Below, one piece after another: positions 1 to 48,330 of a DNA stretch of 48,330 nt (its first letter is position 1; the number at the start of each line of letters is the position of its first letter). The translations under genes were made by a program, and so were the position numbers. This DNA comes from Candidatus Binatia bacterium (GTDB taxonomy: Bacteria > Desulfobacterota > Binatia > UBA12015). The stretch lies in contig JAIEPK010000358.1 in the NCBI GenBank assembly GCA_019749875.1, forward strand, positions 1-48,330, read 5' to 3'. The notes beneath the pieces were generated by a model. That model was not told where the DNA came from. It ran no database searches and saw only the letters and a program-made list of their open reading frames with translations.

Positions 1-84
1 GCCGGCGGCGTCGATGGGATAGGCCACGCGATCGAGCAGCTCGGCGGCGGCCGGCGCCCGGGGCCGAGAGGGGTCGGCAGACAT
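1..84 (-). CDS. Start of an unidentified gene, cut by the window edge
   Basis: A minus-strand reading frame opens with ATG at 84 and stays open for 28 codons to the left edge; it begins [20 protein letters not shown]. The composition is that of a normal soluble protein N-terminus (a short disordered Pro/Ala/Arg stretch, then a helix-like segment). It faces away from the permease at 269, so the stretch between 84 and 269 would be a divergent control region. Too little is visible to name a family; it could be spurious. Confidence 0.4.
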   Translation of the reverse strand, partial: MSADPSRPRAPAAAELLDRVAYPIDAAG

Positions 85-268
85 GCGGCTCGTCGTGCCA
101 GGGCCGGCGCGCACGCACAAGCCCGACGGGCGACGGGACGGGCATCGCAGCGCTCCCGCCGCGATCGGGACCGGCACCGAAGCGTCCCGCCGCGATCCAC
201 CCGGCGTGCGCATCGCGCCGCAGCGACGACGTGCAGCCCGGCCCGTGCTCTCTGCTACACAGCGCCCG

Positions 269-1663
269 GTGAGCGAGCCGCGTCTGCACCACGCCGCGTC
301 CGGGGCGCACGCCGACCGACACCCCGACGACCGCCTCGAGCGCACGCTGTCGCTCACCGACGCGACCATGCTGGTGGTGTCGTCGGTGATCGGCGTCGGC
401 ATCTTCCTCACGCCGGGCGTGGTCGCGAACGACCTGCCGGTGCCGGGCCTCTTCCTGTTCGCGTGGGCGCTCGGCGGCCTGCTGTCCCTCGCCGGGGCGC
501 TCGCCAACGCCGAGCTCGGTGCCATGTACCCGCACGCCGGCGGCGACTACGTCTACCTGCGCGAGGCGTACCATCCGACGGCGGGCTTTCTCGTCGGCTG
601 GCTGTCGTTCTTCGTGATCTACGCGGGAACCGTCGCGACGCTCGCGATGGGCTTCGCCGAAGCGCTCGGCAACTGGATCGCGCTCGGGCACGCGGAGAAG
701 ATCGCGGTCGGCGTCGGCATCACGCTGGTCACGTCCTGGGTCAACTACGTCGGCGTGCGGCCGGGGGCGCTGGTGAACAACGTCAGCGCCGCGCTGAAGA
801 TCGCGACCCTCGCCGGTCTGGGTCTCCTCGGCTGGCTGTTCACGCCGCAGACGCCGGCGGCGGTGGTGGCGGCGACCGCGGCGGAATCGCTGCCGCCGGG
901 CGGTGCCACGCTCACCGGCTTCGGTCTCGCGCTCTCGCCGGTGCTGTTCAGCTACCTCGGCTGGAACGCGTCGGTGTACGTCGCGAGCGAGATCCGCGAT
1001 CCGCAGCGCAACCTGCCGCGCTCGCTGTTCCTCGGGCTCGGGCTGTGCACGGCGCTCTACCTGCTGCTGAACGCGCTCTACCTGCACGCGCTGCCGATGA
1101 CGTCGCTCGCCGGCGAGCCGCGCGCGGGGGAAGCCGCGGCCGTGGCCCTGTTCGGATCGCTCGGCGGCAGCGTGGTCGCAGCACTGATCCTGCTGTCGAT
1201 CCTCGGCTGCCTCAACGCGACGATCCTGGTCGGCCCGCGCATCGCCTACGCGATGGCGCTCGACGGCGTCTTCTTCGCCGGCTCCGAGCGCGTGCACGAC
1301 CGCTTCCGCACGCCTCACGTCGCGATCCTCGTGCAGGCGCTGACCGCGATCGCGCTGATCCTGCTGCTGCAGCGCTTCCCGAGCGTGCTCGACTACACGA
1401 CGTTCGCGATCGTCGTCGCGACCATCGCCGACACCGGCGCACTGTACGCGCTGCGCGCACGCCAGCCCGATCGGCCGCGGCCGTACCGCGCCTGGGGCTA
1501 TCCCGTCGTGCCGGCGTTCTACCTGGTCGCCAACGCCGGCATCGCCGCGGCGATGCTGTGGGGGCGGCCGCTCGAATGCGCGGTCGCGCTGCTGGTCACC
1601 GCGAGCGGTCTGCCGTTCCGCGCCGCATTTTCGCGCCGCCGTCCGTCCGCGCGAGGGCGCTGA
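269..1663 (+). CDS. APC-family amino acid permease
   Basis: A polytopic inner-membrane transporter of the amino acid-polyamine-organocation superfamily, closest in look to the LAT/SLC7-like bacterial permeases; substrate unknown. The first transmembrane segment carries the broken-helix motif SSVIGVGIFLTPG that forms the substrate site in this fold. About twelve hydrophobic segments follow, with the typical GGDYVYLREAYHP loop after the third. I start at GTG 269 (464 residues). The frame is open back to ATG 83, but those extra 62 codons are Arg/Pro-rich filler unlike the family. Its 3' end overlaps the convergent thioesterase gene by 68 bases. The family is clear; the specificity is not. Confidence 0.85.
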   Translation: MSEPRLHHAASGAHADRHPDDRLERTLSLTDATMLVVSSVIGVGIFLTPGVVANDLPVPGLFLFAWALGGLLSLAGALANAELGAMYPHAGGDYVYLREAYHPTAGFLVGWLSFFVIYAGTVATLAMGFAEALGNWIALGHAEKIAVGVGITLVTSWVNYVGVRPGALVNNVSAALKIATLAGLGLLGWLFTPQTPAAVVAATAAESLPPGGATLTGFGLALSPVLFSYLGWNASVYVASEIRDPQRNLPRSLFLGLGLCTALYLLLNALYLHALPMTSLAGEPRAGEAAAVALFGSLGGSVVAALILLSILGCLNATILVGPRIAYAMALDGVFFAGSERVHDRFRTPHVAILVQALTAIALILLLQRFPSVLDYTTFAIVVATIADTGALYALRARQPDRPRPYRAWGYPVVPAFYLVANAGIAAAMLWGRPLECAVALLVTASGLPFRAAFSRRRPSARGR

Positions 1664-2045
1664 GGCCGGCGCGCCGCTCGGCCGGGATGCGGCGCGGACG
1701 TCCGCCGGTGTCGACCATCGCGTGCTCGGTGATGCCGTCGGCGATGCGCGTGCCGTCGCGGTCGATCTCGTACGCCATGCACAGCGACGCGCCGCCCACC
1801 CACTCGAGCCAGGTGGTCACGTCGAGCAGGTCGTCGAAGCCCGCCGAGCGCAGGTAGCGCAGGTCGACGCGCGTGGTCGAGAAGTGCAGCCCGTCCTTGA
1901 CGTACTCGCGATACGGACGGTCGTGCTCGTCCATCCAGACGATGCGCGCGAGCTCGAGGTAGCGCACGTAGTTCGCGTGGTGGACGATGCCCATCGCGTC
2001 CGTCTCGTAGAACGGCACGCGATGACGGATGGTCGCGCGCGTCAC
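1596..2045 (-). CDS. Acyl-CoA thioesterase, 4HBT/YbgC hotdog family
   Basis: A 149-residue single-hotdog protein expected to hydrolyse an acyl- or aroyl-CoA in the cytoplasm. The signature ETDAMGIVHHANYVRYLE near residues 14-31 is the 4HBT/YbgC active-site helix, with the catalytic aspartate at D16. The length fits the family. GTG 2045 is chosen because it overlaps the stop of the upstream DUF420 gene as GTGA, the usual sign of translational coupling; longer starts would lie inside that gene. The Arg-rich tail (last 20 or so residues) lies over the end of the convergent permease gene and is unlikely to be functional. Substrate cannot be told from sequence. Confidence 0.85.
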   Translation of the reverse strand: MTRATIRHRVPFYETDAMGIVHHANYVRYLELARIVWMDEHDRPYREYVKDGLHFSTTRVDLRYLRSAGFDDLLDVTTWLEWVGGASLCMAYEIDRDGTRIADGITEHAMVDTGGRPRRIPAERRAGLSALARTDGGAKMRRGTADRSR

Positions 2046-2611
2046 GGCAGCGCGGCCGCGACGCTGTCGCGCAGCATGAACCAGATCACGACGCCCGTGA
2101 CCGAGACGTACAGCCAGATCGGCAGCAGGATGCGGGTCACCCGGCGGTGCCGCGCGAACTGCTTCTTCCACGCGAACCAGAACGCGCTCAGCGCCATCGG
2201 CACGACGGTCATCGACAGCAGCACGTGGCTGATGAGGATCGCGAAGTAGACGATGCGGATCGCTCCGACGCCGGCGTACTTCGTGTCGCCGTGCACGTAG
2301 TGGTAGGTCAAGTAGCCGACGAGAAACAGGCTCGACGCGGCGAAGGCCGCCACCATCAGCCGCTTGTGGACGCGCACCGCACGGCGCTTGACGGCGATCC
2401 AGCCCGCGACCAGCAGGACGGTCGCGAGCGAGTTCAGCGCGGCATTGACCGCCGGCAGGAAGCGCAGGTCGAGCTCACCCGCGGCGCCCTTGGGGCGCAG
2501 CAGCAGGATCCAGGCGATGAACGCCAGGGCCAGCGCCGAGACCACGGCGTTGAAGACGTAGAACTGCCGGTCGGAGGAGTCGTCGATCAGCGGGATGCGA
2601 GCCTGCGCCAT
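2042..2611 (-). CDS. DUF420 (YozB/CtaM-like) membrane protein
   Basis: A 189-residue inner-membrane protein with about five hydrophobic segments. Conserved histidines sit in the helices and loops (VHKRLMVAA, YLTYHYVHGDTKYAG and ISHVLLSM). This is the DUF420 pattern; family members such as CtaM of Staphylococcus are needed to mature heme-copper cytochrome oxidase, and the histidines may bind heme or metal. No oxidase gene lies in the window, so a role in oxidase assembly is an inference from the family. It is the first gene of a two-gene minus-strand unit with the thioesterase. Confidence 0.8.
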   Translation of the reverse strand: MAQARIPLIDDSSDRQFYVFNAVVSALALAFIAWILLLRPKGAAGELDLRFLPAVNAALNSLATVLLVAGWIAVKRRAVRVHKRLMVAAFAASSLFLVGYLTYHYVHGDTKYAGVGAIRIVYFAILISHVLLSMTVVPMALSAFWFAWKKQFARHRRVTRILLPIWLYVSVTGVVIWFMLRDSVAAALP

Positions 2612-2642
2612 GGCAGGCCCTTACCAGATCGCGCGCAGCGGG

Positions 2643-2999
2643 TCAGAGGGACCAGTTCTCGCGCACGTAGGCGTCGACCTGGCGCAGGAGACCCTGGATC
2701 CGGTCGAGGCGCTGTTCGGCGAGGTCGATGCTGCCGCCCTTCGCCTCCTGCTCGAGCAGCTCGCACTCGGCGCCCAGCGCGCGCGCGCCGACCGTCCAGC
2801 TGCACCCCTTCAAGCTGTGCGCGGCCTTCATCACCTGCGTGGCGTCGCTCGACGCGACCGCACCCGCCAGCGAGGACAGCATGGTGCTCGAGCTGCTGAG
2901 GAACTCCGTGAGCAGCTCGCGCTCGAACTCGGTGTCGCCGAGCGAGGACTGCTCGAGGTCGCTGCGCTCGACCGGTGGCATGTCTTGGGATTCGCTCAT
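2643..2999 (-). CDS. Stand-alone histidine phosphotransfer (Hpt) protein
   Basis: A 118-residue soluble protein that is almost entirely one Hpt domain. The phosphorylatable histidine is H61 in KAAHSLKGCSWTVGA; the second half of the four-helix bundle follows, with a Glu-rich helix (ECELLEQEAKGG). The start ATG 2999 has a clear GGAGGA ribosome site (3004-3009, complement). It is divergent from the hybrid kinase at 3195, which has two receivers but no Hpt of its own, so the two probably form a split phosphorelay: kinase His to receiver Asp to this His to a response regulator encoded elsewhere. No output regulator is adjacent. Confidence 0.9.
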   Translation of the reverse strand: MSESQDMPPVERSDLEQSSLGDTEFERELLTEFLSSSSTMLSSLAGAVASSDATQVMKAAHSLKGCSWTVGARALGAECELLEQEAKGGSIDLAEQRLDRIQGLLRQVDAYVRENWSL

Positions 3000-3091
3000 G
3001 TGATCCTCCGAAACGGCGCGCGGCCCTCTTGCCGCCACATTCGGCAGTCCGCGCGCCGGGCATGAGCGCCTGCCGCTGCGCGTGGCATGCT

Positions 3092-3183
3092 GCCTCAAGG
3101 AGGCGCATGCTCCGGTCGAAACCGGAGACGTGATCCGGGAGTGCAAGACGTCGCGCGGTGGTCCGCGCCTCGCACGGGACGTC
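3092..3183 (+). promoter_or_regulatory. Three-hairpin structured leader before the hybrid kinase
   Basis: Three perfect stem-loops follow each other in the kinase leader. The first is GCCTC-AAG-GAGGC (3092-3104), the second CTCCGGT-CGAA-ACCGGAG (3110-3127), the third GCGCGG-TGGT-CCGCGC (3153-3168). The third is enclosed by GACGTC copies at 3147-3152 and 3178-3183 that can pair as an outer helix. The predicted GTG start follows 11 bases later. It matches no riboswitch consensus that I know; GC-rich DNA folds easily, so function is unproven. Confidence 0.35.
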
Positions 3184-3194
3184 AGGGCGCATCC

Positions 3195-5459
3195 GTGAGC
3201 GGCGTCACGCTCGCACTGCGCCGGCTGCTCGACGGAGCGTCGACCGCGAGCACGTCGAGGATGGCTCTGCAGGAGCTGCGCCGCTACCGCACGGTGCGCG
3301 GCTGCCTGCTCAGCCTGTGCGCCGCCGCGCCGTTCACCATGGTGCTGTTCGTCTCGCTCGGTGCGTGGAAGCTCGCCGCACTGGTCGGCGCCGCGTGCTG
3401 CCTGTCGGTGTTCTCGCTGCGCGCCCTGTCGCGCGGCGCGCGGCTGCAGCGCATCGTGCACCTCAACATGGCGATCGGCCTGGTGACGTTCGTCGTGCTC
3501 CAGGAATCGCTCGGCGGGATCCATGCGCCCGGCCAGGCATGGGTCTTCACGCCCGCGATCTACGCCGGACTCGTGCTCGGCGCGCGCGCCAGCGTCGCCT
3601 ACACGCTGGTCGGCGTCGTCCAGACGCTGGCCTTCGCGCTGCTCGACCTGGCCGGGATCCGGCTGCCGTCGATCCTGCCGCCCGGCTCGGAGGCGCTGTT
3701 CTCGACCACGGCACAGATCCTCTTCGGCGGCGTGCTGGCGCTGTCGATCCTGTCGTTTCTCGATGCGCAGCGCCTCGCGCTGGACTCGCTGCGCGACAGC
3801 AACCGTGCGCTCGAGCGCTCGCGCGACGAGGCGCGCGCCGCGGTACGCGCGAAGAGCACCTTCCTCGCGACCATGAGCCATGAGATCCGCACGCCGATGA
3901 ACGCGGTGATCGGCATGACCGGCCTGCTGCTCGCGTCGCCGCTCGACGACGAGCAGCGCGAGCTCGTCGAGACCGTGCGCACCAGCGGCGACTCGCTGCT
4001 GACCATCATCAACGACATCCTCGACTTCTCGAAGATCGAGTCCGGGCACATGGACCTCGAGCGGCAGCCGTTCGAGCTGCGCGCCTGCGTCGAGGAGGCG
4101 CTCGATCTGTTCGGCACGGCCGCCGCGCAGAAGGGCCTCGAGCTGGTGCACGCGCACCAGCACGAGGTGCCCGACGTCGTGGTCGGCGACGTGACGCGTC
4201 TCCGCCAGGTCCTGGTCAACCTGGTCGGCAACGCGCTCAAGTTCACCGAGCGCGGCGAGGTCGTGGTCACCGTGTCGTCGACGCAGGTCGACGACGCCGG
4301 CGAGCACGAGCTGCACTTCGCGGTGCGCGACACCGGCATCGGCATCCCGCGCGACAAGCTCGATCGCCTGTTCCTGTCGTTCACGCAGCTCGACGCGTCG
4401 ACCACGCGGCGCTACGGCGGGACCGGCCTGGGACTCGCCATCTCGAGGCGCCTGGTCGAGCTGATGGGTGGCCGCATGTGGGTCGAGAGCGAGCCGGGGG
4501 CGGGCTCCACGTTCCACTTCACGGTGCGCGCGCTCGAGTCCTCCGCCCTGCCCGCCGGCACCGGCGACGAGATCCTCGCGACGTTGCGGGGTCGCCGCGC
4601 GCTGGTGGTCGACGACAACCAGATCAACCGGTGGATTCTGCTCCGCCAGCTGAGCGGCTGGGGCATGGACGTGCGCGCCGCCGCGTCCGGACGAGAAGCG
4701 CTGGCGATGGTCCGCGGCGGCATGCCGATCGACGTCGCGGTGCTCGATCTGATCATGCCCGAGATGGACGGCGTCAGCGTCGCGCAAGAGATCCTGCGAC
4801 TGCGCGACGGTGCGATCCCGCTCCTGCTCTTGAGCTCGGCCGGTGCGAGCGAGGCGCGCTCGATCGCGGCGAGCCGCGGCGCGCCCGACGACCTCTTCGT
4901 CTCCGTGCTGACCAAGCCGGCGCGGGCGACCGCGCTGCAGAACGGCCTCTTCGCCGCGCTCGCCGGGACACGCGGCACCACCTCGGGCACGCTCTCCCCG
5001 TGGAGCGGCATGCCCGGCGCCGACCTCGCGCGACGGCTGCCGCTGCGCCTGCTGCTCGCGGAAGACAACGCCATCAATCAGAAAGTGATCCTCAAGATGC
5101 TGGCGCGCGCGGGCTGCCAGGCGGACGTCGCGGCGAACGGGCTCGAGGTGCTCGCGGCACTCGAGCGTTCGCCCTACGACGTCGTCCTGATGGACGTGCA
5201 GATGCCGGAGATGGACGGGCTCGAGGCGACGCGCCGGCTCCGCGAGCGCCATACGGGCGAAGCACGACGGCCCTACGTGATCGCGCTCACGGCGAACGCG
5301 ATGCTGGAGGACCGCGAGCTCTGCCTCGCCGCCGGCATGGACGACTATGTGAGCAAGCCGGTGCGTCCGGCCGATCTGTTCGTGGCCCTGGAGCGCGCCG
5401 GGCGTCGGCTCGGCATCGTGCCGCAGGCGGCCGTCGATCCGCACGCCGTCGCGAGCTGA
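3195..5459 (+). CDS. Membrane hybrid sensor histidine kinase with two receiver domains
   Basis: A 754-residue BarA/LuxQ-type hybrid kinase. Order: a five- or six-helix membrane sensor (about residues 35-195), a short coiled coil, HisKA with phospho-accepting H229 ([15 protein letters not shown]), and HATPase_c (N box [10 protein letters not shown]1 DTGIGIP near 379, G2 GGTGLGLAI near 409). Then REC1 with D518 ([11 protein letters not shown]) and REC2 with D667 ([11 protein letters not shown]). Both receivers keep the acidic pair and the lysine, so both look competent. No periplasmic loop is large enough for a classical ligand domain, so the signal is probably sensed in the membrane. GTG 3195 is chosen because upstream codons lack protein-like composition. 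Its missing Hpt is probably the divergent gene at 2643-2999. Confidence 0.92.
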
Positions 5460-5580
5460 CCGGCATCGCTCGGGACACGAGCCCCGATCAGCCGCCGAAC
5501 GACCGGCGGCGAACGCGCATCCACGGCGCGGTCACGAAATGTCTTGCCTCGCGTCGCCCGACGCTGCTACCGCCGATCGC

Positions 5581-6534
5581 ATGGCGAAGCTCATCCCGGC
5601 CCTGGTCGCCTGCCTGCTGCTCGGCTTCGTCCATGGTGCCGCCGCCCGCTCGCTCGACGTGAGCCTCGACGACCGCGTCGACCCGGTCCCGGCCGGCGCC
5701 GACATGGTCTACGAGCTCGACCTGGACGTCACCTCGGACGTGCCGGCGCCCGGCGTCGTGCTCACGCTCACGCTGCCGCCGGGGACGAGCTTCGTGTCGG
5801 CGGTGCGGCAACCGGACTACGCACCGATCGCCGGCGACGTGGTGGGCAACGAGGTGCGCTTCGACCTCGGCGAAGAGCCGTCGTGCAACGGCAAGAACAT
5901 TCCCGCGTGCGCCGCGATCTGGGCGTTGGTGCACGTCGACGGCGGCGTCGCGCCGGGCACGGTGCTGGTCGCGACCGTTGTCGCGACCTCGAGCGACTCG
6001 GCGAATTTCGCCACCGACACGCACACCGCCTACACCTCCGTCGGCACGCTCGCGATCCGCAAAGGCCGGGTGAACTTCAGCGCCGTTCCGGGGCGCGACC
6101 GAATCCAGCTCGAAGCCGACGTCGGACGCGCCGGCTGGGCGTCGCCGAACGATCCTCTGCCGCCGACGCTCGATCTGTCGAGCGGCATCCGCGTGCGCAT
6201 GGGCGAGGCCGGCGCCGCGCCGGTGGTCGACGTGACCGTGCCGTTCGCAGCGTTCACCTGCATCGGCAGCGCGTCGGTGCGCTGCCGGCTCGCGGACGCG
6301 AAGGCATGGCGGCCGCTCGGGCTCGATCGCCTGAACGTGTTCTTCCCGCTCGACTTCCAGCAGCGCAACAATGCGAGCGTGCTGGTGCGCTCGTACGACC
6401 TGAGCTTGCCCGACGACGTCGGCCCCGACATGCGGCTGACGATCGACGCGGGCGGCGCGACCTTCACCGACGACGCACTGCACGCCCCGGCCGGGCGGCG
6501 CCTGATCTACACGCACACGCAAGCGAAGCCGTAG
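5581..6534 (+). CDS. Exported protein with DUF11-like N-terminus, function unknown
   Basis: A 317-residue protein with a Sec signal peptide (residues 1-20, hydrophobic core LVACLLLGFVHG, cleavage near AAA). The first mature part (DPVPAGADMVYELDLDVT and onwards) resembles the DUF11 repeat, an Ig-like fold found in bacterial surface proteins. The second half begins GRVNFSAVPGRDRIQLEADVG and recalls a C-terminal module also seen in the GH38-like protein (14728) and the propeller protein (29216). Four cysteines sit in two close pairs, fitting disulfides outside the cytoplasm. ATG 5581 is chosen because it opens directly on the signal peptide. No enzymatic motif is visible. Confidence 0.75.
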   Translation: MAKLIPALVACLLLGFVHGAAARSLDVSLDDRVDPVPAGADMVYELDLDVTSDVPAPGVVLTLTLPPGTSFVSAVRQPDYAPIAGDVVGNEVRFDLGEEPSCNGKNIPACAAIWALVHVDGGVAPGTVLVATVVATSSDSANFATDTHTAYTSVGTLAIRKGRVNFSAVPGRDRIQLEADVGRAGWASPNDPLPPTLDLSSGIRVRMGEAGAAPVVDVTVPFAAFTCIGSASVRCRLADAKAWRPLGLDRLNVFFPLDFQQRNNASVLVRSYDLSLPDDVGPDMRLTIDAGGATFTDDALHAPAGRRLIYTHTQAKP

Positions 6535-6614
6535 CGCGTCGTCGCGGCACCGGGAGACGGTACGCAGCGCACGGCTCGGTCGGCGACGGCGCGCGCCTCA
6601 GAGTCTGTGAACTC

Positions 6615-7787
6615 TCAGCGGCGCACGAAACGCGGCGCGAGCCACGCGAGCCACACCCCCGTGCCGATCATCCAGCACAGCGCCGCCGACGCGAGGTGCT
6701 CGAAGTAGGTGTGGCTCGTGTCGGCCGCGACGCGCGCGAGCAGCGCGAGCAAAATCCCGGCGGCGAGGACCACCACCGGCTTCGGCCGCCCGAGCGCCGC
6801 GTCGGCGAGGCCGAGGTGGCCGAGGCTCACGTGCGTCGCGACGCCGAACGCCATCAGCGAGAAGCCGCCGATGAAGAGCACGTGCAGCGCCGGCACGCGA
6901 AAGTCGGGCAGCAGGCCCGAGGCGACGAGACCGGCGGGCGCGAGCCACGCGGCGAGCCAGACCAGCTTGCGATGCAGGCCCGTCCTGCGCGGCAGCCGGT
7001 ACGCGCCGCCGCCCACCGCGAGCGCGAGCGCGACCGCGACGCCACGCACGATCGGCGCGCCGCGCACCGCGCCGAGCGACTCCGCGACCAGGCTCGCCGC
7101 GACCGTCACGCCGAGCGCAAGAAACGCCCACGCGACCCGTGTCTCGCGCGGCGATGAGAAGAGATCGGGCGGCGGCGGCGTGCCGCCGATCAGCGGCAGG
7201 ACGAGCGCACCGATGCCCATCACCAGGCAGAGGAACACGCCCTGCTGGATGAAGAGCGCGCCGAGCGCGATCGTCCACGGCGGTGCGTCGAGGACGAGGC
7301 GCGCGAGGATCAGCAGCGCGCCGGACACGCCGAGCAGCGCGGCGAGCGGCAGCAGCACGAATGCCGCCGGCGGACGCCGCTGCACGGTGCCGGCGCGCGC
7401 GCGCCGCACGGCGAACGCGAGCAGCAAGGTGAACAGCGCGAGGTAGCCGAGCTCCGCCGCGACGAAGGCGTCCACGACCAGTGCCGCACCCGTGAGCAGC
7501 AGAGCCGCGAGCGCCAGAGCGATCTCGCGACCGCTCGCGAGCGGCGCCGCGATGCGACGCGGCAGCGCGGTCCACAGGAAGCCGACCGCGAAGGCCATGA
7601 GAAACGCCTGCGTCTGGAGGAGCCCGTGCCGAAAGCACGAGTACGACTCGGTGAGCCCCACACCGTACAAGAGCCAGTGCCCGACGCCGATCCAGCCGAG
7701 CAGGACGCCCACGGGGAAGAACAGCCGGAATGGCTCCGAGCACACGCGGTCCGTCAAAGGCGGCACGGTCGGGGTTCCGGTGGTCAT
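6615..7787 (-). CDS. nnrS: NnrS family heme/copper membrane protein
   Basis: A 390-residue protein with about twelve hydrophobic segments and the NnrS order of motifs: an N-terminal [16 protein letters not shown], then [39 protein letters not shown] and a C-terminal [15 protein letters not shown]. NnrS proteins bind heme and copper and are usually made with nitrate/nitrite/NO metabolism genes, where they relieve nitrosative stress. The divergent position next to the molybdoenzyme operon fits this. The start could be ATG 7787 or the in-frame GTG 7799; ATG is preferred. The upstream region contains decayed tandem repeats. Confidence 0.88.
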
Positions 7788-7841
7788 CTGCTGCGTCACT
7801 GGCCCCGCGTCGATCGGCGGGCGTCGCGTCCTGCATAGCGT

Positions 7842-7994
7842 GACGTCGACCGCGGCACACGCCCGTACGCCACGTCGACCGCGGCACACGCCCGTACGCC
7901 ACGTCGACTGCGGCACACGTACCGGCGCGCGACGTCGCCGGGCGGCGCACGTACCGGCACCCGACGTACCCGCACCGCACGGCATCCGATGCGC
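7842..7994. repeat. Decaying tandem repeat, unit about 29-32 bases
   Basis: Units start with ACGTCGACCGCGGCACACG. The copies at 7843-7871 and 7872-7900 are identical over 29 bases. The next (7901-7931, 7932-7963 and one from 7964) are progressively diverged and slightly longer. They fill the divergent gap between nnrS and the cytochrome b operon. They may be a regulator-binding array or just slippage-derived; no protein-coding reading is convincing here. Confidence 0.7.
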
Positions 7995-8101
7995 GACGCG
8001 TCGCGCGCCTCGCGGCCGCGGGGTGCGACGACGCGTCCGCTGCGGAGCGCGACGCGCCCGCCGCTTGACTCGCGAGCCGGCGCGGAGCATCGCATCGGGC
8101 A

Positions 8102-9148
8102 GTGCCCGTCGAACCACGCTCCACGACGACACTGGACCCGAGCGCCGTGCGCAATGGCCTGCTCGCGGTCGGCGTCGCGCTCGCGCTCGGCTGGCTCGGC
8201 AGCGGCGGGCTGCGCTGGTTCGACGCGGCGCTCGCGGGCTACCTGCTCGGCACCCTGTTCGCGATCTTCGGCACCGTCTACCGCTACTCGGTGTGGCTGC
8301 GCCGGCCACCGACGGCGCGGCTGTCGCGGCGCGGCTGGGAAGCGCTGCGGCGGGGCGGCTGGCCGGCCGTCAAGCAGCTGCTCGGGCTCGGGGTGTCGAA
8401 CCTCGCCGCGCAGACCTTCATCCGCGAGCGCTCGTCATCGCGCTGGGTCGCACACCAGCTGGTCTTCTGGGGCTGCGTGATCGCGGCCGCGATCACGTTC
8501 CCGCTGACCTTCGGCTGGCTGCACTTCGAGTCGGTGGGCGACGACGCGACCCGCTATCGCGCGTTCGTCGGTCCGCTCGCGACCATCGCCTTCGACGCGC
8601 GCGGCGCGTTCGGCTGGCTGGTCTTCCACGGCCTCGACGTCGCGGCGATCCTGGTCCTCGGCGGCGTGTTCCTCTTCCTCGGTCGCCGCGTGCGCGACCC
8701 GGGTGCGATCGCGGTGGAGCGCTCGACGGACTTTCTCGCCCTCGCGGGACTCTTCGCGGTCTCGGTGACCGGGCTCATGCTCACCGTCTCGACGCTGTGG
8801 ATGGGCGGTCGCTTCTACACCTTCCTCACCACGACGCACGCGCTGACGGTGATCCTCGGCCTCATGTACCTGCCCTTCGGCAAGCTGTTCCACGTCTTCC
8901 AGCGCCCGGCGAACCTCGGCGTGCAGCTCTACCGTGCCGCCGGCGACGCGGGACCGCAGCAGCAGTGCAGCGAGTGCGCGGCACCGTTCGCGTCCGTGCT
9001 GCAGATGGGCGACCTGAAGGACGTGCTGCCGCAGGTCGGCTTCGACTACGCGCTGCCCGCGGGCGGCAGCTGGCAAGACGTCTGCCCCGCGTGCCGGCGC
9101 CGCGTGATCACGCAGGCGCAGGCGGGGCGCGTGGGAGGGTTCCGCTGA
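8102..9148 (+). CDS. b-type cytochrome subunit, NarI/DsrM-like, with C-terminal Cys4 site
   Basis: A 348-residue integral membrane protein with about six transmembrane helices. Histidines fall in helices ([43 protein letters not shown]) as in the NarI/DsrM type of quinol-oxidising cytochrome b. After the last helix comes a cytoplasmic-looking tail with two cysteine pairs (QQCSECAAP and DVCPACRRR, about 40 residues apart), which resembles a zinc ribbon or rubredoxin-like site and is not usual in NarI. It starts at GTG 8102 and its stop overlaps the ATG of the molybdoenzyme gene by one base (TGATG). It probably passes quinol electrons to the soluble subunits. Heme ligands are inferred. Confidence 0.75.
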
Positions 9149-11379
9149 TGGCGACGCTGCCGCTCGCCGAGGAGGAGCTCGTCGCGCGCTTCGGGCCGCA
9201 TCTGAACCGGCAGCCGCCGGGCGGCTGGAACGCCGGGCTGGACATCGACCGCGAGGTACCGACGCACTGCTGCTTCTGCGGCCAGCAGTGCGGCATCGTG
9301 CTCAAGGTCAAGGACGAGCGCGTGGTCGGCTTCGAGCCGCGCTACGACTTCCCGTTCAACGAGGGCAAGCTGTGCCCGAAGGGCGTCAAGCGCTATCTCC
9401 AGGGCAGCCACCCGGACCGCCTGCTCGCCCCGCTCGAGCGCGACCCGGCCGATCCCGCCGGCTTCCGGCAGATCTCGTGGGAGACGGCGCTCGAGCGCAC
9501 CGCCGCGGAGATCCGCCGCATCCAGGCGGCGTACGGACCGAACGCGTTCGCGATGCTCTCGGGCGTGTCGCTGACCAACGAGAAGTCGTACCTGGTCGGC
9601 AAGTTCGCGCGGCTCGCGCTCGGCACGGCGAACCTCGACTACAACGGGCGGCTCTGCATGGTGTCGGCCGGGGCGGCGAACAAGAAGGCGCTCGGCATCG
9701 ATCGCGCGTCGAACCCGTGGAGCGACATCCGGCTCGCCGACGTCGTCTTCATCGCCGGCGCGAACGTCGCCGAGTGCGCGCCGATCACCACCAGCTACGT
9801 GTGGCAGGCGCGCGATCGCGGCGCGAAGCTGATCGTCGCGGACCCGCGCGTCACGCCGCTCGCACGCACCGCCGACGTCTTCCTCGGGCTGCGCCCCGGA
9901 ACGGACTCGGCGCTGATGGGCGCGATCCTGAACGTGCTCATCGCGCGCGACTGGCTCGACCACGCGTTCATCGCGGCGCACACCGAGGACTTCGAGGAGG
10001 CCGCACGCGCGGTCGCGGACCACACGCCGCAGTGGGCAGCGGGCGTGTGCGGCGTCCCGGCGGCGCGCATCGAGCAGGCCGCCGAGCTCTGGGGCACGTC
10101 GCGTACCGGCATGCTGCTGCACGCGCGCGGCATCGAGCACCATACGAAGGGCGTCGAGAACGTGCTGTCGTGCATCAACCTCGGGCTCGCGACCGGCAAG
10201 TACGGCAAGCCCGGCTGCGGCGTGACCACGATCACCGGACAGGGCAACGGCCAGGGCGGTCGCGAGCAGGGTCACAAGTGCGACCAGCTGCCCGGCAACC
10301 GCGACATCACCAACCCCGAGCACCGCGCCCACGTCGCATCGGTCTGGGGCTGCGACGAGAGCGAGATCCCGGGCAAGGGCCTCACCGCGCAGGAGATCGT
10401 GAACGCGATCCACGCGGGCGAGATCAAGGGCCTGCTGTCGATCTGCTTCAACCCCGCGGTGTCGCTGCCCGACACCAGCTTCACCGCCGCGGCGCTCGAC
10501 AAGCTCGAATTCTACGCCGTCATCGAGTTCTTCCTCTCCGAGACGGCGCAGCACGCCGACGTGGTGCTGCCGGGCTCGCTGCACGAGGAGGACGAGGGCA
10601 CCAGCACGACCGTCGAGGGCCGCGTCGTCAAGATCAACGCCGCCATCAAGCCGCCGGGCGAGGCACGGCTCGACTGGCAGATCCTGGTCGACCTCGCGCA
10701 TCGCCTCGGCCGCGGCCAGTACTTCCCGTACGGCTCGACCGAGGAGATCTTCACCGAGCTGCGCCGCGCGTCGCACGGCGGGACGGCCGACTACGGCGGC
10801 ATCACGTGGCAGCGCGTGGTCGACGAGCAGGGCGTGTTCTGGCCGTGCCCGAGCGAGGGACATCCCGGCACGGAGCGGCTCTACGAGGGCGGGCGCTTCT
10901 ACACCCCGAGCGGCCGCGCGAAGTTCCACCCGGTGCGCTGGCGGCCGCCGGCGGAGGAGATCGACGACGCGTACCCGATCTGGCTCACCACCGGGCGCGT
11001 CGTGAGCCAGTACCTGTCGGGCACGCAGACGCGGCGCATCGGGCCGCTCGTCGAGCAGTACCCGGAGCCGCTGTGCGAGATGCACCCGCAGCTCGCCGCA
11101 CGCCTCGGCGTCGCGGACGGCGACCTCGTCCGCGTGCGCTCGCGCCGCGGCGAGATCACGCTGCCGGCGGCGGTGGTCGCGACCATCCGTCCCGACACCG
11201 TGTTCATCCCGTACCACTGGCCGGGAAGGCAGGCCGCGAACCAGCTCACGCAGCGCGCGCTCGATCCGATCTCGAAGATCCCCGAGTACAAGGTGTCGGC
11301 GGTCGCGATCGAGCGCCTCGGTCCGGGTCGCGGCACGACCGACGCGCGCGACATGTCGCTGGAAGGAACGCCGGCTTGA
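9148..11379 (+). CDS. Molybdopterin oxidoreductase, NarB/NasA-like (probable nitrate reductase)
   Basis: A 743-residue catalytic subunit of the DMSO-reductase superfamily. The N-terminal [4Fe-4S] motif uses C41, C44, C48 and C76 ([10 protein letters not shown], then EGKLCPKG). The motif [19 protein letters not shown] puts a cysteine (C170) at the molybdenum ligand position, as in NarB/NasA/NapA and unlike the aspartate of NarG. The C-terminal molydop-binding domain is present. There is no Tat signal, so it works in the cytoplasm. It lacks the extra C-terminal [2Fe-2S] domain of some NasA proteins. A GGGAGGG ribosome site (9133-9139) precedes ATG 9148. Nitrate is the likely substrate from the RLCM-type motif and the NnrS/HPP context, but a related oxyanion cannot be excluded. 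Confidence 0.85.
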
Positions 11380-12014
11380 GCCCGCTCGCACGCCGCGACG
11401 AGAAGGTCTTCGTCATCGACCAGAGCCGCTGCATCGGCTGCAAGGCGTGCGTGCAGGCGTGCGCCGAGTGCGGCACGCACCGCGGCCACTCGATGATCCA
11501 CCTCGAGTTCGCCGACCGCGGCGCGTCGACGCAGACCGTGCCGATGGTGTGCATGCACTGCGCCGATCCGACCTGCGCCGAGGTGTGCCCCGCCGATGCC
11601 ATCAAGCAGAACGAGGACGGCATCGTGCAGTCGGCGCTCAAGCCGCGCTGCATCGCGTGCGCGAGCTGCGTGCTCGCCTGCCCGTTCGGCGTGCCGAAGC
11701 TCATGGTCGAGATGAACCAGATGATGAAGTGCGACATGTGCTACGACCGCACGTCGCTCGACCTGGCACCGATGTGCGCGTCGGTGTGCCCGAGCCAGGC
11801 GCTGTGGTTCGGCACGCGCGAGGAGTTCGCCGACGCCCGTCCTGGTGTGCTGATCGACGAGTTCCTGTTCGGACGCCAGAGCGTACGCACCAAGGTGCTG
11901 ACGGTCGCACGCGAGGACGGCCCGCTCGACGTGGCGAGCGGCCGCACGGCGCGCGCGTGGCAGGACGATCCGTTCGGCCTCGAGGAGAGCGCGTGGCCCG
12001 GCAACGCACGGTGA
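11376..12014 (+). CDS. Four-cluster [4Fe-4S] ferredoxin subunit, DmsB/NrfC-like
   Basis: A 212-residue electron-transfer protein with four cysteine groups: [11 protein letters not shown] (C19 onwards), [27 protein letters not shown] and CDMCYDR...[10 protein letters not shown]. This gives four [4Fe-4S] clusters in the order typical of the beta subunits of membrane-linked molybdoenzymes. I place the start at TTG 11376, which overlaps the stop of the molybdoenzyme gene as TTGA and has GGAAGGAA (11361-11368) at good spacing; no ATG gives the full first motif. No signal sequence. It should wire the cytochrome b subunit to the molybdoenzyme. Confidence 0.88.
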
Positions 12015-12029
12015 TCGCGGAGGGCGTTG

Positions 12030-12527
12030 ATGGCTGAAGCCCGGGTTCCGAAGTGGCGCACCGACTTCCCGTTCACCGCCGAGGGCGAGGACGAGGTCAC
12101 GCGGCGCGAGTTCGCGCGCTACCTCGTGCTCGCGTCGGCGGCGTTCGCCGCGACCAGCGTCGGCGTCGCGGCATGGACGTCGTCCCTGCCCGTCCTGCAC
12201 GGCCCCGCGCGCGCGATCGTGCCGGCGCGCGAGCTGCCGCCGGGCGGCACGGTGCTGTTCCGCTACCCGGAGGAGCACGACCCGGCGATCCTGGTGCGCC
12301 TGCACGACGGCGCGCTGCGCGCGTTCAGCCAGAAGTGCACGCACCTCGGCTGCGTCGTCTACTTCGAGGCCGCGCGCGACCGCATGATCTGCCCGTGCCA
12401 CGACGGCGTGTTCGCGGCGCGCGACGGCGTGGTGCTCGCGGGGCCGCCGCAGCGGCCGCTCGCGCGCATCGCGGTGGAGGAGCGCACCGACGGCATGATC
12501 TGGACGCTCGCGCAGGAGGTGGGCTGA
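12030..12527 (+). CDS. Tat-anchored Rieske [2Fe-2S] protein
   Basis: A 165-residue protein with a twin-arginine motif TRREFARYL (R25, R26) before a single hydrophobic helix (about 31-50), then a Rieske fold. The cluster ligands are C103, H105, C121 and H124 (CTHLGC and CPCHDG), with C108 and C123 placed for the stabilising disulfide. The second box reads CPCHDG where bc1-type proteins usually have CPCHGS. It is therefore an extracytoplasmic, membrane-tethered high-potential carrier encoded with a cytoplasmic molybdoenzyme. The start is ATG 12030 with GGAGGGC just upstream; TTG 12027 is an alternative. A bc-type or quinol-oxidation role is inferred. Confidence 0.9.
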   Translation: MAEARVPKWRTDFPFTAEGEDEVTRREFARYLVLASAAFAATSVGVAAWTSSLPVLHGPARAIVPARELPPGGTVLFRYPEEHDPAILVRLHDGALRAFSQKCTHLGCVVYFEAARDRMICPCHDGVFAARDGVVLAGPPQRPLARIAVEERTDGMIWTLAQEVG

Positions 12528-12721
12528 TGGCGCGGCCACACGAGATCTCGAGCGCGCTCGGCGTGTTCGTCGGCGTGCTGCTGTCGCTGCAGATTTTTCT
12601 CCTGACCGTCGGCCTCGACGCCCTGCACGCGCGCGACGCGAGGCTCGCCTGGACCGCGGCGGGCTGCTCGGTCGTCCTCGCGCTCGGATCGGCGGCGTTC
12701 TACCGGCACCTGCGCCGATGA
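12527..12721 (+). CDS. Small membrane protein of the molybdoenzyme operon
   Basis: A 64-residue protein with two predicted transmembrane helices (about residues 10-28 and 43-60) joined by a short loop LDALHARDARLA. Start ATG 12527 overlaps the Rieske stop by one base and follows an AGGAGGTGGG ribosome site; its own stop overlaps the HPP start as ATGA. This tight packing argues that it is a real accessory subunit. I do not recognise a family. It could be a small cytochrome-associated subunit or an assembly factor; no cysteines or histidines form an obvious cofactor site. Confidence 0.7.
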   Translation: MARPHEISSALGVFVGVLLSLQIFLLTVGLDALHARDARLAWTAAGCSVVLALGSAAFYRHLRR

Positions 12722-13401
12722 GCGCGGGGCGAGGCCCGGAAGCGCCGCCGCCCGGCGTCAAGCCGTCTCCGGGACCGATCGGCGGCGAGCTGGTGCACGT
12801 GCTGCGCGGGCTCGCGCACCGCTTCCAGATCCCGGTGCTCGTCGAGCACCACTCGCGGCTCGGCATCCTCGGCCTGTTCGCGTTCGTGAACGGCGTCGTG
12901 TCGATCGGCCTCATGGCCGCGGCGGCGCTCGCCACCGGTGCGCCGTTCATCTTCCCGTCGCTCGGGCCGACGGCATTCCTGCTGTTCTACACCCCGACGC
13001 AGCCGGCCGCGTCGCCGCGCAACACCATCGGCGGGCATCTGATCGGCGTCGGTGCGGGCTATCTTTCGCTGGTGGTGTTCGGCTTGACGACGCGCGGCCC
13101 GGCGCTGGCCGAAGGGGTGGCGTGGACCAACGTCGCGGCGGCGGCGCTGTCGCTCGGCCTGACCAGCGGCGCGATGGTCTGGTGCAAGGTCCCGCACCCG
13201 CCCGCGGGTGCGACCACGCTCATCGTGGCGCTCGGCATCCTGCGCGCGCCGTGGCAGCTCGCGGTGCTGATGCTGGCCGTGTGCCTGCTCGTGCTGCAGG
13301 GGATCGTGATCAACCGTCTCGCCGGCATCGACTACCCGCTCTGGGCGCCGCGCGCGGCCGGGCCCGGACCGGGGGCGACGCCTTCCGGCGGCACGGCCTG
13401 A
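12718..13401 (+). CDS. HPP family membrane protein (probable nitrite transporter)
   Basis: A 227-residue protein with about four to five transmembrane helices and the defining HPP motif in CKVPHPPAGATTLIVALGI (HPP near residues 159-161). The conserved PSLGPTAFLLFYTP and SPRNTIGGH also match. HPP proteins of cyanobacteria and chloroplasts have been linked to nitrite transport, which suits a position at the end of a nitrate-reductase-like operon. The start ATG 12718 overlaps the previous stop by four bases. The N-terminal 20 residues are Pro/Gly-rich and probably disordered. The operon appears to end here, before a separate dipeptidase gene. Confidence 0.85.
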   Translation: MSAGRGPEAPPPGVKPSPGPIGGELVHVLRGLAHRFQIPVLVEHHSRLGILGLFAFVNGVVSIGLMAAAALATGAPFIFPSLGPTAFLLFYTPTQPAASPRNTIGGHLIGVGAGYLSLVVFGLTTRGPALAEGVAWTNVAAAALSLGLTSGAMVWCKVPHPPAGATTLIVALGILRAPWQLAVLMLAVCLLVLQGIVINRLAGIDYPLWAPRAAGPGPGATPSGGTA

Positions 13402-13466
13402 GCGCGCCGTCCGGCCGGCACGTCGCGCCGTTGAAGCCGGACGTCCGCGCGGATAGCGATGGCGGC

Positions 13467-14582
13467 ATGTCCTCCGTCGCCCCCGTCTCCGCCGCCCCTG
13501 CCCGCTCGCGCCTCGACTGGCGCGACCACCGCAACGACCGCGACGCCTGGACGCGCGCGCTCGGCATCTCGCGCGAGGCGATCGACGTCTACCTCGCGAG
13601 CGACGTCATCGACCTGCACGTCGACTCGTTCATCTGGACGCGCATCTTCGGCTACGACCTGCGGCGCCGGCACGGCCACGGCCTGCTCGGCGCGCGCGCC
13701 TACTCGATGGTCGACATCCCGCGCGTGCGGGAGGCGGCGCTCACCGGTGCGATCTGGGTCATCACCACCAACCCGTGGCAGAGCACCGCGCGCCGCCCGG
13801 ACGTGTTCGTCGAGAACGTGCGTCGCTTGCAGGGGATCCTCGAGAGCGTGCCGGAGGACGTCGCCGTGGTGCGCAACGTCGCGGAGTACCGCCGTGCGCG
13901 CGCCGCGGACAGGCACGCGGCGTTCATCGGCATCCAGGGCGGCAACGCGCTCGACCGCGACCCGTGGTCGCTCGACCTCATCCCCGACGACCTCGTGGTG
14001 CGGATCACACTCGTGCACCTGACCAACTCCCGGCTCGGCGTCACCAGCGCGCCGAAGGGCGGGCGCACGGGCGAAGGCCTCACCGAGCTCGGCCGCGACT
14101 ACGTCCGCCGCATGAACGAGAAGCGCATCCTGGTCGACCTCGCGCACATCAACCGCGAGGGCTTCTTCGACGCGATCGCCGTGCACGACCGGACGATCCC
14201 GTTTCTGGTCACGCACACCGGCGTGTCGGGCGTGCACCCGCACTGGCGCAACCTCGACGACGAGCAGCTGCGCGCGGTCGCGAACGCCGGCGGCACGGTC
14301 GGCATCATGTACCACGCGCCGTTCCTCGGCGACCCGTGGCTCGGCGGCCACGCCGAGACCATCGTCAAGCATATCGCCCACGTCGTCGACACGATCGGCG
14401 AGGACCACGCCTCGATCGGCAGCGACTACGACGGCGCGATCCATCCGCCGCGCGACATGCCGACGATCCTCGAGCTGCCGCGGCTGGTCGAGCCGATGCT
14501 GCGTCGCGGCTGGAGCGCCGAGCGGATCGGCAAGATCCTCGGCGGCAACTTCCTGCGCGTGGTCGAGGCCGTACGCGGCTGA
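13467..14582 (+). CDS. Membrane dipeptidase-like protein, peptidase family M19
   Basis: A 371-residue amidohydrolase-fold protein. The zinc motif HxD is H51-V-D53 (DLHVDSF); the later histidines are in [15 protein letters not shown] and [13 protein letters not shown], and the aspartate is in GSDYDGAI. At the position of the metal-bridging glutamate (GxEGG in renal dipeptidase) it has Gln157 in GIQGGNAL. That change could mean one metal site, altered chemistry or another substrate. No signal peptide is evident at ATG 13467, so it is probably cytoplasmic. It is the first gene after the HPP gene, separated by 65 bases, and may have its own promoter. Confidence 0.8.
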
Positions 14583-14727
14583 CGTCCACACCGGCTGCGC
14601 CGGCCACGAGGGGATGGAGACGCACCGGGCGTTTTCATCCGACGGACGCCGCGGCAGCCGGCACGGCGTGCGCCGGCGTCAAGAAGAGGCCTTTTCGAGG
14701 CCGCGCCCGCTTCGTACACTCCGCGCC

Positions 14728-17700
14728 ATGCGCAGCGGCGAATCGCTCTCGGCGGCCGGATCCTGCGTCCGCAAGCTGGTCGGTCTCCTCCTGGTCGCGT
14801 CCGTGCTCGGCCTACCCGGCGTCGCGCGGGCGCATCGCGCGTACCTCGTGCCCGACAACCACACCGACTACGGCTGGAACGCGACCACGGCGGCGTACGA
14901 GGCGTCGATGCTGTCCGAGCTCGACTACTACCTCGGGCGCATCGCCGCGACCGCAGGCAACCCGCCCGACGAGCAGGCCCGCTTCATGGCGGACTGCTGG
15001 TACTACCTGTGGCTCTACGAGAAGAACCGCACCCCGGCGCAGTTCCAGTCGCTGATCGCGGCCATGCAGTCGGGACACGTGACGGTGCCGCTCAACCCGT
15101 TCGTGACGCTCTACGGCGCGATTCCCACCGAGGCGGCGATCCGCGCCGGCTCGTACCCGGGACGGATCGAGCGCGCGTACGGCGTCGGCTTCTCGATCGC
15201 CCAGGACATCGAGAACCAGACCACCCCGTGGGGCCTCGCCAGCATCTGGGCCGGCAGCCGCGTCAAGTACACGTGGAAAGGCGTCTGCGGCTGCGCCACC
15301 CAGGCGCCGTTCGCCGACCAGACGCACGAGGTGTTCCGCTGGCAGGGCCCGGACGACCAGACGCTGCTCCAGAAGTGGTACGCATTCGACAACAACCAGT
15401 CGTGGGGCGGCTACGCCGAGGCGCGCTTGCACCTGTCCCAAGCAGGGATCCAGAACTCGATCACGCACTTCGCCGCGCGGCCACCGTTCCTGCCGATCAC
15501 CGGGCTGTTCGGCTACGGCTGGGACGACGTCAATTACCAGAGCACGAGCTTCGAGTCGGTGGTCGCGGCGTGGAACGCGGCGCATCCCGGCGGCGACACG
15601 GCGCGCGTGTCGAACGGCGTCGACTACTTCCAGGACCTCGAGTCGTACGCCGGCCAGCTCCCCACGCTGCGCGGCGGCTGGGGCAACGACTGGGATCTGT
15701 GGCCGGCAGCACTCGCCGAGCAGACCGCGCGCACCCGCCGCGCGATCGAGCGCCTGCGCACCGCCGAGGCGCTCGCGACGCTGGTGCACGCGCACGACGC
15801 GAGCTTCTGGCCGTCACGCCAGGCCGCGCTCGAGGCGGCGATGGTCGACTACCACAAGTACTTCGAGCACGGCTGGGGCGACGGCGGCGTCGGGCTGCAG
15901 TACGTGATCGACAACAAGCGCGCCTGGGCGTCGAGCATCGCCGGCACCGTCGCGACGGTCGACGCGCAGGCCGGCGCCGCCGCGGCGAATCTCTTCGCCA
16001 CGCCCGACGAGGATCGCTTCGTGGTCTTCAACCCGCTCGCGTTCGCGCGCACCGACTACGCCGACGTGCCGGTCACGGGCGCCGGACCGTGGATCGTCAC
16101 CGACGTCGCGAGCGCGACGGAGGTGCCGAGCCAGGCGGTGACGATCGGCGGCCAGAGCTATCTGCGCGTGCTCGCCGCCAACGTGCCGTCGCTCGGCTGG
16201 CGCGTGTACCGCTACGCTCCGGGCACGCCCGCGAGCCTGCCGAACGCTGCGACCGTCGCCGGCAACCGCATCGAGAGCGCGCTCTACCGCGTCGATCTCG
16301 GCACGCGCGGCGAGCTCACCAGCGCCTTCGACAAGCTCGCCGCGCGCGAGATGGCGGGTGCTGCGCTCAACGACTTCGGCAGCGGCACGTCGGCTGGCTT
16401 GACGGTCGAGAACGCGGGGCCGGTGTCCGTCACGCTGCGCCGCGACGTCGCCGGATCACCCGCGCGCCGGGTGCGCGTGACGCTCGCGCTCGACGTCGAC
16501 CGAATCGAGATCGAGGACGAGATCCTGCAAACGGCGAGCGGCGAGCGGACGTACCGCTTCGCGGTCAACCTGACGGCACCGCAGATCCGCTTCGAGGAGG
16601 TCGGCGCGATCGCGCGCCCCGGGCTCGTCGCGCAGGGCGGCGACTTCCTGCCCGGCACGCGCTCGGATTTCATGACGCTCAACCACTTCGCGAGCTTCAC
16701 GAGTGCAGGCTACGTCGTCACCCTATCCAACTGGGACGCGTTCGCGATGAAGATCGGCAGCAGCACGCCGACCAGCTTCGACCTCGGCGGAGCGGACGTC
16801 CGCGTGCTCGCGGCGGGCAATCCGTCGAGCAGCGACATCTCCAACCAGGGCGGAGACGCGTACTTCCTGAACCGCTTCGCGCTGCACGGCGCGAGCGGTG
16901 CATACTCCGGCGCCGCTGCGATGCGCACGAGCCTCGCGCACCAGAACCCGCTGCGCGTCTTGGCGCTCGGTCGGAACCAGAGTGGGCCGATCACCGCGGC
17001 GACGGCGAGCCTCGTGTCGATCGACGCGCCCGGCGTGGTCGTCACCGCCGTCAAGCCAGCCGAGGAAGGCGAGCGGGGCGTCGTGGTGCGCGCATGGGAG
17101 CTCGACGGATCACCGGCGAGCGTCGCGATCGACGCCGCGGCGCTCGCGCCGACCGCGGCGCACCAGGTGTCGCTGGTCGAGACCGACGTCGCCGGAGCTT
17201 CGCTGTCGGGCGGCGTGGTCGACGCGACGATCGGCGCCAACCAGATCAAGGCCTGGCGCATCGTGCCGGCGAGCTCGTGCGTCGAAGAGACACCCGGCGA
17301 CAACTGCCCGTGCACCGCGAATCCGTCGCAGGCCGATGGCGACGGCGACGGCATCGGCGACGCATGCGACGACTGCCCCGCCGTCGCCGACCCGGCGCAA
17401 CAGGACGCCGACTTCGACGGCACGGGCGACGCCTGCGACCTGTGCACGACCACGATCCCGGGCCAGACCGCGTGGGCGAAGCGCGGCCTCGTCGCCGGCC
17501 GCGTCCACGACGGCGTCCCCGGCAACGACCGCTTGACCGTCAAGGGCCGGTTCCGCATGGCCACCGGCGCGTTCGGCATCGACCCGCTCGCCGACGGGCT
17601 GCGGCTGCAGATCCGGGCCGCGAACGGAGCCCCGCGCGTCGACCTCACCCTGCCGCCGGGCAGCTCTGCAGCGCCGGGTCCAGGGTGGTCGCGCAACGGC

Positions 17701-17970
17701 CCCGGGACCGCGTACACGTTCCGCGACCTCACCCCGGGCGGCAGCGGCGGGGTGAAGCGCGCGACCGTCCGGGACAAGGGGTCCGGGCTCGTCGAGGTGA
17801 CCCTCGCCGCGAGCCTCGGCAGCTACGCGCTCTCCCCCGCGGACCTGCCCCTCGCACTGACGATCGTGCCCGGCGGGGCGAGCGCCAGCGCCGCGGGCGA
17901 GTGCGGCGAGGTCGACTTCGCGCCGAGCTGCGCGGCCAACACGGCCGGCACGACGCTGCGCTGCAAGTAG
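14728..17970 (+). CDS. Exported GH38-like glycoside hydrolase with thrombospondin-3 repeats
   Basis: A 1080-residue protein with a Sec signal peptide (residues 1-35). The mature N-terminus PDNHTDYGW carries the HxDxGW zinc motif of GH38 alpha-mannosidases (H45, D47). D160 in [14 protein letters not shown] is placed like the family nucleophile. After the catalytic part come beta-sandwich regions. Two thrombospondin type 3 calcium repeats follow near 860-905 ([14 protein letters not shown], then [14 protein letters not shown]). The final module of about 150 residues starts around [13 protein letters not shown] and is shared in type with other exported proteins here. The upstream frame (to 14614) is non-signal filler, so ATG 14728 is preferred. 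Mannosidase activity is an inference; the fold match is partial. Confidence 0.7.
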
Positions 17971-17998
17971 GTCCGCGTCCCCGCACGACGCCGGGCGG

Positions 17999-18056
17999 AC
18001 GCCACCGCGGACGACAGGCCGCACACCGCACACTGCACGCCACCGCGGACGACAGG
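17999..18056. repeat. Perfect 20-base direct repeat upstream of metH
   Basis: ACGCCACCGCGGACGACAGG occurs at 17999-18018 and again at 18037-18056, start to start 38 bases, separated by CA-rich sequence. It lies in the 198-base gap between the GH38-like gene and metH, about 110 bases before the metH start. I found no cobalamin or SAM/SAH riboswitch consensus in this gap, so the repeat is the only visible candidate control element. Confidence 0.6.
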
Positions 18057-18168
18057 TCACCCACGATCGTCGCGCGAAACGGGATGCCTCCGCCCATCCC
18101 GTCGGCTAGACTCGCGGACTCCACTCCGCGCCGACCATCCGGCGCGCCCGGGTAGAAGGGACCAGCAG

Positions 18169-21870
<3,702 letters not shown>

Positions 21871-21875
21871 CGTCC

Positions 21876-22080
21876 GCGACGGCTTCGCCCGTCGGAAATC
21901 GTCCCCGACGAACAGAAGCGGTCGATCGGCGAGGCGAGCGACCGCGTACGTCAGGCAGTCGCCGAAGCTCAGATTCGCGGCGTGGCGTCCTTTCCCGAAC
22001 CGGGCGTACGCCGCGATGGCGACCGGCCAATGGTCCTCGCCAAAGGGCACCGTCGCCATCGCCGCTGGTCGACCTGATCG
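21876..22080 (-). pseudogene. Relic of a VapC-type PIN toxin (C-terminal part)
   Basis: Read on the minus strand, this stretch encodes TVPFGEDHWPVAIAAYARFG followed by KGRHAANLSFGDCLTYAVAR and PLLFVGDDFRR. That is the characteristic C-terminal third of a VapC PIN ribonuclease (FGKG-H-A-LNFGDC-YA, LLF-GDDF). The N-terminal half with the first catalytic aspartate is absent, replaced by unrelated sequence running into the vapB promoter. It abuts the 3' end of metH and points towards it. It is therefore most likely a decayed toxin gene beside a newer VapBC pair. Confidence 0.75.
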
Positions 22081-22108
22081 CAACCGCGGCTCGACGGTTG
22101 CCCCGACC

Positions 22109-22134
22109 GCATCTGATGCACTAGCATCAGATGC
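22109..22134 (+). promoter_or_regulatory. Perfect palindromic operator of the VapBC pair
   Basis: GCATCTGATGC (22109-22119), a four-base spacer ACTA, then GCATCAGATGC (22124-22134) form an 11-base perfect inverted repeat ending exactly at the base before the vapB ATG. Toxin-antitoxin pairs usually repress themselves through such a site. TTGCCC (22098-22103) and TAGCAT (22122-22127), 18 bases apart, are possible -35 and -10 boxes. The -10 would lie inside the palindrome and the transcript would begin at or next to ATG, so it may be leaderless; there is no ribosome site. Confidence 0.8.
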
Positions 22135-22371
22135 ATGCGCACCACACTCGACATCGACGAGGACGTCCTTCGCGCCGCCAAGGAGATCGCGCGTCGTGAG
22201 CACAGGACCGCGGGCGCGGTCATCTCCGAGTTGACACGCAAGGCGTTGACCGCGGCGCCGGCGAACGCACGCGAGCGCAAGGCCACGCACGGGTTCCGGC
22301 CCTTCCCCGCCCGCGGAGGCCTCGTCACCAACGACAAGATCGACAGGCTGCGCGAGGATGACGCCTACTGA
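22135..22371 (+). CDS. vapB: VapB-type antitoxin, ribbon-helix-helix
   Basis: A 78-residue protein whose N-terminus RTTLDIDEDVLRAAKEIARR and the following AGAVISELTRKAL form a typical ribbon-helix-helix DNA-binding domain. The C-terminal part (FRPFPARGGLVTNDKIDRLR) is the toxin-neutralising tail of this subclass. It is followed by the toxin with a one-base overlap (TGATG) and preceded directly by the palindrome that it probably binds. Confidence 0.9.
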   Translation: MRTTLDIDEDVLRAAKEIARREHRTAGAVISELTRKALTAAPANARERKATHGFRPFPARGGLVTNDKIDRLREDDAY

Positions 22372-22799
22372 TGCGCGCGCTGCTCGACGTGAACGTCCTG
22401 ATCGCGCTGCTCGACTCCGACCACGCGATGCACGCGCGAGCGACCGGATGGCTCGCAGCCAACGTCCGCGCAGGCTGGGCGTCGTGCCCCATCACCCAGA
22501 ACGGGTGCATCCGGATCATGTCGCACCCGAGCTATCCGAATGCGCTGTCCGTGAGCGCGATCGTCGAGCGACTCGGCGAGGCGGTGGCGACGGCGCACCA
22601 TCGGTTCTGGCCGGATGACTTCAGCATCCTCGATGCCGGGATCGGCGATCCGACGCGCGTTCACGGCCCGCGACAGGTGACCGACGCCTACCTGCTCGCA
22701 TTGGCCGTGCGGAACCGCGGGCGCTTCGTGTCGTTCGACGCCGGCATCCCGCTTGCCGCGGTCCAGGGCGCGGAGCGCAAGCACCTCGTCGGACTCTGA
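22371..22799 (+). CDS. vapC: VapC-type PIN-domain ribonuclease toxin
   Basis: A 142-residue PIN-domain protein. The first catalytic aspartate is D6 in ALLDVNVLIALLDSDH. The middle acidic position reads CPITQNGCIRIMSHPSYP, a form with Gln seen in the subfamily that has ASCPITQ-type motifs. The last two aspartates are in VTDAYLLALAV and FVSFDAGIPL. It would cleave RNA when free of VapB. It belongs to a different VapC subfamily from the relic at 21876-22080 (this one has FDAGI, the relic GDDF), so the pair is not a simple tandem duplication of that gene. Confidence 0.9.
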   Translation: MRALLDVNVLIALLDSDHAMHARATGWLAANVRAGWASCPITQNGCIRIMSHPSYPNALSVSAIVERLGEAVATAHHRFWPDDFSILDAGIGDPTRVHGPRQVTDAYLLALAVRNRGRFVSFDAGIPLAAVQGAERKHLVGL

Positions 22800-22833
22800 C
22801 GGTCGCTTCGCGCGCACGAGCTCCCGGCCGCGC

Positions 22834-22851
22834 CGGACCACGCCCGGTCCG
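22834..22851. terminator. Possible bidirectional hairpin between convergent genes
   Basis: CGGACC-ACGCCC-GGTCCG forms a six-base perfect stem between the stop of vapC and the stop of the convergent regulator gene. No T-run follows on either strand, so termination would be weak or Rho-assisted. The call rests on position more than on strength. Confidence 0.25.
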
Positions 22852-22890
22852 TCGCCCCCTGCGGACGGAGCACGTCGTAACGACGCTTCG

Positions 22891-25800
22891 CTACGCCAGC
22901 TCGTCGAGCAGCTCCGCGGCGTCCCGCAGGTCCTGCAGCTCGCGCCCCTCGCTGAACGACGCGCAGAGCGGCGCGAGCAGCGCGCGCGCCGCGGCGCGAT
23001 GCCCGCGGCGCTGCCGGAGCCTCGCCACGTCCATCGCCGTGCGCAGCGCGAACAGACGGTTCTCCTGCCGCCGCGCGATCTCGAGCGACTGCGCGAGACG
23101 CGCCTCCGCTTCGTCCTCCGCGCCGCCGCGGTCGAGCAGCGTGCGCGCGTGGACGCGGTGCAGCTCGGCGTCGCCCCAGTGCGCATCCTGACTGTCGGCG
23201 CGCATCAGACCGAGTGCGACGACGGCAAGCGCGTCGTCGTGGCGGCCGACCCGCCGCAGCCGTTCCGCGAACAGCACCAGGAAGCCCGGGGATCCGATCC
23301 CGACGGCGACCTTCGCCAGCTCGCCGAGCGCGTGCTCCATCTCGGCGATTCCCGGCTCGAGGTCGCCCGCGTCGGCGCGCGCACAGCCGCGGAGAAACCG
23401 TCCCGCCCCCTCGAACATGGGGAAGCCGAGCGGTGCCGCGAGCTGCACGAGCTCGTCGGCGAATGCGAGCGCCCGGTCGGGCTCGCGACGCTCGACGTGG
23501 TGGATCGCGACGTGCAGCAGCACGTTCGCGAGCGTGAGCGGATGGTCGAGGGACCTCGCCAGACGCACGGCCTGCTCGCTCAGGGCGAGCGCCCGGTCGT
23601 GCTGCCCGAGATACAGGTGGCACCACGCGAGATACGCGTGCGCGTTCACGCCGCGGTCCCAGCCCAGCGTGCGCGCGAACGACGCGTGCTCGCGGGGATC
23701 GTAGAGTGCGACGGCCCGGCCGTAGTGCTCGGCCGCGCGCGTGAAGCCGCCGCGATAGAAGTGCGGGAAGCCCGCCACGACGTGCGCCAGCATGAGATCG
23801 AGCGTGTCGTCGGTGCGCTCGGCCGCCGCGAGCGCGTCGCGCCCGATCGCCTCGCCCGTGGCCAGGTCGCCCTGCACGAAGTACGCGGTCGCGAGCCCCA
23901 CGAGCGCGCGCGCCAGCTCGGGCGACTCGCCGATGCGCGTCGCCAGCGCGCGCGCCCGCGCGTGCGCGGCCTCGCAGTCGGGATGCGAGAAGCCACCGAA
24001 GGCTCCGAGCGGCGTGGCGATGGCCATCTGCAGGCCGAGCTCCTGCTGGTCCCGCTCGCGATCCTCCGGAAGCGTGGCGAGCAGCGCCAGCGCGCGGCGC
24101 AGGTGTGCGATCGCCTCCTCGTTCGCCGAACGCTCCGCCGCGCGCTCGCCGGCGCGCCGGTAGTGCGCGATCGCTGATGCGATCTGCCCTGCCTGCTCGT
24201 GGTGCCGCGCGATCACCTCGGGCTCGGACTCGACGCGCTCCGGAAAGCGTCTCTCGAGCACCTCCCCGATGCGCGCGTGGAGCTGCTGGCGCGTGCGCTT
24301 CAGGAGCGATCGATACGCCGCCTCCTCGATGAGCGCGTGTTTGAAGGCGTACGTCGCGTGCGGTGGCTCGCCGCGCGCGACGAGGATACCCGCGTCGACC
24401 AGCCGTTCCAGGTCGTGGCGCAGCGCCGCGTCGTCGCGACCGACGACCGCAGCCAGCAGCGCGTGCGAGAACTCGCGCCCGAGGACCGCCGCGCGCTGCA
24501 CCAGCTCCTTCGCCGTGGACAGGCGGTCGAGACGTCCCATCAGGGCATCGGCGAGCGTCGCGGGAATCGCGTCCGTACCCCGCGTCGTCTCCGGGTCGAG
24601 CAACGACCGCGTCAGCTCCTCGACGTAGAGCGGCACGCCGTCCGAGCGCGCGACGAGCGCGTCCACGGTGTGCGCGGGAAGCACGTCCGGGGCGAGTGCG
24701 GCGACCACCTCGCGCGTCTCGGCCTCGCTCAACCGGGAGAGCGCGAGCGTCGTCACGTGCTCCCGCGCGGACCACTGCGGCGAGAACTCGGGGCGCGCGG
24801 TGAGGACGACGAGGAGCGGTGCCGTGGCACTCCGTTCGATCAGCAGTCCCAGCAGCTCGAGCGACGACGGATCCCACCAGTGGAGATCCTCGAACAGCAC
24901 GACCATCGGCTGCACGGCGCTCACCGCGAGCGTCCACGCCACCAGCAGCTCGATCGTCTTGCGGCGCTGCAGCTCGGGGCTCGCCTCGAGTCGCGTCGGA
25001 CACGGCACGCCGAGCAGGTCCGCAATCAGCGCGACCGCTTCCGGTGACGACAGGGCCCCGAGCCCGACGCCGATCTTCGCGAGCTTGTCGGCGGGCGAGT
25101 CGTCGCTCGTGATCCACAGCCCGTCTGCGACCAGCGCGATCATCGGGTGAAACGGCGTGCCCGTCGTGTAGGGCGTGGCACCGGTCTCGACCCAGGCGTG
25201 CCGGGCCGCGGTCAGACGCTCGCGCAGCTGTAGCGCGAGGCGTGACTTGCCGATGCCGGCCTCGCCGAGCACGAGCACCGTTCGCCCCGCGCCGCGGCGC
25301 GCCGCCTCCCACTGCTCGGACAGCAGTGCCAGCTCGGCCGCACGGCCGGCGAAGGACGTCAGCCGTCCGGACGCGACGGCGAGGCGACCGCGCAGCCCGC
25401 TGGCGCGCAGCACGCGCGCGAGCCCGAGCGGCTCGGGTCGGTCCTCCACGATCCGGGCGCCGGCGTCCTCGACCACGAACGCCCCCGCCACGAGTCGCTG
25501 CGTGGCCCCAGTGATGACGACCGTGTCGGGGGCGGCGGCGCTGCGCGCTCGTGCCGCCAGGTGCGGCACGTCGCCGAGCGCGATCAGGTCGCGCGTGGCA
25601 CCACCGCCCATCTCGCCGATCACGACCTCGCCGGTGTGGATGCCGATGCGCACCGCCGGCCGGATGCCGTGCTCGCGCTCCAGCGATTCGTTCACCTGCT
25701 GGAGCGCGTCGAGCATCTCCAGCCCGGCGCGCACCGCGCGCTCCGCGTCGTCCTCGTGCGCCTGCGGGTAGCAGAAGTAGGCGAGCAGCCCGTCCACCAG

Positions 25801-27165
25801 GTACTGCGCGACGTACCCTTCCCAGCGCTGGATGACCGCCGATGCCGCCTCCTGGATCCCGCGCACCACGCTGCGCAGGTCCTCCGGGTCGAGCTGGCGC
25901 GCGAGCACGCTCGCGCCGACCAGCGCGCACGACAGGACCGTGAGCTGTCGCCGCTCGGCAGCTTGTCCCGGGGGATCGAAGCCGTCGGTGGACGGCTCCG
26001 CATCGACGTGCGCCTCGCCCTCCGTCGCGGCACCGGGGCCGTCGAGGTGCCACGCGCCGTCGCGCAAGGCGAGTCGATGCTGGTCGAGCAGCCGATCGAC
26101 CGCCGCCGCCAGGCGCAGCGGATGGCCGCCGCTCGCGTCGTGCAGCGCGTGGGCGGCGCCGTCGCCGAGCGGCTGCGGCGCGAGGCGGCGGGCGAGCCAG
26201 GCCTCGACCTGCTCGACCGGGAGCCGGCCGAGACGCACCTCCCCACACCGCCCGCTCTCGAGCAGTCGCGCCCGTGTGGCGAGGAACGGGTGATCGTCGC
26301 CGAGCGTCTCCGGCCGGTAGGAGGCGACGACGAGGAGCCGCGCACGGGCCGTGCGGCGCGTGAGCTGGACCAGCGCGTCGATCGTCGAGGCGTCGCTCCA
26401 CTGCAGATCCTCGAGCACCAGTACGAGCGGTTGCTCGGCGGCGAGCGTCTCCACGGCCTCGGCGAGCTCGAGCAGCCGGCCTTCCCAGCTCGGGGTGCTC
26501 ACCCGCCCGCGGAGCCGCCCGGCGGTGGCGTCGTCCACCCGGCCGGGGAGCTGGAGCAACCAGCCCGGTGCACGGTGTGACAGCACCGACACCACGTCGT
26601 CACCGGCCGCCTCGTCGCACAGCCGGCTGAGGAGGTCGAGGATGGCGGCGCAGCCCTCGCCGCCGCCGTGCAGCTCCAGTGCTTGACCGCGCGCGCAACG
26701 GACGCCGTCGGCACGGAGCATCTCGAGGAACTGGTCGAGCAGCGCCGTCTTGCCCGCGCCGGCTTCGCCGGCGACGAGAACGGTCTGGCGCGCTCCGCTG
26801 CACGCGCGCGACAGCGCCTCGTGCAGCTCTGCCAGCTCGGCGTCGCGCCCGACGAAGATCGGCACCGCGGCGCCGGTCTCGACCACGAAGCGATAGCCGC
26901 GGCGCGGGATGGTGGTCAGGAAACGATCCGCGTCGGCTCCGAGCGCGGCGCGGATCTCGCTGATCGACACGCGCAGGACGCTGGGGCTGACCGTCGTCCC
27001 GGGCCAGACGGCGCGCTGCAGCTCCGCGTGCGTCACGAGCCGGTTCGGATGCTCGGCGAGGTACAGCAGGACGGCCGACGACTTCGCCCGCAGCGGGCGC
27101 TCGCTGCCGCGGAGACGGAGCCGACGAGTGCGTCGATCGAGCTGGAAGTCACCAAAAGAGATCAT
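22891..27165 (-). CDS. Giant regulator: winged helix, ATPase, degenerate cyclase, ATPase, TPR
   Basis: A 1424-residue cytoplasmic protein. Residues about 1-97 form an OmpR/CadC-type winged helix (ISFGDFQLDRRTRRLRL to TIPRRGYRF). An AAA/NACHT-like ATPase follows (P-loop GEAGAGKT 133-140; Walker B LVLEDLQWSD). Next is a class III nucleotide cyclase region, about 400-580, then a second ATPase (P-loop GEAGIGKS 634-641; LFEDLHWWD), then a TPR-rich tail. The cyclase looks dead: the first metal aspartate is Ala414 (LSCALVGAS, family FCDLVGS) and the transition-state Asn is His535 (HLAAR), while D458 and R539 remain. ATG 27165 starts the winged helix; no strong ribosome site. It is divergent from the exported protein at 27398 and is probably its regulator. 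Confidence 0.9.
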   Translation of the reverse strand: MISFGDFQLDRRTRRLRLRGSERPLRAKSSAVLLYLAEHPNRLVTHAELQRAVWPGTTVSPSVLRVSISEIRAALGADADRFLTTIPRRGYRFVVETGAAVPIFVGRDAELAELHEALSRACSGARQTVLVAGEAGAGKTALLDQFLEMLRADGVRCARGQALELHGGGEGCAAILDLLSRLCDEAAGDDVVSVLSHRAPGWLLQLPGRVDDATAGRLRGRVSTPSWEGRLLELAEAVETLAAEQPLVLVLEDLQWSDASTIDALVQLTRRTARARLLVVASYRPETLGDDHPFLATRARLLESGRCGEVRLGRLPVEQVEAWLARRLAPQPLGDGAAHALHDASGGHPLRLAAAVDRLLDQHRLALRDGAWHLDGPGAATEGEAHVDAEPSTDGFDPPGQAAERRQLTVLSCALVGASVLARQLDPEDLRSVVRGIQEAASAVIQRWEGYVAQYLVDGLLAYFCYPQAHEDDAERAVRAGLEMLDALQQVNESLEREHGIRPAVRIGIHTGEVVIGEMGGGATRDLIALGDVPHLAARARSAAAPDTVVITGATQRLVAGAFVVEDAGARIVEDRPEPLGLARVLRASGLRGRLAVASGRLTSFAGRAAELALLSEQWEAARRGAGRTVLVLGEAGIGKSRLALQLRERLTAARHAWVETGATPYTTGTPFHPMIALVADGLWITSDDSPADKLAKIGVGLGALSSPEAVALIADLLGVPCPTRLEASPELQRRKTIELLVAWTLAVSAVQPMVVLFEDLHWWDPSSLELLGLLIERSATAPLLVVLTARPEFSPQWSAREHVTTLALSRLSEAETREVVAALAPDVLPAHTVDALVARSDGVPLYVEELTRSLLDPETTRGTDAIPATLADALMGRLDRLSTAKELVQRAAVLGREFSHALLAAVVGRDDAALRHDLERLVDAGILVARGEPPHATYAFKHALIEEAAYRSLLKRTRQQLHARIGEVLERRFPERVESEPEVIARHHEQAGQIASAIAHYRRAGERAAERSANEEAIAHLRRALALLATLPEDRERDQQELGLQMAIATPLGAFGGFSHPDCEAAHARARALATRIGESPELARALVGLATAYFVQGDLATGEAIGRDALAAAERTDDTLDLMLAHVVAGFPHFYRGGFTRAAEHYGRAVALYDPREHASFARTLGWDRGVNAHAYLAWCHLYLGQHDRALALSEQAVRLARSLDHPLTLANVLLHVAIHHVERREPDRALAFADELVQLAAPLGFPMFEGAGRFLRGCARADAGDLEPGIAEMEHALGELAKVAVGIGSPGFLVLFAERLRRVGRHDDALAVVALGLMRADSQDAHWGDAELHRVHARTLLDRGGAEDEAEARLAQSLEIARRQENRLFALRTAMDVARLRQRRGHRAAARALLAPLCASFSEGRELQDLRDAAELLDELA

Positions 27166-27251
27166 TGGGCGTCTGGGGATGGCCGGAAGACCCGGCCGGC
27201 GCCGCTCACGCGGGACGGTCGCGAAGAGTCTACAACCTGCCCGCTCCAAAA

Positions 27252-27269
27252 TTAAACACCAGATTGAAC
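27252..27269 (+). promoter_or_regulatory. Direct-repeat operator TTAAAC-N6-TTGAAC
   Basis: Two half-sites, TTAAAC (27252-27257) and TTGAAC (27264-27269), lie 12 bases apart start to start, upstream of the promoter of the exported-protein gene and in the gap shared with the winged-helix regulator. The same pair with the same spacing recurs at 34360-34377. OmpR/PhoB-type winged-helix regulators bind direct repeats, so this is a fair candidate for the site bound by the 1424-residue protein. Confidence 0.55.
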
Positions 27270-27289
27270 GCATGGAGCGGCTGCGCGCC

Positions 27290-27319
27290 TTGTGCGGCGC
27301 GCGACACCGCCCCTACGGT
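27290..27319 (+). promoter_or_regulatory. Probable promoter of the Ig-like exported protein gene
   Basis: TTGTGC (27290-27295), an 18-base spacer and TACGGT (27314-27319) are the best -35/-10 pair. The same arrangement (TTGTCC, 18 bases, TAACGT) is found in the duplicated region at 34398-34427, while the spacer sequences differ. Conservation of boxes and spacing but not of spacer supports a real promoter. Predicted leader is about 70 bases. Confidence 0.45.
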
Positions 27320-27397
27320 GCTCGTGTCGCGTTCGTATCGAGAACCATCCCGTCAAGTCCGAGCGCCGCGACGCCACCGGCGGCAAGGGGAGATGTG

Positions 27398-29077
27398 GTG
27401 CAACGAGCTCGCGCGTCGCTTTCGTTCCGCAAGGTCCTGGGGCCTGCGTTCCTCATCCTGTCGCTTGCGGCGGCATCACCCGCTCACGCGGTCGACGTCG
27501 TCTGCCCACCCGGCGGGAGCGTGACGCTCTCCAATCCCAATGCCCCGTTTCTCGGCGGGAGCGTCACGGCGATTCCCTCGCACGGTGTCATCGAGCAATC
27601 GATCAGCGGCGGAGCATTCCTGCAGAAGAAGGTCGGCGATCCGATCTCGTGGGCCGGAAACTCCATCGTCAACTACCGCAACACCTCCGCCGCTGCGACG
27701 GACTCCTTCAGCATCAGCGGCTTCGTCTTCAACGTGACCATCGAGTCGGGCGGTGAGCCCACCCCGACGACGACCACGACGAGCGACGTGACGATCACCT
27801 TCAAGGCGACCGACCAGGCCATCGCCGTGTCGGCGCAGGTGAGCCCGATCCCGCCGTCCGGAACGGTCACGTTCTCGATCCCGGGCGCCGGGAGCAACTC
27901 CTCGGCCGTCGTCAACAGTCAGGGGATCGCCTCCGGGAACTTCGTCGTGCTCGGCGGGACGCCGTCGGGAATCTACACGATCACGGCGACGTTCAACGGA
28001 CCTGCCGACTACGCCAGCAGCAGCGGGCAGGCGGCGCTGTACATCAACTTCTTCCAGACCGTCACCAGTCCGACCAGCCTGCTCACGAACTACGATCCGA
28101 GCGTGAACGACCTGACGCTGAGCGCGAGCGTCACCAGCCCCTTCGGCGGCACCGTGAACCAGGGCGCCGTGACGTTCACGGTGATGCAGGGCGCCACGGT
28201 CATCGGCAGCCCGGTCACGTCCGGCGTGGTGACGAACGACGCGATCAGCGTGAGCTACGCGCTTCCCGCGGGCACCGCCATCGGCACCTACTCGATCACC
28301 GCGGAGTACGGCGGCGGCGGGAACCTCGCACCGAGCACCGGCTACGCGACCCTCACGATCGGCAAGCTCGACGCCTACCTCTGCTACAAGGCCGCGCTCG
28401 CGAAGGGCCAGCCGAAGCTCCAGGCGAGCAGCAGCGCGCTGACGGACCCGCTCGGCGGACCGCAGAGCTTCGACGTCAAATCCATCGCATCGGTCTGTGC
28501 TCCGGCCGACGTGAACGGCACGGGAGTCGGCAGCCCCGACGTTCACCAGGAGGGCTTCAAGATCACGGCGGCGCGCCCCGCGCCGAAGTTCGCGAAGAGC
28601 GACCATGTGATCATCGACCCGTTCGGGCAGCGCACGCTGACGATCACCGGGCCCGCGGCGCTCCTCGACGTGACGCCGCAGGCGATCGGCACGACGCCGC
28701 CGTCGCCGTTCGCGAGCGATCCGACGAGTGACCCGAACGTGAACCGCTTCAAGTGCTACAAGGCGTCGCTCGCCAAGGGACAGCCGAAGTTCGTGGCACC
28801 GCCTCCTCCGACCGTGGCCGACGCGCTGTTCCCGAGCGGTCAGATCCTGGAGCTGGCGAAGATCACCGGCCTCTGCCTGCCGGTCGACAGGGACGGCAAG
28901 ACGCCGGACGCCGGAGCGCGGACGGCGCGGCTCGTCTGCTACCAGGCGAAGCTGCCCAAAGGCGCGCCGAAGTTCGTTCAGCAAGCGGTCTCGACCAGCA
29001 GCGCCGACTTCGGTCCCCACACGCTCGCGACGAAGGGCGTCAAGGAGCTCTGTATGCCGGCGATCGAGGGCCCCTGA
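27398..29077 (+). CDS. Exported Ig-like repeat protein with three CYKA modules
   Basis: A 559-residue protein with a Sec signal peptide (hydrophobic LGPAFLILSLAAASPAHA). The middle part contains tandem Ig-like domains of the Big_3 type (SGTVTFSIPGAG...GIYTITATFNGP and GAVTFTVMQGAT...GTYSITAEYGGG). The C-terminal 240 residues hold three copies of a module opening with a CYKA motif: LCYKAALAKGQPKL, KCYKASLAKGQPKF and VCYQAKLPKGAPKF. Each ends with a second cysteine (SVCAP, GLCLP, ELCMP), so each may be a small disulfide-closed domain. GTG 27398 is chosen for its AAGGGGAG ribosome site; GTG 27395 is equally possible. Probably a surface or secreted protein; no enzyme motif is seen. Confidence 0.82.
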   Translation: MQRARASLSFRKVLGPAFLILSLAAASPAHAVDVVCPPGGSVTLSNPNAPFLGGSVTAIPSHGVIEQSISGGAFLQKKVGDPISWAGNSIVNYRNTSAAATDSFSISGFVFNVTIESGGEPTPTTTTTSDVTITFKATDQAIAVSAQVSPIPPSGTVTFSIPGAGSNSSAVVNSQGIASGNFVVLGGTPSGIYTITATFNGPADYASSSGQAALYINFFQTVTSPTSLLTNYDPSVNDLTLSASVTSPFGGTVNQGAVTFTVMQGATVIGSPVTSGVVTNDAISVSYALPAGTAIGTYSITAEYGGGGNLAPSTGYATLTIGKLDAYLCYKAALAKGQPKLQASSSALTDPLGGPQSFDVKSIASVCAPADVNGTGVGSPDVHQEGFKITAARPAPKFAKSDHVIIDPFGQRTLTITGPAALLDVTPQAIGTTPPSPFASDPTSDPNVNRFKCYKASLAKGQPKFVAPPPPTVADALFPSGQILELAKITGLCLPVDRDGKTPDAGARTARLVCYQAKLPKGAPKFVQQAVSTSSADFGPHTLATKGVKELCMPAIEGP

Positions 29078-29215
29078 GAACGTCACGGCAGATCAGCGGC
29101 GAGGAAGCGGCTCCACGATCTGCAGCCAGCCCTCAGCGAGCACTTCCTTTCGTCCCTCTTCCCGATCGATCTCTTCCGCAGCGCGGCGCGAGGCGGAGCC
29201 CAAGGTAGGTCATCC

Positions 29216-32200
29216 ATGCAGAATCTCCTGAAGGTCCTGGTCGCGATGGCTGCCGCCGCCACCGTGTCCGCCACGGCCACGCGGCCCGCTTCGGCGGCCT
29301 GCAACCTGATTCCCGGCACCGAGAAGACGTTCAACGCGACGCTCGGCGCGACGAACCGTCCGTTCGCAGCGCCCGGCGAGCAGCTCGAGCTCCGGCGCCG
29401 CTACTGTGATGCGGGGTCCGGCTTCCTTCCCGACGCCGACGACCACGTCGTGACGTTCGCGTTCAAGCCGTCACCCGGTGCTGTGCGGATCGTCGTCCTT
29501 GCGGCCGACTGTGCCAAGGTCAAGCTCGCGGCATGCAGCAGCGCGCCGGGGGTGCTCTCGGCGACCTGTCGTCAAGCAACCCCCGGGGATCTGCAGCTGC
29601 GCACCGACGTCGACCTGGGCGATCGTCGTCTCGTCGTGCGGTTTCCCGACACCGACGACGTGCTGGCGCCCGCCGGCGACGACGCGACGCTCGCGGGACC
29701 AGTCGCGATCGCCGTCACCGAGGCCCGCACGGCGCCCGCGTGCGGACTCGCCACCGGCTCCTGTGCGGCCCAGAGCGGCGTGATCGCGTGCGTCGACGAG
29801 CTCTACGCCAACGACGGTGCCTGCGGGACCGATTCCCTCGACCGACGGTTCTCTCACTTCACGGCACTGCCGCCGCCGAACGACTTCCAGGCCGACTGCT
29901 TCCGCGAGGATCCGCCGTGTACGGCGACCGCGTCGTCCACCCGGGCCGCGGTCGATCGCGCGGGCAACCTGCTCCTGCCGATGGGCTGGGGCGGCGTGCT
30001 CGTGCGCGACGGCACCGTACCCGTGCCGCGCCTGATCCGCGCGCGCATCGGCGCGCCGTTGCCGATCGAGGTACCGGACCAGGTGTTCCTGCACTCCTTC
30101 ACACCGGAGGGCGGGTTGTTGCCGCCGATTCTCGAGCCGCAGATCGACCCGACCGCGGCGGCACCCGACGTCGTCACCTTCTTCGGCTCGGTCGACGCGC
30201 CGTACACGATCATCCAGGTCGCCAACCACCACGGCACGTGTGACGGCGGCGACGCGACCGGTGCGCGCTGCACGACCGACCTCGATTGCAAAGGGGGCAC
30301 GTGCGTCACCTCGTGCGTGGATCAGCCGGCGACGGCGTGTACCGTCGACGCCGACTGTCCGAGCGGCGCGTGCGGACGGCTGTTCGACTTCTCGCCGCTC
30401 GTGTCGGGCGGCGGTCCGGTGGTGCTGCCGCGGAGCCTGTCGCGCTTCTGCCAGCTGCCGCCGCATGCGGCCTGCAGCGGCCCGGGCGACTGTCCGGCGG
30501 TGGGCGATGCCTGCGTGTCGTACGCATTCGAGGCGACGACCCCGGTGCCGCTCGAGGGTCTCGCGGCGAGCGCCACCGCCCGCACGTTCACGATCCGCGA
30601 GTCGATCGACGGCGTCGATCGCAACGGCGACGGCGATACGAACGACTCGGTGATGACCCTCCGCGACCGGACGACGGGCCAGACGACCCCGCTCGGCGCG
30701 ACCGCGGGATGCGCGGGTCTCTCCGGAACGCCGGAGGGCCGCGCAGCCGTTCGCGTCCAGGAAGCGCCGTTCAGCTTCCCCGCGGTCGCCGTCGAGAACG
30801 GCGTGCTGGCGTTCCTCGAGTCGGAGTACGGGCAGCTCGGCTGCGACCAGAACGGCGACTTCGACTTCTCCGACGCCATCCTCCGCGTCTTTCGCCTCGG
30901 CCTTGGCGAGACGCCGATCGCGACCGCGCGCGCCGTCGACGCGGCGCCGCGGATCGACGGCGCGCCGGTCGCGGTCTCGAACGGCCGGGTCTACGTCCGC
31001 ACGTCCGAGGCCGACATGGGACGGCACGGCATCGCGCGCGCGAGCCGCGCCTTCGGCGGTGGCGACTCGAACGAAAGCTCCTTCTCGAAGGCGGACGGCG
31101 ACATCTCTGCCGACGGCCGCTTCGTCGCCTACCAGAGCGTCGCGAGCAACCTCGTCGGTCCGGGGCTCGACACCAACGGGTCGACCGATGTCTTCGTCTA
31201 CGACCGCCAGTCCGGGACCAACACGCTCGTCAGCCGGGCCTTCGGCGGGGGCGGGGTCGCGGCGAACGGCCAATCCTACACCCCCGCGATCTCGGCCAAC
31301 GGCCGGTTCGTCGCGTTCGAGAGCACGGCGACGAACCTCCTCGCGAGCCCGACCGGCGACGGCTCGACCTCGGCGATCTACCTGCGCGATCTCCAGCTCG
31401 GCACCACCGAGCTGGTGAGCGAGGCCTTCGGCGGCGGCTTCCCGAACGCCCTCTCCTTCCGGTCCGCCATCTCCGACGACGGCCAGGTGATCGCCTTCGC
31501 CAGCCGCGCCTCCGACCTCCTGGCTCCCGGCGAGGACACGAACGCCGCAGATGACGTCTTCGTCTACGACCGCATCGCGGACACCATCGAGCGCGTCTCG
31601 GTCTTCTCGAACGGCGCCGAGGCCCCCGCCCCGGGGTTCGGCGTCGGCGGGATCGCGATCACAGGCGACGGCCGCTTCGTGGCGTTCGAGAGCGACCAGG
31701 GCTTCGACCCGACCGACGTCCTCAGCGGCTCCGACATCTACGTGCGCGATCGGCAGCTCGGGACGACGGAGCTGGTGAGCGTCGCGTTCGGTGGCGGCGG
31801 GTCGGACTCGGCGTTCGCCGTGAACGGCATCTCCGCCGACGGGCGCTACGTCGCGTTCACGAGCTGCGGCGACAACAACCTCGCCCCCGGCAAGGACACC
31901 AACGGCCAGTGCGACGTGTTCGTGCGGGACCGCCTCCGCCAGACGACCGAGCGCGTCAGCGTGGCCAGTGACGGGAGTCAGATTCCGAGCGGCCCCTTCG
32001 TCTTCACGTCGACCTGGGGCACGCACGCCATCTCGGCGGACGGCCGCTTCGTGGTCTTCAGCAGCGAGGCGCCCCACCTCGCGCGCGGCGTCTTCCGCTA
32101 CCCGACCTTCGTCCACGACCGCGCCAGCGGCGTCACCGAGCAGGTCTCGGTCGCGGCCGACGGCACCCCGGGCGAAGAGATCCCCTCCGGCAACCCGTAC

Positions 32201-34213
32201 TTCCCGCCGCACCTGGCGGCGCTGTCCGCCGATGGCAGGGTGGTCGCGTTCGGCAGCGTCGCGAGAAACCTGGAGGGGCCGTCCAGCGACAACAACTTTG
32301 TCGATGACATCTACGTCCGCACACTCGACGTGGCGGCCTCCCCCGCCGTCGACGCGCTCCTCTTCCCCGACGGGAAGCTCGACGACACCGTGCTCGAGGT
32401 GGTGGACGCCGCGAGCGGCGCGGTCACGACCGGATGCCCGGCCGGCGACGTCTCCGTGGCGGGCGGCGTCGCCGCCTCTCTCCGTCCGGAGTCGAGCTCC
32501 GGCACCGCCGGCTGCCCGGGCGGCTCGCTGAACGGCGACGGTGACGTCGCCGACCAGGTCGTGCAGCTCGTAGTCGGTGCCGGCCCCACGCAGAACCTCG
32601 GGCGCGCCGCCACGGCGATCGCAGCCTCCGCGACGCGGATCGCAGCACTCGTCTCCGAGGCGCAGCAAGGGCAGACGGTGCTGAACGGCGACGGCGACGC
32701 GGACGATGACGTGCTCCAGGTCTACTCCATCGCCGGCGCGGCATGGACGAACACCGCGCAGGCGGCGGATGCCGTCGCGATCTCCGGGAACCGGGTCGCC
32801 TTCGTCACGCCCGAGGCCGCGCAGGGTGCGGGCTCTCTCAATGGCGACGCCGATGCCGACGACCGCATAGCGCAAGTGTACGATGCGGCCGCGGCCTCGC
32901 TGCGCAACGTCGGGATCGCCGCCGAGGAGCTCGTGCTCGGCGATGCCACCGGCACCGTGTGCGGGCCGCGGCACCTGGTCGCGATCCGCTCCAGCGAGCT
33001 CGCCGAAGGCGCCACCGACGCCAACGGCGACGGCGATGCGCTCGACGCGGTCCTCGAGGTCTACGACTTCGTGACCGACACGCTCTACGACGTCGGCCAG
33101 GCGGTGACGCCGTGCCGGCTCGAAGCGTGCGACCCGCGCGCACCGTATCGCGTCCACGGCGGCGAGGTGCGCTTCCTCACCTTCGAGACCGAGCAGAACG
33201 AAGACCTCGACGGCAACGGTGCCATCGGCGGGCTCGTGCTGCAGAGCTTCGACGTGTGCACCGGTGCGGTGAAGGTCATCGGCCGGGTGGATCCGGACTC
33301 GAACCACGATCCCCTCGCGATCGTGGACGAGGGACAGGTGTTCTCGACGCCGGCCGGTCGTTGCGCAGGACCGCTCGCCGCCCCCGGCGATCCGCCGCCT
33401 TCGTGCAGCGTCGCCGCGGATTGCCCCGACGGCACCTTCTGCAACCCGCTCACGCAGCACTGCACGCTGAACGCTCCGGGAAGCTGCCGCGCCGACGCCG
33501 ATTGCCCGCCGGACGCCGCGTGCGAGCCGCAGCGGATCACGGTCGGCGTCCCCGTGCGCGACCTCGACGACGACGGCGTACCGGACGCGCTCGACAACTG
33601 CCCCGAGATGCCGAACCCGCTGCAGCAAGACGCCGACGGCGATCGGGTGGGCGACGCCTGCGATGCGCAGAACGGCCCCTGCGCGCCCGCGCCGCTGCCG
33701 GGCTGCGCGAGCTCCGTCGCGCCGTCGAAGTCGAGCCTGGTCGTCAAGCTCAACGCATCACCCGCGAAGAATCAGCTCTCGTGGATCTGGGGCAACGGAG
33801 CCGCGACGTCGTCGGGGAACTTCGGCGATCCGCTGGTCGGCGACGACTACGCGTTCTGCCTCTACGGCGACGCCGACACGACGCCGAGCCTGCTCGTCGA
33901 CGTGGCGTTTCCCGCGGGCGGAACGTGCGCGGGCAAGCCGTGCTGGAAGGCGAAGGGCAAGCCGCCGGGCAGCAAGGGCCACGGGTACTCGCAGAAGAAC
34001 TACGCCACCCTGGCGCTCACGCCGGGAGACGCCGGCAAGGCGAAGATCACCGTCAAGCTCAAGGGCACGGCGTTCGACGCGCCGACGCTTCCCGCGACGG
34101 CGCTGCCGCTGCGCGCACAGCTCCAGGGCGCGGGGCGGTGCTGGGACACGTCCTTCGTCGCGGGCGGTGTGCAGAAGAACACCAGCACGCAGCTGAAGGC
34201 GAAGGGTCCCTGA
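29216..34213 (+). CDS. Exported giant protein: PD40 propeller nested in a calcium-loop array
   Basis: A 1665-residue protein with a Sec signal peptide. The first 450 residues are cysteine-rich (pairs such as CTVDADCPSGAC). Seven EF-hand-like loops of the form NGDGDxxDxVLQVY occur near residues 467, 542, 1104, 1155, 1207, 1268 and 1330. Between the second and third lies a block of about 440 residues (600-1040) with exactly seven PD40/TolB repeats (ISADGRFVAY, ISANGRFVAF and so on), enough for one closed propeller. Further cysteine-rich repeats, a thrombospondin-3 repeat (DLDDDGVPDALDNCPEMPNP) and a 150-residue C-terminal module (from SLVVKLNASPAKNQLSW) follow. Likely secreted and calcium-stabilised; role unknown. 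Confidence 0.85.
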   Translation: MQNLLKVLVAMAAAATVSATATRPASAACNLIPGTEKTFNATLGATNRPFAAPGEQLELRRRYCDAGSGFLPDADDHVVTFAFKPSPGAVRIVVLAADCAKVKLAACSSAPGVLSATCRQATPGDLQLRTDVDLGDRRLVVRFPDTDDVLAPAGDDATLAGPVAIAVTEARTAPACGLATGSCAAQSGVIACVDELYANDGACGTDSLDRRFSHFTALPPPNDFQADCFREDPPCTATASSTRAAVDRAGNLLLPMGWGGVLVRDGTVPVPRLIRARIGAPLPIEVPDQVFLHSFTPEGGLLPPILEPQIDPTAAAPDVVTFFGSVDAPYTIIQVANHHGTCDGGDATGARCTTDLDCKGGTCVTSCVDQPATACTVDADCPSGACGRLFDFSPLVSGGGPVVLPRSLSRFCQLPPHAACSGPGDCPAVGDACVSYAFEATTPVPLEGLAASATARTFTIRESIDGVDRNGDGDTNDSVMTLRDRTTGQTTPLGATAGCAGLSGTPEGRAAVRVQEAPFSFPAVAVENGVLAFLESEYGQLGCDQNGDFDFSDAILRVFRLGLGETPIATARAVDAAPRIDGAPVAVSNGRVYVRTSEADMGRHGIARASRAFGGGDSNESSFSKADGDISADGRFVAYQSVASNLVGPGLDTNGSTDVFVYDRQSGTNTLVSRAFGGGGVAANGQSYTPAISANGRFVAFESTATNLLASPTGDGSTSAIYLRDLQLGTTELVSEAFGGGFPNALSFRSAISDDGQVIAFASRASDLLAPGEDTNAADDVFVYDRIADTIERVSVFSNGAEAPAPGFGVGGIAITGDGRFVAFESDQGFDPTDVLSGSDIYVRDRQLGTTELVSVAFGGGGSDSAFAVNGISADGRYVAFTSCGDNNLAPGKDTNGQCDVFVRDRLRQTTERVSVASDGSQIPSGPFVFTSTWGTHAISADGRFVVFSSEAPHLARGVFRYPTFVHDRASGVTEQVSVAADGTPGEEIPSGNPYFPPHLAALSADGRVVAFGSVARNLEGPSSDNNFVDDIYVRTLDVAASPAVDALLFPDGKLDDTVLEVVDAASGAVTTGCPAGDVSVAGGVAASLRPESSSGTAGCPGGSLNGDGDVADQVVQLVVGAGPTQNLGRAATAIAASATRIAALVSEAQQGQTVLNGDGDADDDVLQVYSIAGAAWTNTAQAADAVAISGNRVAFVTPEAAQGAGSLNGDADADDRIAQVYDAAAASLRNVGIAAEELVLGDATGTVCGPRHLVAIRSSELAEGATDANGDGDALDAVLEVYDFVTDTLYDVGQAVTPCRLEACDPRAPYRVHGGEVRFLTFETEQNEDLDGNGAIGGLVLQSFDVCTGAVKVIGRVDPDSNHDPLAIVDEGQVFSTPAGRCAGPLAAPGDPPPSCSVAADCPDGTFCNPLTQHCTLNAPGSCRADADCPPDAACEPQRITVGVPVRDLDDDGVPDALDNCPEMPNPLQQDADGDRVGDACDAQNGPCAPAPLPGCASSVAPSKSSLVVKLNASPAKNQLSWIWGNGAATSSGNFGDPLVGDDYAFCLYGDADTTPSLLVDVAFPAGGTCAGKPCWKAKGKPPGSKGHGYSQKNYATLALTPGDAGKAKITVKLKGTAFDAPTLPATALPLRAQLQGAGRCWDTSFVAGGVQKNTSTQLKAKGP

Positions 34214-34221
34214 CGTCGTCG

Positions 34222-34275
34222 AGCGGGCGCTCGCTGCCGCGGCAACGGAGCCGACGGGTGCGTCGATCGAAGGAG
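34222..34275 (-). pseudogene. Fragment of the winged-helix regulator gene
   Basis: On the minus strand this reads FDRRTRRLRCRGSERPL, nearly identical to FQLDRRTRRLRLRGSERPL at the start of the 1424-residue regulator (residues about 5-26). The DNA matches 27092-27145 with few changes. No start codon or remaining domain survives: homology stops at about 34222, just after the stop of the preceding gene. It is the scar of a duplicated divergent regulator/target region whose regulator half was lost. Confidence 0.8.
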
Positions 34276-34359
34276 ATCCGGCCGATGCCCCTCGGACCCG
34301 GCTCGCGGCCGACCGGCGAGCGGCCCGATCACGCGCGAGGTTCGCGTCGCGACGACATT

Positions 34360-34377
34360 TTAAACGCGAAGTTGAAC
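34360..34377 (+). promoter_or_regulatory. Second copy of the TTAAAC-N6-TTGAAC site
   Basis: TTAAAC (34360-34365) and TTGAAC (34372-34377) keep the 12-base period of the site at 27252-27269, though the six spacer bases differ (GCGAAG against ACCAGA). Twenty-two identical bases follow in both copies (27272-27293 and 34380-34401). Conserved half-sites with changed spacer suggest selection on the half-sites. Confidence 0.55.
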
Positions 34378-34397
34378 GGATGGAGCGGCTGCGCGCC

Positions 34398-34427
34398 TTG
34401 TCCGCCGTGTCTCCGGCGCCCTAACGT
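34398..34427 (+). promoter_or_regulatory. Probable promoter of the YVTN propeller gene
   Basis: TTGTCC (34398-34403), 18 bases, then TAACGT (34422-34427); the counterpart of the promoter at 27290-27319. Predicted leader about 58 bases, ending in GGAACAGGAGACACGCG before ATG 34492. Confidence 0.45.
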
Positions 34428-34491
34428 GCCCGTCAAGCACCCCGACACCGCCGAGCGGGCCGGGGCTCCACGAGGGAACAGGAGACACGCG

Positions 34492-36888
34492 ATGCCCAGC
34501 CCACGAACCACGCGATCCGCCTCGCATGCCGCGCTGCTCGGCCTCGTCGCCGCGCTCTCGACGGCCACCTCCGCGATGGCGCGGCCCGTGACGGCCTACG
34601 TCGTGAACTACGCCAGCGACTCCGTCACGCCGATCGACCTGTCCACCGGAACGCCGGGTGCGCCGATTCCGGTCGGCGCCGGGCCGACCGCGATCGCCAT
34701 CACGCCCGACGCATCGAAGGCCTACGTCGCGAACGGCTCGGCGCACACGGTGACGCCCATCGACCTCGCGACGAACACCGCGGGCTCGGCGATCCCGGTC
34801 GGATTCCAGCCGTTCTCGATCGCGATCACGTCCGACGGCAGGACAGCGTGGGTCGCGAACTACGGCAATGTCTCAAGCGACCCCGTCAACGGTCCTTTCC
34901 CCTCGATCACCTCGATCGACACGGTGACCGACAAGGCAGGTCCGACGATCCAGGTTCCGAACCCCGAGGCCGACATCAGCTCCGCCCGCTTCGTCAACGT
35001 CTCGCCCGACGGGACGACGCTGTACCTGACGGGGGAGCGGCTGGTCACGCCGTTCGATCTGGTGAGCGGGACGTTCGGAACGCCGATCTACAACACCCCC
35101 AAGCCGACGGCCTCGTTGCTCTCGGTCGACGGCGCACACCTCCTGACCGCCAACACGTGGGGCGGCGGGATCGAACGGCTCGAGCTGCCGGGCCTGACGA
35201 AGGTGAGCCCGTTCAGCTTGCCGTACCCGCTGATCGCTGCGGGCAACAACGACCTGGCGCTCACGCCGGACGGCGCGAAGGCCTACGTGGGCTACGTCGA
35301 AGCCTTCGGGGGTGGCGTCATCCCGCTCGACCTCGGTACGGGCGTCGCCGGGACCAAGATCCCGCTCGGCGGGGTCGGAGGGGCGGTCGCGATCACGCCG
35401 GACGGCGCCACCGTGATCGTCGCGCGGCTCTTCGACCAGAGCGTCCGGCTCGTGTCGACGGCGACGAACACCGCCGGCGCGACGATCCCGGTCGGCAACC
35501 AGCCGGGTGCGATCGCGGTGACGCCCGATCAGGCGCCGATCGCGCGCCTCACGGTCACGCGCGCGCCCGCCGGATCGCCCACCACGTTCGACGCGTCCGC
35601 CTCGACGGTCGCCTTCGGAACCGTCGCGTCGTACGCCTGGGACTTCGGTGACGGGACGACCGACGTCACGACCACCCCGATCACGACGCACACCTACACC
35701 GGCGGCAGCTACACGGCGTCGGTGACGCTGACCAGCTCCGCCGGCACGTCGACCGGGCGCGTCTTCAACGGCCAGACCACGATGCGCAACGGCGGACCGC
35801 AGGCGCGCGCGACGTCGCTCGGCTCGCTGGCTCTGCTCGGCGCGCCGGTGGTGAGCCAGCTGATCCCGGCGGCCGGCCTCGTCGCCGGCGGGACCACCGT
35901 CAACATCATCGGCTCGGGCTTCACCGGAGTGACGTCGGTGACCTTCGGCGGCGTCCCCGCGGTGTCCTTCACGGTGAACGGCGACAACTCGATCACGGCC
36001 ATCGCACCGGCGGCTCTCGGGGCGGCAACGGTCGACGTGAGCGTCGCCAACGTCCTCGGCGTCTCCGCCGTCACGCCGGCGGACCAGTTCAAGTACCTCG
36101 GATCCGTACCGGGGGTCACGGTCGCCTGTCCCGCCGGCGGGTGCATCGCCGTGTTCCCGACCGCGTCGGGCATGACGGTGTCGGCCTCGAGCCCCACGGG
36201 CTGCGCCGTGTGCAACATCGTCGGCGGCATCGAGCCGCTGGGCGGGCTGAACCCGAAGTGTCCGGGCGGTGCCGCCCCGCAGATGCTCCCCGCCGGCTGG
36301 GTCGATGCGTCGCAGAACGGCGGCGCGTTCAGCCAGATCGCGGCCAGCGTGTCCTACGCCATGACCAGCGCCGACGCGCGCGAGAACGGCAACCTCGCCT
36401 GGTTCAAGCTGGTCAGCGTCTGCTTCGTGAACGGCGTGCCCACCCCGGTGAGCCCGCTCAGCGCGGGCGGCCCGGCTGCGACGGTGGCGGCCGCACCCGA
36501 GCCGCCGAAGGCCGTCAAGCTGAAGGCGTGCTCGAAGAAGAAGCCGGTCCCGCCGTGCGTGCTCGGCAAGACGGTGGTCGACGGCGTCGCGCACGCCTCG
36601 ATGCTGCTGCCGGCATCGGGCGGGACGTTCCGGGTCGTCACGCCGGAGGTCAAGATCCGTCGCCTCAAGCCGGACTCCGCCTCTCCGGGCGCCACCATCT
36701 CGATCATGGGAAGCAACATGAACGCCGTCACCGGCGTTCTGATCGGAGGCGCCGAGGCGCCGATCACCTCCCGGACGAAGACCAAGCTCCAGGTCACGGT
36801 GCCCGACGCGGTCGGCTCTGGAGACGTCACCGTGCTGACGCTGAGCGGTGCGGTGGCGGCACCGAAGCCTTTGACCCTGGCTCCGTAG
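34492..36888 (+). CDS. Exported YVTN seven-blade propeller with PKD and IPT/TIG domains
   Basis: A 798-residue protein with a Sec signal peptide (residues 1-30, ending SAMA). Residues about 33-345 contain seven YVTN/NHL-like repeats (AYVVNY, AYVANG, AWVANYG, LYLTGE, LLTANTW, AYVGYVE, VIVARLF), each closed by a PVG-xxP-xAIAITPDG segment. A PKD domain follows (FDASASTVAF, YAWDFGDGTTDVTTTP). Then come an IPT/TIG domain (GGTTVNIIGSGFTGVTSVTF), a cysteine-containing insert, and a second IPT/TIG at the C-terminus (PGATISIMGSNMNAVTGVLI). A GGAGAC ribosome site precedes ATG 34492. The promoter region is a copy of that of the 27398 gene. Likely a surface adhesin or binding protein. Confidence 0.88.
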   Translation: MPSPRTTRSASHAALLGLVAALSTATSAMARPVTAYVVNYASDSVTPIDLSTGTPGAPIPVGAGPTAIAITPDASKAYVANGSAHTVTPIDLATNTAGSAIPVGFQPFSIAITSDGRTAWVANYGNVSSDPVNGPFPSITSIDTVTDKAGPTIQVPNPEADISSARFVNVSPDGTTLYLTGERLVTPFDLVSGTFGTPIYNTPKPTASLLSVDGAHLLTANTWGGGIERLELPGLTKVSPFSLPYPLIAAGNNDLALTPDGAKAYVGYVEAFGGGVIPLDLGTGVAGTKIPLGGVGGAVAITPDGATVIVARLFDQSVRLVSTATNTAGATIPVGNQPGAIAVTPDQAPIARLTVTRAPAGSPTTFDASASTVAFGTVASYAWDFGDGTTDVTTTPITTHTYTGGSYTASVTLTSSAGTSTGRVFNGQTTMRNGGPQARATSLGSLALLGAPVVSQLIPAAGLVAGGTTVNIIGSGFTGVTSVTFGGVPAVSFTVNGDNSITAIAPAALGAATVDVSVANVLGVSAVTPADQFKYLGSVPGVTVACPAGGCIAVFPTASGMTVSASSPTGCAVCNIVGGIEPLGGLNPKCPGGAAPQMLPAGWVDASQNGGAFSQIAASVSYAMTSADARENGNLAWFKLVSVCFVNGVPTPVSPLSAGGPAATVAAAPEPPKAVKLKACSKKKPVPPCVLGKTVVDGVAHASMLLPASGGTFRVVTPEVKIRRLKPDSASPGATISIMGSNMNAVTGVLIGGAEAPITSRTKTKLQVTVPDAVGSGDVTVLTLSGAVAAPKPLTLAP

Positions 36889-36894
36889 AGATCC

Positions 36895-36948
36895 GCTCCG
36901 GCCGGTGTCGCGCAGCTCTCTCGCCGGCTGCGCGGCACCGACCGGAGC
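36895..36948. terminator. Long 22-base hairpin between convergent exported-protein genes
   Basis: The left arm 36895-36916 and right arm 36927-36948 pair over 22 positions with one mismatch and one G-T wobble; the loop is ten bases (TCTCTCGCCG). Paired blocks are GCTCCGG/CCGGAGC, CGGTG/CACCG and CGCGCAGC/GCTGCGCG. It begins seven bases after the stop of the YVTN gene. No T-tract follows, so it may block 3' decay or stop polymerase with Rho. Confidence 0.6.
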
Positions 36949-37090
36949 CGTCAGGCGCGCGGACGGTCGTACCGACGGACTCTTTGCTTGCTCTCTTCGC
37001 GCCCTGTCCCGAAGTCGGCCGCAGCGTGCTCCGTCACGACACCGCCGCGGACCGCTCGTACGGACGCATCGCCGGCATCGTGCGACGAGC

Positions 37091-37113
37091 CCCTTCGCGA
37101 AGGGTCTTCTTCC
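37091..37113 (+). terminator. Possible terminator: short palindrome with pyrimidine tail
   Basis: CCCTTCGCGAAGGG (37091-37104) is a perfect palindrome followed on the plus strand by TCTTCTTCC. It is about 200 bases past the stop of the YVTN gene and 55 bases before the convergent stop at 37168. A stem this short is a weak case. Confidence 0.25.
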
Positions 37114-37167
37114 TGCAACCGCACCTCTGCGGACGCTCCGCGACACCCGGCGGCGTGGGAGCGCACG

Positions 37168-40104
37168 CTAGCGCCGCGGTGCCTTGCGCCCCTTCTTCAC
37201 CTTGATCAGCGTGACGTCTTCGGAGCGCACCTGCACGGCGCCGCCGTCTGCCGGCGTGAAGGTCAGATCGACGGCCACGGTCACCTCCCCCGCCGTGCGT
37301 AGCTGCTTTGCGAGCGCCGGCGACAGCCCGATCCGGACAGCGACCGGCCCCTCCTTCTTCACCTTCTTCTTGACGGTGCGGAACGGCGGCTTCGGCGCCG
37401 CACCGGCCGCGAGGGCGGACGCGGTGAGCGCGCCCGTTCCCGGTGACACCACGAGCGTACCCGCTCCCGGTGCGAACACGTTCAGGAGGGGTCCGGCGAC
37501 GGTCGTGTCCAGCGAGGCGACGGGGCGGACGGTGTAGACGGCCTCGCAGGTGATCCGGCGGTCCGGATCCGGCCCCTGCACCGGCATGAGGCCGGTGGCC
37601 GTGTCCGCGAGGGTACACGAGATCGTGATCGGCTCCCCTCGGCCGATGAGGCTCGACGAGCCCACCCAGGGACACGCCGGGGCAGGCCTCTCGGAGCTGA
37701 TCGAGACGTCGGACCAGCAACCGGTCGACAAGAAGTAGAACGGCACCTGCTTCGGGTACTGGAAGTAGACGGCGCCGGCGATGGCGGCCTGGACGTCGCC
37801 ATCCTCGGCGAGGACGCCGTCCTCCGCCGTGCACAAGGAGCGCACCGGACAGAAGTCGCGCACGAGGGTGCACTGGAACGGGGTGGGCTTGAAGATGTCG
37901 AATGAGGTCAGATACGGAACGAGGAACGAGCAGCTCGACCTGACGCTCCGCGCCGCGAGCGTGAAGGCGTAGGTCGCCGGCGTCGGATCGGTAGCACCGT
38001 CGAGCGTCACCGCCCGCACGTAGAGCGTGTGCGCCCCGAGCGGCAGGTTGTAGGCGACGTACGGCGACGTGCAGCGCTGGAACGTGCCGGCATCCACCCG
38101 GCACTCGAAGTTCGCACCCGGCGGCGTGCTCGTGAACTCGAACAGCGGCGCCGAGGACGACACCGCCGTCGGCCCGTTCGTGATCGTCGTGTCGGGCAGC
38201 GGCAGGATGCGGAACGTCCGGTTGACGATCTCGCTCTCGTTGCCGGCCTGGTCGTTGGCGATGCCGTAGACGACGTGGTTGCCGCTCGCGGTGACCGTCC
38301 CGCCGCACGGCTGCGAGCCGAAGGCCCCGAACGACGTCGGCGGCGCCGGCGGATCGACCACGCAGAAGCGGTTCCGGATTCCCGAGCTCGGCGCGGCATC
38401 GGTCACGTCGAGATTCACCACGACCCCGGTCAAGTATGCACCCGACGCCGCCGTCGTGCCGCTCAGCCTGAGCTGCGCTACCGGCGGCGTCTGGTCGACG
38501 ACCAGGAGCCGCGAGGCCGGCGTCGGGTCGGTGCCGAACGCGTTGCTGGCGCGAACGGAGAACACGTGGTCGCCGGCGTCCAGAGCGGGCGACGTGTACG
38601 GCGACGTGCACGGCTCGAAGTCGAGGCCGTCGAGCGCGCACTCGAAGGTCGCATCCGCGGGCGGGATCGCTGCGAACTCGAAGGTCGCAAAGGCGCTGAT
38701 CGACGAGGTCGGCCCCGACGTGATGACGGTGTCCGGTATGCCGGAGGTCGGCGGGACGTCGCGGCTGACCCGGATCTGCATGGGGCTCGCCTCCTCCGCC
38801 TGCGCCCAGGCGACGACGGGCACCCCGCCGCTCACGGTGAGGCTCGGCGTGATGCCGTCGAGGAAGGGGGTCTCGTTGATCGGGCTCGCGCCGCCGTCGA
38901 CCTCGATCCAGGCGGTACCCGCGTCGTCGAGGCGCTTGACGCGGATCTCCTCGTTGTTGTCGTACTGGCTGAAGGCGACGTAGGGGACGCCGTCGATCGA
39001 GGTCAGGCTCGGATGCTGGCCCGCGCCACCGCCGGGGAGATTGATCGGCTGCGCGCCGCCGACGACCTCGGTCCAGCCCGTGCCCGCCTCGTTCAGCCTC
39101 GCGACCCGGATCTGAAAGCTGAACTCGTCGGCCTCACTCCAGGCGACCCAGGGGACGCCGCCGATGCCCGTCAGGCTCGGGCTGGCGGCGTACTTGTCGG
39201 GATCGTGGTTGACCGGGGCCGGACCGGAGCCGAGCTCGACCCAGGCGGTCCCGGCGTCGTTGAGCTTGCTGACGTGGATCTTCGGGTCGCCGTAGCCCTC
39301 CTGCCAGGCGACGAAGGGCACCCCGCCGATCGAGGTCAGGCTGGGTCCACCGGCCTGGGCGGAGGCGTCGTGGTTGATCGGGTTGCTCCCGCCCACCACC
39401 TCGGTCCACGCCGTTCCGGCGTCGTTGAGGCGGCTGACCCGGATCCGCGCCTCGGCGACGTTGGGCTCGGGCTGCTCCGCCCAGGCGACGTACGGGACGC
39501 CGCCGACGTCGGCGAGGCAGGGGTCATACGCGTTCTGGGTCGCGTCGTGGTTGATCGGGTTCGCGCCGCCGACGACTTCGCTCCAGCCGGTGCCGGCTTC
39601 GTTCAGCTTGGCGACCCGCACCTTCTGGCTGGTGCCGTCGTATTCGATCCAGGCCACCCAGGGCACGCCGCCGATCGCGGCGACGTGCGGGCGGAAGGCG
39701 TTGTCGGTCGGCGCGTGGCTGAGCGCGCCGCCGACATCGACCCAGTCCGCTCCTGCACCGTCGAGCTTGCTCACGTGGACGTCGGACTCGGTGGCGCTGG
39801 GGTGCGCCTCCCAGGCGACGTAGAGCGTGCCGTCGACGTCGGCGATGCTTGGATTGACCGCCTCGATGGCGGCGTCGTGCGTGATCGGGCTCGGCCCGCC
39901 GACGATCTCCTGCCACGCCGCCCGGGCGGCGGCCGGAGCGAGCAGCGTGACGCCCCAGGCGACGACGAGGGACGCGACGACACGCCACCGCGCGCCGTCG
40001 CCCCTGCGGAACGCGGAGCTCACGGTCCACCTCGAACGGCCCGCCGGCGTGATGGTCGCGAGTGCGGCGAGCAGCCACGTGGTGGCGTATCGTCGGATCT
40101 GCAT
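37168..40104 (-). CDS. Exported seven-repeat propeller protein with two stacked signal peptides
   Basis: A 978-residue protein. From about residue 62 there are seven repeats of about 55 residues, each with a PSLTxIGGVPxVAW core and an IRVxxLNEAGTGWxEVVGG end, enough for one closed propeller. Two domains of the type FECxxDGxxFxxCTSPY follow, then an unrecognised C-terminal part. The N-terminus holds two export signals: MQIRRYATTWLLAALATI at ATG 40104 (ribosome site GAGGAGGA) and, 27 codons later, one from GTG 40023 (ribosome site GAGGTGG) with WRVVASLVVAWGVTLLAPAA. The first matches the signal peptide of the 45383 gene. GTG 40023 may be the ancestral start. It lies 40 bases after a DUF4242-like gene. 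Confidence 0.82.
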   Translation of the reverse strand: MQIRRYATTWLLAALATITPAGRSRWTVSSAFRRGDGARWRVVASLVVAWGVTLLAPAAARAAWQEIVGGPSPITHDAAIEAVNPSIADVDGTLYVAWEAHPSATESDVHVSKLDGAGADWVDVGGALSHAPTDNAFRPHVAAIGGVPWVAWIEYDGTSQKVRVAKLNEAGTGWSEVVGGANPINHDATQNAYDPCLADVGGVPYVAWAEQPEPNVAEARIRVSRLNDAGTAWTEVVGGSNPINHDASAQAGGPSLTSIGGVPFVAWQEGYGDPKIHVSKLNDAGTAWVELGSGPAPVNHDPDKYAASPSLTGIGGVPWVAWSEADEFSFQIRVARLNEAGTGWTEVVGGAQPINLPGGGAGQHPSLTSIDGVPYVAFSQYDNNEEIRVKRLDDAGTAWIEVDGGASPINETPFLDGITPSLTVSGGVPVVAWAQAEEASPMQIRVSRDVPPTSGIPDTVITSGPTSSISAFATFEFAAIPPADATFECALDGLDFEPCTSPYTSPALDAGDHVFSVRASNAFGTDPTPASRLLVVDQTPPVAQLRLSGTTAASGAYLTGVVVNLDVTDAAPSSGIRNRFCVVDPPAPPTSFGAFGSQPCGGTVTASGNHVVYGIANDQAGNESEIVNRTFRILPLPDTTITNGPTAVSSSAPLFEFTSTPPGANFECRVDAGTFQRCTSPYVAYNLPLGAHTLYVRAVTLDGATDPTPATYAFTLAARSVRSSCSFLVPYLTSFDIFKPTPFQCTLVRDFCPVRSLCTAEDGVLAEDGDVQAAIAGAVYFQYPKQVPFYFLSTGCWSDVSISSERPAPACPWVGSSSLIGRGEPITISCTLADTATGLMPVQGPDPDRRITCEAVYTVRPVASLDTTVAGPLLNVFAPGAGTLVVSPGTGALTASALAAGAAPKPPFRTVKKKVKKEGPVAVRIGLSPALAKQLRTAGEVTVAVDLTFTPADGGAVQVRSEDVTLIKVKKGRKAPRR

Positions 40105-40144
40105 GGGCGTGTCCTCCTCGGTTCTCGGACGGGTGTCGTTGCCC

Positions 40145-40438
40145 TCAGTGCGCGAGCGCCAGGACGATGCGGTCCACCCGCACGCCGGCGCGCGCGAACA
40201 GCTGCTCGACCAGCTCGCTCGACGCCGCATCGATCAGTGACAGCATCGCATCGTCCTCGGGCACGAGCGTCGCGTGCACGCAGCGGATCGGGCTGCCGTC
40301 GCGCCGCATCGCCGCGGCGCTCGCGCGCACGCGCGCCGTCGCATCGCGAAAGGCGTCGACCGTGATGCCGGGTCGGTAGTGCTCGACCAGGAAGCTCTGC
40401 GCGCCGCGGCCGGCGGAACGGGTCCGTCCGGGACTCAT
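40145..40438 (-). CDS. DUF4242-like small protein, copy 1
   Basis: A 97-residue protein with the pattern FLVEHYRPGITVDAFRDA, then RDGSPIRCVHATLVPEDDAM and RAGVRVDRIV. This resembles the DUF4242 (SCO4226-like, reported nickel-binding) ferredoxin-like alpha/beta fold, in which PEDE-type acidic residues are conserved. No signal peptide, so cytoplasmic. A close paralogue sits at 46326-46661; by eye about five in six residues agree over the shared 80 or so. Each copy lies directly upstream of an exported-protein gene and behind the same 34-base motif. Function unknown; a sensor or accessory role for the following gene is only a guess. Confidence 0.75.
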   Translation of the reverse strand: MSPGRTRSAGRGAQSFLVEHYRPGITVDAFRDATARVRASAAAMRRDGSPIRCVHATLVPEDDAMLSLIDAASSELVEQLFARAGVRVDRIVLALAH

Positions 40439-40461
40439 GCGCCCATCTGACGGAACCTGCG

Positions 40462-40495
40462 TCCCGCGCGCATCGGTGGATACCCTGCTTTTTGG
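40462..40495 (-). promoter_or_regulatory. Conserved 34-base motif before DUF4242 copy 1
   Basis: On the minus strand it begins CCAAAAAGCAGGGTATCC and ends in CCGATGCGCGCGGGA. It differs from the motif at 46685-46718 at three of 34 positions, whereas the following 20 or so bases up to the start codon differ much more. That contrast suggests a constrained promoter or operator. Confidence 0.5.
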
Positions 40496-40505
40496 TCGCC
40501 AGGAT

Positions 40506-40842
40506 TCACTTCGCGACCAGGGATGCGCGCTGGTCGAGGTGAACCGTCATGCCGGTCGCGCTCTGCTCCTCGACCTCGAGCCGCACTCCGGTTCCCGCCA
40601 CGACGACGCCGACCCACGGCGTCGAAGGCGTGCAGCACCAACCGGTCGGTCGGCTGCAGGCCGAAGGTCGCGTCGTGGTGCTGCTCGCGTCCGGGGAACG
40701 GATAGCCGACCGAGGTGAAGAACACCTCCGGGTGAGCGTCGGCCGGCAGGATCAGGCCGTACCCGGGGTGCAATGCGGTGCCTTTGTCCTTGTCGCGTCC
40801 GTCCCCCGTCGCGCCGTGCCGCACTGAAACGAACGGCGCCAT
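40506..40842 (-). pseudogene. Unidentified small gene with an apparent frameshift
   Basis: ATG 40842 has an AAGGAGG ribosome site and opens MAPFVSVRHGATGDGRDKDK, then HPGYGLILPADAHPEVFFTS and LQPTDRLVLHAFDAV. From about 40620 the frame turns into Arg/Gly-rich filler, while the neighbouring frame becomes protein-like (TPWVGVVVAGTGVRLEVEEQ, MTVHLDQRASLVAK) and stops at 40506. This looks like one protein of about 110 residues broken by an indel near 40617-40625. The GYGLILP...PEVFF part faintly recalls a cold-shock-type beta barrel, but I do not assign it. A sequencing error is possible; if unbroken, the first frame would give 135 residues ending at 40435. Confidence 0.45.
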
Positions 40843-40884
40843 TGACGATGACGCCTCCTTCGAAGGCCGTACCTCGTCCACGCG

Positions 40885-40909
40885 CGTCTGGCGCGGCCCT
40901 CGCCAGACG
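40885..40909. terminator. Hairpin downstream of the beta-helix gene
   Basis: CGTCTGGCG (40885-40893) and CGCCAGACG (40901-40909) form a nine-base perfect stem with a seven-base loop. It lies about 210 bases past the stop of the beta-helix gene and 43 bases upstream of the small broken gene, on the minus strand. No T-run. The rest of 40843-41117 shows no convincing gene. Confidence 0.35.
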
Positions 40910-41117
40910 ACCACCCCGTCGACGGCCGCACCGCCGGGGACATCGACCCGCTCGTCATCCGTAGTGGGTATCAGGCGAGGCTCCGCACGGCCGCGCCCAC
41001 CGTCGAGCCGAGCAGCGCGGCCATGACCACCACGCCGACGCCGCGCGGCCGGACGAGGACCGCGCCGCGTCGGCGGTGCAGACCTCGATACCCGCGGCTA
41101 CGGACGGACGACCGCCA

Positions 41118-44100
41118 TCACGGCGCGACGACATCGACGAGCACCGCGCCGCCGAACGTCTTGTCGGCCTTCTTCTCGCCGCAGCCCTTGTCGAGCAAGG
41201 GCTTCGCCGGGTACGGATCGAGCACACCGGGCGCCGTCACCGTGCGCGGGCATTCGTCGTCCGCGGGGTGGGCGTCCGGTCCGCCGAGCGCCGCGTGATC
41301 GACGTGCGCCGACACCGAGAAGTCGGTGTGACCCGCGCCGTCCGCCGCGTCGTTGGCGCAGCCGAAGGTCGCGTCGAAGAGGACCTTTCGCTTCTGCGCC
41401 GGCTTCAGCACGATCGCCTTCGGCTTCTTCGCCGGGCGGAGAGTCGCGACCACGTCCGCACACGCGCCGGACGAATCGACGGTGACGTCGACCAGTGCGG
41501 CGAGCGTTGCGTCGTCGGGAATGGTCTCCACGTGACGGCTGCGATTCTGGATGTCGACCGTGATCGTCACGGCCTTGGTCGGCTTCCTCGCGGTCAGCTT
41601 GACGGTCTTCGGCGCCTTCAGCTTGACGATCGCGAGATCGTTCTCGTTGCCGCAGACCCCCAGGGTGCGCGTGACGTCGGCGGTGGCGGGTACCTCCTCG
41701 GTGTTGCCGATGCTGTCGCTGCCGACGCTGTAGAACGCGTAGGTGTTGCCGCTGGTCCCCGCAAAGGTCGCAGAGGTCGCGGTGGTGGCGTCCTGCCAGA
41801 GCGTGAACGGTCCGCCGTTCGCCGACACGTAGACCGAGTAGAAGACGATACCCGCCCCGACGTCGCTGCCCGACCAGCCGACGTCGATGCCGGTGTCGCA
41901 GGCGTCGGCGACGGTCGCGGACGTGACCGCGGTGACGGGCGGCGTCTCGTCGAAGCTGTTGCACCAGGTCGGCGTGACGATCGGATCGTTGACGTCGAAG
42001 ACGATCGACGCGCCGTTGCAGATCGTCGCGCCCGCCGAGAGGCCGGGCTTCGGCTTGATCGTGAACGAGACCGAGCCGTCACCTTCCGGAGGCGTGACGT
42101 TCGGCGGCAGGAAGCCCGCGTCGGGATCGGTCGTGAGCTGCATCGTCGTCGGATCGACCGAGGTGAACGTCCAGTACACGAGCCCGGTGTCGGTGTTCAG
42201 ACCGGCCTCGACGAGGACGATCAGGTTCTGCGCCGGACGGAGATCCACGCCGCCCGTGAACTGCTGCACTCCCGGCGGCACCGGCACGAGCTGGTTGCCG
42301 AAGCTCATCGCGCCGAGCGCGAAGGTCGAGAGGTCGACCTTTGCGGGATCGAGCTGGTCGGTGACCGTCACCACCTGCGCCGGCGCATTGGCCTGCGCGG
42401 GGTCGTTCTCGAAGTAGACGGTGTAGGCGAGCGCCGTCTCGGGCACCAGGAAGTGCGCGTCGCCGATGCCCGCGACACCGGTCTTCTCGTTCGGATCGTG
42501 CGAGACCCTGATCGGCGTTCCGAGGCAGTCGAGGCTGCCGGCACCGAGCGGATTGGGAATCGAGATCGTCGGGCAGTGGCGTGACGGGTCGTTCGGGACG
42601 CAGTACAGGTCGCCGTTGTCGTTCATGTGCACGCGGTGCCCCGGCAGCGCCTCGCAATGGTCCTTGCTCATCCGGCACCTCTTCAGGTTCGCGAGGAACT
42701 CCGAGACCGACATCCCATTGCGGAACGAGCACTCAGGTGGCCCAGGGATCGGCGGCGGATAGCAGCCGCCGTCGGATGCACGAGCCTTCCCGTCGCAGAC
42801 GAGGTCGATGCAGCTGCATGCGTCCTGGAGGACGCCGGCCTTCGCGCAAGAGACGACCGGGCAGGCCTTGTAGGGCGTCGGCTCGGGCGTGGGCCCCGAC
42901 TGCGCGAGAGCGTCGCGGGCCTCGAACAGGGTGGCCAGCGCCGCGACGAACTGCTGCGGGCCCAGCGACGCGCCCGCCGCCGACTCGAGGACCTCCTTCA
43001 CCCCGTGCAGCGCGAGCTCGAGCTCGATCCACGTGAGCGAGTGGACGCGCTGTGCGACGCCTCCGGTCTGGACGAGCAACGCACGACCTTCGTCGGCGAC
43101 CGCATCGAGCTGCTGGCGCGCGCGCTCCGCGAGGTCCGGCACGGCCGAGTCCGGGATCGTGACGAAGAGCTTCTCCTGCGCATAGGCGCGCGCGCCCGCG
43201 ACGATCGCGTCGATGGTCTCCTGCGACGGCTCCGGCGTGAGCAGCGGCGCACCCGTCCCGGCGAACGACGTCACCGTCGCGCCGTGCGGCAGCGTCGGCG
43301 GCAGGGTCATCTGGAACTGCAGCGAGCTCGTGGACCCGGCGGGCACGACGGGCAGCAGGAAGGCGACGTTGGTCGTCCCGCTGGCGTCGCCGGCGTCGAC
43401 GTCGCTGTCCTGGAGCTGCCAGTCGAGCTCGATCGCCGGATCGACGATCGGCGGCGCCGCGAACGGGAAGATCAGGTGGTAGCCCATGCCCGCGGCGAGC
43501 GACAAGGTGACCGGCACGTCGAGCGCGTCGACGTTGCCGCGGTTGCCGTAGACCAGCGTGAACAGCCCCGGCACCCCGGCGCGGATCCCGCTCGGTCCCG
43601 CGACGTACATCCAGACGTCGGCAGCCCGCGCGGGCTCGACCGTGAACGCACCGTCGAGGCGGCGGCTCTCACCGCCGGGATTGGTGACGACCACGTCCCA
43701 CGCGCCTTGCGCTGCGCTCGCCAGGTCGACGGTCGCGGTCAATGCCGAGCGGCCCTCGTCAGCCTCGGCCGCATCGGCGACGATCGCCGGCTGTCCCGCC
43801 TGCTCGAGCTGCAGTGTCGCACCCGGCTCGATGCCGCTGCCGGCGACGTTCAGCAGCACCGTGCCACCCGCGCCACCACGTGCCGGCAGCACGCGCGCGA
43901 CGGCGAAGCCCGCGACCGACTCGACGGCGCCGATGTCGCAGCGCACGCCGACCGGGCGCACGTTGCCGCGCTGATCGATCGCAGCGCAGGAAGTCCCGCC
44001 GCTGCCCGGCGTGGCCGGGTTGCCGGCGTCGATCGCGGGGCTCGCCGCGTTCGTCTGGTCGGCGGGCAGCGGCGCGTGCGTGCGCGTCAAGCCGCCGTTG

Positions 44101-45314
44101 TCGGCGAGCGCGCCGAGGCGTGCCGGTACGCCCGTGACGTTTCCGGTGGTGTCGCCGACGATCTGGCAGTTCGCCGTCGACTGGATCAGGTTGTAGCCCT
44201 CGGACACGATCCTGCCGCCACAGTCCGGGCCGTAGCCTCCGCTCGTCGTGTTGCTGGCGATGATCGTGTTGCGCACCGTCACCGGCTGGGTGCCGATGAT
44301 GTAGAGGCCGCCGCCGTACGGCGTGCCAGCGTTCTTGGTGATCGTCGTGCTCTCGATGCGTGTCACGCTTGCACCGTCAGGGCTGCTGAGGCCGATGGCG
44401 ATGGCGCCGCCGCCGCCCGTGTTGCCGCTCAACGTCGAGTTGCGGACGGTGACGTTTCCGCCGAAGTTCGCGATCCCGCCGCCCGAGTTCGCGGTGTTCC
44501 CCGAGATCGTGCTGCCGAGGACGGTGACCAGTCCGTTGTTGTTGATGCCGCCGCCCCCGTAGCCCCCCGTGTTGCCGGCGATCGTGCTGTCGATCACCGT
44601 CACCGTGATCGGCCCGCCGCAGCACGTGTTGTTGATTCCACCGCCCCCGGAGCTCGCCGTGTTGCCGGTGATCGTGCTCCGGAGCACCGTCAGCGTACCG
44701 AGGTTGTAGATCGCGCCGCCGGAGCTCGACTGGTTGTTGGTCACGATCGTGTCGGCGAGCGTCAGTGTGCCGTGGTTGTTGATCGCGCCGCCGCCGCCGA
44801 TCGCGTAGCCGAAGCCGCCACGACCGCCGGTCAACGTGACGCCGCTGATCGAGACCGTCTTCAGCTTGCTGATCGCAAAGAGGCGATCGGTGCCGCCGCT
44901 CTGGACGATCGTCTGGTCGGCGCCGGCGCCGACCAGGTCGACGTTGCTGTTGACGCAGACGGCGGCGACCCTGATGCCGTTCTCGCTGTCACCGTACGCG
45001 GCGGCGAAGAAGCACGGCGACGCGACGCTCAGAGTGTACGTGCCGGCCGGCACGACGATCGTGTCCTGTGCCGCGTCGCCGTTGGCCTTCGTGATGGCGC
45101 CGCGCAGGCTGCAGTCGCCGGGCGTCGCGTCGGAGCACGCCGTCTTGCTCGCGTCGTCGACCGTCGTGTCGACCTGGTAGGTCGCGGCGCGCGCGTCGGT
45201 CGCCGACACGGCCGTCAGCGCGACGGCCGCGCTCACGAACGTCAGCGCGAGCACGGCGGCCACGCGCAGGGCGTGGAACGTCGAGCGGAAGTGCTCTTCA
45301 ATGGCGTACTGCAC
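41118..45314 (-). CDS. Exported CSLREA/parallel beta-helix giant protein
   Basis: A 1398-residue protein with a Sec signal peptide (hydrophobic ALRVAAVLALTFVSAAVAL, ending ARAA). The mature N-terminus carries the CSLREA-type motif (ACSDATPGDCSLRGAITKAN). A right-handed parallel beta-helix follows, with repeats such as GGGAINNHGTLTLADTIVTN and GSTISGNTANSGGGIANFGG (about residues 100-370), then Ig/TIG-like and DUF11-like parts. The last third includes DHNEKTGVAGIG-like text (SHDPNEKTGVAGIGDAHF) preceding a beta-sandwich, and a fibronectin-like domain. GTG 45314 has a GAGGAGAT ribosome site and opens on the signal peptide. Such proteins are usually adhesins or autotransported surface proteins; no outer-membrane barrel is visible here. 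Confidence 0.85.
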   Translation of the reverse strand: MQYAIEEHFRSTFHALRVAAVLALTFVSAAVALTAVSATDARAATYQVDTTVDDASKTACSDATPGDCSLRGAITKANGDAAQDTIVVPAGTYTLSVASPCFFAAAYGDSENGIRVAAVCVNSNVDLVGAGADQTIVQSGGTDRLFAISKLKTVSISGVTLTGGRGGFGYAIGGGGAINNHGTLTLADTIVTNNQSSSGGAIYNLGTLTVLRSTITGNTASSGGGGINNTCCGGPITVTVIDSTIAGNTGGYGGGGINNNGLVTVLGSTISGNTANSGGGIANFGGNVTVRNSTLSGNTGGGGAIAIGLSSPDGASVTRIESTTITKNAGTPYGGGLYIIGTQPVTVRNTIIASNTTSGGYGPDCGGRIVSEGYNLIQSTANCQIVGDTTGNVTGVPARLGALADNGGLTRTHAPLPADQTNAASPAIDAGNPATPGSGGTSCAAIDQRGNVRPVGVRCDIGAVESVAGFAVARVLPARGGAGGTVLLNVAGSGIEPGATLQLEQAGQPAIVADAAEADEGRSALTATVDLASAAQGAWDVVVTNPGGESRRLDGAFTVEPARAADVWMYVAGPSGIRAGVPGLFTLVYGNRGNVDALDVPVTLSLAAGMGYHLIFPFAAPPIVDPAIELDWQLQDSDVDAGDASGTTNVAFLLPVVPAGSTSSLQFQMTLPPTLPHGATVTSFAGTGAPLLTPEPSQETIDAIVAGARAYAQEKLFVTIPDSAVPDLAERARQQLDAVADEGRALLVQTGGVAQRVHSLTWIELELALHGVKEVLESAAGASLGPQQFVAALATLFEARDALAQSGPTPEPTPYKACPVVSCAKAGVLQDACSCIDLVCDGKARASDGGCYPPPIPGPPECSFRNGMSVSEFLANLKRCRMSKDHCEALPGHRVHMNDNGDLYCVPNDPSRHCPTISIPNPLGAGSLDCLGTPIRVSHDPNEKTGVAGIGDAHFLVPETALAYTVYFENDPAQANAPAQVVTVTDQLDPAKVDLSTFALGAMSFGNQLVPVPPGVQQFTGGVDLRPAQNLIVLVEAGLNTDTGLVYWTFTSVDPTTMQLTTDPDAGFLPPNVTPPEGDGSVSFTIKPKPGLSAGATICNGASIVFDVNDPIVTPTWCNSFDETPPVTAVTSATVADACDTGIDVGWSGSDVGAGIVFYSVYVSANGGPFTLWQDATTATSATFAGTSGNTYAFYSVGSDSIGNTEEVPATADVTRTLGVCGNENDLAIVKLKAPKTVKLTARKPTKAVTITVDIQNRSRHVETIPDDATLAALVDVTVDSSGACADVVATLRPAKKPKAIVLKPAQKRKVLFDATFGCANDAADGAGHTDFSVSAHVDHAALGGPDAHPADDECPRTVTAPGVLDPYPAKPLLDKGCGEKKADKTFGGAVLVDVVAP

Positions 45315-45382
45315 GATGCATCTCCTCGGTCGTTGAGGCGGCTCCCCAAGATGGACGATCCCGTGGCGTGGGCCGGGGAGCG

Positions 45383-46321
45383 TCACAGACCTCCGCGGAC
45401 GGCGCGGACGTGGATCGTCGCGAGCGGATCGCTGAGGAGCGAGAAATCGACCCCGCCATTCGTGAAGTTCACGGTGGTGCCGAAGACCGGGAAGAATTCC
45501 CCCACCGTCGACGTCCAGTAATCGCCCCCGGAGGTACACGAGCAGATGAGCTGCGTGCAGCCCGCGAAGCACTGGTGGAGGCGCGTATCGACCGCGGGCG
45601 AAATCCCGCCGAGGTCGAGCAGCGTCTCGAGCTCGAAGCGGTTCGGGAGACGCCAGTCGTCGTGTCCGGCGTAGAGCGACGAGTTCAGCTCCGCGATCTT
45701 CGCCATCGCGGCGTCGAAGGAGTACCAGGTGTCCTTGTCGTGGATGCTGTCGTCATCCGTCAGCTTCTCCCACTCGAGGCCGGTGGCGTAGTCCCGGACC
45801 GTGAAGCCGATCACCTGGTAGGAACGCGCGACGCCCGCCTGGAACTCCCCGTCCTGTCCCGTACCGGCACAGGGAATCGCACCGGGCGTGCTGGACGTCG
45901 AGAAGCAGTGGATCTGCGCGGTCTTGAGCGGCCGCGCCGCCGGCAGCACCGGGGCCCCGCCGCCGCCGAGCGAGTTCGCCAGGGCGTCCGAGGACACGTC
46001 GATCACGGACTGGACGGTTGCGACGTCACCAAAGCTCGGGCAGTCGGCATCCTGGGCGGCCGCCTTCGCCTCGGCCTTCGCCCACGCCGCCTGCAGCCTC
46101 GTCTGGCACGCGGCCATGGCGTCCGCGCGCTTCGCGGCGTCGGACGAGATCACGTACTTCGCCTCGGCCGTCTGCAGGCAGGCGGAGTACTTCCCGGCGG
46201 CGATGTTCTTCGCGGCCTGACAGGTCTCGGCCGCGGTAGGAGCCGCCGTCGCGCGGCTGGTCAGGCCGATCGTCGCGAGTGCGGCGAGCAGCCATGTCGT
46301 TGCCCCTCTTCGGATCTCCAT
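45383..46321 (-). CDS. Exported DUF1566 (Lcl C-terminal) protein
   Basis: A 312-residue protein with a Sec signal peptide (MEIRRGATTWLLAALATI, ending ATAA). The first mature part is an alpha-helical Ala/Lys/Cys segment (CQAAKNIAAGKYSACLQTAE). The second is a DUF1566 domain: RDYATGLEWEKLTDDDSIHD, ELNSSLYAGHDDWRLPNRFE, LLDLGGISPAVD, DYWTSTV and a final IHVRAVRGG. DUF1566 domains have a C-type-lectin-like fold and occur in secreted adhesion proteins. ATG 46321 follows a GGAGGAGG ribosome site and lies four bases after the DUF4242 gene, so the two are surely co-translated. The signal peptide is near-identical to the first one of the 37168 gene. Confidence 0.85.
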   Translation of the reverse strand: MEIRRGATTWLLAALATIGLTSRATAAPTAAETCQAAKNIAAGKYSACLQTAEAKYVISSDAAKRADAMAACQTRLQAAWAKAEAKAAAQDADCPSFGDVATVQSVIDVSSDALANSLGGGGAPVLPAARPLKTAQIHCFSTSSTPGAIPCAGTGQDGEFQAGVARSYQVIGFTVRDYATGLEWEKLTDDDSIHDKDTWYSFDAAMAKIAELNSSLYAGHDDWRLPNRFELETLLDLGGISPAVDTRLHQCFAGCTQLICSCTSGGDYWTSTVGEFFPVFGTTVNFTNGGVDFSLLSDPLATIHVRAVRGGL

Positions 46322-46325
46322 CGCG

Positions 46326-46661
46326 TCAGGCCTCCTCCGACTCGTTGCGTCTCGTGTCCTGCTTCCCGCGGTGCGCGAGCGCGGTGACGATGCGATCGAC
46401 GCGCACACCCGCGCGGGCGAAGAGCTGCTCGACCTGATCGCTCGATGCCGCGTCGATCACCGACAGCACCGCCTCGTCCTCCGGCACCAGCGTCGCGTGG
46501 ACGCAGCGGACCGGGCTGCCGTCGCGCCGCATCGCGGCGGCGCTCGACCGCACGCGCGCGATCGCGGCACGGAAGGCATCCGCCGTGATGCCCGGACGGT
46601 AGTGCTCGACGAGGAAGCTCTGCGCACTGCCGCCGGCCTGGCGGCTCGAAGCTGGACGCAT
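46326..46661 (-). CDS. DUF4242-like small protein, copy 2
   Basis: A 111-residue paralogue of the protein at 40145-40438, with the same core (AQSFLVEHYRPGITADAF, MRRDGSPVRCVHATLVPEDE, FARAGVRVDRIVTALAH) and a 14-residue polar extension RGKQDTRRNESEEA that overlies the ribosome site of the next gene. ATG 46661 is the start equivalent to that of copy 1. The promoter motif at 46685-46718 runs into the end of the upstream regulator gene. Since it is co-translated with a secreted DUF1566 protein it may help or sense for it, but no mechanism is visible. Confidence 0.78.
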   Translation of the reverse strand: MRPASSRQAGGSAQSFLVEHYRPGITADAFRAAIARVRSSAAAMRRDGSPVRCVHATLVPEDEAVLSVIDAASSDQVEQLFARAGVRVDRIVTALAHRGKQDTRRNESEEA

Positions 46662-46684
46662 GCGCGCATCTGGGAGCATCGGCC

Positions 46685-46718
46685 TCCCGCGCGCATCGGG
46701 GGAGACCCTACTTTTTGG
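46685..46718 (-). promoter_or_regulatory. Conserved 34-base motif before DUF4242 copy 2
   Basis: On the minus strand it reads CCAAAAAGTAGGGTCTCC and ends CCGATGCGCGCGGGA; three differences from the copy at 40462-40495. Here its first bases overlap the last codons and TAG stop of the LuxR-type regulator (46708-46710), so the motif doubles as coding sequence. A candidate operator for that regulator or a promoter for the downstream pair. Confidence 0.5.
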
Positions 46719-48330
46719 CCCGAGCCCTCTGCCCACGCTCGCGCAGCGCGACGCCGAGCTCGGGTCGCCCGCGGATGCCGAGCTTGCCGTAGACGCGGCC
46801 GAGGTTCGCCTCGACGGTCTTCGCGCTCAGGAACAGCGTCGCGGCGATCTCGCGGTTGGTCCGCCCCGCGGCCGCGAGCTCCGCGACGCGCGCCTCGGTC
46901 TCGGTCAGGTGGTCCGGTGCGCCGCGTCGGATCGGCACGCGGCGCAGCTCTTCCAGAGTACGCGCGTGCCAGAGACGCATGCCGCAGCGCTCGAACAGTG
47001 CCAGTGCTTCGTCGAACGCGTCCTTCGCCGCACGCCGCTCGACGCGCCGCCGCGATACCTGCCCGAGCACCAGCAGCGAGCGGCCGAGATCGATCGGCAG
47101 CGCGAACGTGCGCAACGATTCGACCGAGCGCCGTGCGGCGGCGAGCGCCGCGTCGAGGTCGCCGCGCGCGGCGGCGAGCAGGGCGGCGCCGCGGTCCATG
47201 CGGGCCGCGAGCCAGTGGCGCCCGTTGGCGCGCAGCTGCTGCGTGTACGGATCGATCAGGGCCGCGGCCTCGTCGAGCTTGCCGAGCCCGACCTTCGCCT
47301 CGACGAGCTCGGACAGGAGGTTGAACGGCTCACCGAGCAGGTACGCCGTCGGGAGCGGCCCGATCGCGCGCTCCGCCGCCGCGAAGTCGCGGAGCGCCAT
47401 CTCGAGGGAAACGGCGACGTTCGTGAGCGCGAGGCCGCCGACCAGATAGCCCGCCCGCTCGACCAGTGCCCGGGCCTCCGCCAGCGCGGACCGGGCCTCT
47501 GCGACCTCGCCGCGAAAGATGTGGCGCTGGGCCAGATACCCCAGCGCCGCACCGTGCATCGTCTCGTTGCCGATCTGCAGGCAGAGCGTGATCGCCTGCT
47601 CGGCCCGGCGACCGCACTCCTCGCCGTCGCCGCGGTACCACTCGAGCGCTGCGAAGTTCACCAGCAGGAGCGGCAGGTCGCTGTCCTCGCCGCGCTCCAT
47701 CGCCCAGTCGACGATCTCGCGCAGCAGCACCTTCGCGTCGTCGACGTGGCCTTCGGCGATCGCGAACTGTCCCGCCAGCGCCGTCGGACGCAGCGTGAGC
47801 AGCGTGGGACGCGAGCGGTCCTCGAGGGCGCGGGCGCGCTCGAGCTGCTGCCAGCAGCCGTCGATGCACTCGCCGAGGTAGCTCACCGCCATGGCGTCCA
47901 TCGCCAGCGCATCGGCGAGCAGCCCGGGATCGTCGCGGCTCTCCGCCGCCGCTCGCACCGCGCGAACGTTGCGCACCGCCTCGGCAAGGTCGCCGGCGCC
48001 GTTGGCCGCGAAGCCAAGATCGAGCTGGATCGCGCCGCGCAGATGAGGCTCGGTCGCGCAGGCGAGCGCGTCGCGCAGGTGTGCCATCGCGTCGGGGAAG
48101 CTCGACTCCTCGGCGCGGATCCGTCCCAGCAGCTGCAGCACACGCGCCCGCTCGTCGGGCGACGCGTCCTCCTCGAGGAGCGGCGTCAGCAGCGCGCGGG
48201 CGCGCGTGCGATCGCCGGCGTGGAAGAAGTGCCCGGCGGCGCGGAGCGCACGCTCACGACGCGCCACCGGATCGCCCGACGGCGTCAAGTATGCAGCGCG
48301 CTCCTGCAGCTCGCCGGCGGCGTCCGGCGC
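46708..48330 (-). CDS. LuxR-type regulator with helical-repeat region, 5' end outside the window
   Basis: The last 540 residues of a larger regulator; the frame is open through the right edge (a TTG at 48288 is not a convincing start). Most of it is an all-alpha TPR-like region (for example RALRAAGHFFHAGDRTRARA), as in MalT/LAL-type regulators. At the C-terminus is a GerE/LuxR helix-turn-helix: LTETEARVAELAAAGRTNRE, IAATLFLSAKTVEANLGRVY and GKLGIRGRPEL. The missing N-terminus probably carries an AAA/NACHT ATPase. It stands directly upstream of and parallel to the DUF4242/DUF1566 pair and probably controls it. Confidence 0.88.
   Translation of the reverse strand, partial: APDAAGELQERAAYLTPSGDPVARRERALRAAGHFFHAGDRTRARALLTPLLEEDASPDERARVLQLLGRIRAEESSFPDAMAHLRDALACATEPHLRGAIQLDLGFAANGAGDLAEAVRNVRAVRAAAESRDDPGLLADALAMDAMAVSYLGECIDGCWQQLERARALEDRSRPTLLTLRPTALAGQFAIAEGHVDDAKVLLREIVDWAMERGEDSDLPLLLVNFAALEWYRGDGEECGRRAEQAITLCLQIGNETMHGAALGYLAQRHIFRGEVAEARSALAEARALVERAGYLVGGLALTNVAVSLEMALRDFAAAERAIGPLPTAYLLGEPFNLLSELVEAKVGLGKLDEAAALIDPYTQQLRANGRHWLAARMDRGAALLAAARGDLDAALAAARRSVESLRTFALPIDLGRSLLVLGQVSRRRVERRAAKDAFDEALALFERCGMRLWHARTLEELRRVPIRRGAPDHLTETEARVAELAAAGRTNREIAATLFLSAKTVEANLGRVYGKLGIRGRPELGVALRERGQRARAKK

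Follow-up and report, generated by a model that had tools for sequence, protein, structure and literature searches.

The operon analyzed here probably encodes a membrane-bound, cytoplasm-facing quinol:nitrate oxidoreductase built around a catalytic subunit of the assimilatory NasC branch; we assign this reading a probability of about 0.72. The genes lie in a stretch of 48,330 nt, hereafter the window, from Candidatus Binatia bacterium (GCA_019749875.1, contig JAIEPK010000358.1), in which the operon region spans positions 6615-13401. Judged from the genes, the predicted complex has the composition of a complex iron-sulphur molybdoenzyme (CISM), with a Mo subunit, a four-[4Fe-4S] subunit and a membrane anchor, and it is best read as a novel variant among these enzymes.

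Six genes on the plus strand make up the operon. They encode a membrane cytochrome b subunit, called as an ORF (8102-9148, GTG start; 348 aa, six predicted TM helices); a NasC/NarB-like Mo-bisPGD catalytic subunit (9148-11379; 743 aa); an Fe-S electron-transfer subunit with four [4Fe-4S] clusters (11376-12014, TTG start; Pfam Fer4_11); a Rieske [2Fe-2S] protein (12030-12527; PF00355); a small two-helix, DUF6755-like membrane protein (12527-12721; 64 aa); and an HPP-family membrane protein (12718-13401; PF04982, 93.6 bits), a putative nitrite (or nitrate/nitrite) transporter. The junctions in this order are a 1-base overlap, a 4-base overlap created by the TTG start of the Fe-S subunit gene within the Mo gene, a 15-base gap, a 1-base overlap and a 4-base overlap, in exact agreement with the packing described in the initial annotation. 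When the operon was scanned for promoters and terminators, no signal exceeded chance. The divergent nnrS gene that had been listed with the operon is present (6615-7787, minus strand; PF05940, 107 bits), but it was found in only 2 of 54 related loci and was rejected as a functional part of the module.

The Mo subunit carries [4Fe-4S] cysteines at positions 41, 44, 48 and 76 and a Mo ligand, Cys170, followed by Met171; the RLCM ligand motif reported earlier is thus present, and its N-terminus has no twin-arginine. NCBIfam models for NasC (NF047855) and for formate dehydrogenase alpha (TIGR01591) gave 780 and 603 bits, each under its cut-off (1100, the equivalog cut-off, and 666, respectively). 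The narG model gave 47 bits against a cut-off of 1084, and the NapA models 271-279 bits against 904-931. In a PDB sequence search the best matches were formate dehydrogenases. The initial annotation had called the protein a NarB/NasA-type subunit, an assignment at odds with any branching inside the formate dehydrogenases; no such branching was seen in a tree that drew its reference sequences from plasmid and E. coli records and contained no cyanobacterial NarB and no AioA. There the subunit fell in a 30-row clade (SH-aLRT 100) that is sister to NasC (93) and lies outside the formate dehydrogenase group. In a comparison of active sites, Met171, Thr363, Arg372 and Glu373 were kept in all 91 clade members, whereas formate dehydrogenases have His or Gln, Arg, no Arg, and Asp at these sites. 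Formate dehydrogenase identity was rejected on tree position and residues together, and by sequence the Mo subunit is one of the nitrate reductases of the NasC/NarB/NapA group.

The Fe-S subunit has the 16-Cys ferredoxin pattern for four [4Fe-4S] clusters of the FdnH/PsrB/DmsB class, and its best PDB match is FdnH (1kqf_B, E 2e-26). The cytochrome b gave no match in Pfam and only weak matches to QmoC/TmcC. It has histidines at 118, 176, 246 and 264 and a C-terminal Cys4 motif (C289, C292, C328, C331). H118, H246 and H264 are invariant, and H176 is replaced by Asn or Gln in 20 of 85 sequences. With the hemes paired from helix positions only, as H118-H264 and H176-H246, H176 would be the outer heme ligand; since it is replaced in those 20 sequences, two hemes would not be universal. 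The basic loop at 67-111 and the Cys4 tail are predicted to lie on the cytoplasmic side. When an AlphaFold2 model (pLDDT 93.5) was searched with Foldseek, the best match other than noise was NarI (probability 0.96, TM 0.49 by NarI length), at an E value of 0.41, which is not significant; GPCR matches, with TM of about 0.2, were dismissed as noise. On its modelled fold, the cytochrome b is a predicted distant NarI-like protein.

The Rieske protein has the cluster motifs CTHLGC and CPCHDGVF and a twin-arginine (R25 R26, in TRREF) within a signal/anchor helix that looks uncleaved. The Tat signal noted initially is therefore real, and it is conserved in 76 of the 78 sequences of the set; the two exceptions are a contig-end fragment and a mis-framed extraction. 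Two hydrogen-bond donors typical of high-potential clusters are missing, and the cluster is predicted from sequence to be of lower potential. The folds nearest to the Rieske model (pLDDT 92.4) are AioB and the Chlorobaculum Rieske protein, AioB being the best PDB match (TM 0.76 by AioB length, 1.6 A). The small membrane protein matched PF20540 at 24.7 bits, below the threshold of 27; DUF6755 is annotated in the Deinococcus psychrotolerans locus.

No fewer than ten bacterial phyla contain the module, and isolates with the gene set include Deinococcus psychrotolerans, Geothrix and Anaeromyxobacter oryzae; in a Deinococcus strain the operon lies on a plasmid. Among 54 related loci with enough flank, the Fe-S subunit and Rieske genes were each found in 53, cytochrome b in 52 and DUF6755 in 36. 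Because these loci were chosen by the Mo protein alone, such recurrence is more than chance, and the expectation that Rieske and cytochrome b genes would accompany the Mo gene elsewhere held almost everywhere. The four subunits also co-diverge (r 0.85-0.93; 0 of 500 permutations). The earlier proposal of a membrane-coupled nitrate reductase built on an assimilatory-type subunit is supported by this co-occurrence and by the tree and active-site residues; its respiratory character is something that we infer.

Neighbors of the module across loci include NarK, NirB, NirA, NirD, NrfA and NO-stress RIC proteins. HPP was found at 20 of 90 loci and NarK at 22 of 90, never both at one locus (Fisher p 0.0016), and this mutual exclusion of HPP and NarK-type MFS proteins suggests that HPP takes the place of NarK. 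Maeda et al. 2014, cited in PMC7438415, describe the HPP family as nitrite transporters. As in the systems described there, the window protein is a PF04982 member with the HPP motif beside nitrate reduction genes, but it sits in a membrane nitrate reductase operon, in the place of NarK. Both lines of evidence favor the initial suggestion that HPP moves nitrite, as a putative transporter.

NarG and NapA had no match in the window genome or in seven other genomes tested. The gene content of the window genome was searched family by family; NrfA and NirK had no match, which leaves no evident sink for nitrite in the periplasm (in the PF02239 search for NirS, no control genome gave a match). Another genome, G003, has an operon 86% identical to that of the window and gave no match for NirB, NrfA or NirK. 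The window genome contains a second copy of the module (L002), 67% identical, which begins with NirD, and another contig, likely its neighbor, ends in NirB. Since this NirBD-linked copy exists, dissimilatory nitrate reduction is the more likely role of the window copy. Conversely, the module need not be respiratory, because the NirBD/NirA-linked branch, including the second copy, looks assimilatory; its physiology may differ between lineages in this respect. NarG is also present in four of five Geothrix and in A. oryzae, where the module is therefore not the sole nitrate reductase. Geothrix fuzhouensis SG12 carries the operon with HPP and gave no match for NarG or NapA.

The system resembles several known enzymes in part. 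With NasC/NarB it shares the branch, the Cys-Met ligand motif, a single [4Fe-4S] cluster, a length of about 710-740 aa and the lack of a Tat signal; those enzymes, however, receive electrons from NAD(P)H partners or from ferredoxin in soluble form. In a 2020 survey (PMC7331816), no enzyme of the NasA/NasC clade has four-cluster and membrane anchor subunits, and the clade is only assimilatory. The soluble partner and missing anchor that define assimilatory Nas enzymes are not what is seen here, with cytochrome b and a four-cluster subunit at 52-53 of 54 loci. NarGHI is alike in its use of quinol, its b-heme anchor, its four-cluster Fe-S subunit and its cytoplasmic Mo subunit, features that for the window system are partly predicted, but its Mo subunit is of the NarG family and Asp-ligated rather than Cys-ligated. 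The window operon also lacks a NarJ gene and has the Rieske protein, DUF6755 and the Cys4 tail in addition. NapAB consists of a Tat-exported NapA with NapB, unlike the window Mo subunit with no N-terminal twin-arginine. AioAB likewise joins a NasC-related Mo subunit to a Tat Rieske subunit, AioB, but in AioA no residue of the protein ligates Mo and the cluster is 3Fe-4S, where the window subunit has a Cys ligand and a four-Cys motif; AioAB has no cytochrome b or four-cluster subunit, and it is only by the Rieske fold that the window system resembles AioB. The haloarchaeal nar operon (Rieske NarB, cytochrome b NarC, NarGH) is also a nitrate reductase cluster with Rieske and cytochrome b, but its catalytic subunit is of NarG type and extracellular, and its cytochrome b is of bc1 type.

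In the mechanism that we propose, the NarI-like cytochrome b would oxidize quinol and pass electrons through its heme(s) to the four-cluster ferredoxin subunit, from there to the [4Fe-4S] cluster of the Mo subunit and on to Mo-bisPGD, where cytoplasmic nitrate would be reduced to nitrite. HPP, in the slot held by NarK in sister loci, would export nitrite and/or exchange nitrite and nitrate. The Rieske protein would be a conserved outward-facing subunit anchored by its Tat helix, probably acting at the outer quinol side. A different role for it is conceivable, though unlikely: together with cytochrome b it could form a Q-cycle-like quinol oxidase, with one electron going to Rieske and a periplasmic acceptor and the other to nitrate. 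This would be a sub-case of the proposed mechanism, differing in the role of Rieske. A precedent exists in the Haloferax mediterranei nar operon, with Rieske (NarB) and cytochrome b (NarC), for which a Q-cycle has been proposed (PMC2483277), and the Rieske gene is almost never missing. However, the cytochrome b is not of bc1/b6f type, given its fold and the lack of a Pfam match, and the loci have no dedicated periplasmic acceptor in common.

Other readings change the function or location of the enzyme. It could be an assimilatory nitrate reductase that takes electrons from the quinol pool rather than from NAD(P)H or ferredoxin and feeds NirBD/NirA, the membrane partners being electron supply only. 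We regard this as rather unlikely: NirB, NirD or NirA adjoin it in branches of Binatota, Verrucomicrobiota and Hydrogenedentota, and the window genome itself holds such a copy, but neither NirB nor NirA lies beside the window copy, that of G003 or most loci of Actinomycetota, Acidobacteriota and Armatimonadota, many of which carry HPP, NarK, NrfA or NO-stress genes instead. Another reading concerns location. In arsenite oxidase, AioA lacks an export signal and leaves the cytoplasm together with AioB. If the Rieske protein carried the Mo subunit outward via Tat in the same way, the enzyme would be a periplasmic nitrate reductase, as the AioB match of the Rieske model and the derivation of AioA from NasC/NasA in PMC7331816 might suggest. 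Such export is nevertheless improbable, as the expected docking site of the Fe-S subunit is the cytoplasmic face, to which the basic loop and Cys4 tail of cytochrome b are assigned by prediction. The module is moreover associated with NarK/HPP and with the cytoplasmic enzymes NirB/NirA. Least credible by far is a formate dehydrogenase, or an enzyme for another oxyanion; the TIGR01591 score and PDB matches point that way, but that score is under its cut-off and below that of NasC, the active-site residues are of nitrate type throughout the clade, and the neighbors are nitrate and nitrite genes.

A search of open-licence papers found no earlier description of the module. More tentatively than for the quinol:nitrate oxidoreductase itself, we suggest that it could represent a separate respiratory nitrate reductase class, present in ten or more phyla, with its origin in the coupling of a NasC-type subunit to a membrane module of cytochrome b, Fe-S and Rieske subunits. 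Rieske might then take part in quinol oxidation, which would make the system a relative of the Rieske/cytochrome b principle that reduces nitrate, and the Cys4 tail might serve as an additional site for redox chemistry or docking. The module contradicts the generalization in PMC7331816 that the NasA/NasC branch lacks canonical electron-transfer and anchor partners and serves assimilation only; if the suggestion is true, it could also illuminate the origin of the Rieske subunit in AioAB. It offers a testable role for HPP, for the unnamed DUF6755 protein and for the low-potential-type Rieske subunit. Hosts that can be cultured are found in Deinococcus, Geothrix, Desertimonas flava and Anaeromyxobacter oryzae. 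Standard annotation would call the genes of the module 'assimilatory nitrate reductase' or 'molybdopterin oxidoreductase', or leave them unnamed, and nitrate respiration may therefore be overlooked, together with ammonium-forming reduction where NrfA adjoins. The bacteria affected are those of soil, sediment and wastewater, among them Actinomycetota, Acidobacteriota, Armatimonadota, Binatota, Myxococcota and others, and nitrate may be respired widely by a route that has gone unrecognized.

All seven genes claimed in the initial annotation are in place: nnrS at 6615-7787, divergent from the operon as described, and six plus-strand genes at 8102-13401 that are indeed tightly packed, with successive junctions of -1, -4, +15, -1 and -4 bases. 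Domains were assigned for NnrS, molybdopterin oxidoreductase, four-cluster ferredoxin, Rieske, a DUF6755-like small membrane protein and HPP; a Pfam search with the cytochrome b protein gave no match. Between nnrS and the operon (7843-7957) there is a tandem repeat with a 29-base unit (2.7 copies, 97% match), followed by a 17-base repeat. Elsewhere in the window are an M19 dipeptidase (within 13122-14579), a B12-dependent methionine synthase (17971-21867) and two large ORFs with no Pfam match at 1e-6, one of 1118 aa (14614-17967) and one of 1021 aa (37171-40233, minus strand).

The catalytic Mo subunit scored best in NCBIfam with NasC (780 bits) and next with formate dehydrogenase (603 bits), both under the cut-off; the NarG model gave 47 bits. 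Among PDB sequences, formate dehydrogenases led and Nap was among the matches. Score by itself is therefore not decisive. In a maximum-likelihood tree, whose reference set had no cyanobacterial NarB or AioA, the subunit did not branch inside the formate dehydrogenases, but belonged to a single 30-row clade (SH-aLRT 100) apart from them and sister to NasC (support 93). Cys170-Met171, Thr363, Arg372 and Glu373 were present in all 91 of the 91 aligned family members. At positions 171, 363, 372 and 373 respectively, the residues are Met or Thr, Thr or Asn, Arg, and Glu in nitrate reductase references, as against His or Gln, Arg, no Arg, and Asp in those for formate dehydrogenase; these predicted active-site residues decide between the two enzyme types. 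Membership of the complex in the NarG, Nap, formate dehydrogenase or AioAB groups was rejected. By composition, the complex is a putative complex iron-sulphur molybdoenzyme with a NasC-branch catalytic subunit.

When 84,980 species genomes were searched with two peptide patterns, at least 582 relatives came to light, some of them outside the Mo-subunit family. By record name, the best 80 of these came from Actinomycetota, Acidobacteriota, Armatimonadota, Binatota, Myxococcota, Verrucomicrobiota, Omnitrophota, Planctomycetota, Deinococcota, Hydrogenedentota and a few others, with mis-binning possible behind some metagenome titles. The family is also found in isolates: Geothrix, Anaeromyxobacter oryzae, Desertimonas flava, Pelagicoccus and Deinococcus. 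Loci were selected by the Mo protein alone, and for 54, including the window, the flanks reached at least 3.5 kb on the upstream and 4.5 kb on the downstream side. The expected co-occurrence of Rieske and cytochrome genes with the catalytic subunit was borne out, with cytochrome b in 52 of the 54 and Rieske in 53. The Fe-S subunit was present in 53, DUF6755 in 36 and HPP in 13 (the last two being lower bounds, as the neighbourhood HMMs may miss diverged genes), NarK in 13 and nnrS in 2; many of the loci are closely related and the counts are not independent events. Pairwise distances for the Mo, cytochrome b, Fe-S and Rieske proteins were correlated (r 0.85-0.93, 71 loci; 0 of 500 permutations as high); since shared ancestry inflates these values, they show a unit that travels together rather than contact.

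The cytochrome b has weak resemblance to the QmoC and TmcC anchors. Its predicted model is confident (pLDDT 93.5), and the sole relevant match in a fold search was NarI (probability 0.96, TM 0.49 by NarI length, E 0.41); GPCR fold matches were dismissed as noise. H118, H246 and H264 do not vary where the alignment covers them, H246 and H264 being spaced by 18, and position 176 is His in 65 of 85 sequences and Asn or Gln in 20. Helix positions and basic loops suggest that H118 pairs with H264 on the cytoplasmic side and H176 with H246 on the outer side. At the C-terminus, a Cys4 motif (C289, C292, C328, C331) is intact in 83 of 87 loci; in the remaining four, C292, C328 and C331 are missing jointly, as would be expected of a metal site.

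In the Rieske protein, R25-R26 is unvarying in the alignment, and the helix of the signal appears to stay on as an anchor rather than being cleaved off. The two Cys that normally form the disulphide are present; the potential-raising Ser and Tyr of bc1-type clusters are missing, with Gly/Ala and an invariant Phe instead. The effect of this Ser and Tyr on cluster potential has been described, with potentials of +130 to +225 mV for AioB versus about +300 mV for bc1 (PMC3758308). Arsenite oxidase AioB and a Rieske protein from Chlorobaculum are the solved folds nearest to the Rieske model. Since AioA probably derives from NasC/NasA (PMC7331816), an AioB-like partner beside a NasC-branch Mo subunit is suggestive, and this partner motivates an alternative that has the Rieske protein carrying the Mo subunit along in export. 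In the favoured reading, as a cytoplasm-facing quinol:nitrate oxidoreductase, the complex would operate in the manner of NarGHI, passing electrons from quinol to cytoplasmic nitrate through cytochrome b and the four-cluster subunit. According to PMC7331816, no enzyme of the NasA/NasC branch is accompanied by the canonical four-cluster subunit or membrane anchor, and NasA/NasC serve nitrogen assimilation exclusively; the module loci directly contradict the first statement and probably the second. One precedent in the open-licence literature for Rieske and cytochrome b genes beside a nitrate reductase is the haloarchaeal nar operon (PMC2483277), but its catalytic and cytochrome subunits are unrelated to those of the module.

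Genes adjoining the module across loci encode NarK-type transporters, NirB, NirD, NirA, NrfA, RIC/YtfE-type repair proteins and Rrf2 regulators. HPP occurs at 20 and NarK at 22 of 90 loci, never together (Fisher p 0.0016, with kinship of loci ignored). At several loci, as in the Deinococcus psychrotolerans operon, NarK directly follows Rieske/DUF6755, the slot held by HPP in the window. Among the Acidobacteriota loci (L075-L098, Geothrix and relatives), HPP and NarK are interchanged between closely related strains, some having one and some the other near the same operon. HPP proteins are nitrite transporters according to Maeda et al. 2014, as cited in PMC7438415. On a Curtobacterium plasmid, an HPP-family gene (L145:6427-6867) lies two genes past a different NasA-type nitrate reductase, which again ties HPP to nitrate reduction. 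Small proteins of about 90 aa, with no Pfam or NCBIfam match, stand beside the module in five Binatota and 12 Actinomycetota-type loci (for example L103:11488-11757 and L058:12148-12426). At three Verrucomicrobiota loci (L112, L111 and L123), a CPR-like flavodoxin/FAD/NAD reductase adjoins the module and is a possible sulphite/nitrite reductase partner.

Two members of the Mo-subunit family, 67% identical to each other, are encoded in the window genome, one in the window and the other on contig C149. The C149 copy (L002, 1-4359) is NirBD-linked and starts with NirD, followed by cytochrome b, Mo subunit and Fe-S genes; another contig, C171, ends in NirB. In the tree, the window copy and that of G003, a genome carrying a window-type operon, cluster with those of Actinomycetota and lie separately from the NirB-linked ones of Binatota, a grouping that suggests transfer between phyla. 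NarG and NapA were not detected in the window genome, G003, two further genomes (G023 and G032) or four genomes from named records, and NrfA and Cu-type NirK were not found in the window genome. A search of G003 for NirB found none, only a NirA/CysI-like protein under cut-offs. For the window copy, the analysis favours a predicted role in reducing nitrate to nitrite, with export. The window and C149 copies make a natural pair for assimilatory versus dissimilatory use in one genome.

Follow-up and report, generated by a model that had tools for sequence, protein, structure and literature searches.

What does a class III cyclase domain do in a protein that is organized as a DNA-binding regulator and that lacks part of the cyclase catalytic residues? 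This question is raised by a gene of a Candidatus Binatia bacterium (assembly GCA_019749875.1), which lies in a window of 48,330 nucleotides (the whole stretch of contig JAIEPK010000358.1 that was analysed). The gene forms a single frame of 1424 codons with no internal stops and starts at a Met at position 27165, as in its relatives (MISFGDF...). Its modules are arranged as follows.

22891-27165, reverse strand: whole gene (1424 aa), consisting of a winged helix, a first AAA_16/STAND module, a class III cyclase domain whose active site is lost, a second AAA_16/STAND module and a TPR region
26866-27165, reverse strand: OmpR/PhoB-type winged helix (aa 1-100; Trans_reg_C, 46.4 bits, cut-off 26.2)
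25981-26865, reverse strand: first ATPase module (aa 101-395; P-loop GEAGAGKT at aa 133, Walker B at aa 248)
25378-25977, reverse strand: class III cyclase domain (aa 397-596), catalytically degenerate (Guanylate_cyc match and predicted fold)
24166-25368, reverse strand: second ATPase/STAND module (aa 600-1000; P-loop GEAGIGKS at aa 634, Walker B at aa 755)
22894-24165, reverse strand: TPR region (aa 1001-1424; TPR_12 and MalT-like TPR matches)

The original prediction described a pseudo-cyclase sandwiched between two ATPase modules in a winged-helix protein, and this description is borne out by the order of the Pfam matches (Trans_reg_C at 23-93, two AAA_16 matches of which the best spans 104-280, Guanylate_cyc at 406-572, and TPRs) and by the Walker A and Walker B motifs, which are unbroken in both ATPase modules. 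The score of the cyclase model (PF00211, 42.8 bits) is well above its cut-off of 21.9. Judging from the domain matches, the winged helix is likely the DNA-binding output of the protein and the TPR region, with its helical-repeat matches, is likely its sensor. The winged helix and ATPase in front of the cyclase were also correctly recognized as an addition: the front half is approximately 40-52% identical to the front of separate winged-helix-STAND-TPR regulators of the class.

We then compared the active site with that of related cyclases by alignment. The relevant codons are the following.

25924-25926, reverse strand: Ala414 (GCG), replacing the first metal Asp (GAT in the paralogue)
25795-25797, reverse strand: Val457 (GTG), replacing the Gly that precedes the second metal Asp
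25792-25794, reverse strand: Asp458 (GAC), second metal Asp, retained
25561-25563, reverse strand: His535 (CAC), replacing the transition-state Asn
25549-25551, reverse strand: Arg539 (CGA), transition-state Arg, retained

The alignment places Ala414, Asp458, His535 and Arg539 exactly where they had been predicted, so that the protein has one of the two metal aspartates of active class III cyclases and only the Arg of the transition-state Asn-Arg pair. The His is not decisive on its own: Rv1900c, which has His at the Asn position, is described as active (PMC4886424), and Ma1120 is active with Ala (PMC4215837), and N535H alone is thus no proof of inactivity. Four further changes had been missed, namely F412S, S418A, G457V and K574E, at positions that are at least 90% conserved among 83 plain relatives, i.e., proteins in which neither a winged helix nor a kinase was detected. 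The substrate-selecting positions (Q454 and I528) are no peculiarity of this protein, since intact relatives have similar residues. On sequence grounds, we consider D414A to be the decisive change, with G457V and the neighboring losses in support. Because the codon at position 414 differs from that of the paralogue at two bases, a single-base error at this position is unlikely, and we discarded an assembly or single-base error as the origin of Ala414.

The genome itself presents 16 Guanylate_cyc matches and encodes a full-length paralogue of the protein on another contig (C669) with 68-69% identity. In a survey of 148 genomes of the class, two copies with the five-module order turned up in this genome and another in G013, where the contig ends inside the TPR region; two other genomes (G031 and G105) encode a winged helix-cyclase-STAND-TPR protein without the front ATPase. 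Two of the seven winged-helix-fused copies are broken (L050 at G012:C279 and L062 at G020:C1). No further winged-helix-cyclase fusion was detected at E <= 1e-30 in 395 genomes drawn across the phylum, and one scan of genome contigs returned remote matches only.

At positions 414/457/458/535/539, the window protein has A/V/D/H/R, its C669 paralogue D/I/D/H/R, G020 D/V/D/H/R, G105 D/V/D/H/H, G031 D/A/N/H/A and G013 L/V/D/L/R, as opposed to D/G/D/N/R in the plain sisters in G018. Asn535 is lost in all six winged-helix-fused cyclases (His in five, Leu in one) and so is Gly457, which is replaced by V, I or A. Other losses are private: D414A to the window protein, D414L to G013, D458N and R539A to G031, and R539H to G105. 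Fixation among orthologues, which had been raised for both the D-to-A and the N-to-H change, holds for the loss of Asn across the clade but not for D414A. Since the losses of N535 and G457 run through the clade, we rejected a recent lone mutation as the whole story. In the tree of the cyclase domains, the six winged-helix-fused sequences form one clade (SH-aLRT 97) adjoining the intact G018 proteins (99), and in another tree, which has four members besides G013, these four group together with 100/100 support and adjoin the same G018 proteins.

The separate winged-helix-STAND-TPR and cyclase-STAND-TPR families are both abundant in the class, and the window protein consequently seems to have arisen by joining members of these two local families: by sequence, the front of a winged-helix-STAND-TPR regulator joined to a complete cyclase-STAND-TPR protein. 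The G013 protein appears to have a mosaic history of its own. Its winged helix and first ATPase are nearest to those of the window type and its cyclase, on a long branch, falls within the same clade, and its rear ATPase is nearest to that of a G112 protein (49.5%). It is therefore probable that this front block, together with its pseudo-cyclase, was combined with a different rear STAND module from another lineage.

How general is the association between fusion and loss of the active site? We assembled 112 distinct cyclase-STAND frames of the class, picked by similarity: 100 plain, 5 winged-helix-fused and 7 kinase-fused, where plain means that no winged helix or kinase was detected in the available stretch and some plain frames are incomplete. 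The complete D-D-N-R set was found in 82 of the 100 plain frames and in none of the 12 fused ones (0/5 and 0/7). The first Asp is present in all 98 plain frames that cover the position, in three of the five winged-helix-fused proteins and in none of the kinase-fused proteins; in the latter (L148-L154, TOMM_kin_cyc-like), both the first metal Asp and the Asn are lost in 7/7. Fisher tests on these counts yielded 2e-8 and 5e-11, treating relatives as independent although they are kin. As each fused group is one clade, the 12 fused proteins without the full set represent two events. Because the winged-helix fusion is a single clade, only two lineages of the class underlie the association between fusion and active-site loss; in each of them, the gain of an output domain goes with the loss. 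In the winged-helix-fused members, 23 of 35 cells were lost at active-site columns vs 35 of 195 at other conserved columns, with 83 close plain relatives as the reference and cells counted as independent although the members are kin.

Despite these losses, constraint on the cyclase domain is similar to that on the neighboring modules. Relative to the C669 paralogue, dN/dS was 0.18 for the winged helix, 0.40 for the first ATPase, 0.37 for the cyclase, 0.33 for the second ATPase and 0.34 for the TPR region (simple counting method; dS 0.58-0.79), which makes the winged helix the most constrained module, at 79% identity to the paralogue. The AlphaFold2 monomer model of residues 1-620 has a mean pLDDT of 86.8, with a confident fold for the first ATPase and low confidence for the linker behind it (aa 379-400). 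The best Foldseek matches of the modelled cyclase in the PDB are Cya2 (2w01; TMt 0.92, 1.7 A) and CyaC; the class III cyclase fold is thus predicted to be intact.

Taken together, the clade-wide erosion of the active site, the constraint on the domain, its intact predicted fold and the intact ATPase motifs lend good support to the view that a DNA-binding STAND-type protein contains a degenerate cyclase. The explanation that we favor, and that we regard as probable though far from certain, is that the protein is a STAND-type transcription regulator whose dead cyclase is kept as a folded module for dimerization and for relaying the signal from a STAND-TPR sensor to a DNA-binding output. The TPR region would sense a signal and the rear ATPase would switch on nucleotide exchange. 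Given its residues, the cyclase domain presumably makes no cyclic nucleotides. By analogy with class III cyclases generally, the switch may make two cyclase domains associate, as it would in a relative with an active cyclase; here, their association would no longer complete an active site but would pair the winged helices on DNA. The C669 paralogue, which retains D414, D458 and R539, could still be weakly active, since Rv1900c also has His for Asn.

A broader version of this reading covers both fused groups: a cyclase-STAND-TPR protein gains an output domain at its front, winged helix or kinase, and its cyclase is freed from catalysis and kept as a dimerizing relay, replacing second-messenger synthesis by direct control of an output. 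We put this forward only tentatively, as a possible scenario that we would not yet bet on. Still, the same loss in the unrelated kinase-fused branch suggests that cyclase sensors are able to give up a chemical signal in favor of direct gene control.

The original prediction also proposed that the cyclase had become a nucleotide sensor driving the DNA-binding switch. The degenerate cyclase in a DNA-binding STAND-type protein stands, as described above, but sensing by the cyclase pocket is no more than a possibility. A dead pocket that has kept its affinity for ATP, GTP or a cyclic nucleotide and thereby gates DNA binding would be consistent with the retained D458 and R539 and with a predicted fold that matches cyclases solved with nucleotide analogues, and the same idea has been put forward for the mycobacterial proteins Mclx2 and Mclx3 (PMC4452763). 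However, the positions around the nucleotide site are among the most eroded: S418, G457, N535 and K574 are gone in all five intact winged-helix-fused members (F412, N535 and K574 in every member of both fused groups), and G031 additionally lacks D458 and R539. Moreover, the protein could sense nucleotides through its two intact P-loops, with no need for the cyclase pocket. We consider this alternative rather unlikely.

Class III cyclase active sites lie at dimer interfaces, and the two halves of mammalian cyclases complement each other, with the metal aspartates from one and the Arg from the other. The window protein might similarly be half of a heterodimeric cyclase in which the C669 paralogue, with D414, D458 and R539 retained, gives the two metal aspartates and the window protein gives Arg539; the activity described for Rv1900c with His in place of Asn (PMC4886424) would fit such a pair. 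Yet both partners have His for Asn and V or I for Gly457, the two genes lie on different contigs with different neighbors, and in G031 and G013, with one winged-helix-fused copy found per genome, both halves of the site have lost residues in these copies, which leaves the heterodimer improbable. Decay of a functionless gene, with active-site loss as its first visible damage, is the least credible alternative and very improbable: the broken relatives in G012 and G020 and the variation of the losses among members would agree with it, but the 1424-codon frame and both P-loops are intact, dN/dS is 0.18-0.40 in all modules and losses are far commoner at active-site columns than at other conserved columns.

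No conserved neighbor gene emerged from the genomic surroundings, which are not the same for the paralogue, the G031 copy and the G105 copy; a promoter and terminator scan found nothing, and upstream repeats were limited to short, chance-like matches. Several features were observed along the way. Convergent with the regulator gene, positions 22135-22799 of the window (forward strand) encode a VapBC-like pair, in which a PIN-domain toxin (PF01850) comes immediately after an antitoxin-like frame of 78 aa. The gene divergent from the paralogue (L049:10687-12528) encodes a eukaryotic-type aspartyl protease of the pepsin family (PF00026). Finally, one long frame with two tandem cyclase domains before an ATPase was found at G000:C415, L110 and L006 (own genome). 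In this frame, the second copy keeps D-D-N-R and the first has Arg and Ala for Asn and Arg. Two tandem cyclase domains followed by an ATPase is the order of mammalian soluble adenylyl cyclase.

How does the protein compare with known systems? Its best NCBIfam match is TIGR03903 (TOMM system kinase/cyclase fusion protein), with 591.6 bits over the cyclase-STAND-TPR part. TIGR03903 proteins possess an N-terminal kinase, where the window protein carries a winged helix plus an additional ATPase; with a score below the curated cut-off of 705.75 and no kinase match listed, we did not assign it to a TOMM system. The two kinase-fused proteins of the class that were scanned against NCBIfam both exceed that cut-off and their cyclases are degenerate. 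Pycsar defense was likewise set aside, since the PycC matches that PADLOC gives for the cyclase domain are no more than modest and are obtained for an intact relative too. Within the class, the plain cyclase-STAND-TPR proteins (such as G018, L052/L079 and L063) have the same module order and 61-62% identity over the cyclase; unlike the window protein, those in G018 have an intact D-D-N-R set and neither winged helix nor front ATPase. The winged-helix-STAND-TPR regulators (such as C631 in the same genome, and L067) resemble the front half, with 63% identity for the winged helix and 44% for the ATPase, but have one ATPase only and no cyclase.

Pseudoenzymes are well known among kinases and GGDEF proteins. 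For class III pseudo-cyclases, the mycobacterial Mclx proteins were the only relevant precedent in the literature that we searched. Mclx2 (Rv1358) of M. tuberculosis lacks one metal residue and the Asn, Mclx2 and Mclx3 (Rv2488c) apparently lack the substrate selectors, and both have already been proposed as regulators that bind ATP or cAMP (PMC4452763). By their description (cyclase, AAA/NB-ARC, LuxR HTH), they resemble the window protein in combining a degenerate class III cyclase with an ATPase and a DNA-binding domain. They differ in having one ATPase and a C-terminal LuxR-type HTH, as opposed to an N-terminal OmpR-type winged helix (Trans_reg_C), two ATPases and a TPR tail. Mclx2 is thus a partial precedent and, because of that earlier proposal, the principle of a degenerate cyclase in a regulator is not new. 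New here are the architecture, the series from intact to degenerate cyclases and the parallel found among kinase-fused proteins. With a clade in which losses accumulate stepwise next to intact sisters, it becomes testable what role a cyclase domain plays once it is unable to make its messenger, and the parallel loss in the kinase-fused relatives points to a general way for signaling proteins to change their output.
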